A stretch of 64,000 bases of DNA, taken from Phytoactinopolyspora halotolerans (GTDB lineage: Bacteria > Actinomycetota > Actinomycetes > Jiangellales > Jiangellaceae). The notes under the pieces were generated by a model. That model had not been told where the DNA came from and did not search any database. It saw nothing but the letters and a program-made list of their open reading frames with translations. Of the stretch, positions 1 through 64,000 are shown one piece after another. Both the position numbers and the translations under genes were made by a program. The DNA is taken from contig NZ_JAAGOA010000015.1 of assembly GCF_010550675.1 (NCBI RefSeq), forward strand, positions 1 to 64,000. The letters are read 5' to 3'. The first letter of the stretch is position 1. Every line of letters starts with the position of its first letter.

Positions 1-238
1 GGTGACGTCGGCACGAGATGCCATCGACAACTCACTTCCCATGCCCCAGCAGCGTCGCCGTTACGCGGGCATTCCTACGTGAGGCACGGAGAGCGTGTCG
101 CGGGCATTTTTCGTGAGTCTCGTCGTGCGGTGGACAGAACGAGCACCCACGTCATAACATGACAAGTGCCACGGACGATGGTTCGTGGAAGTGAGCCGGG
201 CAGCTCTCCGGACGGTGAGTCGGCCCGGCTTTGCGCTG

Positions 239-769
239 CTATTGGCGGCACTCGAGCACGGTTTTTGCCATAGGCTCTACGCGACGCTGCCACTCCCCAC
301 CCGCGCCATAGGCCCACGCAACCACATCAGCTGCCGATAGAAGCGGCTCACTGGTAGCGGGCACCATCGCGAACGTCACTCTATGCATCGCGCCAGCTTT
401 GACCAAAGACTCACCGATCACTGCCCGGTCACGTCGATCCTGATCACAACTCTCCACCAGAATTCGCGTCACCCCTTCATCTACAAGTCTCGGCACTAGA
501 GTGGCGAAGCAGTCATCGCGAGCTTGACGGTGACTCCGCGCGCCGACAACTGACTTGGCCAGATGCGTCACAAAGATTCCGGAATCCGCCATTCGAGAGA
601 CAATCAATCGGCGTCTCCGCGGGCTCTCCTTGGTCATGTGCACCCGCGAGCCTTCCGAGAGCTCGCGCATCAACCGCCGCCCACGATGTAAGTCCCCAGC
701 CGCCGTTACCGCCGCCACCAAGACATAGTCACGGCGGCAAGACTCGTCAACGAACGCGTGTAGGGACAT
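239..769 (-). CDS. DUF3800-like protein
   Basis: A protein of about 176 residues. It opens with the acidic motif FVDES and has SAADVVAWAYG near its C-terminus. Seen together these resemble DUF3800, a family proposed to have an RNase H-like nuclease fold and of unknown biological role. I chose the ATG that gives MSLHAFVDES; a GTG two codons upstream is equally possible, and neither has a strong ribosome binding site. The gene stands alone, its base composition looks less GC-rich than its neighbours, and the 166-bp gap upstream is AT-rich (around 848-880), which fits both a promoter and recent acquisition. The family call is moderate; no function can be given. Confidence 0.6.
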   Translation of the reverse strand: MSLHAFVDESCRRDYVLVAAVTAAGDLHRGRRLMRELSEGSRVHMTKESPRRRRLIVSRMADSGIFVTHLAKSVVGARSHRQARDDCFATLVPRLVDEGVTRILVESCDQDRRDRAVIGESLVKAGAMHRVTFAMVPATSEPLLSAADVVAWAYGAGGEWQRRVEPMAKTVLECRQ

Positions 770-941
770 GATCACAGACTACGAACTTCCACCGTCAATG
801 TCAGATCGCGAAAGCCTGCGAGATCGCCCGGATCGCTCCAACTTGGAATTCTATACAAATTGCGTGATCAGACTGATTAATGCGTTGCTGAATTTGCCCA
901 TATCACTGCCAGCGTTACGACGAGGGTCAATTCGGACTCTG

Positions 942-3830
942 TCACACACCGGCGGAGCCGTGGCCGCAGGGACCGGAACCGGCGCCGACCGCCATGCTCA
1001 CCAGCTCCGAGCGTGACCGGACACCAAGCTTGCGGTAGATCTTCACCAGATGGCCTTCGATGGTGCGCACCGACAGGTACAGCTCACTCGCGATCTCACG
1101 GTTGCGCCGACCCAAAGCGACGAGGCCGGCGACCCGCTGCTCGGTCTCGGTGAGCCCACCGAAGCCACCGGCCGGCAGTTCCGTGATACCGGGGCCGGTG
1201 CGCACGCCCGAACCCGTGCGGACGCCCGAGGCCCCGCGGATGCCTGAGCCATTCTCCGACTCGGCCCGCTCGGCCAGACCCAAGGCGCCGCTCTCCCGGG
1301 CCAGCAACGCGGCGCGCTGCAACCACTCCGCGGCCTCGGTTCGCTGTCCCAGCCTGCGCAGCCGCTCGCCGTAACACAGCCGCGTGTGTGCCAGTTCCAC
1401 CAGTGACACCGCATCGGAGCCCGGCTCCACGGCGGCGGCGAACAACTCCACGGACTCCTCTGCCTCCGCCACCAGCGCACGGCACCGGGCAAGCGCATGC
1501 CGTCCCCACACCGTCGGCACTCGCGCCACCCGCGACTCGAACGTCACCAGCGCCGAACGCGCCCGCTCGATCTCTCCGACCCGGACGCACGCCTCGATGA
1601 AGTCCGGCTCCGCCGCCAGCAGCGACGGATCGTCATACGCGAGGGCGTACGATTGCGCCCGTTCCAACGACGCCACCGCCTCCTCCGGCCGATTCAGGTA
1701 CAGATGCATGGCGCCGCTCTCGGACTGCACCAGGGCCGTCGTCCACCAGTCACCGAACCGGTGCGCGATCTCCACCGCATCGGCACGCGACCGCTCGGCG
1801 GCCTCGACGTCGCCCATGAGGGTGTAAACTCTGATCATCAGAGCCGGGACCTCGCCACGCCGGGTCCTGGCCGCGCCGAGAACGCGGCGCCATGCCCGCG
1901 CCGCGTCGCGAGCGGCCAGCAGCCGTCCGGCCCGCATCTCCAAAGCGGTCGACACCGCATGGACGTGCCCGGCCACCACCGGGGAGGTGCCGAAACGACC
2001 TCTCTCGACGACCGCACGGAGCAGCTCACGTGCCTCGGTGAACCGCTCCACGCGTGTCAGCACCAACGCGTGCCGGATGGATCGCGCGGGATTCGCGAGG
2101 ACGTCCACCATCCGCGAATCGACCTCGATCAATTCCCGGGCGCGGTCGAGCTCGCCGCACAACGATGCCACCCACGCCGCCGTTCGCCGATACAGGCCCT
2201 GGGTCTCCTCGGACAGCGCGGCCTCGTTCTGCTCCACCAGGTGCAGGTATCGCCGCGCCTGCAGCGGCTCGAACCGGTCCGCGAACCCGGCCGCACCGAC
2301 CAGCCAGAACTGAGCCGCAGCGTCGGGATCCGTCCGCGCCAGCAGGTCCGCCTGGCTGTCCACCAGATCGGCGGGCACCTGCCGCTCACCCAGCACACGC
2401 GCCCGCGCCTCGAGCAGCGCCAGCCGTGCACTCTGCCGCGCCGGCATCTCCACCTGGACGCGTTCGCGGGCGATGGCAATCGCCTCGTCGGTGCGTCCGG
2501 TCTGCAAGGCCAGCGTCGCGCTCAGCACGAGCCGTTCGCATCGCCGTTCCGGGTCGGATGTGAGCCGGAACGCCTCCCGCGCGAAAGCCACCGACCGCTC
2601 GTACTCACCGCGCGACACCAAGTCGGCCGACCGTCGCTGCAGGTCGGCGGCGAGCACGTCGTCGTACTCCAGTTCCGCCAGCGCGCGATGCCACAGCACC
2701 TGGTCCGCGTCGCGCTCGTCGTACGCCTTCGCCAGGAGTTGATGTGCCCGGACCCGGTCCTGCATGCCGGAGGCGTGCCACACGATCGATGCCAGCGCGG
2801 GCTCGCGCAGCCGGAACGTGCCGTCTGACACGGTCAGATGCTCCCGAATCATCCAGTCCGTCGCCGCCTGCGACGCGCCGGCCAGAGCCGACAGCACCGG
2901 CGCGAGCCGCCCGTCGGCGCTGACCGCCGCCACCAGCAGGGCGAGACGACGCTCGTCGTCGATCTTGTCGAACTCCGGGCACACGATCTCCCGGACGACG
3001 GGCGACGACGGCAGGAACCGGTCGAGCATGGCCTGACCGGTCCGCTGCTCGGTCCGCAGCCGTCCCGCCACGTCGAGCAGCGCTCGCGGGTTGCCGCCCG
3101 TGCGCTCGTAGAGTACGGCGGCGACACTCTCCGCCATGTCGTCGTAGGCCGAGAGCAGCACGTCGATGGCGCTGTCCCGGGTCAGGCCGCCCAGATGGAG
3201 CGTCGGCAGGCCGTCGAGCAGCGAGACCGAACCCGTCCGGTGCGGGTCGGCCGCCAGCACCAGCGCGACCGGTACCGACCGCAGCCGCCTGGCCACAAAG
3301 CCCAGGGCTTCCTGCGACCCGGAGTCGAGCAGGTGCGCGTCGTCCACCGCGATCAGCACCGGCACCTGGATCGATCTCAGCAACGCCAGCAGCCCCATGG
3401 CAGCCTGATACGTGCTCGCCGCCTGGTCGTCGAGGCGCTCGAGGAATTGTGCCGCTTCGGACTCGAACGTCGTCCCGCCGTCGTCGGCACGCAGACGCTC
3501 GCCCGCCAAGGAGCCGAAGAGGCCGGACAGGATCAGGTGCAGGCCGGAGTACGGCCACCCGCGTTCCGCCTCGACCGCGGTGACGCGTGAGACCACAGGC
3601 TGAGCCGCGCCTCGGGATTTGTCTCCGGCACCGGGCGGATCGTGAACGCCGGGTGCGTCGCGAACCATGTCGGCGACGGCTCGCAGGAGCGCGGTTTTGC
3701 CGACGCCGGCAGGGCCGACGACGATGCTTGCGCCACCATGCCCGCTGTGTAGCCCGTCGACGACAACGCGCAGCTTATCGAGTTCCCGTTCTCGTCCGAG
3801 AACGATTCCAGCCGTGCTGTGACCCCTCAT
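942..3830 (-). CDS. LuxR-family transcriptional regulator with AAA ATPase domain (LAL type)
   Basis: A large ATP-binding regulator of about 962 residues. The N-terminus has a Walker A motif GPAGVGKT (about residues 39-46) and a Walker B-like LIAVDDAH; the middle is a long alpha-helical, TPR-like region; the last 70 residues form a LuxR helix-turn-helix beginning LTETEQRVAGLVALGRRN. This order is that of the MalT/LAL class, in which ATP and an inducer control DNA binding. An open frame runs further upstream, but I start at the ATG giving MRGHSTAGIVLGRERELDKL because GAGGGG lies 8 bases before it and the family motif begins there. It is a single gene; its target is unknown. A repeated motif in its promoter region could be an autoregulatory site. 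Confidence 0.9.
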   Translation of the reverse strand: MRGHSTAGIVLGRERELDKLRVVVDGLHSGHGGASIVVGPAGVGKTALLRAVADMVRDAPGVHDPPGAGDKSRGAAQPVVSRVTAVEAERGWPYSGLHLILSGLFGSLAGERLRADDGGTTFESEAAQFLERLDDQAASTYQAAMGLLALLRSIQVPVLIAVDDAHLLDSGSQEALGFVARRLRSVPVALVLAADPHRTGSVSLLDGLPTLHLGGLTRDSAIDVLLSAYDDMAESVAAVLYERTGGNPRALLDVAGRLRTEQRTGQAMLDRFLPSSPVVREIVCPEFDKIDDERRLALLVAAVSADGRLAPVLSALAGASQAATDWMIREHLTVSDGTFRLREPALASIVWHASGMQDRVRAHQLLAKAYDERDADQVLWHRALAELEYDDVLAADLQRRSADLVSRGEYERSVAFAREAFRLTSDPERRCERLVLSATLALQTGRTDEAIAIARERVQVEMPARQSARLALLEARARVLGERQVPADLVDSQADLLARTDPDAAAQFWLVGAAGFADRFEPLQARRYLHLVEQNEAALSEETQGLYRRTAAWVASLCGELDRARELIEVDSRMVDVLANPARSIRHALVLTRVERFTEARELLRAVVERGRFGTSPVVAGHVHAVSTALEMRAGRLLAARDAARAWRRVLGAARTRRGEVPALMIRVYTLMGDVEAAERSRADAVEIAHRFGDWWTTALVQSESGAMHLYLNRPEEAVASLERAQSYALAYDDPSLLAAEPDFIEACVRVGEIERARSALVTFESRVARVPTVWGRHALARCRALVAEAEESVELFAAAVEPGSDAVSLVELAHTRLCYGERLRRLGQRTEAAEWLQRAALLARESGALGLAERAESENGSGIRGASGVRTGSGVRTGPGITELPAGGFGGLTETEQRVAGLVALGRRNREIASELYLSVRTIEGHLVKIYRKLGVRSRSELVSMAVGAGSGPCGHGSAGV

Positions 3831-3865
3831 CAGCGTCCCCTCTGCCCACCATCCCGGGAACGAAC

Positions 3866-3890
3866 CCGGTTTCTGAGGGTACCGGTTTCT
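3866..3890 (-). promoter_or_regulatory. Candidate operator: direct repeat upstream of the LuxR-family gene
   Basis: The 9-mer AGAAACCGG (minus strand) occurs twice, at 3866-3874 and 3882-3890, start-to-start 16 bases apart. It lies 36-60 bases upstream of the regulator's start codon. Two same-face half-sites in this place fit a regulator binding site, perhaps autoregulatory. The repeat is seen; the role is inferred. Confidence 0.35.
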
Positions 3891-4537
3891 AGTTGCAACG
3901 CAAAAGGCCCAGTTGTCGGGACATGTTCGGCAATCGACCCATGAATCGTGCATGTGACGCATATTGCGCTCTGGCGCAGGTTTGCTCACGCATTAGTGAC
4001 GAACACGGTGGACGCTGCGCTGTTCCGGCAGTAGCCGATCAGCCACTCCCAGCGGCGTCCGCGTGTCTCCGCCGGCGGGACGGACGAATTCGTCGGCGAC
4101 GGTTCGGCTGCGTCCGGTTGGACGTTTGCAGCAAGTCCGCAGCGTCATCGCGTTCGGGCTCGCCCAGCGTCAGAGCCGGCAGTGTATCCACGGCAAGCAC
4201 CGGGCTCTGAGCCCTGCCGAACAATGACAGCAGATCGACGGCCACGTCCTGCGGCGGCGGTACAGCGTCGAGACCGCGGACCACGGCGCCGATCCGCATC
4301 TCCGTCTCCGGCCGGGCGGCTTGCGGCCGGGCGCCGGGAAACCGCCCGCGCCGACGGCCGGGCACATCGACAGGCGGGTATGTCCAGCCGGCACGACGAT
4401 GTCAGCGAGGCCCAGGCCCAACGTACGACGGCCGCCGAACGGCCGCTCTTGTGAACCGGATGGACGACACGCGACGGTGACCGTCGGTTGATCCGTCGGC
4501 CGGGAAACCGGCGACTCGCCCGAGCCCGTGTCCCGGC
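3891..4537. other. Intergenic region without a recognisable intact gene
   Basis: No open frame here has a convincing start or family match. On the minus strand around 4120-4305 a stretch beginning MRIGAVVRGLDAVPPPQDV reads like real protein (balanced hydrophobic residues, few arginine runs) but then passes into arginine-rich noise. The preceding protein-like piece around 4400-4440 (GLGLADIVVPAGHTR) is in another frame. This could be a frameshifted gene relic that I cannot identify. Confidence 0.4.
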
Positions 4538-4676
4538 GGTGATACTCCGCTCCCATGGTTTGGGGGGCGCGGAGCGGAGCATCACCTTCCCTGGAGACAG
4601 GTGAGACACGCCAGCCTTCTGCGACGGATCACCCTTGCCTATCAGGAGACGGCGGGGAGACGAATCAGCACGCGGG
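4538..4676 (-). repeat. Structured repeat, copy A (hairpin plus two conserved blocks)
   Basis: Arms at 4538-4553 and 4571-4586 form a 16-base stem around a 17-base loop. The only non-Watson-Crick position becomes a G-U pair if the minus strand is transcribed. Two further blocks follow that are shared with copy B: TCACCCTTGCC at 4629-4639 and CGAATCAGCACGCGGG at 4661-4676. Their spacing (32 bases start to start) is identical in both copies. The pattern suggests a minus-strand structured RNA or the ends of a small element. Confidence 0.55.
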
Positions 4677-4733
4677 TCCCCGAGAAATTCTGTCGATCCG
4701 GCCCGCGCGGGATCCACGTGAGACTTCAGCTGG

Positions 4734-4775
4734 GTGAACTTCACTTGACTGAACTACAGTGAACTGAACTTAGAC
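4734..4775 (+). promoter_or_regulatory. Candidate promoter/operator with four TGAACT hexamers
   Basis: TGAACT occurs at 4735, 4750, 4760 and 4765, so the spacings are 15, 10 and 5 bases. TTGACT at 4745-4750 could serve as a -35 box. The cluster ends exactly where the DUF234 relic reading frame begins, so this may be the leftover control region of a gene now lost, or an operator for a regulator elsewhere. The repeats are seen; the role is inferred. Confidence 0.35.
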
Positions 4776-5313
4776 GGAGCGCGTCATCGCCGTCGATCGC
4801 CCGCTTTCGACCCGATCTCAAGAGAAAGACCGCGTGGCCGACCCATATCTCCGCTTCTACCTGGCATTTCTTCAGACGGGCCTTCCCGCCGTCGAACGTA
4901 GCTGACCGGATCTGCTAATACGAAGGATTCAACGCAGCTGGGAGTCTTGGAGGGGGCGGGCGATCGAGCCCGTCGTCCGGGACGCGGTTCTGCGTATCGC
5001 CCCTGAATTGGGCTGGCCCGACGTCGAACAGGTCGGTGGCTGGTGGAACCGCCAGAACAATCCGGAGGTCGACCTCATTGGGGCAGATCGTCCGGAGGTT
5101 GCCCGCCGAGTCGTTTTTGCCGGGAGCATCAAGTGGCACGAGACGAAGCGATTCGACGATCACGACCACCATATGCTCGTCCGCGAGGCCACAGCCGTCC
5201 CCGGTTTCGACGAGAACACCGACCTCGTGGCAGTAAGCCGCGGCGGATTCGCACCCAGCTTGCCGGTGCGGCAGATCGGCCCGACGGACCTCGTCGAAGC
5301 ATGGCAACAATGA
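4774..5313 (+). pseudogene. Relic of an AAA-family ATPase: C-terminal DUF234 region, truncated and interrupted
   Basis: Reading plus-strand frame 1 from 4774 gives a continuous match to the C-terminal part of archaeal-type ATPases with a DUF234 domain. The pieces appear in order: VADPYLRFYLAFLQTGLP (about 4834-4887), an in-frame TGA at 4903-4905, SWESWRGRAIEPVVRDAVLR (about 4936-4995), VGGWWNR then EVDLIGAD, FAGSIKW and LVAVSRGGF, ending in a stop at 5313. The N-terminal ATPase part with Walker motifs is absent and the frame is closed by TAG at 4771. Both the missing 5' end and the internal stop mark it as a pseudogene. A TTG-initiated short product from 5008 is formally possible but would hold only the last third. 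It sits between the two structured repeats. Confidence 0.75.
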
Positions 5314-5338
5314 TCAGCGAAGATTCGCGCTGCGCTGT

Positions 5339-5482
5339 CCACGGTGGACGCTCCGCTCCCGAGAATGGGGGGCAGGGAACGGAGCGTCATCCCCCGTGGA
5401 TAGGCGGGTGAAGACTGCGTGGACACCGCGACCGTCACCCTTGCCATAGAAGAGGCGTCTGCGCAGCGAATCAGCACGCGGG
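5339..5482 (-). repeat. Structured repeat, copy B (hairpin plus two conserved blocks)
   Basis: Diverged second copy of the element at 4538-4676. Arms 5347-5360 and 5375-5388 form a 14-base stem with a 14-base loop, again with one mismatch that becomes G-U on the minus strand. CCACGG at 5339-5344 and CCGTGG at 5394-5399 can add an outer stem. The shared blocks are TCACCCTTGCC at 5435-5445 and CGAATCAGCACGCGGG at 5467-5482. The stem sequence differs from copy A while pairing is kept, which favours a structure-conserving role. Confidence 0.55.
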
Positions 5483-5656
5483 GTTCTGACTATTCTCGGC
5501 TCGCGTCAGCTGGGCGTCCGAGGGAGGGCGCGGCGCCGCATTCGATCGACGCGGACCCATGCTCGGTAGCACTCACTGCGGACGCGGCGAGGTACCCGTC
5601 GCAGCCACTCTTCGCGCGAACGAATGACCATCCAGCGTCACCTCCATTGGTGAGTC
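5483..5656. other. Non-coding stretch, nothing recognised
   Basis: Between repeat copy B and the hairpin downstream of the Hsp20 gene I see no credible reading frame, promoter or repeat. Confidence 0.4.
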
Positions 5657-5685
5657 GGCGGGGGGCCGGGCCACCGGCCCCCGCC
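5657..5685 (-). terminator. Hairpin terminator downstream of hsp20
   Basis: A 12-bp GC stem (one bulged G) with a four-base loop ends 10 bases after the Hsp20 stop codon. There is no U-tract, as is usual for actinomycete terminators. Confidence 0.6.
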
Positions 5686-5695
5686 TGAGCCAGAA

Positions 5696-6148
5696 CTAGG
5701 ACTGGATCTCCTGTGCCGACGAACTATGCGTCTCGACAGCCTGACCGACATCGGCTCGTGTGACCTCGATACGGCGCGGCTTCGCCTGTTCAGCCACGGG
5801 AATGGTCAGGGTCAGCACACCGTCGGCGTAGGTTGCATCGATCTTGTCGAGCGACAGGCCGTCGCCCAGGTTCAACTGCCGCGCGTAGGTGCCGACGGCA
5901 CGTTCCCGCGCCAGCCACTGCACGTTCTCCCGCGAGCGGCCGGTCCGCTCGGCGCGGACGGTCAGCGTGCTGTTCTCGACGCTCACGTCGATCGAACCGG
6001 GATCGATGCCCGGGAGATCGAAGTGAAGGACGTAGTGATCCTCGGTCCGGTAGAGATCCATCGGCATGGTCGCCGCATTGCGGGCCGCGCCCAGCAGGTG
6101 CTCGGCGAGACGGTCCATCTCGCGGAACGGATCGAAACGAGTTACCAC
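5696..6148 (-). CDS. Hsp20/alpha-crystallin small heat-shock protein
   Basis: An ATP-independent cytoplasmic holdase of about 150 residues that binds unfolding proteins. The alpha-crystallin domain runs from MDLYRTEDHYVLHFDLPGID to YADGVLTLTIP, near residues 35-130, with the expected short N-terminal arm (RFDPFREMD). I start at a GTG giving MVTRFDPF because a perfect AGGAGG lies 8 bases upstream; the open frame extends a further 43 codons into the operator region, which cannot be coding. About 120 bases upstream is a CIRCE inverted repeat, so HrcA repression at normal temperature is expected. A strong hairpin follows the stop codon, so it is probably transcribed alone. Confidence 0.93.
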   Translation of the reverse strand: MVTRFDPFREMDRLAEHLLGAARNAATMPMDLYRTEDHYVLHFDLPGIDPGSIDVSVENSTLTVRAERTGRSRENVQWLARERAVGTYARQLNLGDGLSLDKIDATYADGVLTLTIPVAEQAKPRRIEVTRADVGQAVETHSSSAQEIQS

Positions 6149-6270
6149 ACCAACCACCTCCTGACTCTCACTGCTTCGCCCAAGTGCGGAGCATTCACTG
6201 GTGTGATGCCGCCGTCTAACCCTGGGCATCCCGGATGAACCCAGGATGACAGGCGGTTGCAGTACATAAT

Positions 6271-6297
6271 TTAGCACTCTCCACCCCAGAGTGCTAG
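6271..6297 (-). promoter_or_regulatory. CIRCE operator (HrcA site)
   Basis: TTAGCACTC, nine bases, GAGTGCTAG: this matches the CIRCE consensus at 17 of 18 arm positions with the exact 9-base spacer. It lies between the GDH stop codon and the Hsp20 gene, oriented to control the latter. HrcA is the known repressor for this element. Confidence 0.92.
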
Positions 6298-6326
6298 TCC
6301 GCTGCGGCGACTTTCACGTACGGCGG

Positions 6327-9300
6327 TCAGCCCGGCGCCGCATGCAACAGGGACCGGACCACGCGCACGCCGACCGAGAGCCGGGCGAGGTCGAACGATT
6401 CCCCCTCGATGATCTCGGCGAGCGTGCGGCGCGCGCGGGCGACCACGGCCTCTTCTTCGTCGGACCAGGTCTGCACCCGTTCTTCTGGCTCGGCGTTCTC
6501 ATCCGTGTGCTGCAGCACCTGCATGGTCAACGACGCGTGGACGCCATGCAGGTCGTCCCGCAACGCGGCACGCGCCATCGTCTTCCAGCGATCGGTACGC
6601 GGGAGGGCGATGATCCGCTCCAGCAGCCGGCCGAGACCCAGATGCTCGCCCAGAGCGAAGTGCACCTTGGCCACTTGAACCAGGTCCGTCCCGGTCGCCA
6701 GCGAGTTCTCCACCATGCCGAGCCCGGAGTACGCCGGCGGCAAGACCGCCACGCGCACCGCCAGGTCATCCGGAACGCCCGCCTTGAGTAGATCGTCCCG
6801 CCGCGCCGTGTACAGATCCAACTCGCGACCGGCCAGCACGTCCGGCAGCGCGTCCAGCAACCGGGCGATCGGCGACTCGAAAAAGCCGATCTGCCAGGCG
6901 ATGTCGATGGGTGGACGGCGGTTGACCACCAACCAGCGGGTGACCCGCTCGCTGATCGTCCGGCCCGCCAGCCTCATCCGGGTCTGCACGTCCGCGGAGA
7001 CCACATTGTCCAAGGCGGAGACCGCGGCGTAGAGCTCGGGCATCTGGAAGACCGTCCCGGCCACCGTGTGCGCCCGTGCCAGATCCTCCAGCGAGCCCCC
7101 GGTCTCCATCGCCAACCGGAACGCGAACGTGGTCCCCGCCTGATTGACCAACTCGTTGACGAGCGTGTTGGTGATGATCTCTCGCCGCAGCGGATGCGCG
7201 TCGATCCGGTCCGGGTAACGCTCCCGGAGCGCACTCGGGAAGTACGCGTGCAACAGCTCGCCGAGGTGCGGGTCGTCCGGCAGCTTCGTCTCGAGAAGCT
7301 CGGAGTACATCGTATTCTTCGTGTACGCGAGCAGAACCGCCATCTCCGGGGAGGTCAAGCCACGGTTGGCGTTCATCCGCTCGTTCATCTGCCGCTCCGT
7401 GGGCAACGCCTCGATCGCCCGGTCCAGCTGCCCGTCCGCCTCCAGTTTGCTCATGTACGCGCGATGCACGTGGGCCAGGTTGTGCGAGTTGCGCACGGCC
7501 ATCGCCAGCGCCACGTTCTGCCCGTAGTTGGTCGCCAGCACCAGTTCCGCGACCTCGTCCGTCATCTCGGTCAACAAGCTGTTGCGCTGCTTCTCCGTCA
7601 GGTCGCCGGAACGCACCACGCCGTCCAGGAGGATCTTGATGTTGACCTCGTGGTCCGAGGCGTCGACGCCGGCCGAGTTGTCGATCGCGTCGGTGTTGAT
7701 GTAGTGCGGCCGTTCTTCGGTGGAGCGCAGCGCGTACTCGACCCGGCCACGCTGAGTGAACCCCAGGTTCCCGCCCTCGCCGACGCATGCGCAGCGCAGC
7801 TCGGTCGCATCGATGCGGATCGCGTCGTTCGCCTTGTCGCCGACGTCCGCATGAGTCTCGGTACTGGCCTTCACGTACGTCCCGATGCCGCCGTTCCACA
7901 GCAGGTCGACGGGTGCGGCGAGGATGGCCCGCATCAGCTCCGCGGGCGTCAGCGCCGACACTGACGATCCGAGGTCGAGCCGCTCGGCCACCTGCGCGGA
8001 GATCGGGATGCTCTTGGCCGAGCGCGGATACACGCCGCCGCCCTCGCTGATCAAGTCGGCCGAGTAATCGTTCCACGTCGAGCGCGGGAGCTCGAAGAGG
8101 CGTCGGCGCTCCTGGTAGGACGTTGCGGCGTCCGGGTTCGGGTCGAGGAAGATGTGCCGATGGTCGAACGCGGCCACCAGCCGGATGTGCCGGGAGAGCA
8201 GCATGCCGTTGCCGAACACGTCACCGGACATGTCACCGATGCCCACCACGGTGAAGTCCTCGTTCTGGCAGTCCCGGCCCATCTCGCGGAAGTAGCGCTT
8301 CACCGATTCCCACGCACCGCGCGCCGTGATGCCCATCGCCTTGTGGTCGTACCCGGCCGATCCGCCGGAGGCGAACGCGTCGCCGAGCCAGAAGTCGTAC
8401 TCCTTGGACACCTCGTTCGCGATGTCCGAGAACGCCGCGGTGCCCTTGTCCGCGGCCACCACCAGGTACGGGTCGTCGCTGTCATGCCGGACGACGCGCG
8501 ACGGCGGCAGCACCGTGCCGTCGTCGGCGCGATTATCCGTGATGTCCAACATGCCGCGGATGAACGTCTTGTAGCACTCGATACCCTCGGTCAGCCACGC
8601 CTCCCGGTCCGCCGACGGATCCGGTAGCCGTTTGCCCACGAAGCCGCCCTTGGCCCCGACCGGAACGATGACCGAGTTCTTCACGGCCTGGGCCTTGACC
8701 AGGCCGAGAATCTCCGTCCGGAAGTCTTCCCGACGGTCCGACCAGCGCAGACCGCCCCGAGCGACGGCGCCGAAACGCAGGTGGACACCCTCCATCCGGG
8801 GCGAATAGACCCAGATCTCGAACTTCGGACGGGGTTGCGGCAACTCCTGGATCGCCTGTGAATCCAACTTGAAGCTGATCGCCGTCGAGCTGCCGTTCGA
8901 CCGGAAGAAGCTGGTCCGCAGCGTCGCCTGGATCAGCCTGAGGAACGAGCGCAGGATGCGGTCCTGGTCGAGGCTGGCCACCTGATCCAGCGCGTCCTCG
9001 ATGCGTTCGGCGACCCGTCCGATCGCCGCCTCCCGGGCCTCCGGTCCTCCGGTCCGGTCCGGATCGAAACGGACCTCGAACAGCTCGACCAGCATCCGGG
9101 AGATGTCGACATGCGCCGAGAGGCTCTCCTCCAGATAGGTCTGGCTGAATGTCGAACCGGCCTGCCGCAGGTATTTAGCGTAAGCGCGGAGCACCGACGC
9201 CTGGCGCCACGACAACCCGGCCAGAGCCACCAGCGCGTTGAAGCCGTCGCTCTCCGCGTCACCCCGCCAGGCGGCGACGAACGCATCCTGGAAGAGGCTC

Positions 9301-11207
9301 TTCAGCCGATCCCCGTCGCCGCTGTGCAGACTGGTGAATCGCAGACCGAAGTCGTAGATGTACACCGGCGCTTCCGCTTCCCGGCGCACGATCTCGTAGG
9401 GACGCTCGTCGACGACCTCGACGCCCATCCGGGACAGCAGCGGCAACATCCGCGTCAGGGAGATCGGCGTCCCGGTACGGTAGACCTTCAGCCGCCGGTC
9501 GGTGGACGAGGCCCCCACCGGCCGGTACAGGTTGAGGCTCAGCCCGTCGGCCTCTGGCAGCTCCTCGAGCCGTCGCACGTCGGCCGCCGCCGTCCGCGCC
9601 GGGAAGTCCTCCTTGTACCCCTCGGGGAACCCGTCCTTGTACCGCCGTAGCAGGCGCGCGGCCGACTCTTCGCCCAGCTGCTCGGCGAGCGCGTCGGAGA
9701 AATCGTCCGTCCACGCCCGCGTCGCCGCGGTCAGCTGCCTCTCCAGCTCTTCGGCGTCGATGTCGGGCAACGGGCGGTCCGGTACCCGTCGTACCACGAA
9801 GTGCAGCCGCGCCAGCATCGACTCGCCCAGCCGCGCAGTGAAGTCGATCGACTCCCCGCCGGTTGCGGCAAGCAGCAACCGCTGAATGCGTTCCCGCACG
9901 TCCGTGTTGTAACGGTCGCGCGGCAGATAGACCAGGAAGGAGAGGTACCGGCCGTAGTCGTCGCGGCGGACGAACATCCTCAGCTGCCGACGCTCGTGCA
10001 GGTTGACGACCGCCAGCGCGATCGGCAGCAGTTGGTCGACCGGGGTCTGGAACAGCTCGTCGCGAGGGTAGGTCTCCAGTACCTGGAGCAGATCCTTGCC
10101 GGAGTGACTACCAGGCGCGAACCCGCTGCGCTCGAGGACCTCGCGCACCCGGCGCCGCACCACCGGTATGCGCTGGACACTCTCGATGTAGGCGGCGGAG
10201 CTCAGCAAACCGAGGAAACGTCGTTCGCCGATGACCTCGCCGTCGTCGTCGAAGATCTTGACCCCGATGTAGTCCAGGTACGCGTCCCGGTGCACGGTCG
10301 CCTTGGAATTGGCCTTGGTGAGCACCAGCAGCCGCTTCTCCCGGGCCTTGGCACGGACCTCCGGCGGCAGCTTGGCGAACGAACCGGACAGGTCTTGGTC
10401 CGCGCGGAGAATGCCGAGACCGGAACCGGTTGCGGCCCGCAGCGCGTCGTCGCCGTCGATCTCTTCCAACAGATACTCGCGGTAACCGAGGAAGGTGAAG
10501 TGATCGTCGGCGAGCCACCGAAGCAGCTCACGCGATTCCTCGACCTCCTCCTCCGGCACTGGCAGCGTGTCCGGCGTGAGCGACTCGGCCAGGTCGATGG
10601 CTCGCTGTCGCATGCGCTGCCAATCCTCGACCGCGTCCCGCACGTCACGCAGCGCGTGGCGCAGCAACTCCTCGATGCGCTGCTGCTCCTCCGGGTCGTC
10701 GCGCCGGTCGATCTCCACGTGCATCCACGATTCGACCACCGCGTCCGGGATCTCGCCCAGCCGGGCGTCGTTGTCGTCCAGGTCGATGATCTCCAGCAGG
10801 TTGCCCGCGACGTCGCGGCGGACGATGATCTGCGGGTGCACGATCAGCCGGATGAGGCTGTCGTTGTTGTGCAGCGCCATGGTGATCGAGTCGACCAGGA
10901 ACGGCATGTCGTCGATGACGATCTCGACCACGGTGTGCCCGGTCGACCATCCGTGCTCGTCGACGGTCGGCGTGAAGACGTCCACCACGGCGGTGCCCTG
11001 CGGCCGGTATTCGGCCGCGCGCCGGTGCGATGCCGCGGCGCCGAAGATGTCGACGGGATCCCGGTCGACCAGGTCTTCCGAGGCCACGTGCCGGTAGTAA
11101 CGGCGGAGGAACCACTCGTCGGCGTGCCGGTCGTGACGGTCGCGTTCGGCGACCGCTGCCGCCTTCGCGAGTAGCTCCGACTTGGCCTCTTCCAGCCTGT
11201 TACGCAT
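6327..11207 (-). CDS. gdh: NAD-specific glutamate dehydrogenase, large (180-kDa) type
   Basis: A very large enzyme of 1626 residues that oxidatively deaminates glutamate to 2-oxoglutarate and ammonia with NAD. It belongs to the bacterial L-GDH180 class, known in Streptomyces and Mycobacterium, with a long N-terminal regulatory half and the catalytic core in the C-terminal half. Visible core motifs include KNSVIVPVGAKGGFVGKRLP (substrate lysine region), GIGDMSGDVFGNGMLLS and SGGSAGYDHKAMGITARGAW. The length is right for the class and the frame is unbroken. GGGGG sits about 8 bases before the ATG. It is a single gene, separated from its upstream neighbour by a long inverted repeat. With pruA nearby it fits glutamate and proline catabolism. 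Confidence 0.95.
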   Translation of the reverse strand: MRNRLEEAKSELLAKAAAVAERDRHDRHADEWFLRRYYRHVASEDLVDRDPVDIFGAAASHRRAAEYRPQGTAVVDVFTPTVDEHGWSTGHTVVEIVIDDMPFLVDSITMALHNNDSLIRLIVHPQIIVRRDVAGNLLEIIDLDDNDARLGEIPDAVVESWMHVEIDRRDDPEEQQRIEELLRHALRDVRDAVEDWQRMRQRAIDLAESLTPDTLPVPEEEVEESRELLRWLADDHFTFLGYREYLLEEIDGDDALRAATGSGLGILRADQDLSGSFAKLPPEVRAKAREKRLLVLTKANSKATVHRDAYLDYIGVKIFDDDGEVIGERRFLGLLSSAAYIESVQRIPVVRRRVREVLERSGFAPGSHSGKDLLQVLETYPRDELFQTPVDQLLPIALAVVNLHERRQLRMFVRRDDYGRYLSFLVYLPRDRYNTDVRERIQRLLLAATGGESIDFTARLGESMLARLHFVVRRVPDRPLPDIDAEELERQLTAATRAWTDDFSDALAEQLGEESAARLLRRYKDGFPEGYKEDFPARTAAADVRRLEELPEADGLSLNLYRPVGASSTDRRLKVYRTGTPISLTRMLPLLSRMGVEVVDERPYEIVRREAEAPVYIYDFGLRFTSLHSGDGDRLKSLFQDAFVAAWRGDAESDGFNALVALAGLSWRQASVLRAYAKYLRQAGSTFSQTYLEESLSAHVDISRMLVELFEVRFDPDRTGGPEAREAAIGRVAERIEDALDQVASLDQDRILRSFLRLIQATLRTSFFRSNGSSTAISFKLDSQAIQELPQPRPKFEIWVYSPRMEGVHLRFGAVARGGLRWSDRREDFRTEILGLVKAQAVKNSVIVPVGAKGGFVGKRLPDPSADREAWLTEGIECYKTFIRGMLDITDNRADDGTVLPPSRVVRHDSDDPYLVVAADKGTAAFSDIANEVSKEYDFWLGDAFASGGSAGYDHKAMGITARGAWESVKRYFREMGRDCQNEDFTVVGIGDMSGDVFGNGMLLSRHIRLVAAFDHRHIFLDPNPDAATSYQERRRLFELPRSTWNDYSADLISEGGGVYPRSAKSIPISAQVAERLDLGSSVSALTPAELMRAILAAPVDLLWNGGIGTYVKASTETHADVGDKANDAIRIDATELRCACVGEGGNLGFTQRGRVEYALRSTEERPHYINTDAIDNSAGVDASDHEVNIKILLDGVVRSGDLTEKQRNSLLTEMTDEVAELVLATNYGQNVALAMAVRNSHNLAHVHRAYMSKLEADGQLDRAIEALPTERQMNERMNANRGLTSPEMAVLLAYTKNTMYSELLETKLPDDPHLGELLHAYFPSALRERYPDRIDAHPLRREIITNTLVNELVNQAGTTFAFRLAMETGGSLEDLARAHTVAGTVFQMPELYAAVSALDNVVSADVQTRMRLAGRTISERVTRWLVVNRRPPIDIAWQIGFFESPIARLLDALPDVLAGRELDLYTARRDDLLKAGVPDDLAVRVAVLPPAYSGLGMVENSLATGTDLVQVAKVHFALGEHLGLGRLLERIIALPRTDRWKTMARAALRDDLHGVHASLTMQVLQHTDENAEPEERVQTWSDEEEAVVARARRTLAEIIEGESFDLARLSVGVRVVRSLLHAAPG

Positions 11208-11298
11208 GGTGGTCTACCCCCGCGACGTTCGCGCCATGGACCTCGTTGTCCACGGTCACTACCACCCTAATGCCCATCCATGCGTCCCGCCCGCGGAC

Positions 11299-11392
11299 CC
11301 TAAATGATCATGTGAAGTGGGTCTTCTCGTGCCGTACCAGGTCTGCAGGCATGGTAGTGCTGGAGAAAACCCACTTCACATGATCATTTAGG
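11299..11392. repeat. Perfect 24-bp inverted repeat in the gdh/DUF2505 intergenic region
   Basis: Arms 11299-11322 and 11369-11392 are exact reverse complements, with a 46-base spacer whose ends (TTCTC/GAGAA) can extend the stem. The arms contain AAATGATCATGTGAAG and are AT-rich for this genome. It sits between divergently transcribed genes, so it is not an ordinary terminator. It may be a MITE-like element or a regulatory cruciform. Confidence 0.8.
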
Positions 11393-11447
11393 TGGGGTGG
11401 TGGGGGCGTGCGGAAAATGTGGGGGGTATACGTCAGGATTAGGTGTC

Positions 11448-11942
11448 ATGGAACTGCACAGCGAACTCCGGTTCGACGCCGATCCCTACGCCGTGTTCGG
11501 CATGCTGACCGACGAGGCCTACATCGCCAAGAAGACCGTCGCCGCCAAGGCGCTACGGCATCAGGTGTCGGTCAGCCGGGACGGGGACCGCGTCACCATC
11601 GAACTGGTCCGGATCATGCCACCCGATGTACCTGATTTCGTCCGCCGATTCGTCGGCGAAACGATCGACATCAAGCAGACCGACGTCTGGGAACCGGCCG
11701 CACCGGACGGGTCCCGGAACGGCAGGATCACCCTGGAGATGGTCGGCATGCCGGTCACGTGCAACGGAACCATGCAACTGCAAGGATCGGGTACGACGAC
11801 GACGGTCACCATCCGCGGAGACATCAAGGCCGCGGTACCGCTCTTCGGCGGCAAGATCGAGGGTGCCGTGCATCAAGGCCTGACCGAAGCCGCCAAGATC
11901 GAGGAGCAGGTCGGGCGCGCTTGGCTGGCCGGCGAGCGGTAG
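11448..11942 (+). CDS. DUF2505 domain-containing protein
   Basis: A 164-residue cytoplasmic protein beginning MELHSELRFDADPYAVFGML. The whole length fits DUF2505, an actinobacterial family with a START/SRPBCC-like fold that would bind a hydrophobic ligand; typical positions are the N-terminal 'F.ADP..VF.ML.D..Y' and a C-terminal helix beginning LFGGKIEGAVHQGL. The physiological role is unknown. I chose this ATG because the family match starts there and an AGG-rich stretch lies just before it; the frame upstream (from 11397) is within the leader. It is divergent from gdh across the inverted repeat. Confidence 0.85.
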   Translation: MELHSELRFDADPYAVFGMLTDEAYIAKKTVAAKALRHQVSVSRDGDRVTIELVRIMPPDVPDFVRRFVGETIDIKQTDVWEPAAPDGSRNGRITLEMVGMPVTCNGTMQLQGSGTTTTVTIRGDIKAAVPLFGGKIEGAVHQGLTEAAKIEEQVGRAWLAGER

Positions 11943-12016
11943 CCCAGCCTTCGGGCGCGCCTGGGGCGGCGTCGCCCGCGACCCGTCCGGCCCCGGCGGA
12001 CGCCGGCCCCGACCGC

Positions 12017-12619
12017 TCAGCGTCCGGGGATACCGCCGTCGACCGCCCGTAACGGCACGCTGCGTTCCTGCGGGCTCGGCCGTCGCGCACCCTGCCGTGG
12101 CGTGGACGGCGCGCTCGGCATCGAGGAATCCGTGTGTTGCCCAGCGCTCGTCGTCTCGCCACTGTCTCGATCGACGAGCGCCTGAGCCAGCTCGGCCGGC
12201 CCGGCCACCATCATGGCCAGGGCCCGGCCGAGGTCGTCCCGGTCGAGAGGCTCTTCAGCGGTCCGGCGCAGCCTGTCGGACAGGTCTATCACCTTGTCCG
12301 CAGAGCCCAGCGCCGAACGCGCCGCCGTGAGGTGACCACGCTGCAGCGGCCGTCCGGCGATCATCTGCGCGAGCGCATCCGCCGTGTCGCTCCAGTCCGA
12401 CTCCGGAACTTGCTCGCCGACCAGACCGGCGACGCCCGAGATGACCCGGTCCGCGGCGGCGATCAGCTTCTCCGCCGTCTCACTGTCGCTGTCCAGCGCC
12501 GCGAGACGAAGCGCGACTGCAGTGACCAGAGCACTGTCGGCCGGGCTGCGCCGAGGCTGCGAAAGGAGCCGGACGGCTCGTGCAACATACGGCCGGGTCG
12601 GCAGCCGATCATCCATCAC
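12017..12619 (-). CDS. Hypothetical protein downstream of pruA
   Basis: A 200-residue protein I do not recognise. Residues 1-145 are predicted mostly helical and alanine/leucine-rich with no membrane segment; the last 50 residues are rich in proline, serine, threonine and glycine and look disordered. GAGG lies 7 bases before a GTG-ATG pair, either of which may start translation. It lies only 36 bases after pruA on the same strand, so the two are likely co-transcribed. Codon use is typical of the genome, which supports a real gene. Confidence 0.65.
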   Translation of the reverse strand: MMDDRLPTRPYVARAVRLLSQPRRSPADSALVTAVALRLAALDSDSETAEKLIAAADRVISGVAGLVGEQVPESDWSDTADALAQMIAGRPLQRGHLTAARSALGSADKVIDLSDRLRRTAEEPLDRDDLGRALAMMVAGPAELAQALVDRDSGETTSAGQHTDSSMPSAPSTPRQGARRPSPQERSVPLRAVDGGIPGR

Positions 12620-12655
12620 GGTGACACCTCAAGTTCGTCAGTCGTTACCGGGTTT

Positions 12656-14311
12656 TCAACCCATGTGCGGATATTCGTGCCCACGCGGAGGAACGAACGT
12701 CTCCTTAATAGCACGTGTGCTGGTCCATCGCAGGAGATTCTGCACTGAGCCCGCTTTATCATTCGTTCCACTGGCCCTGCTTCCCCCGAATGGCTGTTGC
12801 CCCACGATGGATCCGGTCGGCTTGTCATTGATATAGAAGTTGCCTGCAGCAAACCTTAGGGCATCGGTGGCGGCCGCGATAGCCGCGCGATCCTGAGCGA
12901 TGATCGCTCCGGTCAGTGCGTAGGCAGCCACCCCCTCCATCTGGTTCAACACCCGATCATAGTCAGCGTCGTCGTAGACGTGGACACCGAGAATAGGCCC
13001 GAAGTACTCCGTGGTGAAGATCTCGTTCTCCGGATCGCTGCTCTCCAGCACCGTCGGCTGGACGAACCAGCCTTCCGAGTCGTCCACTCGGCCACCCGCG
13101 ACTACCTGCACCGACGGGTCTTCCTTTGCCCGATCCAGGGCGGCCGAGTGCTTGGCGAACGCGCGCTCGTCGATGACGGCGCCCAAGAAGTTCCGGAAAT
13201 CGGTCACCGGCCCCATCGGCAATGACTCCGCCAACGACAGGAAGTCGTCCCGCATCCGGTTCCACATGCTGCGCGGGATGTAGGCCCGCGAAGCCGCCGA
13301 GCATTTCTGCCCCTGGTACTCGTAGGCGCCTCTGACCAGGGCAGTCTGCAGCACCTCCGGATCGGCGCTGGGGTGTGCGACGACGAAGTCCTTGCCTCCG
13401 GTCTCGCCGACGATGCGCGGGTAGCTGCGGTAGCCGGAGATGTTCTCTCCGACCGTGCGCCAGAGCGTCTGGAACGTCGCCGGGGAGCCGGTGAAGTGGA
13501 CCCCCGCAAGATTCGGGTCTGCCAGAGCGACCTCGGATACGGCCAAACCGTCCCCGGTCAGCATGTTGATCACGCCCGGTGGCAGGCCGGCGTCCTCGAG
13601 CACCCGCATCGTGATCTCCGCGGCCAGCTGCTGGGTGGGGCTGGGTTTCCAGATCACCGTGTTGCCCATCAGCGCCGGCGCGCTGGGCAGGTTGCCGGCG
13701 ATCGCGGTGAAGTTGAACGGCGTGATCGCGTAGACGAATCCGTCCAGCGGGCGATGGTCGACCCGGTTCCAGACCCCGCGCGCCTGCGCGACCGGTTGCT
13801 CGGCGAGGACCTCGCGACCGAACGCCACATTGAACCGCCAGAAGTCGACCAGCTCACACACCGCGTCGATCTCAGCCTGCTGGATGGTCTTCGACTGACC
13901 GAGCATGGTCGCGGCGTTCAGCTGCGCGCGGTAGGGGCCGGATGCCAGCTCCGCGGCCTTGAGGAAGATGGCCGCCCGGTCGTCAAACGATAACGCCTGC
14001 CAGGCCGGGGCCGCTTCCTGCGCCGCGGCGATCGCCGCCCGTGCGTCCTCGGCCGTGGCGTTCCGCATCGTACCCAGGACATGGTGCCGAGCGTGCGGTT
14101 GGACGACGTCGATCTCCTCACCGCCGGCCAGCTTGCGGTCACCACCGATGGCACAGGTCAGCTCGGTCCGCCGGGAGGACAGCTGGGTCAGGGCCGTTTG
14201 GACGTCGTCGCGTTCTTCGGAACCGGGAGCGTAGGAGAGAACCGGCTCATTGGCGGGCGGGGGTACCTTCGTCACCGCGTCCAGACCACGCGGGGCGAAC
14301 GTGGCACACAT
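12656..14311 (-). CDS. pruA: Delta-1-pyrroline-5-carboxylate dehydrogenase
   Basis: An aldehyde dehydrogenase that oxidises glutamate gamma-semialdehyde to glutamate with NAD, the second step of proline degradation. The chain of about 551 residues is collinear with the PruA class: ITPFNFTAIAGNLPSAPALM and NTVIWKPS (NAD site), FTGSPATFQTLW, the catalytic glutamate in VGETGGKDFVV (about E303) and the catalytic cysteine in EYQGQKCSAASRAY (about C337). The start is uncertain: I use an ATG giving MCATFAPRG, preceded by GGGA; the family usually starts near DAVTKVPPPANEPV, so a CTG or GTG a few codons later is possible. No proline dehydrogenase is adjacent. Confidence 0.93.
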   Translation of the reverse strand: MCATFAPRGLDAVTKVPPPANEPVLSYAPGSEERDDVQTALTQLSSRRTELTCAIGGDRKLAGGEEIDVVQPHARHHVLGTMRNATAEDARAAIAAAQEAAPAWQALSFDDRAAIFLKAAELASGPYRAQLNAATMLGQSKTIQQAEIDAVCELVDFWRFNVAFGREVLAEQPVAQARGVWNRVDHRPLDGFVYAITPFNFTAIAGNLPSAPALMGNTVIWKPSPTQQLAAEITMRVLEDAGLPPGVINMLTGDGLAVSEVALADPNLAGVHFTGSPATFQTLWRTVGENISGYRSYPRIVGETGGKDFVVAHPSADPEVLQTALVRGAYEYQGQKCSAASRAYIPRSMWNRMRDDFLSLAESLPMGPVTDFRNFLGAVIDERAFAKHSAALDRAKEDPSVQVVAGGRVDDSEGWFVQPTVLESSDPENEIFTTEYFGPILGVHVYDDADYDRVLNQMEGVAAYALTGAIIAQDRAAIAAATDALRFAAGNFYINDKPTGSIVGQQPFGGSRASGTNDKAGSVQNLLRWTSTRAIKETFVPPRGHEYPHMG

Positions 14312-14449
14312 AGCGCACCATCCCGTTTCTTCATCGAGCTTTTGCGGTCCTTGGCCAGTATCCACCTTCGTGACCGCGGCTCGCGATACTGGGTGATAAA
14401 CACATCAGTGTCATTCGGCGGGCGACGGCCGAAGAGACCGGCTACCTGC

Positions 14450-15445
14450 TCAGGCAGCCGACTCCGAATAGCTCGCCAAAAGCTCCGCCGACGTGCGCAC
14501 CGACGTCTCCAGGACGCGCAGCCGCCGGGTCGTGTCCATGACATTCCCACCGATCTCGGCCAGATCATCCGGCCCGGGACACAGAATCGTCACCTTCGTC
14601 CCCTCGGCGCGCAATTTGTCCGTCTCACGCAGGCACCGCCGGGTCACCCGAACTCGCCATTTCCGTTCCACCCGGGACAGCAGAGCGCGCGGCCGATCAC
14701 TGGAGAACGAGACCGCCGGCGCCACGACGAACACCTCGTCCAAGCCCAGTCCGGCGAGAAGATCGACGGACGTCGCCGAGCAGGCGCCACCGTCCACATA
14801 CCGGCGCCCGTCGATCACGACGGGCGCGAACCAGCCTGGAATGGCACAGGACGCCATCACTGCTTCGGACAGCGGCGCCTCGGGCGTGCCCTCCCTGCCG
14901 AACGGGACCCGCCGCCCGGACTCGTAATCCATCGCGACGATCCACAGACCCGGGTGCGGTGACCATGCGCCATCCGGCGACACCGCAGCCACCAGGTCAC
15001 CGATGCTGCGCAGATCGCCCCGGCCCTCCGGCAGGAACGCCGCCAGCACCGCCGTCGGGGGCAACTTCCGCAGTCGCGTGATGTTCCGGGTGACCAGCCG
15101 GGGCGAGCCGACGCCCAGCCGCGGACGCATCGGACGCGACCCGCCCGTGGCATGGTCGTAATCCCACAGATAGCCGGCGAGCGGACCATCGACCGGCCGG
15201 CCGAGTTGGTGCCCGTACAGCTGCCGCACGCTGACACCCGCGCCCAGCATGGCCGCGGTCACGGCTCCGGCCGACGTTCCCAGGATGTGATCCACGGTGC
15301 GCATGTCGACGCCGGTGGCGTCCTCGATGGCGGTCAGCGCGCCGACTGTCCATGCCGCACCCAGCAAGCCGCCCCCGCCGAGGACCAATCCTCTACGGGG
15401 GCCTTCACCCACGTTACGCAGAGGTTTCATCTCTTCATTGTGCAT
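14450..15445 (-). CDS. Patatin-like phospholipase family protein
   Basis: A protein of about 331 residues with the full patatin signature: glycine-rich oxyanion loop VLGGGGLLGAAW (about residues 21-32), nucleophile serine in GTSAG (about S58) and the partner aspartate in DGG (about D218). These enzymes hydrolyse acyl ester bonds of lipids with a Ser-Asp dyad. No signal peptide or membrane segment is seen, so it is probably cytoplasmic. The start may be the GTG 9 codons upstream or an ATG five codons later; both lie before the conserved region. It sits upstream of pruA in the same direction, with an 83-150-bp gap. Confidence 0.88.
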   Translation of the reverse strand: MHNEEMKPLRNVGEGPRRGLVLGGGGLLGAAWTVGALTAIEDATGVDMRTVDHILGTSAGAVTAAMLGAGVSVRQLYGHQLGRPVDGPLAGYLWDYDHATGGSRPMRPRLGVGSPRLVTRNITRLRKLPPTAVLAAFLPEGRGDLRSIGDLVAAVSPDGAWSPHPGLWIVAMDYESGRRVPFGREGTPEAPLSEAVMASCAIPGWFAPVVIDGRRYVDGGACSATSVDLLAGLGLDEVFVVAPAVSFSSDRPRALLSRVERKWRVRVTRRCLRETDKLRAEGTKVTILCPGPDDLAEIGGNVMDTTRRLRVLETSVRTSAELLASYSESAA

Positions 15446-15515
15446 GACGATCTCGTGGCGTGCATGGGTCACCGATTCCGGCTCGAGCCACCGCTGATGT
15501 CGGCGTTCGCGGATG

Positions 15516-16880
15516 TCACGACCGGCGCGTCGGAAGAAGCGTCGGACGCCGCCGAGGCGGTGGCGGCTGCAGGCCTGCCAGTCGCCGGCTCAAGGCCAGG
15601 ATCGCGTGCCGCGCCGCGGAACGGGGAGCGATCTCGGCCAGCGTCCGTCCCGACACCAGCGCAAGGTCCAGAGCGGCCGGGTCATCAGGGACGAAGGCGG
15701 CCGGCTGCACGCCGACGAAACGCTCCAGGGCCGCTCCGATCTGTTTCTCCGGGCCGGCGCCGGCGACGGATCGCCGCACCTTGTTCACCACCACGTGCGT
15801 CGCGGAAAGATCAGACACGATCTCACGCAGATCAGCCAGGCCCCGCACGAACCGTCCCAGGCTGATCGGATCCGCCGCGCCGACGGCCAGCACCACGTCG
15901 GCAGAGGCCAGGGTCGTCACGGTGGCACCGTTCCTGCGCGGTGCATCCGTGTCGAAGACCATGGCCTCGTCCTCCTCCAGGCAGAACCCGCAGTCCACGA
16001 CGGTGGCCGTGGCCACCGAACGGGTCTGCGACCAGACCGCCTCCAATGCGGCCGGGCGTAGCTCCGTCCACCGCGCGGGCCGGGTCACTCCGGTCAGCAC
16101 GTGCAACTCCGGGGTGACCTTGCGCGCGTATCGGGCCAGCGCGATGGCGTCGAGCTGGCCCTGGTTGGCCATCCGGGCGGCGCCCGCGAGTCCCGGGGCG
16201 TCGTCGAGCAGGCCCAACGTCTCCGCGATCGACGCTCCGTACGTGTCGGCGTCCACCAGCATCGTGGACGTGCCGAGCATGGCCAGCTCCATGGCGACAT
16301 TGGTCGCGATCGTCGTCCGCCCCGGCGCTCCGTACGGACCCCAGACCGCGATCAGTTGCCCGCGCTGTCCGCCTCGTTCGACGAATTCGAGCGGGTCGGC
16401 GTCGTCCTCCGCGCTGCGCTGCCGAATCTCCGGATGGAACGCGCTCCGGCCGCCGTCCGGCACGACGCGGTGGCTGCCGCGGCCATCCCCGGGCGCAGAG
16501 GATTGCGCCGCCGTGATCGCGTCCAGCACCGCGGCGGCGAGCTCCGACGGCTCGGCGTCGACCGGGATGCAATGGTCCACGCCGAGCGCGGCCAGCCGTT
16601 CCCGGCCTGCCGCATCACCGGCGGATACCACTCCGATCACGCCCACCCGGGCGCGTCGCATGGCGTCCACGGCATCCCGGTCGAGGCGACGCAGGCCGGA
16701 CGAAACCAGTGCCACCTGGCCGAGCCCCGCACCGACTGCGCCCAACAGATCCGCGAGGTCGACGCACCGTCGCACCACGGCGAATCGTCCCGGCGCCGAC
16801 CGCAGCGCCGTGATCAGATGCGTGTCCCGGCCCGCCTCGGTCACCGCGGTCAGCACCTGGACCTGCTCTGCCGTCTCCAA
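15516..16880 (-). CDS. CpaE/MinD-like P-loop protein with N-terminal receiver-like domain
   Basis: A 454-residue protein. Residues 1-125 resemble a response-regulator fold lacking a clear phosphorylation site; from about residue 175 a MinD/ParA-type domain follows (AVWGPYGAPGRTTIATNVA, LVDADTYG, VVNKVRR). The nucleotide loop has arginine where the deviant Walker A lysine is usual (GAPGRTT), so ATP handling may differ. The domain order matches CpaE/TadZ, which localises pilus machinery. It starts at TTG, with AAGGA upstream. It follows the CpaB-like SAF gene on the same strand, but no pilus ATPase, pilin or secretin is in the window. I infer a localisation or envelope role only. Confidence 0.8.
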   Translation of the reverse strand: METAEQVQVLTAVTEAGRDTHLITALRSAPGRFAVVRRCVDLADLLGAVGAGLGQVALVSSGLRRLDRDAVDAMRRARVGVIGVVSAGDAAGRERLAALGVDHCIPVDAEPSELAAAVLDAITAAQSSAPGDGRGSHRVVPDGGRSAFHPEIRQRSAEDDADPLEFVERGGQRGQLIAVWGPYGAPGRTTIATNVAMELAMLGTSTMLVDADTYGASIAETLGLLDDAPGLAGAARMANQGQLDAIALARYARKVTPELHVLTGVTRPARWTELRPAALEAVWSQTRSVATATVVDCGFCLEEDEAMVFDTDAPRRNGATVTTLASADVVLAVGAADPISLGRFVRGLADLREIVSDLSATHVVVNKVRRSVAGAGPEKQIGAALERFVGVQPAAFVPDDPAALDLALVSGRTLAEIAPRSAARHAILALSRRLAGLQPPPPRRRPTLLPTRRS

Positions 16881-16911
16881 CTCGCTGCGTTCCTTCCTCT
16901 ACCGATCTCCG

Positions 16912-17631
16912 CTACGGCAGCTGCGACAGGTAGATCCGCTCCGCACGGCTCGCGGCGATCAACTCACCGACCAGTTCGTCGACGCTTCGGCTCGACTCCT
17001 CGTCGCCCTCATCGCCGTTCTCGCCACCGTCGCCACGGACGGCCAGGGTCACGGTCGCCGAGCTTCCGCTCACTCCGAGCGCCCCACCGGTGTCCGCCTC
17101 CGTCACGGTGACCCCGGCTGCCAGCCGTTCGGCCGCGCCGTCGGCGGCGGGAGTCAACCAGACGTCGACCATGTCGCCAGAGGACAGCCGTGCCGGCATC
17201 TCGGTCGCCGGAAGCGACACGGTGACGAAGCGCACCGCGGCACCGCCGGACGCGACCTCGTCCGCGTCCATGACGGCCGACGCGGGCACCAACTCGCCGG
17301 CGCGCACCTCCCGCGCCACGACGTGCCCCGCACCGAGGTCACCGGTGAAGTACCGTCCGTCGTCGCCGTCGAGCGCAACGTGCCGCGTCTGGACCAGTTC
17401 GGCCGAGAGCGGCTGGCCAGGGGCGAGGTCCTCGGCGGCGGCGAGCACCGGCACCGTGTCCCCGGCAGCCGAGACGACACGCGCACCTACCACGGTGGAC
17501 ACCAGCACCAGCAGCACACCGATGATGAGCTGCGGGTTACGCCACCTCATCTGACGCACTCGGTGGGCAGCCGGTGCGTCAAGTCCCACGGAGCCGTGCG
17601 TGGGCGAATCGACGTCGCTGTTGATCTTCAC
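16912..17631 (-). CDS. SAF domain-containing protein, CpaB/RcpC-like
   Basis: A 239-residue protein with one N-terminal membrane segment (about residues 35-55, LIIGVLLVLVSTVVGARVV) followed by an SAF domain (VPVLAAAEDLAPGQPLSAELVQTR ... LVPASAVM) and a CpaB-like beta-rich region containing GDMVDVWLTP. The topology places the SAF domain outside the membrane. CpaB proteins help assemble Flp/Tad pili; here the pilus operon is missing, so the role is open. It starts at GTG. It lies 31 bases before the CpaE-like gene and 59 after an unknown gene, all minus strand, suggesting an operon. Confidence 0.82.
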   Translation of the reverse strand: MKINSDVDSPTHGSVGLDAPAAHRVRQMRWRNPQLIIGVLLVLVSTVVGARVVSAAGDTVPVLAAAEDLAPGQPLSAELVQTRHVALDGDDGRYFTGDLGAGHVVAREVRAGELVPASAVMDADEVASGGAAVRFVTVSLPATEMPARLSSGDMVDVWLTPAADGAAERLAAGVTVTEADTGGALGVSGSSATVTLAVRGDGGENGDEGDEESSRSVDELVGELIAASRAERIYLSQLP

Positions 17632-17690
17632 CCGCGAAAGCGTAGCGGCGTCGCGGGCCGCATGCCGGGTGAAATCCTAGATTCTTCCTC

Positions 17691-18236
17691 TCAAGTGCGC
17701 CGCAGCGTCGCCAGGGCGCTGAAGGGAACCGCCACCCGGGGATCGGCAGTGGCCCTGACCTCGCCCGGCAGCCTGCCGACCACGTCGAAGAAGTCGCCGC
17801 CGACGCGGTCGACCGTGCCGGTCATCATGGAGCCGTCGACCAATGTCGCGACCACCGACGCCCGATCCTGCGAGACGGCACTGAGCGCCTGGCCAAGCAA
17901 CGGCTCGACGACCGGTGCGTCCGTTCCGTGCAACGCTGCACGCATCCCGGCACCGGACACGGTCAGAACGGCGGCTCGGGGCACCAGAATCTCGCTTCCG
18001 GCCGGGTCGTCGATCAGTAGCCAGGACGGCACGACGGAGGCAAGCCTGCCCCGGACGATGCCGGCTCCACGCACCCGCACCTCGATCCCCCGGCCACGCG
18101 CCGAGCGTAGCCGGTCCACCAGGTAGATCTCCTTGCGCACGGAACGAGTGCGCACCGCTATCTCGTCGTCCAGCTCGAGACGCTCACTCTCATCCAGTTG
18201 CGCTTCGATGTCGGAGAAGAGACGTTCCCACCGCAT
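17691..18236 (-). CDS. Hypothetical protein upstream of the CpaB/CpaE-like genes
   Basis: A protein of about 181 residues beginning MRWERLFSDIEAQLDESERL. After an acidic helical start it alternates short beta strands and glycines (VRVRGAGIVRGRLASVVPSW, GSMMTGTVDRVGGDFFDV), a pattern reminiscent of an Sm-like or other small barrel repeated twice. No signal or membrane segment is seen. The frame extends 40 codons further upstream, but those residues are low-complexity and lie in the promoter region shared with the divergent LysM gene. The function is unknown; its conserved-looking position next to CpaB/CpaE-like genes suggests a shared job. Confidence 0.7.
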   Translation of the reverse strand: MRWERLFSDIEAQLDESERLELDDEIAVRTRSVRKEIYLVDRLRSARGRGIEVRVRGAGIVRGRLASVVPSWLLIDDPAGSEILVPRAAVLTVSGAGMRAALHGTDAPVVEPLLGQALSAVSQDRASVVATLVDGSMMTGTVDRVGGDFFDVVGRLPGEVRATADPRVAVPFSALATLRRT

Positions 18237-18340
18237 CGGACGACGGTAACCGGGGGCCGCGGCACCGCAGGGCCCAGGGTGGAAGACCGGACGATCAGTA
18301 CGGGTTCGCGCAACGCGATATGCGAATGACGCGCTAACCC

Positions 18341-18370
18341 TTGACGCAGTACTCATTCAAGGGATTGCAT
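18341..18370 (+). promoter_or_regulatory. Candidate promoter for the LysM gene
   Basis: TTGACG at 18341-18346 is followed after 18 bases by TTGCAT (18365-18370), about 50 bases before the GTG start. The -35 is good, the -10 weak. Confidence 0.35.
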
Positions 18371-18422
18371 AGATCATCGCCGTCGAACAGAGGCAAACGA
18401 TGAGTAAAGGGCGGAGTCACAG

Positions 18423-19295
18423 GTGGATACTCGCAAAAATACCATTTCCGGACATCCTGCGACGGGCGCGGAAACGGCCGGCGCGAGCAGGCTCAGCCTG
18501 CTTCGCGCCCTGGTCTCCGCTGCTGGGTTCGGGGCGCTCGTGGCCGCACTGTGGTGGGGCACCGCTGACCCACTGACCGAGGTGGTGGCAGGCACGGCCG
18601 GCTTTGATCAGCTCATATCGGCCGCCGCGGCGCTGGTCGCGTGGGCGCTGCTGGCCTGGCTCTTCCTGGTCGCGGTGGCGACCGCCCTGACCACCGTGCC
18701 GGGCCGTGTCGGCCGTGCGGCCGTACGGTGCGCGCACCGGATGGCGCCGCTGGCCGCCCGGCACCTGGTCCGGGCCACCCTCGGCATGGCAGTGGCCACC
18801 GTCCCGCTCACCGGTGCCGCGGCGTATGGGGCCGGGCCGCATCCCGCACCTGCCGTGTCGGCAGCCGCGGCGGCCGGTTCTCTCACGGTCGATGTCGACT
18901 CGCTTCCGGAGATCGGCCGGCCGCCGGTGGCGGAACCGGAGCTCGGTGATCGGCAAGCCATGGACCCCAGCCCTGAAGACCACCGCACGGACGGCCGGCC
19001 GCCGGAGGCCGAGCCGCCCGATGCCGAGCACCCACCGGCTCATGAAGGGCCGAACCGAGACGGAGCGGCCCGAAACGAGGCGGACCGCGACGAAGCACAG
19101 ACCACTGGCACGGTCACCGTGAAGCCCGGCGACACGCTGTGGAGTCTCGCCGCCGAGCACCTCGGCCCAGGCGCGACGTCCGCCGACGTCGCCGCCGAAT
19201 GGCCCCGCTGGTACGAGGCGAATCGGAGCGTGATCGGCCCCGATCCCGACATCATTCAGCCGGGCACCCGGCTGAACGTTCCGATGCGTCCCTGA
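18423..19295 (+). CDS. LysM peptidoglycan-binding domain membrane protein
   Basis: A 290-residue protein with a GTG start preceded by GGAG. Three hydrophobic segments (about residues 25-46, 63-88 and 112-135) are followed by a long acidic, proline-rich linker and a C-terminal LysM domain starting VTVKPGDTLWSLAAEHLG (about residues 230-288) and ending IIQPGTRLNVP. LysM binds N-acetylglucosamine polymers, so the C-terminal domain probably touches the cell wall. It is followed 35 bases later by an Rv3235-family gene in the same direction, and the two are probably co-transcribed. Confidence 0.88.
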   Translation: MDTRKNTISGHPATGAETAGASRLSLLRALVSAAGFGALVAALWWGTADPLTEVVAGTAGFDQLISAAAALVAWALLAWLFLVAVATALTTVPGRVGRAAVRCAHRMAPLAARHLVRATLGMAVATVPLTGAAAYGAGPHPAPAVSAAAAAGSLTVDVDSLPEIGRPPVAEPELGDRQAMDPSPEDHRTDGRPPEAEPPDAEHPPAHEGPNRDGAARNEADRDEAQTTGTVTVKPGDTLWSLAAEHLGPGATSADVAAEWPRWYEANRSVIGPDPDIIQPGTRLNVPMRP

Positions 19296-19330
19296 TCTGG
19301 CAGGTCGACAGCGCTCCAATCGAGGATGAG

Positions 19331-19921
19331 ATGACGCCACGCACCCCTACCGGACACGCCCGCCCCCGCGCCCGGCCACTACCGGTTCCGGTGACCGATC
19401 CGCCATTCGACGACGAGCTCGGCACCATCGCCACGCCCCGGCCGCGCAAGCGCCGCGTCTCCCGTACCGCGTCAGCGACCGCGGTCCAGGGCACACTGGC
19501 GCTCTCGGTCGCGACATCCAGCAGCAGTCCGTCCAACCTTCTCGCCGACCGTCCACCACGCCGCCTCGGCGAATCGCCGCGGACGCCGGAACGGCCGGCA
19601 GAGCTACCGGATCCGCGCCGATGGTCGGCGCGGCTGGCCCAGGCTGCGGTGGAATCGATCCAAGGCAGGCGACCGTTTCAACAGCTCCTCCGGTGGACCA
19701 ACGATGAGGTCTACGAATGGCTCGGCAGCCAGGTCGCCGCGCGCCGGGGCCGGCCACCCGGACCCCGGCCCTCGGTGCGCTCGGTACGGGTCAGCGAGAT
19801 CGACGACAGCACCTTCGAGGCCGCCGCCGTCTTGCAGATCGGTGACCGGGTCCGGGCACTGGCGATGCGTTGCGAAGCCCACCGGGGTCGCTGGGTCTGC
19901 ACCGTGTTCGACGTGATCTGA
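19331..19921 (+). CDS. Rv3235 family protein
   Basis: A 196-residue protein. The first 95 residues are rich in proline, arginine and serine and look disordered; the C-terminal half (ARLAQAAVESIQGRRPFQQLLRWTNDEVYEWL ... ALAMRCEAHRGRWVCTVFDVI) is the conserved part of the Rv3235 family, found near secA in many actinobacteria. The function is unknown. I start at an ATG preceded by GAGGATGAG; the longer frame from 19139 overlaps the LysM gene and reads as arginine-rich noise. It converges with the SGNH hydrolase gene. Confidence 0.8.
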   Translation: MTPRTPTGHARPRARPLPVPVTDPPFDDELGTIATPRPRKRRVSRTASATAVQGTLALSVATSSSSPSNLLADRPPRRLGESPRTPERPAELPDPRRWSARLAQAAVESIQGRRPFQQLLRWTNDEVYEWLGSQVAARRGRPPGPRPSVRSVRVSEIDDSTFEAAAVLQIGDRVRALAMRCEAHRGRWVCTVFDVI

Positions 19922-19960
19922 GGCTCGCCGCACGATGCGCACCCATACCGCGGGCCGGCC

Positions 19961-20974
19961 TCAGGACGACATCCACATGTGCTCGAACGCGTCAGCGTAT
20001 CCAGTCTGCCCGGACGCGTTCGGGTGGAAGGAGTCCCGGACGAAACTGCTGATGATGTCCCACTGCGGGCCCAGTTCCGGGTCATCCGGCTCGGGCGTCG
20101 CGGCGGTCTGCGCGCCCGCCGGCTCCGGTACCGCCGTCGCATCCGCGGTCCGACCGAATTTGAGCCCGTTCAACCAGTCATCCGGGCCGTTGGCACAGGC
20201 TTCGTGCCCGTCGAAGGTCTCCTCGAGCCGCGTCCCGGCGGAACGCACCCCGGCCTCGTCGGCGGCACGCTCGATGACGCTGTTCAACGCTCCGCCGAGC
20301 CGTCGAATCATCTGCCTCTCTGCCGCTGACAACAACGGTGTGAGCGCGATGCAGTTGTCGCGCACCTCCGGATCAGGGACCAGCAGCGGATAACCACCGA
20401 CGATCAACTCGTCGTCGGGTGCGGCCGCCTGGACGGCCCGGTACAACTCGGTGAGCGGGTCGACCAGCGCGTCGATCTCCGCCCTGATCGCGTCTTCGCG
20501 CCTGGTGCAACTGACGAAGGAGACGTAACAGTTGACCAGTTCGTCGGCGAACCCGACGTCGTTGCCGCCGACGGTCAGCGTGATCAGGCGGCCACCGGCA
20601 CCCTGCAGAGCCTCCAGCTCGTCGATCTGCTCGTAGACATCATCGATGACCGCGCCCGAGCAGGCCAGCAATGTCCGCTCGGTGGCCGGCACCTCGTCAC
20701 TAAAGATCAGCCACGCCCACGCCTGCTGGGTGCGGTCGCAGTCGTCCTCGTAGTCGTCCGTGCCGAGCCCGGACGAGTACGAGTCGCCCATGGCGACGAC
20801 ACCCGCCGGAACCGCACGCGAGACCACCGCGGTCGGCCGCTCACTCACATTCCCGTACGCTGCCGGCGACGCCACCGCGGGCGCTACCGAGACAGCAGCA
20901 GTGGCCGCCGCGATACCCACGACGGCCACTGCCTTTCCCTGACGACGTACCCGGCCGAACGTTCCTGCTGCCAC
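19961..20974 (-). CDS. Secreted SGNH/GDSL-family hydrolase
   Basis: A protein of about 337 residues with a signal peptide (basic start, hydrophobic stretch GKAVAVVGIAAATAAVSVAPAVASP, cleavage near residue 36). The SGNH blocks are present: GDSYSSG (nucleophile about S65), TVGGNDVGF (block III) and DSFHPN with the catalytic histidine near the C-terminus. Paired cysteines suggest disulfides, as in the secreted Streptomyces esterase/lipase type. It probably cleaves ester bonds of lipids or acylated sugars outside the cell. A GTG start is chosen because GGAGGG lies 7 bases upstream and the signal peptide then starts properly. Confidence 0.87.
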   Translation of the reverse strand: MAAGTFGRVRRQGKAVAVVGIAAATAAVSVAPAVASPAAYGNVSERPTAVVSRAVPAGVVAMGDSYSSGLGTDDYEDDCDRTQQAWAWLIFSDEVPATERTLLACSGAVIDDVYEQIDELEALQGAGGRLITLTVGGNDVGFADELVNCYVSFVSCTRREDAIRAEIDALVDPLTELYRAVQAAAPDDELIVGGYPLLVPDPEVRDNCIALTPLLSAAERQMIRRLGGALNSVIERAADEAGVRSAGTRLEETFDGHEACANGPDDWLNGLKFGRTADATAVPEPAGAQTAATPEPDDPELGPQWDIISSFVRDSFHPNASGQTGYADAFEHMWMSS

Positions 20975-21097
20975 GTTGGATCCCTCCGCCTGGACCTTCT
21001 CCTCGCCGCTGACTTGACAACGAAGGTAACGGAGAACCGTGACTGGAGGGAACACTTCGAGTGAACGGATCGGTGCCAACCCGGAGTTGAGCCAGCA

Positions 21098-21120
21098 CGG
21101 CTCGGCACGGGACCGAGCCG
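21098..21120 (-). terminator. Hairpin terminator downstream of secA
   Basis: CGGCTCGG and CCGAGCCG form an 8-bp perfect stem with a 7-base loop, 28 bases after the secA stop codon. Confidence 0.6.
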
Positions 21121-21147
21121 GCTACCGCATCGGCACGCCGCTCGTTC

Positions 21148-23991
<2,844 letters not shown>

Positions 23992-24194
23992 GCGGGTCAA
24001 CTCCTAGCCAACGTTGTCTGCAAAGCGGCGCCAGCCTCATGGGCTTCGACATTCCATGGTACGTCGCGGCCACGGAAGGGTAACGGCTCGATGACGCAGG
24101 ACTGTGCCCACACCCGAACCCCTCGTCGTGCGCGCCGAGCTGTCATGGAATACCGATTGCCGTACGACTACCGCACCTGGGCAGGATACCCCGT

Positions 24195-25307
24195 ATGGAA
24201 CCGTTCGAGCTTCGGGGCGATCGCGTCCTGTTGTCCGCACCGACCACTGCCGACGTCGACCGCATCACCGAGCTGTGCCAGGATCCCGACATCCGGGACT
24301 GGACGACGGTTCCGTCGCCGTATACCCGCATGCACGGTGAAGAGTTCATCGCCCAGGTCGCCGAGGCGTGGGCGGCCGGAACAGCGTTGAACTGGGCGCT
24401 GCGCGACCCGCGGGATCAGCGGCCGCTCGGCATGGTCGGGCTCAACCTGGACGGTCATGGAGCGGCTGAGATCGGCTTCTGGATGGCGCCCGAATACCGG
24501 GGGCAAGGCCTGGTGGCCGCAGCGATCCGCCTGGTGATCGAGCGCGCCTTCGCACCCGAAGGGCTCGGCCTGCAGAGCATGGTGTGGCGGGCGTATGTGG
24601 GCAACTGGTCGTCGCGCAGGGTCGTGTGGCGGCTGGGGTTCGCGTTCGAGGGGACCATCCGTTCACATCTGGTCCAGCGCGGGCGCCGACGCGACGCGTG
24701 GGTGGCGACCCTGCTGCCGGGCGATCCGTTGCAGCCCAGAACGCCCTGGCTGGACATACCGACCATTCACGGTTCCCGCCTGCGGCTGCGGCCGTTCGTC
24801 GACTCCGATGCCGCTGCGGTCAAGGAGGCATGCGAAGATCCGATGACGCGGCGTTGGCTCACACTTCCGACGCCTTACACGCTCGCCGACGCGCGCGGCT
24901 ACATCGACCGTCACGCACACGATGCGGCGTCCGGGCGAGGCGTGACCTGGGCCGCCGCGCACCCGGCCGGCGGGCCGGCGCTCGGCGCCTTCACGCTGAC
25001 CTTGGCGGGCGTCCGGCACGACCAAGCGTCGCTCGGGTACTGGGTCCATCCGACGGCTCGCGGAGTCGGCATCGCGACCGAGGCTGTGCGGTTGCTGACC
25101 CGGCACGCGTTCATCGCCGCCGACGATGGAGGGCTCGGGCTACGCCGCGTTCAAGTGACGCACACCGAAGGCAACGACGCCTCCCGCGCCGTGATCGAAC
25201 GAACCGGATTCCGGTACAGCGGCCGTCAACGCTCGGCCGTCCGGCTTCCCGACGGAACCCTCGCCGACCAGCACTGGTACGACCTCCTTCCGGAGGACCT
25301 CATCTAA
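24195..25307 (+). CDS. Tandem GNAT acetyltransferase (RimJ/RimL type)
   Basis: A 370-residue protein made of two GNAT domains in a row (about 1-180 and 190-370). Each has the acetyl-CoA pyrophosphate loop: EYRGQGLVAAA in the first and TARGVGIATEA in the second, plus a later RVVWRLGF / RAVIERTGF helix typical of ribosomal-protein-type N-acetyltransferases. Both loops look intact, so both halves may bind acetyl-CoA. The substrate is unknown. It converges with the YcaQ-like gene across a strong bidirectional terminator and interrupts the usual secA-hpf neighbourhood. Confidence 0.87.
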   Translation: MEPFELRGDRVLLSAPTTADVDRITELCQDPDIRDWTTVPSPYTRMHGEEFIAQVAEAWAAGTALNWALRDPRDQRPLGMVGLNLDGHGAAEIGFWMAPEYRGQGLVAAAIRLVIERAFAPEGLGLQSMVWRAYVGNWSSRRVVWRLGFAFEGTIRSHLVQRGRRRDAWVATLLPGDPLQPRTPWLDIPTIHGSRLRLRPFVDSDAAAVKEACEDPMTRRWLTLPTPYTLADARGYIDRHAHDAASGRGVTWAAAHPAGGPALGAFTLTLAGVRHDQASLGYWVHPTARGVGIATEAVRLLTRHAFIAADDGGLGLRRVQVTHTEGNDASRAVIERTGFRYSGRQRSAVRLPDGTLADQHWYDLLPEDLI

Positions 25308-25321
25308 GCGTGCCGGTGAAC

Positions 25322-25363
25322 CGAACGACATCGCGGTCGTCGGGACAACCGCGATGTCGTTCG
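25322..25363. terminator. Bidirectional terminator between convergent genes
   Basis: Arms 25322-25337 and 25348-25363 are perfect 16-base reverse complements around a 10-base loop, lying between the stop codons of two convergent genes. Confidence 0.8.
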
Positions 25364-25371
25364 AATGGTGA

Positions 25372-26583
25372 CTACACATGCCGAAGAGCTCGGTCCAGCT
25401 CGGGAGCGAGGTCGCCCGCTCCTGCGACGAGGACCTCGTCGAGCCCCAACCACCCGGCAACCGACCTCAACTCCGCCGCCAGCTCCTCGGCCGTCTCATC
25501 GGGAGCATCCGCTTCACGCCACGCCGCCTGCACCCGCAGCACGCCGTGCTGCCGATCCGACTTGAGGTCGACTCGCGCGACGAGCCGCTCCCCCAGCAAG
25601 AACGGGAGCACGTAGTACCCGTACACCCGTTTCTCCTTAGGGACGTAGATCTCCAACCGGTAGGCGAAGTCGAACAGCGCCTCGGTGCGCGCCCGCTCCC
25701 ACACCAGCGAGTCGAACGGGCTCAGCAGGGCACGCGCCTGCACCCGCCGCGGCACCCGGGCATCCCGGTACAGGTACGCCTGCCGGCTCCATCCCTCGAC
25801 ATTGACCGGAAGCAACTCGCCGCTCTCCACCAGCTCCGCGATCGCCTGCCGCGCGTTCGCCACCGGCAGACGGAAGTAGTCCCGCAAACACTGCTCGCTC
25901 CCGACACCGTGCGACCGAGCCGCGATCCGGATCAGTTCTCTGCCGGCCTCCTCCACTGATGGCGTCGGGGCGTCGAAGACCTCCTTCGGAAGCACACGCT
26001 CCGGCAGGTCATAGAGGCGCGCGAACGAGCCGTTACGTCCGGCGGATGTCACCTCGCCTGCCCAGAACAGGTACTCCAGCGCCGCTTTCACGTCCGACCA
26101 GTTCCAGCCCCAGTTGTCCTTCCGTCGCGGAGCGTCGTGCTCGATCTCACCGGCCGTCACCGGTCCCAGCCGTTTGACCTCGTCGAGCACCCAACTCATG
26201 AACTCCGGCTGCTCCTGGGCAACGCGTCGCATACCGCCCCACGCCGCCTCGTCCGCCGTGTCCATCCGATGCCGGAACAACGGCTGCATATGCACCGGAA
26301 CCAGCGACGCCTCGTGCGCCCAGTACTCGAACAACATCCTGGGCGCCTTCCCGGACGCCTTGTCCAGCAGCTCCCGCGGATACGCGCCGATCCTGCTGTA
26401 CACAGGCATGTACTGGGAACGCGAGAACACGTTGACCGAGTCGATCTGGATGACGCCGACGCGATCGAACACCCGCCGCAACGCCCGCCGGTCCGGCCGA
26501 GCGGGGCGCGGATCCGCGAAACCCTGCGCGGCCAACGCGACCCGCCGGGCGGCAGCCCGCGACAGCCTCTCTCGTTTCCCCAT
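25372..26583 (-). CDS. Winged-helix DNA glycosylase, YcaQ/AlkZ family
   Basis: A 403-residue protein of the HTH_42 family. YcaQ/AlkX unhooks interstrand crosslinks and AlkZ protects against azinomycin-type alkylators; the known catalytic motif is QxD or QxQ. Here [25 protein letters not shown] carries Gln-Ile-Asp near residue 44, which favours the YcaQ-like crosslink branch. The C-terminal part ([24 protein letters not shown]) is also typical. The ATG giving [22 protein letters not shown] matches the family start; the upstream frame runs into a tandem repeat and is not coding. Confidence 0.88.
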
Positions 26584-27130
26584 GTCGCGGACGCTACCAA
26601 CCCCCACCGACAACCCTCGACCGGTGCCGTGATGCCGCCGACCGTCGCCCGGTGGACTTGACCACCACCGGCCCGCCCACCGACCCTGATCGGCTCCGCG
26701 ACGCACAGAGCCGATCGCCAGACGACGCGCCCGGTGCCGCCCGACAACACGCGGCAGGCAAGGCAGCCGGCCACGCCGCCCGGCCGCTGGATCGCTGGAT
26801 CGCTGGGCCGCTGGATCGCTGGATCGCTGGGCCGCTGGATCGCTGGGCCGCTGGATCGCTTGGGGCGCCGGGCGCCAGGGCGCACACCATCAGCGACGCA
26901 GCCCCGAGACCAGGCCGAACGCCGGGAAGGCCGGGGAATTCTTCGACCGATGTTCGGGCGGCGGCAGATCCGCGCAACCAGCACGCACCATCACTCCGCC
27001 GCCCGCGTCAGAGGGAGAAGAACTTCCCCGGCCTCACCAAGGCGACCACAGCTTGATCTCGGCGCACACCGTGATCGCCGTCAGCATGAACGCAGTCAGC
27101 CCCGGGCGTCCACCGCCCTCACCACCGCCA
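26584..27130. other. Intergenic region holding a tandem repeat
   Basis: The 547 bases between hpf and the YcaQ-like gene hold no credible gene. Open frames here translate the 8-bp tandem repeat into monotonous peptides. Apart from that repeat I see nothing that can be named. Confidence 0.6.
26786..26865. repeat. 8-bp tandem repeat array
   Basis: Nine exact-length units of GCTGGATC or GCTGGGCC run head to tail at 26786-26857, then a degenerate tenth. The order of the two unit types is AAB AAB AB A (A = GCTGGATC), implying duplication of 24- and 16-bp blocks. It is about 200 bases upstream of the YcaQ-like start codon. Confidence 0.9.
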
Positions 27131-27811
27131 TCACACGTCGAGCCGGATCACGCCGTAGTCGTAGCCCTGCCGCCGGTACACAACGCTCGGCATCTTCGTG
27201 TCGGAGTCAACGAACAGATAGAAGTCGTGGCCGACAAGCTCCATCTCGTAGAGAGCCTGATCGCGCGTCATCGGAGCTGCCTTGTGGGTCTTCTCGCGTA
27301 CCACCATCGGCCCGTTCCGCTCGATGTACACGTCGGGGTCCTCCGTCTCCACTGCCAACGGCGCACCGGGAACCATCTCCGGCTCCGGCGCGGGCGAACT
27401 CATGGGTGCGGCGGGTTGCTGCGGCACGGCCGCGTCCAAGCCGGCGCCGGCGCTCGAACCGAGCGGCGCCGTCGCGGCCGCGACCGACATCGGTGTCCGG
27501 TTGCCGTGATGGACCCGGCGACGGTCGGCCGCTTTGCGCATTCTGGCGATGAGTTTGTCCATCGCGAGATCCAGGGCGGCACGCTTGTCCGCCGCGGCGG
27601 CCTCGGCCCGGATCACCGGACCCTTGGAGTGCACGGTCAACTCCACGCGTTCCGACTCGTCGGAGCGCCTGGGATTGCGCTCTTTCGCAACCTCGACCTC
27701 GACCCGGATGACCTTGTGATCGAACTTCGACAGCTTGGTGAGCTTCTCGGCTACGTGTTCGCGGAACCGCTCCGGCACGTCCGTACGACGGCCCTTGACG
27801 ACAATATCCAC
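27131..27811 (-). CDS. hpf: Ribosome hibernation-promoting factor, long form
   Basis: A 226-residue protein that binds the 30S subunit and pairs 70S ribosomes into inactive 100S dimers in slow growth. The N-terminal S30AE domain (about 1-105) begins MDIVVKGRRTDVPERFREHV and includes SERVELTVHSKGPVIRAE; after a proline/alanine-rich linker the C-terminal dimerisation domain (about 165-223) contains MTRDQALYEMELVGHDFYLF and ends YDYGVIRLDV. It starts at GTG with GGGAGG 6 bases before. In mycobacteria the same gene lies between comF and secA; here it follows comF, separated by a hairpin and an AT-rich stretch suited to its own promoter. Confidence 0.95.
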   Translation of the reverse strand: MDIVVKGRRTDVPERFREHVAEKLTKLSKFDHKVIRVEVEVAKERNPRRSDESERVELTVHSKGPVIRAEAAAADKRAALDLAMDKLIARMRKAADRRRVHHGNRTPMSVAAATAPLGSSAGAGLDAAVPQQPAAPMSSPAPEPEMVPGAPLAVETEDPDVYIERNGPMVVREKTHKAAPMTRDQALYEMELVGHDFYLFVDSDTKMPSVVYRRQGYDYGVIRLDV

Positions 27812-27856
27812 TCGTAACCTCCCGGTTGGGCTAGACGGTCGAGATCACACCCGAAT

Positions 27857-27876
27857 ACCAGGGGAGCACCCCTGGT
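27857..27876 (-). terminator. Hairpin between comF and hpf
   Basis: ACCAGGGG and CCCCTGGT form a perfect 8-bp stem with a four-base loop. It lies about 150 bases after the comF stop and 46 before the hpf start, so it may end the mtrAB-lpqB-comF transcript or act in the hpf leader. Confidence 0.5.
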
Positions 27877-28024
27877 CCTGGCGACGGCCCGCGATACCGG
27901 ATGGACCGCGGTGCTATCGAACGGACAACGGGTGCCATGCACAAACGTTAGCTGTTCGTCGCTCGCTGTACACGTTGATCTCGGATGTTCGCAAACTTCT
28001 TACTCTTTTCACAGCCGCGCATCC

Positions 28025-28735
28025 CTACCCGCCGGCGACGGCCACCACCGCTGCCCCGCACGGCCGGTACCCGCCCGCTTCGAGCGCACGAGCCGCCTCT
28101 CGCAAGGTGGCGCCGGTGGTCACCACGTCGTCGACGAGGACGGTACATCGCGGCCTCAGCAGCCGACCGGCCGCACGCCGCAACACCATCGAACCGCGCA
28201 GGTTCTCCGCACGCGCCGTCCTGCCGAGACCGGCCTGATCCGCGACCTTGCGAGCATGCCGCAGGGCGGGTACCACCGTCGTCCGCTCACCCGCACGTCG
28301 TAACACCGACGCCGCTCTGAAGGTGATACGCAGCACGGGGTCGTGACCGCGCGACCGGACGGTGGAACGGCGAGAGGGAACGGGTACGAGCGCCGTGGGT
28401 CGCCGCCCGCATTCACCGCATCCCGCGTCGAACGGGGACAACGCCGTGACCGCCACGGCCAGGGCGTCCCCGAGCGGTCGGCTCAGGCCCAGTCGGCCGT
28501 GCTCCTTGTGGTCGACGATCACGGCTCCCGCGACGCCGGCGTAGGCCGCCGCGCCGGCCACCCTGAGCTCCGTCGCACCCGGAAGGTCGTACACCGGCGC
28601 CGCCGGCCCGATCAGCTCCTCGCGACAGCCGGCACAGAGCAGGCCGGGTTCCTGGCCACATCCGCTGCAGACGCTGCCGAACACCAGATCCTCTCCGGCG
28701 ACGACCAGCTCCGACAGCCGTTCATGTATCCGCAT
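28025..28735 (-). CDS. ComF family phosphoribosyltransferase-like protein
   Basis: A 236-residue protein of the ComF/GntX type. The N-terminus has a zinc-ribbon pattern (CSGCGQEPGLLCAGCREE), and near the end is the phosphoribosyl-pyrophosphate loop VLVDDVVTTGAT. VPVPSRRSTVRSRGHD and QAGLGRTARAENLRGSM are also family hallmarks. In naturally competent bacteria ComF supports DNA uptake; in actinomycetes its role is unproven. The gene stands 123 bases after lpqB on the same strand, the same order as in Mycobacterium. Confidence 0.9.
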   Translation of the reverse strand: MRIHERLSELVVAGEDLVFGSVCSGCGQEPGLLCAGCREELIGPAAPVYDLPGATELRVAGAAAYAGVAGAVIVDHKEHGRLGLSRPLGDALAVAVTALSPFDAGCGECGRRPTALVPVPSRRSTVRSRGHDPVLRITFRAASVLRRAGERTTVVPALRHARKVADQAGLGRTARAENLRGSMVLRRAAGRLLRPRCTVLVDDVVTTGATLREAARALEAGGYRPCGAAVVAVAGG

Positions 28736-28858
28736 ACCCGCACTCCACCCGGTACGCAGCGCCTACCTGGCTGGCAGGCTTCCGATAACTCCACCCTACG
28801 CCGAACCCGAGTGCCGGCAACCTGTCTCCGACCGGATTTCGTCGTCGTCTCCGCCAGG

Positions 28859-30610
28859 TCAGGACACCGTTTCGCGGACGAACACCGGCGCGGTGCCCTC
28901 GCCCGCATCCGCCCACCGGTTCCGTGTCTCGTGCTCGAGGAGCAGCCCTTCCTCGGTCGCCACCACGGTCCCACCGGTGGCGTCCGCCGCTACCGAGGTC
29001 GCGTCCAACACCGAACCCCGGTTCGCCACCACGGAGCCGAAGATATCCAGGAGGTATACGTCGACCTCGCGGTGCTCGGCCTCTTCCGCGTCCGGCTCGT
29101 CGCTCTTCTCCTCCGACAGCAGCGCGATGTGCTCGGCGCCGCTGAAGTCCACATCGACGGCCGTACCGGCTGGTCCGATGCGCCGCGGGCGCTCGACCGA
29201 TACGCGCTCCCGGTTCTCGGTATCGTGCACCACCAGCGCCAGGTATGCGGCGCCGTCGGCCACTACAACCATCCGGACGCCGTCCGGCGAGACCGAGACG
29301 TTGCTGACGTCGGCATCCTTCAGCCATTCCGAGCGGACCTCGAGCTCGGTGCCGTCCGGTCGCAGCGCCACCAGATCACCTTCGTCATCGATCCGGTCGA
29401 CCGCCCAGATCACATCGTTGCGGTCCCACGACGGAGACGTCAGTCCGGCGCCCTCGTAGATCACATCCGGCTGCGCCCCATCACTCAGCGTTCCCACCCG
29501 GACCGTGAATCCGCCGTCGCCGATCACTGCCACGTCGTCGCCGACCGGGCGAACCGCGATATCGAGGACGTCGGCGGGGTCACCGAGAGCACCGGGCACC
29601 GGCTCATACTCGTTGTCCTGCCGCTGGACGACGGCACCGTCCTGCACCGCTGTCAGCACGCTGACCGTACCGGGTCGCTGCAGGTCGTAACGTTCGTCGA
29701 TGGTGGCGGGGATGGTGGGCTGGTCCTGGCTGAGCAACGGCACGCCATCCGAATCGAGGGCGATGTTGGTCACCTCGGGCAAACCGGACAGCGTGCACGC
29801 CAGCTGGGCCGCCATCCACTCCCGCTGCGCCGGCTCGGCATCTTGAGCTGCCACCGACAGGTCGACCGTCGCCACCCCGGCTTCGACCGGCACGCTGGAG
29901 ACGCCGAGCGCGACGCGCTCCGGAAACGCCGTGTGCACCGCCGGATCCAGCCACTCCGAGGGGCCGTCGAGCAGCATCTGCGTCAGCAGGGTCGCGGTCT
30001 GCGCATTGATCGGCACATACACCGGGTCGAGGACGAACACCTCCAAATCCGGCGAGAAGAAGCACAGATTGTGCGACTCGAACTCGCGGGCGAAGATGTC
30101 CTCCGAGATGAGCGTGCCCTCAGGTGGGTTGGCGATGCGCCATTCACCGTCGATCTGCGCCATCTGCAGGTCGATCTCACGCGTCGTACCAGGCTCGGCA
30201 ACCTCGAATGAACCGTTCTCGTCAACGGTGCCCGCCACCGCGATCGTCATCCGGATGACGTTGTCGTCCAACTCCTCGATGCTCGGCCGGGCGCCACGGT
30301 GCACCGTGATCCCGGCCATGGGTTCCCATGACGCCTGAGCGTCCGGGGTCAGGAACATGGTGGCCGTCTCATAACCGGGCTGGTACGCGCGCATCGCGTC
30401 GAGGAAGCCGTCCACGATGCCCGCCGGCTCGTCCCCGGGGCTCGGTGATGCGGCGGCGAACGCCACATACGGCGGCGGTCCCGGATCGCGGACCGGGTTG
30501 CCCGCCACCACCGGCCCGGACGTCGGTACGTCCGCGCACGCGGCGAGCATCAGCACCGCGATGGCGAGGACCGCCGTCGCGCGTCCGTGCTTCCGGTTGC
30601 CATCAACCAC
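28859..30610 (-). CDS. lpqB: Lipoprotein LpqB
   Basis: A 583-residue lipoprotein that modulates the MtrB sensor kinase in actinobacteria. The N-terminus is a lipoprotein signal with lipobox LAAC (Cys about 24), followed by a GerMN domain (about residues 190-300) and a C-terminal beta-propeller-like region. It starts at GTG and its first 8 bases overlap the mtrB stop, so translation is probably coupled. MtrA-MtrB-LpqB control cell division, wall hydrolases and stress responses. Confidence 0.95.
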   Translation of the reverse strand: MVDGNRKHGRATAVLAIAVLMLAACADVPTSGPVVAGNPVRDPGPPPYVAFAAASPSPGDEPAGIVDGFLDAMRAYQPGYETATMFLTPDAQASWEPMAGITVHRGARPSIEELDDNVIRMTIAVAGTVDENGSFEVAEPGTTREIDLQMAQIDGEWRIANPPEGTLISEDIFAREFESHNLCFFSPDLEVFVLDPVYVPINAQTATLLTQMLLDGPSEWLDPAVHTAFPERVALGVSSVPVEAGVATVDLSVAAQDAEPAQREWMAAQLACTLSGLPEVTNIALDSDGVPLLSQDQPTIPATIDERYDLQRPGTVSVLTAVQDGAVVQRQDNEYEPVPGALGDPADVLDIAVRPVGDDVAVIGDGGFTVRVGTLSDGAQPDVIYEGAGLTSPSWDRNDVIWAVDRIDDEGDLVALRPDGTELEVRSEWLKDADVSNVSVSPDGVRMVVVADGAAYLALVVHDTENRERVSVERPRRIGPAGTAVDVDFSGAEHIALLSEEKSDEPDAEEAEHREVDVYLLDIFGSVVANRGSVLDATSVAADATGGTVVATEEGLLLEHETRNRWADAGEGTAPVFVRETVS

Positions 30611-32411
30611 CCCGTGTCACCTCCGCATCCGCCGAACCCGAACCCTGGGGATCCGTCGCACCCGTCGCGTGGGGTGCATCCGTCGTGCCCGTGGTGCCCG
30701 CTCCATCCGACGCGCCTGTCCTGCCCGTTCCCTCCGGCGCACCGGGACCGGGAGTCTCGGCTTCGGTGCGCGTCACGGACTGGTACGGACCTCCCACGCC
30801 AAGCCGGCCATTCCCCAGGTCGTTGGCGTCCGCCGGCACGAGCGTGAGTGGTGACGTCGTGATGTCCTCCCCGGCCCGCCGCGGCAGCGTCAGTCGGAAC
30901 TGCGAGCCGGCGCCCGGCTCCCCCCAGGCCTGCAACCAGCCACCATGCAACCGCGCGTCCTCAAGAGAGATCGACAGACCCAGTCCGGTCCCGCCGGTCG
31001 TACGCGCTCGCGCCCGGTCCGCGCGCCAGAACCGATGGAACACCAACGACGACTCGCCCGGCTTGAGGCCGACGCCGTAATCCCGGACGGAGACCGCGAC
31101 GGCGTTGTCGTCCGCCGCCACCCGGACTATCACGTCGTTGCCTTCCCCGTGCTCCACCGCGTTGACCACCAGGTTACGCAGCACCCGCTCGATGCGACGA
31201 GAGTCGATCTCGGCCACGCATTGATGGTTCGGCATCTCCTGGACGATCTGGCTGCCCTTCCGCTCCGCCAGCGGCTCCGCGGCGTCGATCACGGACTGCA
31301 CCAGATCGCGCAGGTCGTGTCGCTCCGCGTTGAGCACTGCGGCGCCCGCGTCGAACCGGCTGATCTCCAGCAGATCGTTGAGCAGCGCCTCGAACCGGTC
31401 CAGCTGCGCCTGCAGCAGCTCCGCGGAACGGTGCACCACCGGGTCGAAGGTCTCCCGCGACTCGTGCAGGACGTCGGCTGCCATCCGCACCGTGGTCAGC
31501 GGCGTGCGAAGCTCGTGTGAAACGTCCGAGACGAACTGCTGCTGCATCCGCGACAGCTCTTCGAGCTGGCCGATCTGATGCTGCAGGCTGGCGGCCATCT
31601 GGTTGAAGCTCGCGGCCAGCCGGGCCAGGTCGTCGCGTCCGCGCACCGCCATCCGCTCGGACAGGTTTCCTGCGGAGAACCGCTCCGCGATCCGCGCGGC
31701 GAGCCGCACCGGGGTGACCACCTGCCGTGTGACCAGCCATGCCAGCGCACCGAGCAGCAACAACAGCAGCAGTCCCGCGGTCACCAGGGCCGTGCGTACC
31801 AGATCGATGGCAGCCTGCTGCTCGGTCAACGGAAACAGGTAGTAGAGCTCGTATTCGTCGCCGGTGGGCGCCGTCACCTGACCACCCACCGCAAGCGCCG
31901 GAATCTCTCCCGTGGGAGCCCCGCTGCTCGTGTCCGGGATCGCGGTGTAGGTGTGGAAGACCCGCTCCTCGCCGCGGACGTGCTCGCGCAGCGTCTCCGG
32001 AATGACGCCGGGCACCCACTCCAGCGGTATGCCCGGCGAGGCCAGCTGCACCGCGTTGTCCTCGGACCCCAGCATGACCACCTCGTACAGGGCGTCCGAG
32101 CCGGGCTGGTTCCCGCGGTTGGTCAAGCTCTGGGTGATGTCGGACAGCAACGGGCTCCAGGACCCCGACGCCGTGTCCGCCGCGGCGTCGAGGTTGCGCT
32201 GGGCGTAGTCGACACCGGCCGAGGCGTCCGCGACGGCCGAGTCGGCCTTGGTCTCCAGCAGTCCGTCGCTGATCTGTCGCATGAGCGTGGTGCCCAACAG
32301 GATCACCACGATCAGCGACAGCGCCAGCGTCGCTGTGATGACTCGGACCTGAATGGAACGCTGCCACGCTCCACGCACCGCATGCCATGGACGCGTGAGC
32401 GCCTGGGCCAT
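30603..32411 (-). CDS. mtrB: Sensor histidine kinase MtrB
   Basis: A membrane histidine kinase of 602 residues. Two membrane segments (about 24-45 and 208-228) flank an extracytoplasmic sensor region; then come a HAMP domain, the H-box FVSDVSHELRTPL with phospho-accepting His near 299, an N-box (RNLVVNAVEHGEG), and the ATP-lid motif GTGLGLSI. The C-terminal 90 residues are glycine/threonine-rich and probably disordered, longer than the catalytic core needs. It starts 4 bases after mtrA and overlaps lpqB. Confidence 0.96.
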   Translation of the reverse strand: MAQALTRPWHAVRGAWQRSIQVRVITATLALSLIVVILLGTTLMRQISDGLLETKADSAVADASAGVDYAQRNLDAAADTASGSWSPLLSDITQSLTNRGNQPGSDALYEVVMLGSEDNAVQLASPGIPLEWVPGVIPETLREHVRGEERVFHTYTAIPDTSSGAPTGEIPALAVGGQVTAPTGDEYELYYLFPLTEQQAAIDLVRTALVTAGLLLLLLLGALAWLVTRQVVTPVRLAARIAERFSAGNLSERMAVRGRDDLARLAASFNQMAASLQHQIGQLEELSRMQQQFVSDVSHELRTPLTTVRMAADVLHESRETFDPVVHRSAELLQAQLDRFEALLNDLLEISRFDAGAAVLNAERHDLRDLVQSVIDAAEPLAERKGSQIVQEMPNHQCVAEIDSRRIERVLRNLVVNAVEHGEGNDVIVRVAADDNAVAVSVRDYGVGLKPGESSLVFHRFWRADRARARTTGGTGLGLSISLEDARLHGGWLQAWGEPGAGSQFRLTLPRRAGEDITTSPLTLVPADANDLGNGRLGVGGPYQSVTRTEAETPGPGAPEGTGRTGASDGAGTTGTTDAPHATGATDPQGSGSADAEVTRGG

Positions 32412-32415
32412 GCGC

Positions 32416-33093
32416 CTACCCTGCCCCTGCCCGGTATCCGACTCCGCGCACCGTCACCACGATCTCCGGCCGCTCCGGATCGTGTTCGATCTTCGATCGC
32501 AGCCGCTGCACGTGGACGTTCACCAGCCGGGTATCGGTTGCGTGCCGGTACCCCCAGACCTTCTCCAGCAGCTCCTCCCGGGTGAACACCTGCCACGGAC
32601 GCCGCGCGAGGCACGCCAGCAGATCGAACTCCAGCGGAGTCAGGGAGATGGTCTTGCCATCGCGCTTGACCGAGTGCCCGGCGACGTCGATGGTGACGTC
32701 CCCGACCTGCAGCGTCTCGGGCTTCGGCTCTTCGGTGCGGCGCAGCCTGGCGCGCACCCGAGCCACCAGTTCTTTGGGCTTGAACGGCTTGACGACGTAG
32801 TCGTCCGCACCGGATTCCAAACCCACGACGACGTCGACGGTGTCCGTCTTGGCGGTGAGCATGACGATCGGCACACCAGACTCCGCACGGATCTCCTTGC
32901 AGATCTCGATGCCGTCGCGGCCAGGGAGCATCACGTCGAGCAGAACGAGGTCGGGCCGGAACTCCCAGAAGGTGGGCATGACGTCGTCGCCATTGGTGAC
33001 GATGGCGTGCTCATATCCCTCCCCGCGCAGCACTATCCCTAGCATCTCCGCCAACGCGGTGTCGTCGTCGACGATGAGCACACGTCCTTTCAT
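32416..33093 (-). CDS. mtrA: Response regulator MtrA
   Basis: An OmpR/PhoB-type response regulator of about 225 residues. The receiver domain has the acidic cluster VDDD, phospho-acceptor Asp in LLDVMLPG (about D53) and Lys in VKPF (about K102); the winged helix follows (LTPLEFDLLACLARRPWQVFTREELLEKVWGY). It is the essential regulator of division and wall genes in actinobacteria. I start at the ATG giving MKGRVLIVDDD, which matches the family; ten extra upstream codons are open but not conserved. It is the first gene of mtrA-mtrB-lpqB(-comF). Confidence 0.97.
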   Translation of the reverse strand: MKGRVLIVDDDTALAEMLGIVLRGEGYEHAIVTNGDDVMPTFWEFRPDLVLLDVMLPGRDGIEICKEIRAESGVPIVMLTAKTDTVDVVVGLESGADDYVVKPFKPKELVARVRARLRRTEEPKPETLQVGDVTIDVAGHSVKRDGKTISLTPLEFDLLACLARRPWQVFTREELLEKVWGYRHATDTRLVNVHVQRLRSKIEHDPERPEIVVTVRGVGYRAGAG

Positions 33094-33206
33094 AGTCCAT
33101 ATGGTGACACTCCCAGCGCCCAACTGCTAATAAGCCAGGCCCGAAATGCCATGATGGCCACTGCCGGGCTGTAAATTCTCACCCTGATCGAGGGAGAAGA
33201 GCGACG

Positions 33207-34628
33207 ATGTCGGGAACCGACAATCCCCACGGTTGGGGGCCACCGGACGGCGGCGAGTCTCGTGACGAGGCCGATGGTCAGCCCGCCCATGGTGACCAAC
33301 CGGAGCCAGGCGGCCAGTCGGAACCAGAACGCCGGAACGGCTGGGACCAGTCCAGCGGTCAAGGCGGCTGGCAACAACCAGGCGGCCCGAGCCAGCCCGG
33401 CGGCGGCGAAGCCGGCTGGAGCCAGCCAGGTGCCCAAGGCGGCTGGAACCAGCCGGGCGGTCAAGGCGGCTGGAACCAGCCGGGCGGCCAAGCCGGCTGG
33501 CAACAACCCGGCGGCTACCAACCCCCTCCGGGCGGCATGCCCGGCCAACCGGGCGGTTGGGCCACGCCCCCTGGATGGACCTGGCGTCCGCCGGATGTGA
33601 AGCCAGGTGTGGTCCCGTTGCGACCGCTCGGCGTAGGCGAGATCCTGGACGGAGCGGTCACCACCATCCGGCGCAACCCGCGGGTCATGCTCGGACTCTC
33701 CGCCGCGGTGGCGATCGTGACCCAGCTGATCGGCATGCTGGTCACATGGATCATGCTGGATGACGTCGCCACCCTCGAGGAACTCGACGAGACCCAGGTC
33801 ACCACGGACGAGGTGCTGGAGGTGCTGGCCAGCACACTCGGCGGTCTCGGCGTGCTGCTCTTCGTCACCTGGATCGGCACCGTCTTCCTCACGGGCATGC
33901 TGACCGTGGTGGTCGGCCGTGCCGTCATCGGCGAACATCTCACGCTCGGCGAGACCTGGGCGCACGCCAGGCCGCGGCTGCCGCGGCTGTTCGGCCTGAC
34001 CCTGCTCTACACCCTGATCTGGAGCGGTGCGCTCTGGGCCGTGGTGATCCTCACCATCGTGCTGGCCGCGGACAGTCCGGAGGCGGCGCTCGCCATGCTC
34101 TTCCTGGGCGGCCTCGTCGCCGTTCTGCTGAGCATCTGGCTCTACGTGCGCTACTCGCTCGCCGCACCGGCGCTCATGCTGGAGACGCAGACCAGCGGGC
34201 ACGGCCCGGCCACGCCCATCGGTATCCGCAAGGCGCTGAGCCGGTCCAGCCAGCTGGTGTCGCGCTCGTGGTGGCGCGTCTTCGGGATCCTGCTGCTGGT
34301 GTTCCTCATCATCGCGCTCATCACCCAAGTCGTCAGCATCCCGTTCAGCATCCCCGCGCTGCTCGGTGACGGCGACATGTTCACCGTCGTCGGCATGTCC
34401 TTCGGCGCACTCGTGCTGAGCACACTCGGCTCGGTCATCAGCGCCATGATCACGGCGCCGTTCAATGCCGGCGCCACCGCCTTGCTCTACGTGGATCTGC
34501 GCATCCGGCGCGAGGCCCTGGACCTGGAACTCGCCCGAGCGGCGAACGTGGAGCTGCCCGGGCGCCCGGGTCACGATCCGGGTCCAGGTCAGGGCCTGGG
34601 CCCCGGGGGGATGTCGCCAGGGCAGTGA
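33207..34628 (+). CDS. Membrane protein with proline/glutamine/glycine-rich repeat N-terminus
   Basis: A 473-residue protein. The first 130 residues are low-complexity with repeated GGWNQPGGQ-type units; the DNA repeats too, with a 27-bp unit nearly identical over 33430-33490. The rest has about six hydrophobic segments and looks like the membrane region of glycerophosphodiester phosphodiesterase-type proteins, without the enzyme domain. GAGGGAGAAG precedes the ATG. It is divergent from mtrA and its stop overlaps the start of the DUF4129 gene (GTGA), so it leads a five-gene operon. The N-terminus is predicted cytoplasmic and disordered; the function is unknown. Confidence 0.85.
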   Translation: MSGTDNPHGWGPPDGGESRDEADGQPAHGDQPEPGGQSEPERRNGWDQSSGQGGWQQPGGPSQPGGGEAGWSQPGAQGGWNQPGGQGGWNQPGGQAGWQQPGGYQPPPGGMPGQPGGWATPPGWTWRPPDVKPGVVPLRPLGVGEILDGAVTTIRRNPRVMLGLSAAVAIVTQLIGMLVTWIMLDDVATLEELDETQVTTDEVLEVLASTLGGLGVLLFVTWIGTVFLTGMLTVVVGRAVIGEHLTLGETWAHARPRLPRLFGLTLLYTLIWSGALWAVVILTIVLAADSPEAALAMLFLGGLVAVLLSIWLYVRYSLAAPALMLETQTSGHGPATPIGIRKALSRSSQLVSRSWWRVFGILLLVFLIIALITQVVSIPFSIPALLGDGDMFTVVGMSFGALVLSTLGSVISAMITAPFNAGATALLYVDLRIRREALDLELARAANVELPGRPGHDPGPGQGLGPGGMSPGQ

Positions 34629-35284
34629 TCACCGTTCTCTTCGGCGTCCCGATCGATCTCGATCGCGACGAGGCACGCGACCTGGCCCGGGAGGAGCTCT
34701 CGCGGCCGGGATACGAGCGTGACGTCTCGCTGCCGGCGCGCGTTCTGGAATGGCTTCTGGAGCAGTTCAACCGCCTGGTGAGCGGTGCCGCCGGCGCGAT
34801 CCCCGGCGGCCTCGGAACCGCCCTGATCCTCGCCGCCGCCGTGGCGGTCGCCATCGTCGTCGTGCTGCGCACCGGCCCACTGGCCCGTCGTCGGCGGGAA
34901 CGGGCCGGCGCCGTCTTCACCGAGGCACGGCGCACCTCAGCTGAGCACCGGGCCGCTGCCGACGAAGCGGCAGCGACACAGGAGTGGTCGACGGCCGTGC
35001 TGGAACGGTTCCGGGCTGTGGTGACCGGACTGGAGGAACGCGGCGTCGTCGATCGCCGCTCCGGCTGGACCGCCTCGGAGCTGGCCCGGCACGCCGGTGA
35101 GCGGCTCCCGGACACCGCGCGGCAGCTCGCGACGGGGGCGCATCTGTTCGACCACGTCCGCTACGGCGGGCGCATCGCCACCGCCGACGACGACACGACC
35201 ATGCGCTCCTTGGACGACGCCGCCCGCAACGCCCGTCCACGGACCACGGCGGAGACGAGTCCGCAGATGGCGGTGCCGCGATGA
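34625..35284 (+). CDS. DUF4129 domain-containing protein
   Basis: A 219-residue protein with one membrane segment (about residues 65-86, ALILAAAVAVAIVVVLRT). The cytoplasmic C-terminal part with ERFRAVVTGLEERGVVDRRSGWTASELA is the DUF4129 signature, seen next to MoxR/DUF58 genes and, in transglutaminase-fused forms, in related modules. It starts at a GTG overlapping the previous stop. Its stop overlaps the DUF4350 start (ATGA), so translation is coupled on both sides. Confidence 0.85.
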   Translation: MITVLFGVPIDLDRDEARDLAREELSRPGYERDVSLPARVLEWLLEQFNRLVSGAAGAIPGGLGTALILAAAVAVAIVVVLRTGPLARRRRERAGAVFTEARRTSAEHRAAADEAAATQEWSTAVLERFRAVVTGLEERGVVDRRSGWTASELARHAGERLPDTARQLATGAHLFDHVRYGGRIATADDDTTMRSLDDAARNARPRTTAETSPQMAVPR

Positions 35285-36522
35285 CCGCGCCGACGCCGAC
35301 AGAGACCCGTGCCGCAGCAGATACCGGCAGGCCCGGCCCGGGAACGCGCGGGGCCGACCAGGGCGTCGGCACGTCCGGCGAGGAAACGTCCAGCGCCGTC
35401 CTCACCCCGACCGCCACTCAGCGGTGGCGGCGCTGGCGGTTCCCGCTCGGCATGACCGCCGCCGTGCTCCTGTTCGCCGTCCTGCTGACCATCCTGCAAG
35501 ACCAGACCAGCCGCGGTTACCTCGATCCCGACGGTGTGAACGCGAGCGGCGCCCGAGCGCTGGTCCGGCTGCTCGAAGACCAAGGCGTCACGGTGACCGA
35601 CGTCCGCACCACGGACGAGGCGGTCAACGCCACCACCGCCGGCGACACCCTGCTGGTCACCGAGCCGGATCGGCTCCTCGACCAGCAGATCGAGCGGCTG
35701 ACCGCGATCGGGGCCGACATCGTCCTGGTCGGATCCAGCAACGTCGGACCATTCGCTCCGGATGTCTCGGCCGCGGGAAGCACACCCGACGAGGTCGTCG
35801 ATCCACAGTGCGAGCTGCCCACCGCGGGTCGCGCCGGAGCCGTTCGGCTCGGCGGATACCAGTACCACGGCCCAGACGGGGCCGCCCTGTGTTATCCGGC
35901 GGGCGGCGCCGCCACGCTCGTGGTTCTGGACGCCGACGACGCGGAGCATCGATTGGTGCTGATCGGCACCGGCGCACCGTTGACCAACCGCTACCTGGAC
36001 CAGGACGGCAATGCCGCGCTGGCGACGGGCCTGCTCGGCCAGAACGAGCGGCTCACCTGGTACCGGCCCAGCCACGAGACGCCGCCCGAGGACCAGCGGA
36101 GCATGGCCGACCTGATGCCGGACTGGGTGGTCCCCGCACTGGCGCAGCTCGCGATCGCCGCCGTCGTCGCCGCCTGGTGGCGCTCGCGGCGGTTGGGCCC
36201 GGTCGTCACCGAGCCGTTGCCCGTCGTCGTCCGCGCGGCCGAGGCGACCGAGGGCCGGGCGCGGCTGTACCGGCGAGGCCGGGCGCGGGCACACGCGGCG
36301 GCGATGTTGCGTGATGCCGCGGTGCGCCGGCTGCGCCGACGGCTCGGCCTGCCTGCGGGGGCTCCTGTCTCAACCGTCGTCGACGCGGTCTCCACCCGCT
36401 CCGCCCTGTCCACCGATGCGCTCACCGAAATCCTCAACGGCTCCGCACCCACCGACGACGCCGGCCTGGTCCGCCTTGCGGACTCGCTCGACGCACTCGA
36501 AAAGGAGGTCCACACGTCGTGA
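35281..36522 (+). CDS. DUF4350 domain-containing membrane protein
   Basis: A 413-residue protein with an N-terminal membrane segment (about 57-78), an extracytoplasmic domain of the DUF4350 type beginning SRGYLDPDGVNASGARALVRLLEDQGVTV, and a second membrane segment (about 280-297) before an arginine-rich cytoplasmic tail. DUF4350 resembles the glutamine amidotransferase-like fold but its reaction is unknown. Overlaps of 4 bases with both neighbours (ATGA before, GTGA after) indicate one operon with the MoxR ATPase. Confidence 0.87.
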   Translation: MTAPTPTETRAAADTGRPGPGTRGADQGVGTSGEETSSAVLTPTATQRWRRWRFPLGMTAAVLLFAVLLTILQDQTSRGYLDPDGVNASGARALVRLLEDQGVTVTDVRTTDEAVNATTAGDTLLVTEPDRLLDQQIERLTAIGADIVLVGSSNVGPFAPDVSAAGSTPDEVVDPQCELPTAGRAGAVRLGGYQYHGPDGAALCYPAGGAATLVVLDADDAEHRLVLIGTGAPLTNRYLDQDGNAALATGLLGQNERLTWYRPSHETPPEDQRSMADLMPDWVVPALAQLAIAAVVAAWWRSRRLGPVVTEPLPVVVRAAEATEGRARLYRRGRARAHAAAMLRDAAVRRLRRRLGLPAGAPVSTVVDAVSTRSALSTDALTEILNGSAPTDDAGLVRLADSLDALEKEVHTS

Positions 36523-37511
36523 CCGACGCCCCCACCGCCCCGCGAGACTCCCCGGACCCTTCCGAACAGGCCAGGGCATCGCTCAGCGCCCTCCGCGAGG
36601 AGGTGGCGAAGGCCGTCGTCGGACAGGATTCCGTGGTGAGCGGCCTGGTGATCGCGCTGCTCTGCCGCGGTCACGTGCTGCTCGAGGGAGTCCCCGGTGT
36701 CGCGAAGACGCTGCTGATCCGCGCGTTCGCCGCGGCCTTGGAGGTGGACACCAAACGGGTGCAGTTCACCCCAGATCTGATGCCGGGGGATATCACCGGA
36801 TCGCTGGTCTACGACGCGCGGACGGCGCAGTTCTCGTTCTCCGCCGGCCCGGTGTTCACCAATCTGCTGCTCGCCGACGAGATCAACCGCACACCACCGA
36901 AGACCCAGTCGGCACTGCTGGAGGCGATGGAGGAACGTCAGGTATCCGTCGACGGTGCGCCACGGGCGCTGCCGGATCCGTTCGTCGTCGCCGCGACGCA
37001 GAACCCGATCGAGTACGAGGGGACATACCCGCTGCCCGAGGCGCAGCTGGATCGCTTCCTGCTGAAGCTGACGGTGTCGCTGCCCGGCCGGGACGACGAG
37101 GTGTCCATTCTGCGGCGGCACGCCGAGGGCTTCGACCCGCGCGACCTCGCATCCGCCGGCGTGCGTACCGTCGCGTCGCCGGCCGATCTCGAGGCCGGTC
37201 GAGCCGCGGTGAAGTCGGTCCGGTTGGCCCCAGAGGTGCTCGGATACATCGTCGATGTGTGCCAGGCGACCCGCACGTCGCCGTCGGTGCAGCTCGGCGT
37301 CTCCCCGCGTGGCGCGACCGCGCTGATGAACACCGCCCGCACCTGGGCATGGTTGTCCGGCCGGGACTACGTGACGCCGGATGACGTCAAAGCGCTGGCC
37401 GGCCCGACGCTGCGGCACCGTATGCGGCTACGTCCGGAAGCGGAGATGGAGGGCGTCGGCACCGATTCGGTGCTGGAGTCCATCCTCTCGACCGTCGCGG
37501 TACCGCGCTGA
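36519..37511 (+). CDS. MoxR-family AAA+ ATPase
   Basis: A 330-residue ATPase thought to act as a chaperone for metal insertion or complex assembly. The Walker A loop is GVPGVAKT (about 57-64), Walker B LLADEINR, and the sensor region has ATQNPIEYEGTYPLPEAQLDRF, all diagnostic for MoxR. MoxR proteins work with von Willebrand-like DUF58 proteins, which is the next gene (58 bases downstream). It starts at GTG within the end of the DUF4350 gene. Confidence 0.95.
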   Translation: MTDAPTAPRDSPDPSEQARASLSALREEVAKAVVGQDSVVSGLVIALLCRGHVLLEGVPGVAKTLLIRAFAAALEVDTKRVQFTPDLMPGDITGSLVYDARTAQFSFSAGPVFTNLLLADEINRTPPKTQSALLEAMEERQVSVDGAPRALPDPFVVAATQNPIEYEGTYPLPEAQLDRFLLKLTVSLPGRDDEVSILRRHAEGFDPRDLASAGVRTVASPADLEAGRAAVKSVRLAPEVLGYIVDVCQATRTSPSVQLGVSPRGATALMNTARTWAWLSGRDYVTPDDVKALAGPTLRHRMRLRPEAEMEGVGTDSVLESILSTVAVPR

Positions 37512-37569
37512 TGATCGGCGGTACCGCGAGCTCGGCGCCCGGGCAGGTGCGGACGGGGGCGAATGTCTG

Positions 37570-38898
37570 ATGGTGGTGACCGGGCGGCTGGCACTGCTCG
37601 CCCTGCTGGCCGTGGTGGTGGTCGGCGTGGCTGCGCCTTCGGCGGCCGGTGTGCTCGCGGCCACCGGCGTGCTGCTGATGCTCGCCGCTGCGGACACGGT
37701 GCTGGCCGGGGCGGTCCGGCCGCTCGCGTTCGCCCGGGGCGGCGACACCATGGTCCGGCTCGGCGAGGAGGCCGCTCTCACGCTCACCGTGCAGAACGAC
37801 GGATCGCGCCGGGTGCGGGGTGTGCTCCGGGACGCGTGGCCGCCGTCGGCCGGTATGGCCACCGACAGGTTCGACGTCGACATCCCGGCCGGCGAACGCC
37901 GCACCCTGCAGGTGCGCATGCGTCCGACGCGGCGCGGCGACCGGTCGGCCGACCGCGTGGTGGTACGTTCCTTCGGCCCGCTGGGGCTGGCCGGACGCCA
38001 GGGGGCCCATCGTGTGGACTGGTCTCTGCGTGTGCTGCCTCCGTTCCACGCGCGGCGGCATCTGCCCTCCCGGCTGGCCCGGTTACGCGAGCTGGACGGT
38101 CGCTCCGCGGTGCTGACCCGGGGCGCGGGGACCGAGTTCGATTCGCTTCGCGAGTACGTGGTCGGTGACGACACCCGGTCGATCGACTGGCGGGCCACGG
38201 CGCGGCGCGGGGACGTCGTCGTCCGCACCTGGCGGCCGGAACGTGACCGCCATGTCCTGATCGTGCTGGACACCGGACGGACCTCCGCGGGACGGGTCGG
38301 CGGGCTCGGCCAGGCGGCAGACGCGTCGGCGGAGCACGCGCCCCGCATCGATGCGGCCATGGACGCCGCCCTCCTGCTGGCCACCCTGGCGGCGCGCGCA
38401 GGCGACCGGGTCGACCTGCTCGCATATGACCGCCGGGTACGTGCCTCGGTCGAACGCCCTCCGGCGACCGAGGTGCTGCCGAGGATGGTCAACGCGTTGT
38501 CCACCGTCGAACCGGAGCTGCTGGAGACGGATTACCGGGGACTCGCCGCCCAGGTGCGCTCACGCGCCGGGCAACACGCGTTGGTGGTGATCATCACCAG
38601 CATCGATTCGGGGACCGTGGAGCATGGGCTGTTGCCCGTCGTGGCCGCGCTGACCGACCGGCACACCGTGCTCGTCGCTTCCGTCGCGGACCCGAGGATC
38701 GAGGAGATGGCACGGTCGCGAGGCGATGCGGCCACCGTCTACGCCGCGGCCGCTGCCGAGTACGACCGGCGCGGCCGAGACCAGGTCACCGAGCTGCTCC
38801 AGCGGCGCGGGGCACACGTCGTCGATGCCACACCGGATGATCTCCCGCCGGCCGTCGCAGACGCCTATCTGGATCTCAAGCTCGCGGGCCGGCTCTAG
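37570..38898 (+). CDS. DUF58 domain-containing protein (MoxR partner)
   Basis: A 442-residue protein with two adjacent N-terminal membrane segments (about 5-25 and 28-48), a beta-rich middle and the DUF58 core (GTEFDSLREYVVGDDTRSIDW followed by ATARRGDVVVRTW), then a von Willebrand A-like region starting HVLIVLDTGRTS, with a shortened metal site. It is the usual partner of MoxR ATPases. Start: ATG giving MVVTGRLALL; the frame is open further upstream, but that overlaps moxR. It converges with the SpoIIM-like gene with only 8 bases between stops and no clear terminator. Confidence 0.92.
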   Translation: MVVTGRLALLALLAVVVVGVAAPSAAGVLAATGVLLMLAAADTVLAGAVRPLAFARGGDTMVRLGEEAALTLTVQNDGSRRVRGVLRDAWPPSAGMATDRFDVDIPAGERRTLQVRMRPTRRGDRSADRVVVRSFGPLGLAGRQGAHRVDWSLRVLPPFHARRHLPSRLARLRELDGRSAVLTRGAGTEFDSLREYVVGDDTRSIDWRATARRGDVVVRTWRPERDRHVLIVLDTGRTSAGRVGGLGQAADASAEHAPRIDAAMDAALLLATLAARAGDRVDLLAYDRRVRASVERPPATEVLPRMVNALSTVEPELLETDYRGLAAQVRSRAGQHALVVIITSIDSGTVEHGLLPVVAALTDRHTVLVASVADPRIEEMARSRGDAATVYAAAAAEYDRRGRDQVTELLQRRGAHVVDATPDDLPPAVADAYLDLKLAGRL

Positions 38899-38906
38899 GC
38901 CGGGGG

Positions 38907-39908
38907 CTAGGCGGACACCGGCAGCGCGTCCCCGCGGACCGTCTCGTCCAGGTCCCCCACCTCGCCGGCGGCCACCGCTCGCCGACCGAACACCCAGATA
39001 TAGGCGAGGAACGCGAGTTCAGCGACGACTCCGATGCCCACCCTGGCCCACGTCGGCAGCCCGGACGGGGTCACGAACCCCTCGATGATCCCGGAGATCA
39101 GCAGCACACCGGCCAGACCGACCGCCAGCCCGACGGCCGCACGGCCGCGTTGCGCCAGCGCGTCGGTCCGTCTCATCGGTCCCGGGTCGATCACCGTCCA
39201 GCCCAGGCGCAGGCCTGCTCCCGCGGCGACGAAGACCGCCGTGAGCTCGAGCAGCCCGTGCGGCGTGATCAACCCGAAGAAGACGTCCAGCCGGCCCGCG
39301 GATGCCATCAGCCCCGCCGAGACCGCCACATTCAAGACGTTCATCCAGAGGATGTAGATCACCGGTAGGCCGAGGAACACACCGAAGATGAGCGCGCCCG
39401 CCGCGACCCAGGCATTGTTGATCCACACCTGTGTGGCGAACGAGCCGGCCGGATTGGCCGAGTAGTAGTTCTCGAAGTCACGCTCGACGAGCTGCCGGAT
39501 CTCCTCCGGGGCGGCGATGGTCGCCTGGACATCCGGGTTTGCCGCCACCCACCACGCGATCACGGTTCCGATCAGAACCGAGACAGCCGCGGCGGTGACC
39601 CACCAGTACCGGTTCAGATACACGGCCGCCGGGAAACGCACGGTCAGGAATCGGACGACGTCGTTCCACCCCGGGTCCCGGGAGCCGGCCACCGCTGCGC
39701 GCGCCCGGGCCACAAGGCTGGACAGCTTGCCGAGCAGGACCGGATCGGGAGCGGCGGAACGGACCATCGCCAGATGCGTCGACACGGTTCGATACAGCTG
39801 GACGAGCTCGTCGGCCTCCGGCCCGGACAGCCGTCCACGCCGCCGCACCAGATCGGCGAGCCGATCCCACTCCTTCTGGTGCGCGGCCACAAACGCGTCG
39901 ACGTCCAC
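38907..39908 (-). CDS. Stage II sporulation protein M-like (SpoIIM/DUF95) membrane protein
   Basis: A 333-residue protein: a helical cytoplasmic start (MDVDAFVAAHQKEWDRLADLVRRRGRL), then five to six membrane segments. It contains the SpoIIM pattern NNAWVAAGALIFGVFLGLP followed by FGLITPHGLLELTAVFVAAGAGLRLG. In Bacillus SpoIIM is part of the peptidoglycan-remodelling DMP complex; in actinobacteria it usually sits beside MoxR/DUF58/RDD genes, as here, where its job is unknown. It is transcribed toward the DUF58 gene and divergent from the RDD gene. Confidence 0.9.
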   Translation of the reverse strand: MDVDAFVAAHQKEWDRLADLVRRRGRLSGPEADELVQLYRTVSTHLAMVRSAAPDPVLLGKLSSLVARARAAVAGSRDPGWNDVVRFLTVRFPAAVYLNRYWWVTAAAVSVLIGTVIAWWVAANPDVQATIAAPEEIRQLVERDFENYYSANPAGSFATQVWINNAWVAAGALIFGVFLGLPVIYILWMNVLNVAVSAGLMASAGRLDVFFGLITPHGLLELTAVFVAAGAGLRLGWTVIDPGPMRRTDALAQRGRAAVGLAVGLAGVLLISGIIEGFVTPSGLPTWARVGIGVVAELAFLAYIWVFGRRAVAAGEVGDLDETVRGDALPVSA

Positions 39909-40028
39909 GCGGCTCCCTTCCGGGTCGAGCAGATCGAACCCGCCTCGAGCCTAAACCGCGACTTCGATCCCGACAGGTGCGGGATTGCAGGCTGGAATGC
40001 GCTTCCGGGCGACTGACGGCGTCGCGTC

Positions 40029-40100
40029 GTCGCGAAGTGTCGCGCCGTCGCGAAGTGTCGCGCCGTCGGGAAGTGTCGCGCCGTCGGGAACCGTCACGTC
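40029..40100. repeat. 18-bp tandem repeat, four units
   Basis: Units at 40029, 40047, 40065 and 40083, based on GTCGCGAAGTGTCGCGCC; the first two are identical, the third has one change and the fourth several. A partial fifth follows. It fills the middle of the 291-base divergent intergenic region between the SpoIIM-like and RDD genes. Confidence 0.88.
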
Positions 40101-40199
40101 GTCGCGACGTCAGGACGCGTGCGGCCGTATCACACCTACTGCCGCCGACGAGAGGTAGTGAGCGGCAGGACACAGGGACCGTGCGGCAGACTGGGCGGT

Positions 40200-41132
40200 A
40201 TGAGCGACGTCGTGACCGGAGAGGCCGTCCCGCTGGAGCTGCGGCTGGCCAAGTTCCCGTCTCGCACCATCGCGATCGTGATCGATCTCGCGGTGTACTT
40301 CCTGTGCGGGCTGGCACTGTTCGGCCTCGTCAGCGCGGTGATTCCGGACGTGGATCAAGCCCTGGCCACGGCTCTGGGCCTGCTGGCCGTGATTGTGCTG
40401 CTGGTCGCATTGCCGACGACGATCGAGTCGCTCAGCCGGGGCAAGTCGCTCGGCAAGCTGGCGCTCGGGCTCCGCGTCGTCCGCGACGACGGCGGCCCGA
40501 TCCGCACGCGCCATGCCCTTGTCCGGGCATTGAGCGGTGTGTTCGCCGACTTCGTCATCACATCCGGTGTCGGCGCCGTCTTCTGTTCGCTACTGAACGA
40601 GCGCGGCAAGCGCATCGGCGACGTCCTGGCCGGCACCGTCGTCATCCGAGAGCGCATCCCCGCTCCCTCTGGCATTCCTGCCACGCCGCCGCAGCTGGCA
40701 GAGTGGGCCGCGGGCCTGGAGTTGTCCCGGCTGCCGAACGAGTTGGCGCTGTCTGCCCGCAGCTATCTCAGTCGCTATCATCAGTTGGCGCCGGGCGTCC
40801 GCGACCCTCTCGGGGCACAGCTGGCCGATCAGGTGGCCGCTGTGGTCTCGCCACCGCCGCCGGACGGGGTGCCGGCGTGGGCGTACCTCGCTGCCGTGCT
40901 CAACGAACGCGGGCGGCGCGAATCCGTCCGGCTCGCGGCGCAGCATCCGGCCCAGCAACAGGACGCACCCGGCCAACCCCAGCAGCGTCCGCCTGCGCCG
41001 CCGGCACCGCCTACGCAGGAAGCCGCCCCGTCCCCCCGTGGAACCGCGGCTGCCGACGGCACCGCTGGCGACGAGCACCGGGACCAGGCAGAACAGCGCC
41101 GCAACGGCAGCGGCTTCGCCCCGCCCGCCTAA
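40200..41132 (+). CDS. RDD family membrane protein
   Basis: A 310-residue protein. An RDD domain (about residues 15-150) begins LRLAKFPSRTIAIVIDLAVYFL (the conserved Arg and Asp lie in PSRTIAIVID) and has GKSLGKLALGLRVVRDDGGPI; there are two to four membrane segments. The cytoplasmic tail is helical then proline/glutamine-rich and disordered. RDD proteins may move ions or small solutes, but function here is unproven. The ATG giving MSDVVTGEAV fits the family; upstream codons run into the tandem-repeat region. It belongs to the MoxR/DUF58/SpoIIM group by position. Confidence 0.9.
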   Translation: MSDVVTGEAVPLELRLAKFPSRTIAIVIDLAVYFLCGLALFGLVSAVIPDVDQALATALGLLAVIVLLVALPTTIESLSRGKSLGKLALGLRVVRDDGGPIRTRHALVRALSGVFADFVITSGVGAVFCSLLNERGKRIGDVLAGTVVIRERIPAPSGIPATPPQLAEWAAGLELSRLPNELALSARSYLSRYHQLAPGVRDPLGAQLADQVAAVVSPPPPDGVPAWAYLAAVLNERGRRESVRLAAQHPAQQQDAPGQPQQRPPAPPAPPTQEAAPSPRGTAAADGTAGDEHRDQAEQRRNGSGFAPPA

Positions 41133-41138
41133 CCTCGA

Positions 41139-41193
41139 CCATGATCATGAGCATTTACCGTGCCATATGAACGGTTACTGTTCATGATCATGG
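41139..41193. terminator. Inverted repeat / bidirectional terminator between RDD gene and manA
   Basis: Arms 41139-41160 and 41172-41193 pair with 12 perfect outer bases and three mismatches further in; the loop is 11 bases. The right arm includes the manA stop codon. Its core ATGATCATG is shared with the inverted repeat at 11.3 kb. Confidence 0.65.
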
Positions 41194-42384
41194 GAGGGCG
41201 GGGGTGACGGTGAAGGCTGTACCGCGGCCGGTGATCACCGCCGACGGCTCGGAGCTCGGGATGAACGCGGCGCGACCCTGCTCCAGCCGCATCGGCTCCG
41301 CCTGACCGCTGTGAACGATGTTCGCGCCGGTGCGCAGTTCCGCCTCCCCGTCGACGACGAGCACCACGCGCGGGCCGTACCCGCTCGGGCGAATCTCCTC
41401 GCCGCTGAGTTCGAGCCGGCAGATCCGGAATTCGTCGAGGTCCATGATCGGGTAGACGTGTTCCTGCGGTCCGCACTCGCGTGGCAGGATCCGCTGGCCG
41501 CCGTGCGGCTCGTAGCGCAAGATCCGCTCCACCTCGGTGGTGTCGACATGTTTGGGCGTGAGGCCGGCCCGCAGCGTGTTGTCCGAGCTTGCCTGCGGCT
41601 CCACGGCGACGCCGGACAGGTACGCGTGCGGTACTCCGGCGCCGACGAACGCCGCATCGCCGGGCCGCAGCGGCACGCGGATCATCAGCGAGGCCAGCAG
41701 AATGCCACGGTCGCCGGGGTACACGTCGGCCAACCGGGCAACGATGCGCAGCGCCTCCCGGTCCTGACGCGCGGCAGCGATCTCCGTCAGCACCCGGACG
41801 AGGCGGCCCGCCTCCGTCTCGGGGAGGTTGAGCCACGCCGTGACCAGGTCGCGGAGCCCGTCGTGGCGTTTGAGCATCGCGATGGCGTCCGCGAACTCAT
41901 CGGGGGCGATCTCCTCGAACAGCCACACCAGTTCGCGCGGCTCGCGGAAGCCCATCAGTGCCTCGAAGTCGGTGAGCGCGACCACCATCTCGGGCTTGTG
42001 GTTGCGGTCCCGGTAGGAGCGCTTCGGCGAATCGAGAGGGATCCCGGCGGCGTCGTCGGCCGCGTATCCCTGCTGGGCCTGCTCGATGGTCGGATGCACC
42101 TGGATGGACAGGGGGCGCTCGATGGCGAGGATCTTCAGCAGGTACGGGAGCACGCCGCCGAACCGCTCCGCCACGCCGGCTCCGAGTGTGGTCTCCGGGT
42201 CGTCGGCGATGTAGCGGTCCAGCGTGCGCCCGTCGCCCGCGACCGTCGACGGCGAGCCTGGATGAGCGCCCACCCAGAGCTCCGCCTGCGGCTCGCCCGT
42301 GGGCTCCTGTCCAAGCAATGCGGGGATCACGGTAGGCGACCCCCACGCGTACGAACGCACCGGATTCTCGAGAAGTACGGCCAC
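41188..42384 (-). CDS. manA: Mannose-6-phosphate isomerase, class I
   Basis: A 398-residue zinc enzyme that interconverts mannose 6-phosphate and fructose 6-phosphate. Type I motifs: NPVRSYAWGSPTVIPALLG, AELWVGAHP, LSIQVHP (zinc ligands Gln and His, about 95 and 97) and the late VEPQASSDNTLRAGLTPKHVD. The start is uncertain: I take a GTG giving MAVLLENPVRSYAWG, the usual family start; a longer frame runs upstream through a structured intergenic region and is unlikely to be coding. It is transcribed alone and ends in an inverted repeat. Confidence 0.94.
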   Translation of the reverse strand: MAVLLENPVRSYAWGSPTVIPALLGQEPTGEPQAELWVGAHPGSPSTVAGDGRTLDRYIADDPETTLGAGVAERFGGVLPYLLKILAIERPLSIQVHPTIEQAQQGYAADDAAGIPLDSPKRSYRDRNHKPEMVVALTDFEALMGFREPRELVWLFEEIAPDEFADAIAMLKRHDGLRDLVTAWLNLPETEAGRLVRVLTEIAAARQDREALRIVARLADVYPGDRGILLASLMIRVPLRPGDAAFVGAGVPHAYLSGVAVEPQASSDNTLRAGLTPKHVDTTEVERILRYEPHGGQRILPRECGPQEHVYPIMDLDEFRICRLELSGEEIRPSGYGPRVVLVVDGEAELRTGANIVHSGQAEPMRLEQGRAAFIPSSEPSAVITGRGTAFTVTPALP

Positions 42385-42458
42385 GGTCAGAACACTAACG
42401 CAGCCGACTTCGAACAACATAGTTCGAAAACGGTGAGATTCGGCGGACCGGGCGTCCG

Positions 42459-42544
42459 TGGTGCGCTGAGTGCATCTGCGTGGTGCGCTCAATACACGTT
42501 GGAACGGGGCGGAATGCGCTTCCCAACGGTCACTCAGCGCACCA
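42459..42544. repeat. Nested inverted repeats upstream of manA and the YciI gene
   Basis: TGGTGCGCTGAGTG at 42459-42472 is exactly complementary to 42531-42544; inside it CGTTGG and CCAACG pair, and TGGTGCGCT occurs once more at 42480. The structure lies midway in the 271-base divergent region, so it could be a cruciform operator or a small mobile element. Confidence 0.65.
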
Positions 42545-42655
42545 TGACGGTTTCGCGCCGATGGCAGAAGCGGACAATGTCCGGAACGGACGAACGGCAC
42601 CGACGTCACCAATGAGAGGCACCGACCGGGTGCCGGCCGGCCAGGGAGGCCAGAG

Positions 42656-43081
42656 ATGAAGTACATGATCATGCTGTACGCGTCGCAACGCGAGTACGAC
42701 CTGATGACGGGCAAGCCGACCGACCAGCCCGCCTGGACTCAGGAGGACGTCGCGGCGATGCACGAGTTCATGGCGAAGTGGAATCAGGAGCTGGTGGAGT
42801 CCGGCGAGTTCGTGGAGGCTCGCGGCCTGACCGCACCCGTGCACACCCGCCGGATCCACGGCGTCAAGGACGGCGTTCCCGTCGTCACCGACGGACCGTA
42901 CGCGGAGACCGAGGAGGTCCTGGCCGGGTACACGATCGTCGAATGCGACAGCTTCGATCGGGCCACCGAGATCGCCGCAAGGATCACCAACAGCCCGCAC
43001 CCGGCCGGCGAACCGACCGGAAGCGAGTACATCGACGTTCGTCCGATCGTCGAGGGCTTCGAGGACTTCGACGTCCAGTGA
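42656..43081 (+). CDS. YciI/DGPF domain protein
   Basis: A 141-residue protein of the YCII-related (DGPF) family, recognised by the N-terminal MKYMIMLYASQREYD and by the DGPYAETEE motif near residue 80. Family members have a ferredoxin-like fold and probably act as small enzymes or sensors; their reaction is unknown. GGAGG lies just upstream of the ATG. It stops 4 bases before the sigma factor gene. DGPF genes are the hallmark neighbours of ECF42 sigma factors, in which the sigma factor often drives the DGPF genes. Confidence 0.93.
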   Translation: MKYMIMLYASQREYDLMTGKPTDQPAWTQEDVAAMHEFMAKWNQELVESGEFVEARGLTAPVHTRRIHGVKDGVPVVTDGPYAETEEVLAGYTIVECDSFDRATEIAARITNSPHPAGEPTGSEYIDVRPIVEGFEDFDVQ

Positions 43082-43085
43082 TCTC

Positions 43086-44327
43086 ATGACCGGCCACGCC
43101 GTCGAGGACCTGTTGCGCGAGCTCGCGCCGCAGGTCCTCGGTGCGCTCGTGCGCAGGTACGGGAACTTCGACGCCGCCGAGGACGCCACGCAGGAAGCGC
43201 TGCTCGCCGCCGCCACCCAATGGCCGGACGAGGGCCTCCCCGATAGGCCGAAGGCGTGGCTGATCACCGTCGCGGCACGCCGGCTCACCGATCTGCTCCG
43301 CAGCGAACAGGCGCGGCGCCGGCGCGAGGACTCGATCGCGCAATGGAGACTCCCCGACGAGTGGCTGGCGCCGGCCGCTGATCGGCCGCCGCACGAGGCC
43401 GACGACACCCTCGTCCTGTTGTTCATGTGCTGCCACCCCGCGCTGCGGCCGCCGTCGCAGATAGCGCTGACCCTGCGCGCCGTCGGCGGCCTGACCACGA
43501 CGGAGATCGCTCGCGCGTTCCTGGTCCCGGAGGCGACCATGACGCGACGCATCACCCGGGCCAAGCAGAGCATCAAGGACAGCGGCATCCCGTTCGCCTT
43601 GCCTCGGGACAGCGAACGCGGGGAACGGCTGAGCGCCGTGCTGCACGTGCTCTACCTGATCTTCACCGAGGGGTACGCGACGACGTCCGGACCGGAACTC
43701 ACACGGGCCGACCTGTCGGCCGAGGCCATCCGGCTCACCCGGCTGCTGCATCGCACGCTTCCCGACGCGGGCGAGGTGGCCGGGCTGCTGGCGCTGATGC
43801 TGCTCACCGACGCACGGCGGGCCTCCCGGACCGGCCCGGGAGGCGAGCTGATCCCGATGGCCGAGCAGGATCGGAGCCGGTGGAACTCCGCATACATCGC
43901 CGAAGGTGTGGAGCTCATCAGCCGGACGTTGCCCCGTGGCGAGGCGGGACCGTACCAGCTTCAGGCGGCCATCGCCGCGCTGCACGATGAGGCCCCGACG
44001 GCCGACGCCACCGACTGGCCACAGATCCTCGCCCTCTACCAGGTGCTCATGGGGCTGTCCGACAACCCCGTCGTCGCACTGAACCATGCCGTGGCGGTGG
44101 CGATGGTCCACGGCGCACCCGCGGGCCTGCGCCTGCTCGAACGGCTCCGGCCCGACCGGCGGATCTCCGACGACCACCGGTTCCACGCCGTCCGCGCACA
44201 CCTGCTGGAGATGCGAGGCGACGACGGCGAGGCGTGCAAGGCCTACCTGGAGGCGGCCGAGCGCACCACCAGCCCGCCCAGGCAGCGCTACCTGCACGGC
44301 CGGGCCGCCCGCCTGAGGGAGAACTGA
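43086..44327 (+). CDS. ECF42-type RNA polymerase sigma factor (with C-terminal extension)
   Basis: A 413-residue sigma factor. Region 2 (about 10-75: LGALVRRYGNFDAAEDATQEALLAA) and region 4 (about 115-165: LTLRAVGGLTTTEIARAFLVPEATMTRRITRAK) are followed by a long helical extension of about 230 residues with TPR-like repeats (ECF42/DUF6596 type). In this group the extension replaces an anti-sigma factor and is needed for activity. No anti-sigma gene is adjacent. With the DGPF gene 4 bases upstream this is the standard ECF42 pair. Confidence 0.93.
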   Translation: MTGHAVEDLLRELAPQVLGALVRRYGNFDAAEDATQEALLAAATQWPDEGLPDRPKAWLITVAARRLTDLLRSEQARRRREDSIAQWRLPDEWLAPAADRPPHEADDTLVLLFMCCHPALRPPSQIALTLRAVGGLTTTEIARAFLVPEATMTRRITRAKQSIKDSGIPFALPRDSERGERLSAVLHVLYLIFTEGYATTSGPELTRADLSAEAIRLTRLLHRTLPDAGEVAGLLALMLLTDARRASRTGPGGELIPMAEQDRSRWNSAYIAEGVELISRTLPRGEAGPYQLQAAIAALHDEAPTADATDWPQILALYQVLMGLSDNPVVALNHAVAVAMVHGAPAGLRLLERLRPDRRISDDHRFHAVRAHLLEMRGDDGEACKAYLEAAERTTSPPRQRYLHGRAARLREN

Positions 44328-44340
44328 CAGAATCGGCGAT

Positions 44341-47300
44341 GTGCAGATCGGGATGCTTGGCCCCTTCGAGGTTCGCACCGACGACGGCGCTCTCGCCGAC
44401 GTGCCGGGCGCCCGGCTGCGCGCGCTGTTGATCGCGCTCGCGCTCCAACCAGGACGTAGCGTCGGAAAGTCCATGCTCGTCGACTGGATCTGGGGGGAGA
44501 ACCCGCCCGCCGACGCCGCCAATGCTCTGCAACGCCTGGTGTCCCGGCTGCGCAAGGCACTGCCGGCAGGCGTGATCGACGGGCAGGCGGGCGGTTACCG
44601 CTTGACGGTCGAACCGGACGACGTCGACGCGTGTGCGTTCGAACGCCTCGTCGCTCTGAGCCGGCAGGCGGAGGGCCCCAGTCGGATACAGCTCCTGCGC
44701 GACGCCATGGCCCTCTGGCGCGGTGCGGCGATGCAGGACGTCGGGTTGGAGGGCAGCGAGGCGTTCGACGCAGCGGCGACGCGGCTCGAAGGGCTCCGCC
44801 TGACGACGATGGAGGACCGGTTCGACGCGGAGGTCGGCCTCGGACACGGTGCCGAGGTGATCACGGAGCTGACCGACGCGGTGGCCGCATATCCGCTGCG
44901 CGAACGGCTGGCCGCCGCGCTGATGCGTGCCCTGGTGGCCGCCGGCCGGAGCTCGGAGGCCCTGCTGGCCTACGAGCGCACCAAGGAGGCCCTGGCTGAC
45001 ACGCTGGGCGTCGACCCATCGCCGGAGTTATCCGCTTTGCACCTCGCGTTGCTGCGAGGAGAGGTGGGCGAGCGAGAACAGGGCCGGAAGACCAACGTCC
45101 GTGCCGAGCTCACGAGTTTCATCGGTAGGGACGGCGATGTCGCCGCGGTCCGCGGGCTCATCGCCAAGCACCGGCTGACCACCCTGATCGGCCCGGGCGG
45201 CGCGGGCAAGACCAGGCTGGCCACGGAGACCGCGCGCACGCTCAGCGGCGACCTGCCGGACGGGGTCTGGATGGTCGAGTTCGCCCCCATCGACGCCGCC
45301 GGTGATACGGGGGGTGGGCCCGAAGGGCAGGGGGGCGGGAAGAAGGTCGCGCAGACGGCGCTCGCCGGGCTGGGACTCCGCGATGCCCTGCTCGGTGCGA
45401 CGCCCAGCGCGGACCCGGTGGACGGCCTGGTCGCCGCGCTCCGCGATCGCGAGATGCTGCTGATCCTCGACAACTGCGAGCACGTCATCGACTCGGTCGC
45501 GGCGCTGGCCGAACAGGTGCTCGGGGAATGCCGCAGGCTGCGGATCCTCGCGACCAGCCGGGAACCGCTCGGCATCACCGGTGAGGCGCTGTGGCAGGTC
45601 GAACCACTGGCAGTGGAAACCGACGGAGCCGGGCTCGAGGAGATCGCGGCCTCGCCGGCGGTCCGGCTCCTGCGTGACCGGGCCGACGCGCTACGCAAGG
45701 ATCTCGGATTCGACGAACACACCACGGCGTTGATGGTGCGGATCTGCCGGGCTCTGGACGGTATGCCGTTGGCGATCGAACTCGCCGCCGCCCGGCTGCG
45801 CACCATGACCATCGAGCAGCTCGCCAACCGTCTCGACGACCGATTCCGGCTGCTCACCAGCGGGAGCCGTACGGCGTTGCCCCGGCACAAGACGTTGCGC
45901 GCGGTGGTCGACTGGAGCTGGGAATTGCTCACCGACGCCGAGCGGATGGTGCTGCGCCGGCTGTCGGTCTTCTCCGGTGGCGCGAGCCTGGACGCGGCCG
46001 AGCGGGTCTGTGCCGGCCCGTACCTTGAGCACCAGCCCGGCCAGGCCGTCACGCACGATCAGGTGTTGGAGTTGCTCACCTCGTTGGTCGAGAAGTCGCT
46101 GGTGATCGCCGAGGGAGACGACACCCCGCGCTACCGGATGCTTACCACCATCAAGGAGTATGCCGCGGAACGGCTCGCCGAAGCGGGAGAGGCGGCCCAG
46201 GCCCGGCAGGCGCATCTCGCCTACTTCACCGAGCTGGCCGAGACCGCGGAGCCACATCTGCGCCGGGCCGAACAGCTGCAGTGGCTCGCCACACTCGAAG
46301 CCGACCATCACAACATCAGTGCCGCATTGCGCGGGGTGATCGCGGACGGCGACGCACAGGCCGCGACGCGGCTCGCCGCCGCCACCGGGTGGTACTGGTG
46401 GCTCGGTGGGCGGCGGGCCGAGGGCCTTGAACTGCTGATCGCGGCCGCCGACCTTCCCGGCGAGGCCACCGACGACGTCCGGGCGGTGGCGTACGGGATG
46501 GTCGTGCTCTTCGTGACCTCAGGGCAAGGCGACGAACGCCTGGGCGCGGAATGGATCCACAAGGCGCATCGGTTCAGCCGGCGAAGCCACAGCACCAACC
46601 CGCTGCTGGAATTCGCGCAACCGCTGGAACGGCTGTTACAGGCACCCGAGGAAGCCGTGTCCGCGTTCGAGTCGTTGCTGGAGAGCGCCGATCCCTGGGT
46701 GCGCGCGATGGGTCGATGGCAGGCCGCCAAGATGCGCACCATGTTCGGCCAGGGCGGCCGGGAGGTCGAGGCACAGCTGGAGCAGGCACTCGCGGAGTTC
46801 CGAGCGCTGGGCGAACGGTTCGGCATGTATGTGGCCCTGTCCACGCTGGCGACGCAGCTCGCGCAGCGGGGCGAGTACGCCGGTGCGTGCGACTATTACG
46901 AGCAGGCGATCACGGTCCTGACCGAACTCGGCGCCGTCGAGGACGTCATCGAGGTACGGACCCAGCAAGCCCCGCTGTACTGGCTCAACGGCGATCACGA
47001 CGCCAGTGCCGCGGCCCTGGCCGAGGCCGAGCGCTGTGCTGAGGGTGTCACCTGGCCGTACGCCCTGGCCTCCCTGGCGCTCGCCAAGGCGGGCATCGCA
47101 CGACGACGCGGCGACGCCGGCGCGGCCCGCCACGAACTCGGCGTCGCGACCACTCTCTTGGGCGATGTCGCGGAGCAGCCTAACGTCCGCGCACAGGTCC
47201 ATGACCTGCTCGGCTACCTGGCTGATGATCTCCGCGAGTCCCGCACCCATCGCGTGGCAGCCTGGCAGGCGGCGTCCGAGACGGGAGCCCCACCGATCAT

Positions 47301-47541
47301 CGCCAACACACTCATCGGGATCGCGGACCTGGCGATCCGCCTGGACGAGTACGAACAGGCGGCCCGGCTGCTGGGCGCCAGCGTCGTCGTACGCGGATCG
47401 CCGGACCGCTCCCACCCGGATGCGGCCAGGATCGAGCAGGACGCGCGACGTCACCTCGGCGAGACACGGTTCGCCGAGGTGACGCGGGAGGGAACTCAAC
47501 AGGACTGGTCCGAGCTGGTCGAGGCCACGCTCGCTTCCTGA
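44341..47541 (+). CDS. AfsR-like SARP/BTAD transcriptional regulator with NB-ARC ATPase
   Basis: A 1066-residue regulator: winged-helix DNA-binding domain (about 1-90), BTAD (about 95-240, VDACAFERLVALSRQAEGPS), NB-ARC ATPase (Walker A GPGGAGKT about 284-291; Walker B LLILDNCEH) and a long TPR-like C-terminal half. It lacks the GNxxDLxxAL detail I could check, but order and length are those of AfsR-type regulators, which often control secondary metabolism or export. It starts at GTG, 13 bases after the sigma gene, so it may share its transcript. A glycine-rich insertion lies within the ATPase domain (about residues 320-335). Confidence 0.92.
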   Translation: MQIGMLGPFEVRTDDGALADVPGARLRALLIALALQPGRSVGKSMLVDWIWGENPPADAANALQRLVSRLRKALPAGVIDGQAGGYRLTVEPDDVDACAFERLVALSRQAEGPSRIQLLRDAMALWRGAAMQDVGLEGSEAFDAAATRLEGLRLTTMEDRFDAEVGLGHGAEVITELTDAVAAYPLRERLAAALMRALVAAGRSSEALLAYERTKEALADTLGVDPSPELSALHLALLRGEVGEREQGRKTNVRAELTSFIGRDGDVAAVRGLIAKHRLTTLIGPGGAGKTRLATETARTLSGDLPDGVWMVEFAPIDAAGDTGGGPEGQGGGKKVAQTALAGLGLRDALLGATPSADPVDGLVAALRDREMLLILDNCEHVIDSVAALAEQVLGECRRLRILATSREPLGITGEALWQVEPLAVETDGAGLEEIAASPAVRLLRDRADALRKDLGFDEHTTALMVRICRALDGMPLAIELAAARLRTMTIEQLANRLDDRFRLLTSGSRTALPRHKTLRAVVDWSWELLTDAERMVLRRLSVFSGGASLDAAERVCAGPYLEHQPGQAVTHDQVLELLTSLVEKSLVIAEGDDTPRYRMLTTIKEYAAERLAEAGEAAQARQAHLAYFTELAETAEPHLRRAEQLQWLATLEADHHNISAALRGVIADGDAQAATRLAAATGWYWWLGGRRAEGLELLIAAADLPGEATDDVRAVAYGMVVLFVTSGQGDERLGAEWIHKAHRFSRRSHSTNPLLEFAQPLERLLQAPEEAVSAFESLLESADPWVRAMGRWQAAKMRTMFGQGGREVEAQLEQALAEFRALGERFGMYVALSTLATQLAQRGEYAGACDYYEQAITVLTELGAVEDVIEVRTQQAPLYWLNGDHDASAAALAEAERCAEGVTWPYALASLALAKAGIARRRGDAGAARHELGVATTLLGDVAEQPNVRAQVHDLLGYLADDLRESRTHRVAAWQAASETGAPPIIANTLIGIADLAIRLDEYEQAARLLGASVVVRGSPDRSHPDAARIEQDARRHLGETRFAEVTREGTQQDWSELVEATLAS

Positions 47542-47544
47542 GGC

Positions 47545-48384
47545 TCAGCTTGCCGCACGCTGGATCGTGATGTCGCCGTGCCGGCTGCGGGCGTGCACCG
47601 AGACCTTGGCGTCGGACGGGCGGCCCGGTTCTCCCGCCGAAGAGACGAAGTTGTGCACCGCCCCACGCTCGCTGTCGACGTCGAGGGAAGCAGCGACGCC
47701 CTCGCCGATGCCCACCTCGATGTCGCCGGAGGCGTTCTTCAGCCTCGCCCGGCCGCTGGTCATCCGGCCGATCCGGATGGCGCCCCCGGCCGTCTCGACG
47801 GTGACGTCGCCATCGGCACGATCGATGTCGAAGTCGGCGTTGGCACCGCCGAGCGTCAGGTCGGCGGCGGCGTGGCCGATCCAGGTGTGGCCTCCCGCGC
47901 TGGAGAAGTCAACCGGGCCGGTGGCCTCACCGATCCGCATCGTGAACGATGCGCCCTCGACGTCGGCGCGCCCGCCGATCTGACCGATCGTGACATCACC
48001 GGAGGCGATGTTCGCCGTCAGCGCGCCGATCTGGTCCAGCTTGACCTGCCCGGAGGCCACATGCAGTTCGCTCGCGCCGAATACGCCGTCGGCCTGAACG
48101 GTCGAGTACGCCACGTATGCGGCCAGGCTGGAGCCGGCGGGAAGGTCGATGCTGATGGCGACCGAGCCCTTCTTGTCCCCGGCGGTCTTGGTCTTGATCG
48201 ATAGCCGGCCGTCGGCGAAGTCGACCTTGGTGTTCTCGGCGACCTTGAGGTCCTTGCGGCTCGCGGGGTCGATGGGTTCGACCCGCACCACCGTGTCGGT
48301 GCGGTCGCCGGCGTTGATCTGTACCTGGGCGCCGGCGACTTCCAGGGTGGCGGCGATGGACTCCGGCGTGGTGAATGTCGTCAT
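47545..48384 (-). CDS. DUF4097 family beta-strand repeat protein
   Basis: A 279-residue protein with a right-handed beta-helix-like pattern of short repeats (GDVTIGQIGG, GDVTVETAGG, GDIEVGIG, GDITIQRA) typical of DUF4097, also called putative adhesin. No signal peptide is seen, so it is probably cytoplasmic. GAGGAG lies 5 bases before the ATG giving MTTFTTPESIAATLEVAG. It follows the ABC permease and ATPase genes on the same strand and is likely part of their operon. It converges with the AfsR-like gene with 3 bases between stops. Confidence 0.9.
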   Translation of the reverse strand: MTTFTTPESIAATLEVAGAQVQINAGDRTDTVVRVEPIDPASRKDLKVAENTKVDFADGRLSIKTKTAGDKKGSVAISIDLPAGSSLAAYVAYSTVQADGVFGASELHVASGQVKLDQIGALTANIASGDVTIGQIGGRADVEGASFTMRIGEATGPVDFSSAGGHTWIGHAAADLTLGGANADFDIDRADGDVTVETAGGAIRIGRMTSGRARLKNASGDIEVGIGEGVAASLDVDSERGAVHNFVSSAGEPGRPSDAKVSVHARSRHGDITIQRAAS

Positions 48385-48453
48385 GACAGCTCCTCGTAGC
48401 GTGGTGGTGGTCGATCTGTGGGGGTGGGGCGACCCTCGCCGCCCCATGCAGGG

Positions 48454-49218
48454 TCAGGCTCGCTTCTGGAAGGTCGAGAGTGACCACACATAGCCGACCA
48501 GGGCGATACCGACGCACCAGGCGACGGCGACGATCGCGTCGCCGGAGTCCGGCGCGCCCTCCAGCAACCCGCGCATCGTCTCGATGATCGGTGTGAACGG
48601 CTGGTACTCGGCGAACTGCCGCAGGCCCTGGCCCATCATCTCGGCCGGCACGATCGCACTGCTGAAGAACGGCAACATGACCAGCGGCACCGCGGCCATA
48701 CCCGCGGTCTCCGGCGACTTCGCCGCCAACCCCAGCGCGACGGTGAGCCATCCGGCCGCGAAGCCGAGCAGCACCACCATGCCGACCACGCCGAGCCAAT
48801 CGAGCAGACTCGCCGACGGATCGAATCCCAGCAGGAGCGCCACGCCGATCAGCGCCGCGATGGCTACCAGGTTGGTCACCAGACTGGCGATGACGTGACC
48901 GGTCAACACCGCGCCCCGAGAGACGTCCATGACCTTGAACCGGTTGATGATGCCCTTGGTCATGTCGGAGTTCACCGCGACCGCGGCGCCGCTCAACCCG
49001 TAACAGACGGCCAGCAGCAGCAGTCCCGGTGTGACGTAGTCGATGTAGTCGACCCCCACGTCGAAGGCGTCTCCGAACATGTACACGAACATCAGCAGGA
49101 TGATGATCGGCATCAGAACCGCGTTGAAGACGGAGGTGGGATTACGGGTGATGTGCTTGGAGTTGCGACGCAACATCACCAACGCGTGGGACTTGGTCCT
49201 CATTCTCTGGGTGTTCAC
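48454..49218 (-). CDS. ABC-2 type transporter permease, DrrB-like
   Basis: A 254-residue membrane protein with six hydrophobic segments. The start SKHITRNPTSVFNAVLMPIIILLMFVYMFG is typical of daunorubicin-resistance-type permeases. The DrrA-like ATPase ends inside its first codons (GTG start overlapping the TGA), so the two are translationally coupled. The substrate is unknown; the family exports antibiotics and lipids. Confidence 0.92.
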   Translation of the reverse strand: MNTQRMRTKSHALVMLRRNSKHITRNPTSVFNAVLMPIIILLMFVYMFGDAFDVGVDYIDYVTPGLLLLAVCYGLSGAAVAVNSDMTKGIINRFKVMDVSRGAVLTGHVIASLVTNLVAIAALIGVALLLGFDPSASLLDWLGVVGMVVLLGFAAGWLTVALGLAAKSPETAGMAAVPLVMLPFFSSAIVPAEMMGQGLRQFAEYQPFTPIIETMRGLLEGAPDSGDAIVAVAWCVGIALVGYVWSLSTFQKRA

Positions 49219-50156
49219 TGCGCGACCGCCTCTGTGGTGTGGCCCGTCAGGGCGAGGAAAACGTCATCAAGGTCAGGTGTGTGCACGGAGAACTCTTCAG
49301 CGGCGAGTGAGTGCTCATCGAGCTTGTCCAGCAGAGCCCGCAACGAATCCGAGCTGCCGTCGCCGGGCACCCGCAGGGCGAGCGCCTCGTCGTCCCGGGT
49401 GGAGTCGGTGAAGACCCGCGCGGCCGCGTCGAGTTCCGCGGCGGTGGCGAACCGAAGCCGGACGTGAGTTCCGGGAATCAGGCGCTTGAGCTCGTCAGGT
49501 GTGCCCTGGGCGACTATGTGGCCCTGGTCGAGCACCGCGACCTGGTCGGCGAGCTGATCCGCCTCCTCGAGGTATTGGGTGGTGAGGAAGATGGTCACAC
49601 CATCGGCCACCAGCTCCCGGATGATTCCCCACATCGTGCGACGGCTGCGCGGGTCCAGGCCCGTCGTCGGTTCATCCAGGAAGATGATCCGCGGATCACC
49701 GACGAGCGTCATCGCCAGGTCGAGCTTCCGGCGCATGCCCCCGGAGTACGTCGACGCCGGCTTCTGGGCCGACTCGACCAGGTCGAACCGTTCCAGCAGC
49801 TCGGTGACGATCCGTGTGCCGTCGGCGGCGCGGATCGGGCTGAGGTCCACCATCAGCTGCAGGTTCTCTTGACCGGTCAGCAGCTCGTCCACGGCCGCGA
49901 ACTGACCGGTGACTCCGATCGACGCACGCACCGCCTTGGCCTCGGTCGCGACGTCGTGGCCGGCGACGCGCACGGTCCCGCCGTCGGCCTTCATCAACGT
50001 GGTCAGCACGTTCACCGTCGTCGTCTTGCCCGCCCCGTTCGGGCCGAGCAGGGAGAAGACCGTGCCCGCACGGACATCCAGATCGATGCCATCGAGCACG
50101 ACCTTGTCCCCGAATGTCTTCCGCAGTCCTGTGACTGCAATCGCCGAATTCCTCAT
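49215..50156 (-). CDS. ABC transporter ATP-binding protein, DrrA-like
   Basis: A 313-residue ATPase with Walker A GPNGAGKTT (about 38-46), signature TYSGGMRRKLDLA, Walker B IIFLDEPTTGLDPRSR and a C-terminal domain typical of DrrA (daunorubicin resistance) proteins. It pairs with the DrrB-like permease to make an exporter. I start at the ATG giving MRNSAIAVTGLRKTFG, which fits the family; the 28 upstream codons are open but contain a direct-repeat cluster. It is the first gene of the ATPase-permease-DUF4097 group. Confidence 0.94.
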   Translation of the reverse strand: MRNSAIAVTGLRKTFGDKVVLDGIDLDVRAGTVFSLLGPNGAGKTTTVNVLTTLMKADGGTVRVAGHDVATEAKAVRASIGVTGQFAAVDELLTGQENLQLMVDLSPIRAADGTRIVTELLERFDLVESAQKPASTYSGGMRRKLDLAMTLVGDPRIIFLDEPTTGLDPRSRRTMWGIIRELVADGVTIFLTTQYLEEADQLADQVAVLDQGHIVAQGTPDELKRLIPGTHVRLRFATAAELDAAARVFTDSTRDDEALALRVPGDGSSDSLRALLDKLDEHSLAAEEFSVHTPDLDDVFLALTGHTTEAVAQ

Positions 50157-50178
50157 GTGACCACCATCGGCGCCGGGC

Positions 50179-50220
50179 CTGACACGGACCCGCCACCGAG
50201 CTGACACGCCCGCTGACACG
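50179..50220 (-). promoter_or_regulatory. Three CTGACACG repeats upstream of the DrrA-like gene
   Basis: CTGACACG occurs at 50179-50186, 50201-50208 and 50213-50220, start spacings 22 and 12. The cluster ends 23 bases before the start codon. It may be a binding site, for example for the nearby AfsR-like protein, whose relatives bind direct repeats; this is inferred. Confidence 0.35.
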
Positions 50221-50335
50221 GCGTTCGGCCTCGTGGCCACAAGGTCGTGGCCTCACGTCACGCGGATCGGCAGCCAGCGGCTTCTCCACGTTACGCAAGG
50301 CCACGACCCCCGGGGAGGTGACCGGAATCCTCAGC

Positions 50336-53236
50336 TCAGAACTCGCCTGTGGTCACTCCACCGCTGCCGGACGACGGCGTGGTCACGGTGTTATTCGAGC
50401 CTGGCTCCCATGCATCGGCCGAGTCCGGATAGCCGGCCTCCTGGCGTTTGATGCATTTCCATTCGATGCTCGTGCTGGGCGGCAGGTTGCCGATGGTCCC
50501 CGTCCAGGTCGGGTAGCCGGCCGGATCCAGCTTCACCGCGCTCGCCGGGGACCACTCGCCCAGCTGAGGCACGTTTCCGACCGCGTACACCGACTGTCCC
50601 GGCACGGTGGTGCCGTTCTCGCAGACGAAGTCCAGCGTCACCGGGGCCTGCCCGAGCGTGAACTGGAACGTCTTCGCACTTCCGACGCCGATGTCGCCGG
50701 ACTTCGCGACGACGAGGTTGCCGCCGGCGTTGTACCAGCCGCTGCCGGCCGCGTCGAACGCCGCCTCGGTGGCGTGCTGAGTCAGCGGCGCCCCATTCAA
50801 CGTCACGGCCGACGCCTGGGTGTCGTCGACAACCAGCTCGACGACGTTGTCCCGACTTGATGCAGCGCCGTCATACGTGCCGTTGGCGGCGCCGATGGTG
50901 ACCGTCGCCGTCGACCCCACCAGCTGCTGGCTCAGCTCGGTGGTGCGCACAGCGCCGCTCCGGTAGTCGACCGTCGTGCCGTCGTCCTCGTACAACGTGA
51001 AGCCGCTCGCCGCGTCGTCGGCGTAGACCCGGGCGATCAGTTCGTCGTGCACGCTGGAGTCCAGCCGCCGCCCGGTGACGTTCATCGTCTCCTCGTCGAC
51101 GTGCATCTTCGGGATGATCGCACCCGCCCGGGCGAAGGCCGGCAGCCGGAACGTCCCGTTCACCCACAGCGGCACGTCGTCGAGCCACTGCCCGCTGCTG
51201 GAGACTCGCTCATTGGTGTGGAAGTTGATCCAGTCGCCTTCCGGCAGGTACATGTCCCGTTGCCGCTCGCCCTCGCCGGCGACGATGCCCACCAGCAGGT
51301 CACGGCCGACCAGCTTCTGGTGGCCCATCTCGCGGACCTCGGGATCGTCCTGGTAGTGGTACACCAGCGGCGGCACCACCGGCTCGCCCTCCTGGTACGC
51401 GCGGTGCGCCAGCGAGTAGTAGTACGGCGTCAGTTCGTAGCGTTGCCGGATGTTCGCCAGGTTGCTCGCCGCGTCTCCGACGTCCACCGGCGATGTCGGG
51501 TTGCATTCGCACAGGTCCTCGGTGTGCGGCCGGACCGGCACGTCGAACCACGCTCCGTTGGCGAACCACTGCGTATACAGCTCGTCCAGGTCCGAGTCGA
51601 GCATCTCGCGCCGGAACCCGCCGATGTCCGAACCGTAATAGTCGATGCCGGACATGGACATGTGCATCTGGGCGTTCTGCTGCGCCGCCAGCGCGGTCAG
51701 CTTCGAGCCGATGTCCGCGGACCACATCGCCGTGCCATGCCGCTGGATGCCCGCCGCCCCGGACCGGGCGAGCAGGAACGGGCGCTGGTCCTCGTTCGCG
51801 TCGTCGTACCCGCGCGCAATGCTGTCCGCCCAGGTCAGGTTGTACATGTTGTGGTAGTCGGCGTGTGCGTGCTTGCCGGGCAGCACCCCGGCCGTCCAGT
51901 CCGACGGGCTGTACATCTCCGGCTCACCCAGATCCAGCCAATGCCCGATGATGCCGTCGTCGATCAGCGGCTCGCGCTTGGTCTGATGCCAGTAGTCGCC
52001 GGCGGCGTCCTGGGTCCAGTCGATCATGCCGCCGCGGCCCCACCAGTCGTTCTGGGTCAGGTACACCGGCGAACACGTCGAGCAGCCTTCCCGCACGAGA
52101 TACCCCCGACCGGCCATGTCGGTGTGCTCCGGCAGCGCCGCCCCGATGTAGGACTCCTCGATGGTCATCAGCCCGACGCCGTCGTCGTTCTCGTACGACG
52201 CGATCCTGCTCGCCGGACTCGGGAACGCACTGGTGTCCCAGGTCAGCGACCCCATCGCCGTGCTGTCGGAGCCGGCCGTGACGCCGCCGAACCAGTCCAG
52301 GTCCAGCATGAAGCCGTCGACGGGGAAGTCCGCCGAGCGCAGTCCGGCCAGGGTGGTGTCGATCTCGCCCCAGTTGTCGTAGCCGAACTCGGACATCCAC
52401 ATCCCGAACGCCTTCTTCGGCGGTACCGGCGGGCGGCCGGTCAGCTCCATGTAGTCCTGCCGCAGGTCGGGCAGGTCCGGGCCGCTCATCGTGTACCAGC
52501 GGATCTCGTCGCCCCAGGTCCGCATCGTCCACGGGTCGCCGGTCAGGTTCCACTCCGTCTTGTAGACGTGGTCCAGGAAGAAGCCGTACCCGGTGGTGTC
52601 CGGGCCGACGGCGAACATCACCGGGATCTGGGTGTTCCCCACCGGACCGTTGTCCGCGTCGTACACCATGGCGTTGCCGTAGTTCCCGCCCGGCGAGCGG
52701 ACCCGGCCGACCCAATCGCCGTCCGAGCTGCCACCGGTGAAGAACTGCTGGCCCAGCCCGTAGGCGTGCTGCACGGACTCCTGGGTGATGTCCAGGCCCT
52801 TCCACCCCTGGGTCAGGTCCTGCGGGCACACGGTGTGCAGCAGCACCTCCGGCGTGCGCGTGGTGTCGTACACCGTGGAGCACAACGAGCTGCTGTTCAC
52901 CTCCACTCGCAGGTCCCCTGTGGTGAGTGTGCTCCCGTTCTGCTGGAACGTGTCCGGCCCCGGGTAGTCGGTCTTCGCCACCTGATCCGTCGTGAACAGC
53001 GGCGCTCCGGTCCCCGGGCTGGAACTCACCGCGGACACCTCGAAGTGCACGAGGTCGTCGTCGAGCACCTCCACGATCAGGTAGCCGCCCGACGACGTGA
53101 ACTCCACCCGCTGCACGCCCAGCGACGCCTCAGCCTCCGGCCCCGCCGACGAGACCAGGATCGCCGCCATCAATCCACCGGCCGCAGCCGCCGCGGGCAG
53201 GACGGGCCAGCGCAACCTTCGCAGCACAGTTCGCAT
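50336..53236 (-). CDS. Secreted GH31 enzyme, CtsZ-like (probable 6-alpha-glucosyltransferase) with C-terminal CBM20
   Basis: A 966-residue secreted protein with a signal peptide (WPVLPAAAAAGGLMAAILVSSAGPEAEA). The GH31 catalytic domain has KAFGMWMSEFGYDNWGEID then FPVDGFMLDLDWFGG, as in the CtsZ group; the nucleophile is Asp about 435 in GHWLDLGEPEMY and the acid/base Asp about 508 in MWSADIG. The last about 100 residues (about 863-966) look like a starch-binding CBM20 (SVYAVGNVPQLGEWSPASAVKL). CtsZ enzymes move glucose from starch ends to an alpha-1,6 position, making isomaltosyl ends for CtsY. I start at the ATG giving MRTVLRRLRW, with AGGGGG 8 bases upstream. It lies 12 bases after the CtsY-like gene, last of the cluster. 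Confidence 0.85.
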   Translation of the reverse strand: MRTVLRRLRWPVLPAAAAAGGLMAAILVSSAGPEAEASLGVQRVEFTSSGGYLIVEVLDDDLVHFEVSAVSSSPGTGAPLFTTDQVAKTDYPGPDTFQQNGSTLTTGDLRVEVNSSSLCSTVYDTTRTPEVLLHTVCPQDLTQGWKGLDITQESVQHAYGLGQQFFTGGSSDGDWVGRVRSPGGNYGNAMVYDADNGPVGNTQIPVMFAVGPDTTGYGFFLDHVYKTEWNLTGDPWTMRTWGDEIRWYTMSGPDLPDLRQDYMELTGRPPVPPKKAFGMWMSEFGYDNWGEIDTTLAGLRSADFPVDGFMLDLDWFGGVTAGSDSTAMGSLTWDTSAFPSPASRIASYENDDGVGLMTIEESYIGAALPEHTDMAGRGYLVREGCSTCSPVYLTQNDWWGRGGMIDWTQDAAGDYWHQTKREPLIDDGIIGHWLDLGEPEMYSPSDWTAGVLPGKHAHADYHNMYNLTWADSIARGYDDANEDQRPFLLARSGAAGIQRHGTAMWSADIGSKLTALAAQQNAQMHMSMSGIDYYGSDIGGFRREMLDSDLDELYTQWFANGAWFDVPVRPHTEDLCECNPTSPVDVGDAASNLANIRQRYELTPYYYSLAHRAYQEGEPVVPPLVYHYQDDPEVREMGHQKLVGRDLLVGIVAGEGERQRDMYLPEGDWINFHTNERVSSSGQWLDDVPLWVNGTFRLPAFARAGAIIPKMHVDEETMNVTGRRLDSSVHDELIARVYADDAASGFTLYEDDGTTVDYRSGAVRTTELSQQLVGSTATVTIGAANGTYDGAASSRDNVVELVVDDTQASAVTLNGAPLTQHATEAAFDAAGSGWYNAGGNLVVAKSGDIGVGSAKTFQFTLGQAPVTLDFVCENGTTVPGQSVYAVGNVPQLGEWSPASAVKLDPAGYPTWTGTIGNLPPSTSIEWKCIKRQEAGYPDSADAWEPGSNNTVTTPSSGSGGVTTGEF

Positions 53237-53248
53237 CTCAGCCACCCC

Positions 53249-56200
53249 CTACGGCCGCGCGACGACGAGACGGTCCAGGTTGACGGCGCCGGTGTCGGAA
53301 CCGTCATAGGCGATCCGCACCGTATGGGCGCCGCCGCTGAGGCCGACGCTGATCGAGGCCTCACCCCAGTCGTCCCAGCCGGACCGGCTCGGCATCGAGA
53401 CCGTGCCGACCGGGCTGCCGTCCACATAGACCGTCCGGGTGGCGGTGCTCCCGGTGGCGTTGGCGTACCGGAACCGCAGCTCGTGTGTGCCCGACGAGCC
53501 GGCGCCGACGCCGAACTCCACCGCATCGCCGGACGACGCGAACTGGTCGACGAAGCCGGTACCCGTGTACCCGGCGTGATCGGTGTTGGTGGACACGTTG
53601 GTGTGCTGACCGAACTCCGCCTCGTAGCCGGCCTTGTCCACCCCGGAGAGCAGGACGGCGCGAGCACCCGCGGCGCTGGGCAGCTTGACGTAGGTCAGGT
53701 GCTGCACGGGATCCCAGTACCAGCCCTGGGTGGCCGCCTTCAGCCCGGCCAGATCCGCGTACCCCGTCAGCGGCGAACCACCCACCGTCACCGAACTCGG
53801 CTCCGTCGATGCCACCTGCAGGGTCGACGTCTCGCCCAGCGCCGGCACCTCCACACTGACCTCGTGGTCCGCCCAGTCCTCGGACGCGCTCACGGTGCGA
53901 TGGGTGTCGGTCGCGTCGTCGTAGTAGTCATACGACGACGCGCCGTCCGGATAGACACGGAAGACCAGGTTGGTGTGCGCGTCGACGTCGTTGCCGATGC
54001 TGCCGCCCAGTTCGTAGTCGGCGTTGAGGTTGAGCGGGACGATCGCACCCGGGCGCGCATACACCGGGATGCTGTCCAGGCCGGCGCCGTAGGTCTTGGT
54101 GCCGCCGCCGACGAACCGGCCGCCGTTGAAGAAGTCGTACCACTCCCCATCCGGGATGTAGACGTCCGTGCTGGTGGCGCCCTGTTCCATGATCGGCGCG
54201 ACGAGCAACTGCTCGCCGAACATGTACTGCTCGTCCAGCCCTGCGGCGTCCGGATCGTCCGGGAACTCGTGGCTCATCGCGCGCATCATGGCTACGCCCG
54301 TGTCGGCGCTGTCCACCGCCTCGGTGTAGACGTACGGCAGCAGGTTCATCCGCACGTTGGCGAACTTGCGGAAGGTCGGCACCACCGAGTTGTCCCCGGT
54401 GCGGGCCTGCACGTTCCACGGTGTGCGCGCCTCCGACGGGCTTGGGCTCGCCTTCTCCGAGTGGTACTGCATGATCGGCGAGAACGTCGCCTGGGCGGCG
54501 GAGCGCAAGTACAGCTCGGCACTGGGGAAACCGCCGGTGAATCCGGCCATGTCCCACGCCCAGAACGGCACGCCGGACTGGCCCGCGCTGATGCCGGCCC
54601 GCACGGCCTCGCGGAACGAGGTGAACGTGGACGACTGGTCGCCGGCCCAGAAGATCGAGTTCGACTGGGCCCCAGCCGTGCCGGCCCGGCTGAAGATCGT
54701 GCCGTCGCCACCGGTCTTGGTCTCGACGTAGTCGTCGTAGGCGCCGGTGTAGGAGTTCGGGTAGGCGTTGTGCATCTCGGCGCCGTCCCGGCCGTCGGCG
54801 AACGCGACATCCCGGCCGAAGATCAGTTCGCCGCCGTCGGTCTTGAAGCCGTCGATGCCGACGTCGTCCAGCAGATAGTCCCGCTTGCTCATCCACCAGT
54901 CCGTGGCGGTGCTGTCGGTGAAGTCCGGCACCAGGCTGTCCCCGAACCACTGCCCGCTCGGCACCCGGTAGTCGCCGCCGTCGCCGTCCTCGACGACGTA
55001 GCCCTGGCTCTGCGCGTGGCTCTTGTCGTTGAGGTGCTGCTGCGGGGGTGACGACGGGTTGGTGTCGAAGTTCTCCTTCAGCACCGGGATCTGCCAGAGC
55101 AGGACCTTGATGCCCTGCGCGTGCGCGTCGTCCACCATGGCGGCCGGGTCGCTCCACGCCGTGCCGGGCGGGAAGGTCAGGTCGGAGTAGCTGAGACTGC
55201 CGGCTCCGCTCGTCGGCGTGTAGGTGGCGCCGTGCCAGACGTAGAACGTGGCCTCGTCGCTCCACTGCTCCAGCACCATCGCGGTGTGCGGGATGTCGTG
55301 GATGTCGACGTTGTCGAGCTCAGCCTCCACCTCGGCCTGGGTGTTCCACTCGTTGGCGGACATCCACAACCCGAACGCCCACTTGGGCGGCAGTTCCGGC
55401 CTCCCGGACACGGACGTGTAGTCGTCGACGATCTCGTCCGGCGAGCCGGTGAACATGTAGTACTCCAGCGTGGAATCCAGCGCGCCGCCCGTGTCCAGCG
55501 TGAACCCGGCCATATCGCTGAGGTGCGTGCCGAGGTTGAACACGGAGTACCGCGTACTCGGGAGGTAGACGCCGTAGCCGGCGGAGTTGGTGAAGAACGG
55601 CACCGACAGGTACGTGCGGCCGGTGCTGCCCTGGTCCTGGTACTGGTTGTAGACGTAGGTGTGCACGTCGTGGCCGCGCTGGTCGAGCCGGTCGTAGCGC
55701 TCGCCGAAGCCCTCGAACCGTTCCCCGGCCGGAGTCAGGTAGTGGTCCTCGATCTTGGTGATCGTGGTGCTGCCGTCGCTCGCCCAGCCGATGTTGCGGA
55801 ACGTCGCCGGGTCGTACTGCCGGGTGATCAGCGTCGTCCCGTCGCCGTCGTACACCGACAGGCGATACGGGCTCTTCTGGATGCTCAGCACCAACTCACT
55901 GGTGGAGATACGCAGCTCGTTCGCCGAGTCGGCGACCGTGTAGCCGCTCTGCCCGGAGATGTTCAGGCCGTTGCCGGTCGGTGAGATCTGGGTCCGGACG
56001 TCGTCGTCGCTGGGAAAGGCGAACCGGATGGCAGGCGTGAAGTCGCCCGCGCTGTCGCCGGCATGCACATCCACCGACGTGCCGTTGTCGGTGTAGCCAA
56101 TGACGTCGGTGACGGTGCTCCACGAGGTCACGGTGAACGAGAACGGGCCGGTGCTCTTCTGGCCGGAGCCGTTGACGTCCGCATGCACCGTGTAGGTGAT

Positions 56201-56575
56201 GTCGTCGCCGCGGGCGAAGCTGCCGAGGTCCACCTGCCAGTAGCTGTTGTTGCCGCTGTTGTACTCCCAGCTCGCCCCGACCGGCGTCTGGTCGACGCCG
56301 TTCTTGGTCCATGTGACCCATACGCTCTGGCCCGGTTCGACGGGCCAGGTCGTGGCGTTGATGAGCACGTTGTCCCCGGCCATGGGGTCGCGCGGGGAGC
56401 GCTCGGTGGATTCGACCGAGTACAGCTCGTCGATCCCGGTCGGGTGGTGGTAGATGCCGTCCAGCGCATGCGCCGACGTCGCCGGGACAAACAAGGCGGC
56501 CGCGGCCAGCAGTGTGGAGACGAGCACTAGGCGGACGAGATCGAGGACGGTACGGCGGGACCTTCTTCGGTTCAC
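53249..56575 (-). CDS. Secreted GH31 enzyme, CtsY-like (probable 3-alpha-isomaltosyltransferase) with C-terminal CBM35
   Basis: A 1108-residue secreted protein. A signal peptide (about 1-38) leads into an Ig-like or carbohydrate-binding N-terminal domain (about 40-150), then the GH31 core: WAFGLWMSANEWNTQAEV and LEQWSDEATFYVWHGA are typical of CtsY; the nucleophile is Asp about 580 in GFKTDGGE and the acid/base Asp about 646 in FWAGDQSST. The last 127 residues (from about 982, YEAEF ... VNLDRLVV) look like CBM35. CtsY moves an isomaltosyl unit to an alpha-1,3 position and closes the cyclic tetrasaccharide. GTG start with AAAGGGG upstream. The next gene begins 12 bases after its stop. Confidence 0.86.
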   Translation of the reverse strand: MNRRRSRRTVLDLVRLVLVSTLLAAAALFVPATSAHALDGIYHHPTGIDELYSVESTERSPRDPMAGDNVLINATTWPVEPGQSVWVTWTKNGVDQTPVGASWEYNSGNNSYWQVDLGSFARGDDITYTVHADVNGSGQKSTGPFSFTVTSWSTVTDVIGYTDNGTSVDVHAGDSAGDFTPAIRFAFPSDDDVRTQISPTGNGLNISGQSGYTVADSANELRISTSELVLSIQKSPYRLSVYDGDGTTLITRQYDPATFRNIGWASDGSTTITKIEDHYLTPAGERFEGFGERYDRLDQRGHDVHTYVYNQYQDQGSTGRTYLSVPFFTNSAGYGVYLPSTRYSVFNLGTHLSDMAGFTLDTGGALDSTLEYYMFTGSPDEIVDDYTSVSGRPELPPKWAFGLWMSANEWNTQAEVEAELDNVDIHDIPHTAMVLEQWSDEATFYVWHGATYTPTSGAGSLSYSDLTFPPGTAWSDPAAMVDDAHAQGIKVLLWQIPVLKENFDTNPSSPPQQHLNDKSHAQSQGYVVEDGDGGDYRVPSGQWFGDSLVPDFTDSTATDWWMSKRDYLLDDVGIDGFKTDGGELIFGRDVAFADGRDGAEMHNAYPNSYTGAYDDYVETKTGGDGTIFSRAGTAGAQSNSIFWAGDQSSTFTSFREAVRAGISAGQSGVPFWAWDMAGFTGGFPSAELYLRSAAQATFSPIMQYHSEKASPSPSEARTPWNVQARTGDNSVVPTFRKFANVRMNLLPYVYTEAVDSADTGVAMMRAMSHEFPDDPDAAGLDEQYMFGEQLLVAPIMEQGATSTDVYIPDGEWYDFFNGGRFVGGGTKTYGAGLDSIPVYARPGAIVPLNLNADYELGGSIGNDVDAHTNLVFRVYPDGASSYDYYDDATDTHRTVSASEDWADHEVSVEVPALGETSTLQVASTEPSSVTVGGSPLTGYADLAGLKAATQGWYWDPVQHLTYVKLPSAAGARAVLLSGVDKAGYEAEFGQHTNVSTNTDHAGYTGTGFVDQFASSGDAVEFGVGAGSSGTHELRFRYANATGSTATRTVYVDGSPVGTVSMPSRSGWDDWGEASISVGLSGGAHTVRIAYDGSDTGAVNLDRLVVARP

Positions 56576-56636
56576 AACGCTGCCCCTTTCGGCGTCGTTA
56601 CTCGGATCTCCCCCGTGAGACTCGATGTGCCGTCGA

Positions 56637-56674
56637 CCGGGTCACTCCGGACTCAGGCGGCCGGGTCACTCCGG
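56637..56674 (-). promoter_or_regulatory. Direct repeat between cytoplasmic and secreted GH31 genes
   Basis: CCGGGTCACTCCGG occurs at 56637-56650 and again at 56661-56674, the second copy overlapping the stop codon of the cytoplasmic GH31 gene. Spacing is 24 bases. It is placed where a separate promoter for the secreted enzymes could lie; the role is inferred. Confidence 0.3.
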
Positions 56675-58966
56675 CGCGAAGACCTCCTTCAGTGCGGGCC
56701 AGTGCTCGGCGCGGCACAGCACCGGCGGCTGATCGATCGGCGCCGGCAGCGTGACCTCCGCGGCGCCCGTATGACGGACGTCGCGCCACACGTCGACCCA
56801 CTCCCCTTCCGGCAGGTACGCGACGACGTCCTCGACGCCCGGCTCGACCACGGGCACCACCAGCAGGGAGTCACCGAGCTGGAACTGCAGCGGGTACCGC
56901 CAGACCGCCGGATCACGCGGATGGTCGACGAACAGACCGCGCATCAGCGGGCGCCCGTCGTCGATCGCGATGCGCGCCTGCTCGGCCAGGTAGTCCACCA
57001 TCCGCTCGCGCAGGTGGGCGAAACGCCGGAAGACCGGCACGACCCGCTGGTCGCCGGTGCGCTCGGCGACGTTCCACGGTGTGCGGTCGCGCAGCGGCGG
57101 CTCGTGATGGTGGAACTCGGAGTGGTACTGCATGATCGGCATGAAGCACGCCGCGCCGGCCGCCCGCAGGTACAGCTCGGGGTCCGGCACGTCGCCGGAG
57201 AAGCCCGCGAGGTCCCAGCCCCAGTAGACGATGCCGCACGCGGACGCGGTGATCCCGGCGATCACGGACGATCGGAACGCCTCCCAGGTGGAGTCCTCGT
57301 CGCCGGCCCAGAACACCCCGTGCGCCTGCGACCCGGTGAAGCCGGCGCGGGAGAACGTCACCGGCGCCTTCCCTTCGGAGCGCAGCAGGTCACCGTAGGC
57401 CCGGGCGTAGTGCACCGGGTACAGGTTGTTGCCTTCGTCGCCGCGGCGCCCGTCGGCGTAGCGCAGGTCGTGTCCCCAGGCGTGCTCCCCGCCGTCGGTC
57501 TTGAATCCGTCGACGCCCAGGTCGCGCACCAGGTAGCGGCGCTTATCCGTCCACCAGTCCCGGGTGCGCTGTACGGAGAGGTCCGGCATGAGCGACTGCG
57601 GGAACCACCAGCCCCGGTTGTGGTACGGCGTGCCGTCCGCTTCGAGGACGGCGTGCCCGTCGCGCACGAGCTCCTCGCCGTACGCGATCACCGGCGCGTC
57701 GTCGGGAACGTCGGCGCCGAGCTCGTGGCGGGTCTTCAGCAGCGGGATCTGCCACAGGATCACCTTGATGCCGCGGTCGTGCAGTTCGTCGACCATGGCC
57801 TTCGGATCCGGCCAGACGTCCTCGCCGAAGACGGCGAACGTCTGCTCGTCGCTCCATGCCTCGATGACGACGACGCCGACCGGGATGTCCAGGTCGCGGT
57901 GGCTGTCCATCCGCTCCATGACGATCCGCTGCGTGTTCCACTCGTTGCCGGACGCCCACAGCCGGAACACCCAGGACGGGAGCTCCTCGGCGCGCCCCAC
58001 CTCGTCGGTGAACGCCGCCAGCACCTCACTCGGCGAGCCGTGGTACATGCCGACCTCGACCGACTCGTCGGCGGTACCGCCCAGGGCCACCTCGACGACG
58101 AGCCGCTCCGGCGTGGCGGCACCGACGTCGAACCAGGTCCGGCGCGACGTGCGCACGTGGAAACCCCAGCCGGAGCCTGACTCGGACACCACGTGTGCGA
58201 ACGGCATCGGCAGGTACGTGCGGCCGTGCCGCCCCTGCGCCTTGTACTGCTCGAAGACGACGGCATCCAAGGTGCGGCCACGCTGGTCCACGGCGTCGAA
58301 CCGCTCACCGAACCCGACGACGTGTTCATCCGGCTTCAGCCGCAACGCGAACCGCGCGCGGTGCACCGTTCCGTCCGCCACGAGCCATTCCACGCTGCCG
58401 TCGATCAGCCTCTCCGCTGCCCCGCCTGCTGGATGCGGCCCGTCCGTACTCGGCCCGTTCCCATCCTCCCGGGCCGTGTGCGGCTGGGCCGCATCCAGGG
58501 TCAGCATCCCTGCGCCTTGCACCCATCGCGCCGGGACGAACTCGAACCACCCGGTGCTGTCCTTCCGGCCGTCGTCGGCGACCGCGTGGAAGCGATACCG
58601 GTAGGAAGCACCGGCGACGACCGGCTCGGTGACCACCTCCCAGCCGCCGCCGTCCGCGGTGCTCGCCTCCGCCTGCGCCTCGGCCAGATGGCCCTCCCCA
58701 CCCGCCAGGGCGGCGGCGTCCGCGCCGTCCGTGACCGCCCGGCTCAACGTGAGCACCGTCGAGGAAGCCTCGTCCGGTCCGTGCCATCTCACCCACTCGC
58801 AGGTCACGTCGGTGACGCCGGGATCGGCGACGACGCCGAGCCGCACCGGCTGTCCCGCCTCCGGCAACACCGGGTTCCGCTGATCGGGCGAGACCGCGTA
58901 CGGATGCTCCACCCCATGCGGCCGGTGTCGCAGCAGCTGCTCCGAGTCGTTGATCGTCGTCGTCAT
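56666..58966 (-). CDS. Cytoplasmic GH31 enzyme, probable 1,3-alpha-isomaltosidase
   Basis: A 766-residue protein without a signal peptide, so probably cytoplasmic. The catalytic core follows the CtsY-like GH31 pattern: WVFRLWASGNEWNTQRIV, VVIEAWSDEQTF, the nucleophile Asp about 491 in GVDGFKTDGGEHAWG and acid/base Asp about 556 in FWAGDEDST. In Kribbella flavida an intracellular GH31 of this kind (Kfla1895) cuts the alpha-1,3 bonds of the cyclic tetrasaccharide CNN to isomaltose. The ATG giving MTTTINDSEQLL overlaps the GH15 stop (ATGA); the longer open frame upstream is the GH15 gene read out of frame. The adjacent GH15 supports the call. Confidence 0.82.
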   Translation of the reverse strand: MTTTINDSEQLLRHRPHGVEHPYAVSPDQRNPVLPEAGQPVRLGVVADPGVTDVTCEWVRWHGPDEASSTVLTLSRAVTDGADAAALAGGEGHLAEAQAEASTADGGGWEVVTEPVVAGASYRYRFHAVADDGRKDSTGWFEFVPARWVQGAGMLTLDAAQPHTAREDGNGPSTDGPHPAGGAAERLIDGSVEWLVADGTVHRARFALRLKPDEHVVGFGERFDAVDQRGRTLDAVVFEQYKAQGRHGRTYLPMPFAHVVSESGSGWGFHVRTSRRTWFDVGAATPERLVVEVALGGTADESVEVGMYHGSPSEVLAAFTDEVGRAEELPSWVFRLWASGNEWNTQRIVMERMDSHRDLDIPVGVVVIEAWSDEQTFAVFGEDVWPDPKAMVDELHDRGIKVILWQIPLLKTRHELGADVPDDAPVIAYGEELVRDGHAVLEADGTPYHNRGWWFPQSLMPDLSVQRTRDWWTDKRRYLVRDLGVDGFKTDGGEHAWGHDLRYADGRRGDEGNNLYPVHYARAYGDLLRSEGKAPVTFSRAGFTGSQAHGVFWAGDEDSTWEAFRSSVIAGITASACGIVYWGWDLAGFSGDVPDPELYLRAAGAACFMPIMQYHSEFHHHEPPLRDRTPWNVAERTGDQRVVPVFRRFAHLRERMVDYLAEQARIAIDDGRPLMRGLFVDHPRDPAVWRYPLQFQLGDSLLVVPVVEPGVEDVVAYLPEGEWVDVWRDVRHTGAAEVTLPAPIDQPPVLCRAEHWPALKEVFAPE

Positions 58967-60153
58967 CGCACGCCTCCGTGGTGGGCGGTGTCCAGCAGGC
59001 CGAGCTCGTCGGCGAGGATCAGGTACATCCCGTGTGACCAGAGCAGCGGCGTGGCCACCGGCCCCCACCGCTCGATCCATTCGGCGCGATGCTCGGGTGC
59101 CAGCAGGTGATCCGGGACCTGTTCGGGCAGCTCCCCGCGGTCGGTGGCGCGCTCCGCGATCCAGGTCAGGTATCGCCGGGCCGCCGCATGATCCCCCGCC
59201 ACGGCGCGGTTCCAGCCCTGCAGGGCGGAGAGGAGCAGCCACTGGCCGCCGCCGTAGAACACGTCCGCGGAGAAGCGGTGCACTCCGCCGTCGACGTCGA
59301 GGTCCGCCGCGATCGCGTCCAGCGTCGCCGCCGCGATCGGGTCGTCGACGTCGACCAGTCCGAACGGGACGACGCAGGCGGCGAGCGAGGCGTCCACCGC
59401 GTCGGTGCCGAGCCACTTGGTCAGGTGACCGCCACGCACCCCTTCGTCCAGGGTGAGCTTGCGGATCTCGGCCGCGATCTGGCTCGCGCGCGCCGTCCGG
59501 ACGTCGTCCAGCGCCCCGCTCGCGACGACGGCGGTCAGGCCGCCGTACAGGGCGCCGAGCGTGGAGACGTGACGCTGCTCGAGATGTTCCTCCCACCAGT
59601 CGTAACAGGGCCGGTCCCAGAAGGCGGCGACGTAGTCCACGCACAACTCCATGCCGGCGCGCCACCGCTCGAGATTCAGCCCGTGACGTCGGGCGTGGGT
59701 GGTGACCGCCCACAGCCACATGCCGTAGCCGTCGGTCTGGAAGTCCCACCATTCGACGGAGCCTTCCCCGCCGGAGAGGGTGAACCGGGTCGGCAGCATC
59801 CGCTCGACCGGAACCTCCTGCCCGGCGGCCGCCGCGGCGACCAGCGCCTCGATCTGGGCCTGCCGCGACGTCAGCACCCCGTTCACCCAGTCATGGAACC
59901 GGTCCGCGGACGCCACGTCGCCGTACCGGGAGATCCCCTCCGCGGTGAACGACCCGTCCCGGAACCAGGCGAACCCCTGATAGGCGGAGAACGTCGGCGA
60001 CGCCGGGTACGCCCCCGATGGATGCTGGTGCTCGACGATCACCCGGTGGCTCCGGTGGGCGAGATCCACGAAAGCGCTCCTACCGGCGAATCCGGCCTGG
60101 CCGACGACCCCGGACCGGTCAGGGTACGGCGACGGGCGTTGCTGATGAGTCAT
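58963..60153 (-). CDS. GH15 enzyme, probable isomaltose glucohydrolase
   Basis: A 396-residue GH15 protein without a signal peptide. It lacks the N-terminal beta domain of many bacterial glucoamylases, and it matches the compact form of Kribbella isomaltose glucohydrolase. From the published key residues of that enzyme (Tyr48, Glu178, Glu335), an offset of about 10 gives Tyr58 (SAYQGFAWFRDG), Glu188 (CYDWWEEH, general acid) and Glu344 (GELPEQV, general base); all three are present. Phe290 of the reference would fall at F299 or Y300. It would split isomaltose to glucose. It overlaps the GH31 start by 4 bases (coupled translation). Confidence 0.83.
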   Translation of the reverse strand: MTHQQRPSPYPDRSGVVGQAGFAGRSAFVDLAHRSHRVIVEHQHPSGAYPASPTFSAYQGFAWFRDGSFTAEGISRYGDVASADRFHDWVNGVLTSRQAQIEALVAAAAAGQEVPVERMLPTRFTLSGGEGSVEWWDFQTDGYGMWLWAVTTHARRHGLNLERWRAGMELCVDYVAAFWDRPCYDWWEEHLEQRHVSTLGALYGGLTAVVASGALDDVRTARASQIAAEIRKLTLDEGVRGGHLTKWLGTDAVDASLAACVVPFGLVDVDDPIAAATLDAIAADLDVDGGVHRFSADVFYGGGQWLLLSALQGWNRAVAGDHAAARRYLTWIAERATDRGELPEQVPDHLLAPEHRAEWIERWGPVATPLLWSHGMYLILADELGLLDTAHHGGVR

Positions 60154-60204
60154 GCGCGAGCAGTTCCTTTACAACGGTGTGTCATGATCAAACCCGAGCC
60201 TGGA

Positions 60205-60321
60205 AATGGGCGACGGCGAATTCGTCTCGCTCTCACGCGATCGGCGGACGGCCTGGTGAGTCTGGTTGCGTTCTCGTGCCGCCGATCGAAGATCGCTCGA
60301 CGAGCTTCCCCGTCGCCCATT
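60205..60321 (-). repeat. Long stem-loop between binding-protein and GH15 genes
   Basis: AATGGGCGACGG at 60205-60216 pairs with 60310-60321, and inside it CGATCGGCGG at 60238-60247 pairs with 60279-60288. Such structures downstream of sugar-binding-protein genes often protect the upstream mRNA or cut read-through, giving more binding protein than enzyme. Confidence 0.6.
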
Positions 60322-60332
60322 CCGCATGCATG

Positions 60333-61598
60333 TCAGAGCAGGTCGTTGACGCGTTGCTCGGCGTCGGCCAGCGCGTCCTCGACGCTCTTGCGGCCGGCCG
60401 CGGCGTTGCCGAGCTCCTCGCTGACGGCGTCCTGCATCTCCTGCTGCCGTTCGATGACGGGCGGCAGCACCACCGCGTCCAGCGAGTCCAGCACCGCCTG
60501 CCGGTTCTCCGGCGGGGTGACCTCCAGGTAGCCGGTCAGCTTCGACTCGTCCGCCACCGGCGGCAGCTCCCATGACGTCTCCAGCCGGATGTCAGCCGTC
60601 GTGTCCGACGCGGCCAGGAAGTCGATCCACTGCTGCGCCGCCTCTGGGTGCTCGCTGTCCGCCGATACCACGGCGCCGTTGGCGAACATCGCCGACGCGT
60701 TCTGCGTGTTCCCCGGCTCGACGACGATGTCCCATTCGAACGACGTGTCGGCCAGCCCGCCGAACATCCAGATGCCGGTGTGCCACATGGCGAGCTTGCC
60801 CTCAGCGAACAGGTTGGAGTCGAAGTCCGGGGTGCCCGCACCGTCGGCCTCGGTCGGCATGGTGGTACCGGACTTCTCCACCAGCCAGGTGGCCGCCTCG
60901 ACACCGGCCTCGGAGTTGAATGCCGCCGCGGTACCGTCCTCGTTGAGGAACTCGCCGCCGGACTGCGCGAGCGTCTTGTAGAACTCGTGGAAGCTGATCG
61001 GCTGGTAGTCGCCCCAGACGCCCGCGTCGGCGTCGGTCAACGCCTCCGCGGCCGCCTTCTCGTCCGCCCACGTCCACTCGCCGGTGGGCAGGTCGACGCC
61101 CGCCTCGTCGAAGAGGGTCTTGTTGTAGAACAGCACGACGTTGGAGAACGACGTCGGCACGCCGTACTGGGTGCCGTCGCGGTTGAACGCCTCCAGCAGC
61201 GAATCCTGGTAGGCGTCGCCGTTGATCTCGTCCAGTGCGGCCAGCGAGCCGTTCTCCGCGTAGGTCACGAAGTTCTCGTAGTTCAGCTCGAAGGTGTCCG
61301 CGACCGTCCCACCCGCGACCGCGGTCTGCAGCTTGGTGAAGTAGTCGTCGTACGGGACGGTCTCCACCTCTACCTCGATGCCCTCGTTGGCTTCCTCGAA
61401 GGCCTCGACGATGGCGTCCAGATCCTCCTCGTGGCCGTCGTTGGCGGAGAAGTTCATGTACCGGATGGTGGTGGTTCCCTCGGCACTGTCCGAGTCCGAA
61501 CTGCTGCTCGCCGAACCCTGCGAGCACGCGGCCAGGCCGAGCGCGAGCACGGCCGTGCCGGCCAGGGCGGTGAATCTAATGGAGCGTCGTCGCACCAT
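60333..61598 (-). CDS. ABC transporter sugar-binding lipoprotein
   Basis: A 421-residue lipoprotein of the MalE-type solute-binding family (SBP_bac_1): lipobox LGLAAC (Cys about 25), then a serine-rich linker and the conserved TIRYMNFSANDGHEEDLDAIVEAFEEANEGIEVEVE. It would capture a carbohydrate at the membrane and pass it to the two permeases. AAGGA lies before the ATG. From its place with CNN-type enzymes the ligand is likely the cyclic tetrasaccharide or isomalto/nigero-oligosaccharides. No ATPase gene is in the cluster; such importers commonly borrow a shared MsiK-type ATPase. Confidence 0.9.
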   Translation of the reverse strand: MVRRRSIRFTALAGTAVLALGLAACSQGSASSSSDSDSAEGTTTIRYMNFSANDGHEEDLDAIVEAFEEANEGIEVEVETVPYDDYFTKLQTAVAGGTVADTFELNYENFVTYAENGSLAALDEINGDAYQDSLLEAFNRDGTQYGVPTSFSNVVLFYNKTLFDEAGVDLPTGEWTWADEKAAAEALTDADAGVWGDYQPISFHEFYKTLAQSGGEFLNEDGTAAAFNSEAGVEAATWLVEKSGTTMPTEADGAGTPDFDSNLFAEGKLAMWHTGIWMFGGLADTSFEWDIVVEPGNTQNASAMFANGAVVSADSEHPEAAQQWIDFLAASDTTADIRLETSWELPPVADESKLTGYLEVTPPENRQAVLDSLDAVVLPPVIERQQEMQDAVSEELGNAAAGRKSVEDALADAEQRVNDLL

Positions 61599-61636
61599 GA
61601 TCGTGTCCTTTCTGCTGATGGAGAGAGTTCGGGGGG

Positions 61637-62584
61637 TCATTTGAAACCGGTGTGCGCCATCCCCGCGATGATGTGGCGCTGCGCGAACATGTAGACGATC
61701 GCGATCGGCAGGATCGACACCACCGACCCGGCCATCACCACGTTCCACTCCGTGGTGAACTGCCCGTGCAGCGTGGACAGCCCCAGCGGCAGCGTCATCA
61801 GCTCCGGCGAGCGGACCACGACCAGCGGCCAGAGGAAGCTGTTCCAGCTGCTCATGAAGGCGAAGACGGTGAGTGTCGCCAACGCCGGACGGACCAGGGG
61901 CAAGATGACGGTGGCGTAGATGCGCAGGTGGCTGGCGCCGTCGATGGTCGCCGCCTCGTCCAGTTCCCGAGGTACGCTCTCCATCGCCTGCTTGAGCAGG
62001 AAGATGCCGAACGCGGACGCCACCGACGGCGCCAGCAGCGCGAAGTAGGTGTCGTTCAGGTTGAGCCGGGTCATCTGGATGAACAGCGGCACCACCAGCA
62101 CCTGCAGCGGCACCATCAGCGTCGCCAGGTAGAGCGCGAAGATGACGTTCTTGCCCCGGAACTGCAGCCGGGCGAAACCGTAGGCGGCCATCGAGCCGGT
62201 CACCAGCTGGCACAGGGTGGACGCGACCGCGATGCCGAACGAGTTGAGCACGATCCGCCACATCGGCAGCGTGTCGAACAGCGTCCGGTAGGCGTCCATC
62301 GTCGGGTCCTCGACGATGAGCGACGGCCCGCCGGAGAGGTTCCCACCCGGCGTGATCGAGGTGACCACGGTCCAGAGGAACGGGAAGAGCATGATCAGCC
62401 CGCCGAGCCCCACACCGAGGTAGAGCAGCACACGGCCGACGTCGGCCCGGGGCGGCGCGCCGTCTCCGCCGCCGCGGGCAGACCATCGGCGCCGCACCGT
62501 CGGCGGCTGACCCGCCGCAGTCCCGGCGGTCGTGCCCGGCGTGGTGCCCGGCGTGGTGGTGCCCGGCGTCGTGGTCTCAGGCAT
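61637..62584 (-). CDS. ABC sugar permease, MalG type
   Basis: A 315-residue inner-membrane protein with six membrane segments and the EAA-type loop EAATIDGASHLRIYATVILPLVRP. The first 35 residues are threonine/proline/glycine-rich (repeats of PGTT), then basic, probably a cytoplasmic disordered extension. It overlaps the upstream permease by 8 bases. It forms the channel with its partner. Confidence 0.93.
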   Translation of the reverse strand: MPETTTPGTTTPGTTPGTTAGTAAGQPPTVRRRWSARGGGDGAPPRADVGRVLLYLGVGLGGLIMLFPFLWTVVTSITPGGNLSGGPSLIVEDPTMDAYRTLFDTLPMWRIVLNSFGIAVASTLCQLVTGSMAAYGFARLQFRGKNVIFALYLATLMVPLQVLVVPLFIQMTRLNLNDTYFALLAPSVASAFGIFLLKQAMESVPRELDEAATIDGASHLRIYATVILPLVRPALATLTVFAFMSSWNSFLWPLVVVRSPELMTLPLGLSTLHGQFTTEWNVVMAGSVVSILPIAIVYMFAQRHIIAGMAHTGFK

Positions 62585-63530
62585 AGTGCACCCACTTACG
62601 CTGGCCGCGGATCTGGACGGCGGTGACGGCCAAGATGACGGCGAAGAGCAGCCAGGACAGCGCCGACGCCTCGCCGGCCCGTCCATAGCGGAAGGTCAGC
62701 TCATAGATCTGCCCGACGACCACCTGGCTCGACCCGGCCGGGCCGCCGCCGGTCATCACGTACACCTGGTCGAACACCTGGAAGCCGTTGATCAGCGAGA
62801 TCACGACGACGAAGAACGTCGACGGGGAGAGCAGCGGAAGCGTGACCCGCCGGAACTGCTGCCAGGCCGAGGCGCCGTCGATCCGCGCCGCTTCGTACAG
62901 CTCCTGCGGGATGGTCTGCAACCCCGCCAGCAGGATCACCATGACGAAGCCCAGGTCCTTCCAGGCCGAGGCGAGGATCACCGACGCCATCGCCCAGCTC
63001 GGATCCGTCCACCAGCCGGGCTGCGGCAGGTTCAAGAAGCCGAGGATCTGGTTGACCAGACCGTTGGACGGGTTCAGCAGCCACTGCCAGACCAGGGCGA
63101 CCACCACCCAGCTCGTCACCACCGGCAGGAAGTAGGCGGCCCGGAAGAAGGTCCGCCCGGCCAGCCGACGGTTGAGCACGACGGCCAGCGCGAGGCCCCC
63201 GGCGTACACCAGCGGGAAGTAGCCGACGATGTAGAGGACGGTGTGGCCGAACACCTCGCGCGTCGTGGGGTCGGTCAGCAGGTGGGCATAGTTGGCGAAC
63301 CCGACCCATTGCATCTCAGAGATCAGGTTCCACTCGTGCAGGCTCACCCACGCCGACGAGACCATCGGCACGAACGTGAACAGCAGCAGCGGGACCCCGC
63401 TCGGCAGCAGGAAGAACATCGCCCAACCGGCGGTGCGCAGCCTGGACCGGCGGCGGGCGGATCGCCTGCCGTCCTGTGGCCGCGGCGGGGTCGCCGCCGG
63501 GCGGTCGCGCACGATCTGGTCGGAGGCCAT
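62577..63530 (-). CDS. ABC sugar permease, MalF type
   Basis: A 317-residue inner-membrane protein with about six membrane segments and the EAA loop EAARIDGASAWQQFRRVTLPLLSP. A basic N-terminal extension (DGRRSARRRSRLRTAGW) precedes the first segment. Start: ATG with GGCGAGGTG upstream. It follows the regulator gene by 2 bases and overlaps the second permease, so all three are one transcript. Confidence 0.93.
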   Translation of the reverse strand: MASDQIVRDRPAATPPRPQDGRRSARRRSRLRTAGWAMFFLLPSGVPLLLFTFVPMVSSAWVSLHEWNLISEMQWVGFANYAHLLTDPTTREVFGHTVLYIVGYFPLVYAGGLALAVVLNRRLAGRTFFRAAYFLPVVTSWVVVALVWQWLLNPSNGLVNQILGFLNLPQPGWWTDPSWAMASVILASAWKDLGFVMVILLAGLQTIPQELYEAARIDGASAWQQFRRVTLPLLSPSTFFVVVISLINGFQVFDQVYVMTGGGPAGSSQVVVGQIYELTFRYGRAGEASALSWLLFAVILAVTAVQIRGQRKWVHYA

Positions 63531-63532
63531 GC

Positions 63533-64000
63533 TCACCTCGCCGCCTGACCGGCGTGCAGCCGTTCGCGGACGAGCCGGCCCTGGTCGCCGGCGGCGCCGG
63601 CGATGTCGAACGGCGACGCGAAGACCAACGCGGCCGCCCCGAGCGCCCATTTGTCCTCCGCCCACGGCTCGACGACGTAGGTCAGGTCGCGGCGGGCGGG
63701 CATGAGATAACGCCGGAACGTCTGCTCGAACCCGGCGGCCCAGTAGGTCCAGGCGTCCACGCCTTCACCGAGGACCACCACGATCTCCGGGTCGACGGTG
63801 TGCACGACGCCGGCCAGCGCGCGGCCGAGCATCGCACCGGCGTCGGCGTAGATGGTCCGCGCGTCCTTGTCACCGGCGGCCGCGGCCCGCAGCAGGCCGT
63901 CCATGCCGGCGGCGGGGTCGATGACGCCGCGATCCACCGCCGCCCGGACGAGCGCGCCGGCGCCGACGTGTGCCTCCAGGCAGCCGTGCGATCCGCACTC
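63533..64000 (-). CDS. ROK-family regulator or sugar kinase (5' end beyond window)
   Basis: The visible 156 C-terminal residues belong to the ROK family: the zinc-type signature [14 protein letters not shown] lies at the window edge, followed by [34 protein letters not shown]. The N-terminus is missing, so I cannot tell a repressor with helix-turn-helix (NagC/XylR type) from a glucokinase. Being first in the sugar operon, with its stop 2 bases before the permease start, a repressor sensing the imported sugar is the more likely reading. Confidence 0.85.

Follow-up and report, generated by a model that had tools for sequence, protein, structure and literature searches.

A narrow-range family of predicted small RNAs with a probable ECF-type promoter in Phytoactinopolyspora and Jiangella

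Two diverged repeats near the start of a Phytoactinopolyspora contig represent a new family of small RNAs with a narrow range, which looks uncatalogued and has a probable promoter of the ECF sigma type, its expression, sigma factor and targets being predictions from sequence. The repeats are best explained as tandem genes of a stand-alone small RNA of about 100–110 nt, encoded on the minus strand, which would be transcribed from an ECF-type promoter and whose loop of six C (C6) would pair with runs of six G (G6) in the leaders of certain mRNAs. We assign this explanation as a whole a probability of roughly 0.6. Comparison between genomes shows a conserved predicted fold behind a fixed upstream motif, consisting of a first helix (P1), a G-run, and a second hairpin (P2) with a GCCCCCC loop; in the searches made, the element was found only in the genera Phytoactinopolyspora and Jiangella. 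An undescribed class of small RNA had been one of the options raised in a preliminary description of this DNA, and it is favoured by the conserved fold, by the minus-strand orientation and by the lack of any match to the window in an Rfam search at gathering score. No published description of this RNA was found in a literature search.

In genome G000, contig C7 opens with the window, i.e. the whole stretch of 64,000 nucleotides analysed here. The two diverged repeat copies noted in the preliminary description are indeed homologous (4536–4676 and 5342–5482, Table 1), and the 32-base spacing of their two conserved blocks holds in both, with TCACCCTTGCC starting from 4629 and 5435, and CGAATCAGCACGCGGG from 4661 and 5467, respectively. 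The long stems (4538–4553 with 4571–4586 in copy 1, and 5347–5360 with 5375–5388 in copy 2) each feature one imperfect pair whose position differs between copies, and which is A.C on the plus strand and G.U on the minus strand, as previously remarked. Stems and blocks share the same offset of 806 bases from copy 1 to copy 2. Beyond the features described earlier, a second helix and a G-run are present in each copy. Both copies are among the 8 sequences used as seeds of the covariance model R1, so that independent evidence is provided by the homologues in other genomes. The next-best R1 match in the window (23.6 bits, 5265–5393, plus strand) was rejected as an extra copy, being a shadow of the copy 2 palindrome. 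Separately, the 18 bases at positions 4004–4021 match those at the end of copy 2 (5340–5357) to 94%; this is perhaps a remnant of a third copy, or due to chance.

Table 1. Features of the window associated with the predicted small RNA genes.
Feature	Position	Strand	Evidence or remark
Copy 2 (W2), promoter-like block and predicted small RNA, upstream copy	5342..5482	-	R1 123.1 bits, model seed
Copy 2 promoter-like motif, GCGTGCTGAT-N15-CTCTT	5450..5479	-	0-mismatch match; motif recurs at other genes
Copy 2 P1 5′ arm (GGCAAGGGUGA, the TCACCCTTGCC block of the preliminary description), near presumed transcript start	5435..5445	-	Pairs with 5403-5411
Copy 2 P1 3′ arm (UCACCCGCC)	5403..5411	-	Pairing with 5′ arm
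Copy 2 G-run (ACGGGGG), which may pair with the C6 loop	5391..5395	-	ACGGGGG in 18/20 readable copies
Copy 2 P2 hairpin, 14 bp, loop CCCCCC at 5367-5372	5347..5388	-	Stem and covariation
Copy 1 (W1), promoter-like block and predicted small RNA, downstream copy	4536..4676	-	R1 114.4 bits, model seed
Copy 1 promoter-like motif, GCGTGCTGAT-N15-CTCCT	4644..4673	-	0-mismatch match
Copy 1 P1 helix (4629-4634 with 4599-4604) and loop	4599..4634	-	P1 arm-pairing test
Copy 1 P2 hairpin, 16 bp, loop CCCCCC at 4562-4567; G-run broken (GGGAAGG)	4538..4586	-	
LuxR-family ATPase (LAL-type) regulator, recurring neighbour	942..3989	-	AAA_16 and GerE; cluster c0
DUF234-type gene fragment	4834..5313	+	One in-frame stop at 4903-4905; ATPase part absent

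Relatives of copy 2 were detected by blastn in the genus and the family. R1 was run on 22 genomes of the order and detected the element in 17, namely all five of Phytoactinopolyspora and all twelve of Jiangella; it was not found in the remaining five, which come from four further genera and include two incomplete genomes. Full-length copies number one or two per genome, with a single copy in each Jiangella genome and none in G000 beyond the pair in the window. In a class-wide R1 search of 393 genomes under stricter filters, 19 genomes matched, i.e. the 17 carriers and two with weak matches (L085 and L086, 34 and 30 bits), which have no P2 hairpin with a C-run and were not retained as members. 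A pattern search with the G-run and both stem strands fixed and the loop left free was also run against one genome each of 84,980 species, a collection that may omit records near the window. It returned 36 matches, including 10 in Jiangellaceae (9 species) that all carry CCCCCC in the loop, and 26 others none of which has five C in a row.

The fold is conserved while its sequence changes, in keeping with the pattern first noticed between the two window copies. GCCCCCC lies in the predicted P2 loop in 19 of 21 copies (exceptions L075 and L080), and ACGGGGG just before P2 in all readable copies except L075 and L077 (L078 reads N). Across 19 sequences, excluding L078, with its run of N, and the long, divergent L080, P2 is 95.5% paired and 5 of its 14 pairs have changed on both sides. 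This covariation score was reached by none of 500 shuffles that keep sequence relatedness, and sliding the partner strand of P2 lowers every measure. The wobble cells of P2 comprise 13 G.U and no A.C in these 19 sequences, which indicates an RNA on the minus strand, as initially suggested on the basis of the one imperfect pair per stem. Single-sequence folds compared with shuffles yielded z values of -3.25 and -2.48 for the minus strand, and of -0.38 and -1.58 for the plus strand. The sequence of P1, by contrast with its pairing, is largely replaced between species and poorly alignable, and RNAalifold on the first MAFFT alignment missed the helix. Since P1 is too changeable to align, it was tested by permutation instead: in 12 representatives (L078 left out), the pairing of each arm with its own partner sums to -253.2 kcal/mol, a value reached by 3 of 100,000 permutations, so that arms fit their own partners better than swapped ones and P1 re-pairs between species. 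The own arm was best of all twelve in 5 representatives, and ranked third to eighth in the other 7, to which the two copies of the window and the most frequent type in Jiangella belong. There is no U-tract after P2. A small protein was rejected as an explanation, as the distance from the promoter-like motif to the G-run varies by non-multiples of three.

Upstream of P1, all copies feature the motif GCGTGCKGAT-N15-CTCYT with small departures, and P1 begins about ten bases further on; the spacer is 15 bases in 20 of 21 copies and 14 in L079. No published description of this motif was found in a literature search. The CGAATCAGCACGCGGG block of the preliminary description forms the first part of the motif, and P1 starts at TCACCCTTGCC; the 32 bases between them therefore approximate the usual distance from a -35 element to a transcript start. 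The fixed spacing thus looks like that of a promoter and its transcript start. The same motif recurs near genes for ECF sigma factors and for giant surface proteins. The neighbouring ECF sigma factor contains Sigma70_r2 and r4 domains, and an ECF gene adjoins the small RNA in divergent orientation in G003, G004, G012 and G015. For 22 of 38 exact motif sites (four matches in G021 excluded), one of 40 ECF relatives is found no more than 10 kb away, compared to about 0.24 expected under uniform placement; the relatives were the stronger 40 of 66 rows, the 26 weaker having been dropped, and their family was chosen for being adjacent. The ECF assignment is based on location. Eighteen of the exact sites are at the small RNA itself, and 9 of the remaining 20 are within 10 kb of an ECF relative.

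A second element distinguishes the protein genes from the small RNA. Of the 32 sites found in the fetched regions at no more than one mismatch, all 15 at other genes have a CRP-like site (GTGA-N6-TCAC, at most one mismatch) upstream of the motif, 3 bases away in 12 cases and 9–10 bases away in 3, whereas none of the 17 at the small RNA does. Several of these CRP-type sites stand before giant surface-protein genes; three giants were scanned for domains, one matching SdrD_B and a wall anchor and two matching DUF7927/DUF11 repeats. No CRP-like site accompanies three exact occurrences of the motif remote from the locus (G000:C13, G000:C45 and G004:C1), and these may be due to chance. The data lend fairly good support to the inference that the motif serves as promoter for a sigma factor of the ECF type whose gene lies in this locus, and which would also drive the giants; alternatively, another activator could bind the -35-like block. 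The arrangement is strict at the Jiangellaceae giant surface-type genes L131, L109, L128, L149 and L154, where the CRP-like site lies exactly 3 bases before the motif. In Jiangella, motif and CRP-like site also precede a short reading frame (L081–L084 and L116); an ECF gene adjoins them in G013, G014 and G018, and in G009, G010, G017 and G019 the nearest ECF relative is 33–39 kb away. L081–L084 were rejected as RNAs, their match being confined to the promoter block.

Candidate targets are suggested by the leaders of genes in the same loci. G6 was first seen in four giant leaders and then tested in the loci of 13 genomes and the window, where it occurs in 39 of 535 regions upstream of predicted genes. 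In Phytoactinopolyspora, GGGGGGC was found upstream of 7 of 11 giants (genes of more than 1,200 codons, a conserved dehydrogenase-like one excluded) and of 4 of 210 other genes (p = 2e-8, overstated as p-values are here because the compared leaders are partly orthologous), with corresponding figures for G6 alone of 7/11 and 10/210. With two leaders read to a later start and one giant added that gene prediction had missed, 10 of 12 giants have G6 (8 G6C and 2 G6U), the giants without it being G001:C30:11565 and G004:C2:673470; two further giants of G001 have no leader on their contigs. In Jiangella, GGGGGGC is present instead in the leader of the LAL regulator gene in 8 of 8 cases, compared to 5 of 266 other genes, and the tally over all regions is 12 of 12; these LAL genes are orthologous and thus represent one conserved tract. 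G6 was found in none of the three readable Phytoactinopolyspora LAL leaders, including that of the window, with G6U in G004. Elsewhere in Jiangella, 3 of 11 leaders of DUF7927 giants have G6 (G009, G014 and G019, orthologous), and the one such leader of G006, a genome without the small RNA, has none. Among contigs of G000, C14 (G000:C14:1-40000; L223 and L224) carries two giants with G6 leaders and two ECF relatives near one of its ends, which may adjoin the start of the window, judging from the order in G002.

Pairing was compared between the small RNA and 6C, an actinobacterial RNA with C-rich loops. The better of a genome's own small RNA loops pairs over 8–10 nt with 8 of 10 Phytoactinopolyspora giant leaders, compared to 6 nt for 6C, and the other 2 (GGGGGGU) favour 6C. 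For the Jiangella LAL leaders, 2 of 8 favour the small RNA and 6C ties with it in the other 6; the gap between the two RNAs narrows when G.U pairs are allowed. Pairing of loop and leader, as in the 6C RNA B11, is the likely mechanism. Less certain than the promoter assignment is the proposal that the six-C loop pairs with GGGGGG(C) leader tracts and changes the translation or the stability of the mRNAs concerned, which would be those of surface giants in Phytoactinopolyspora and of the neighbouring LAL regulator in Jiangella. The G-run preceding P2 may serve to mask the loop.

It is also conceivable that the small RNA is real and that its C6 loop acts on a protein, or on the RNA itself by pairing with the G-run within or between molecules, the G6 of the leaders being unrelated or a target of 6C. 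We regard this as unlikely, though not negligible. The co-occurrence of ACGGGGG and GCCCCCC in 17 of 20 readable copies would be expected under such a scheme, and the ties with 6C in Jiangella LAL leaders and the low frequency of G6 in the other Jiangella giants speak for it; what it leaves unaccounted for is the strong enrichment of G6C in leaders of the locus and the better fit of the small RNA than of 6C to most Phytoactinopolyspora giant leaders. The G-run and the loop seldom vary across copies, and the 14 bp of P2 are long for an intramolecular pseudoknot.

Another possibility is that the element is itself a diverged 6C (RF01066), present as an additional copy and with the same action as this C-rich-loop RNA has in other actinobacteria. 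Extra 6C genes have been reported in some mycobacteria (PMC9569102), and 6C was the best Rfam match obtained, with 26.3 bits (element in L015, E = 0.14 for 351 bases) and the loop aligned on CCCCCC. Nevertheless, this score is far below the 6C gathering threshold of 47 bits, and a separate 6C gene exceeds the cut-off in G000 (G000:C12:154908-154978, 48.7 bits), as 6C does in 16 of 22 genomes; no copy of the small RNA was among the 6C matches listed for these 22 genomes. Moreover, both loops of 6C are C-rich in these genomes, whereas the small RNA has a C-run in P2 only and a P1 loop that is not C-rich, and the sequence upstream also differs. The score, the architecture and the existence of another locus for 6C led us to reject membership in that family, and this reading appears improbable.

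The neighbourhood of the element bears on whether it is transcribed as a free RNA. The LAL regulator is found in 16 of 19 regions, including all 12 of Jiangella, and lies 5.8 kb away in G004. Across the 19 regions, the gene following the small RNA converges on it in 13, has the same direction in 5 and is unclear in 1 (L087); the prevailing convergence speaks for a free RNA. The 5 co-directional cases could be taken to suggest that the element acts in cis, as a leader or attenuator for the gene behind it, but that gene differs between species: it is LAL in the window and in G002, hsp20 in G001, a surface giant for the second copy of G003, and an ANTAR gene in G012. In the window, moreover, LAL starts about 550 nt beyond P2. 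We therefore consider such a leader improbable as well. In 10 of the 12 regions from Jiangella, the small RNA is also flanked by genes that cluster with a GAF-ANTAR protein (L088–L097), frequently in runs of several; Pfam was applied to one member of the cluster. A CIRCE-like inverted repeat, TTAGCACTC-N9-GAGTGCTAG, at 6271–6297 of the window precedes the Hsp20 gene at 5696–6277, with a similar repeat in G001 (L015).

The two window copies had been described as flanking a dead ATPase gene. The gene is indeed broken, featuring an in-frame stop, but only a DUF234-type fragment is present and the ATPase part is absent. The open part at 5008–5313 matches DUF234 with E = 0.0013, below the Pfam cut-off, and the same frame continues upstream of 5008 to about 4834 with one in-frame stop, a stretch which we take to be DUF234-like too. 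G002 contains one copy of each type (L075 and L078) only 47 nt apart with no gene between them, i.e. the gap occupied by the fragment in the window is empty there, so that the presence of the fragment looks incidental; it may be an insertion or a leftover. A general link of the copies to a broken ATPase-type gene likewise looks incidental, as each Jiangella genome has a single full-length copy and nothing is flanked there. The loop of the type-1 copy of G002 is reduced to CCCC, and the G-run of the type-1 copy of the window is broken, so that the second copy seems to drift. The preliminary description also envisaged a mobile-element end or the duplicated flank of a deletion. In favour of such readings, with the deletion around an ATPase-type gene, two copies border a broken gene fragment. 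They are nevertheless very improbable: each genome carries no more than two full-length copies, in a single kind of neighbourhood, dispersed copies were not found, G000 has no other copy, and the pair of G002 lies close together without the fragment.

Returning to tandem small RNA genes as the preferred reading, an ECF-type sigma factor of the locus would drive both the small RNA and the giant surface-protein genes, the latter with a CRP-like site in front, and a single system would thereby make an mRNA and its RNA regulator alike. It is tempting to speculate further that this constitutes a regulatory loop specific to Jiangellaceae, in which one ECF sigma system, with CRP, makes the giants and also a small RNA whose six-C loop matches a G6 tract in leaders of the locus. 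As this tract is on the LAL regulator in Jiangella and on the giants in Phytoactinopolyspora, the small RNA would have been re-targeted between the sister genera with its loop unchanged; this extended scenario is possible but rather doubtful. Targets are known for few actinobacterial small RNAs. For the RNA considered here, there is a probable promoter, a set of genes that would be co-regulated, and a legible C6/G6 pairing code that differs between the two genera, so that the evolution of its predicted targets could be tested by swapping a few bases in harmless bacteria from the environment. It would also be a case in which a C-rich loop is put to use independently of the 6C gene present in the same genomes.

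Three known systems are close to the element. As in ECF sigma regulons, a fixed two-block motif lies in the vicinity of ECF genes and is shared by several genes of a single locus; unlike in these, a CRP-like site accompanies it at a fixed distance for protein genes. Ms1 RNA is likewise an actinobacterial small RNA, reported for Jiangella, but is described as binding the RNA polymerase core (PMC9130861), and was compared here only through the Rfam gathering search of the window. 6C, which also occurs in actinobacteria, resembles the small RNA in its pair of helices and its six-C loop; the small RNA differs from it by having one C-rich loop rather than two, another sequence and another upstream region. 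The mycobacterial 6C RNA B11 is reported to repress via the 5′ UTR of eccB4, which has a six-G tract, and to need one of its two C-rich loops, repression being lost only when both are mutated (PMC10470900). If the predicted targets are right, the small RNA would work like 6C without being a member of that family.
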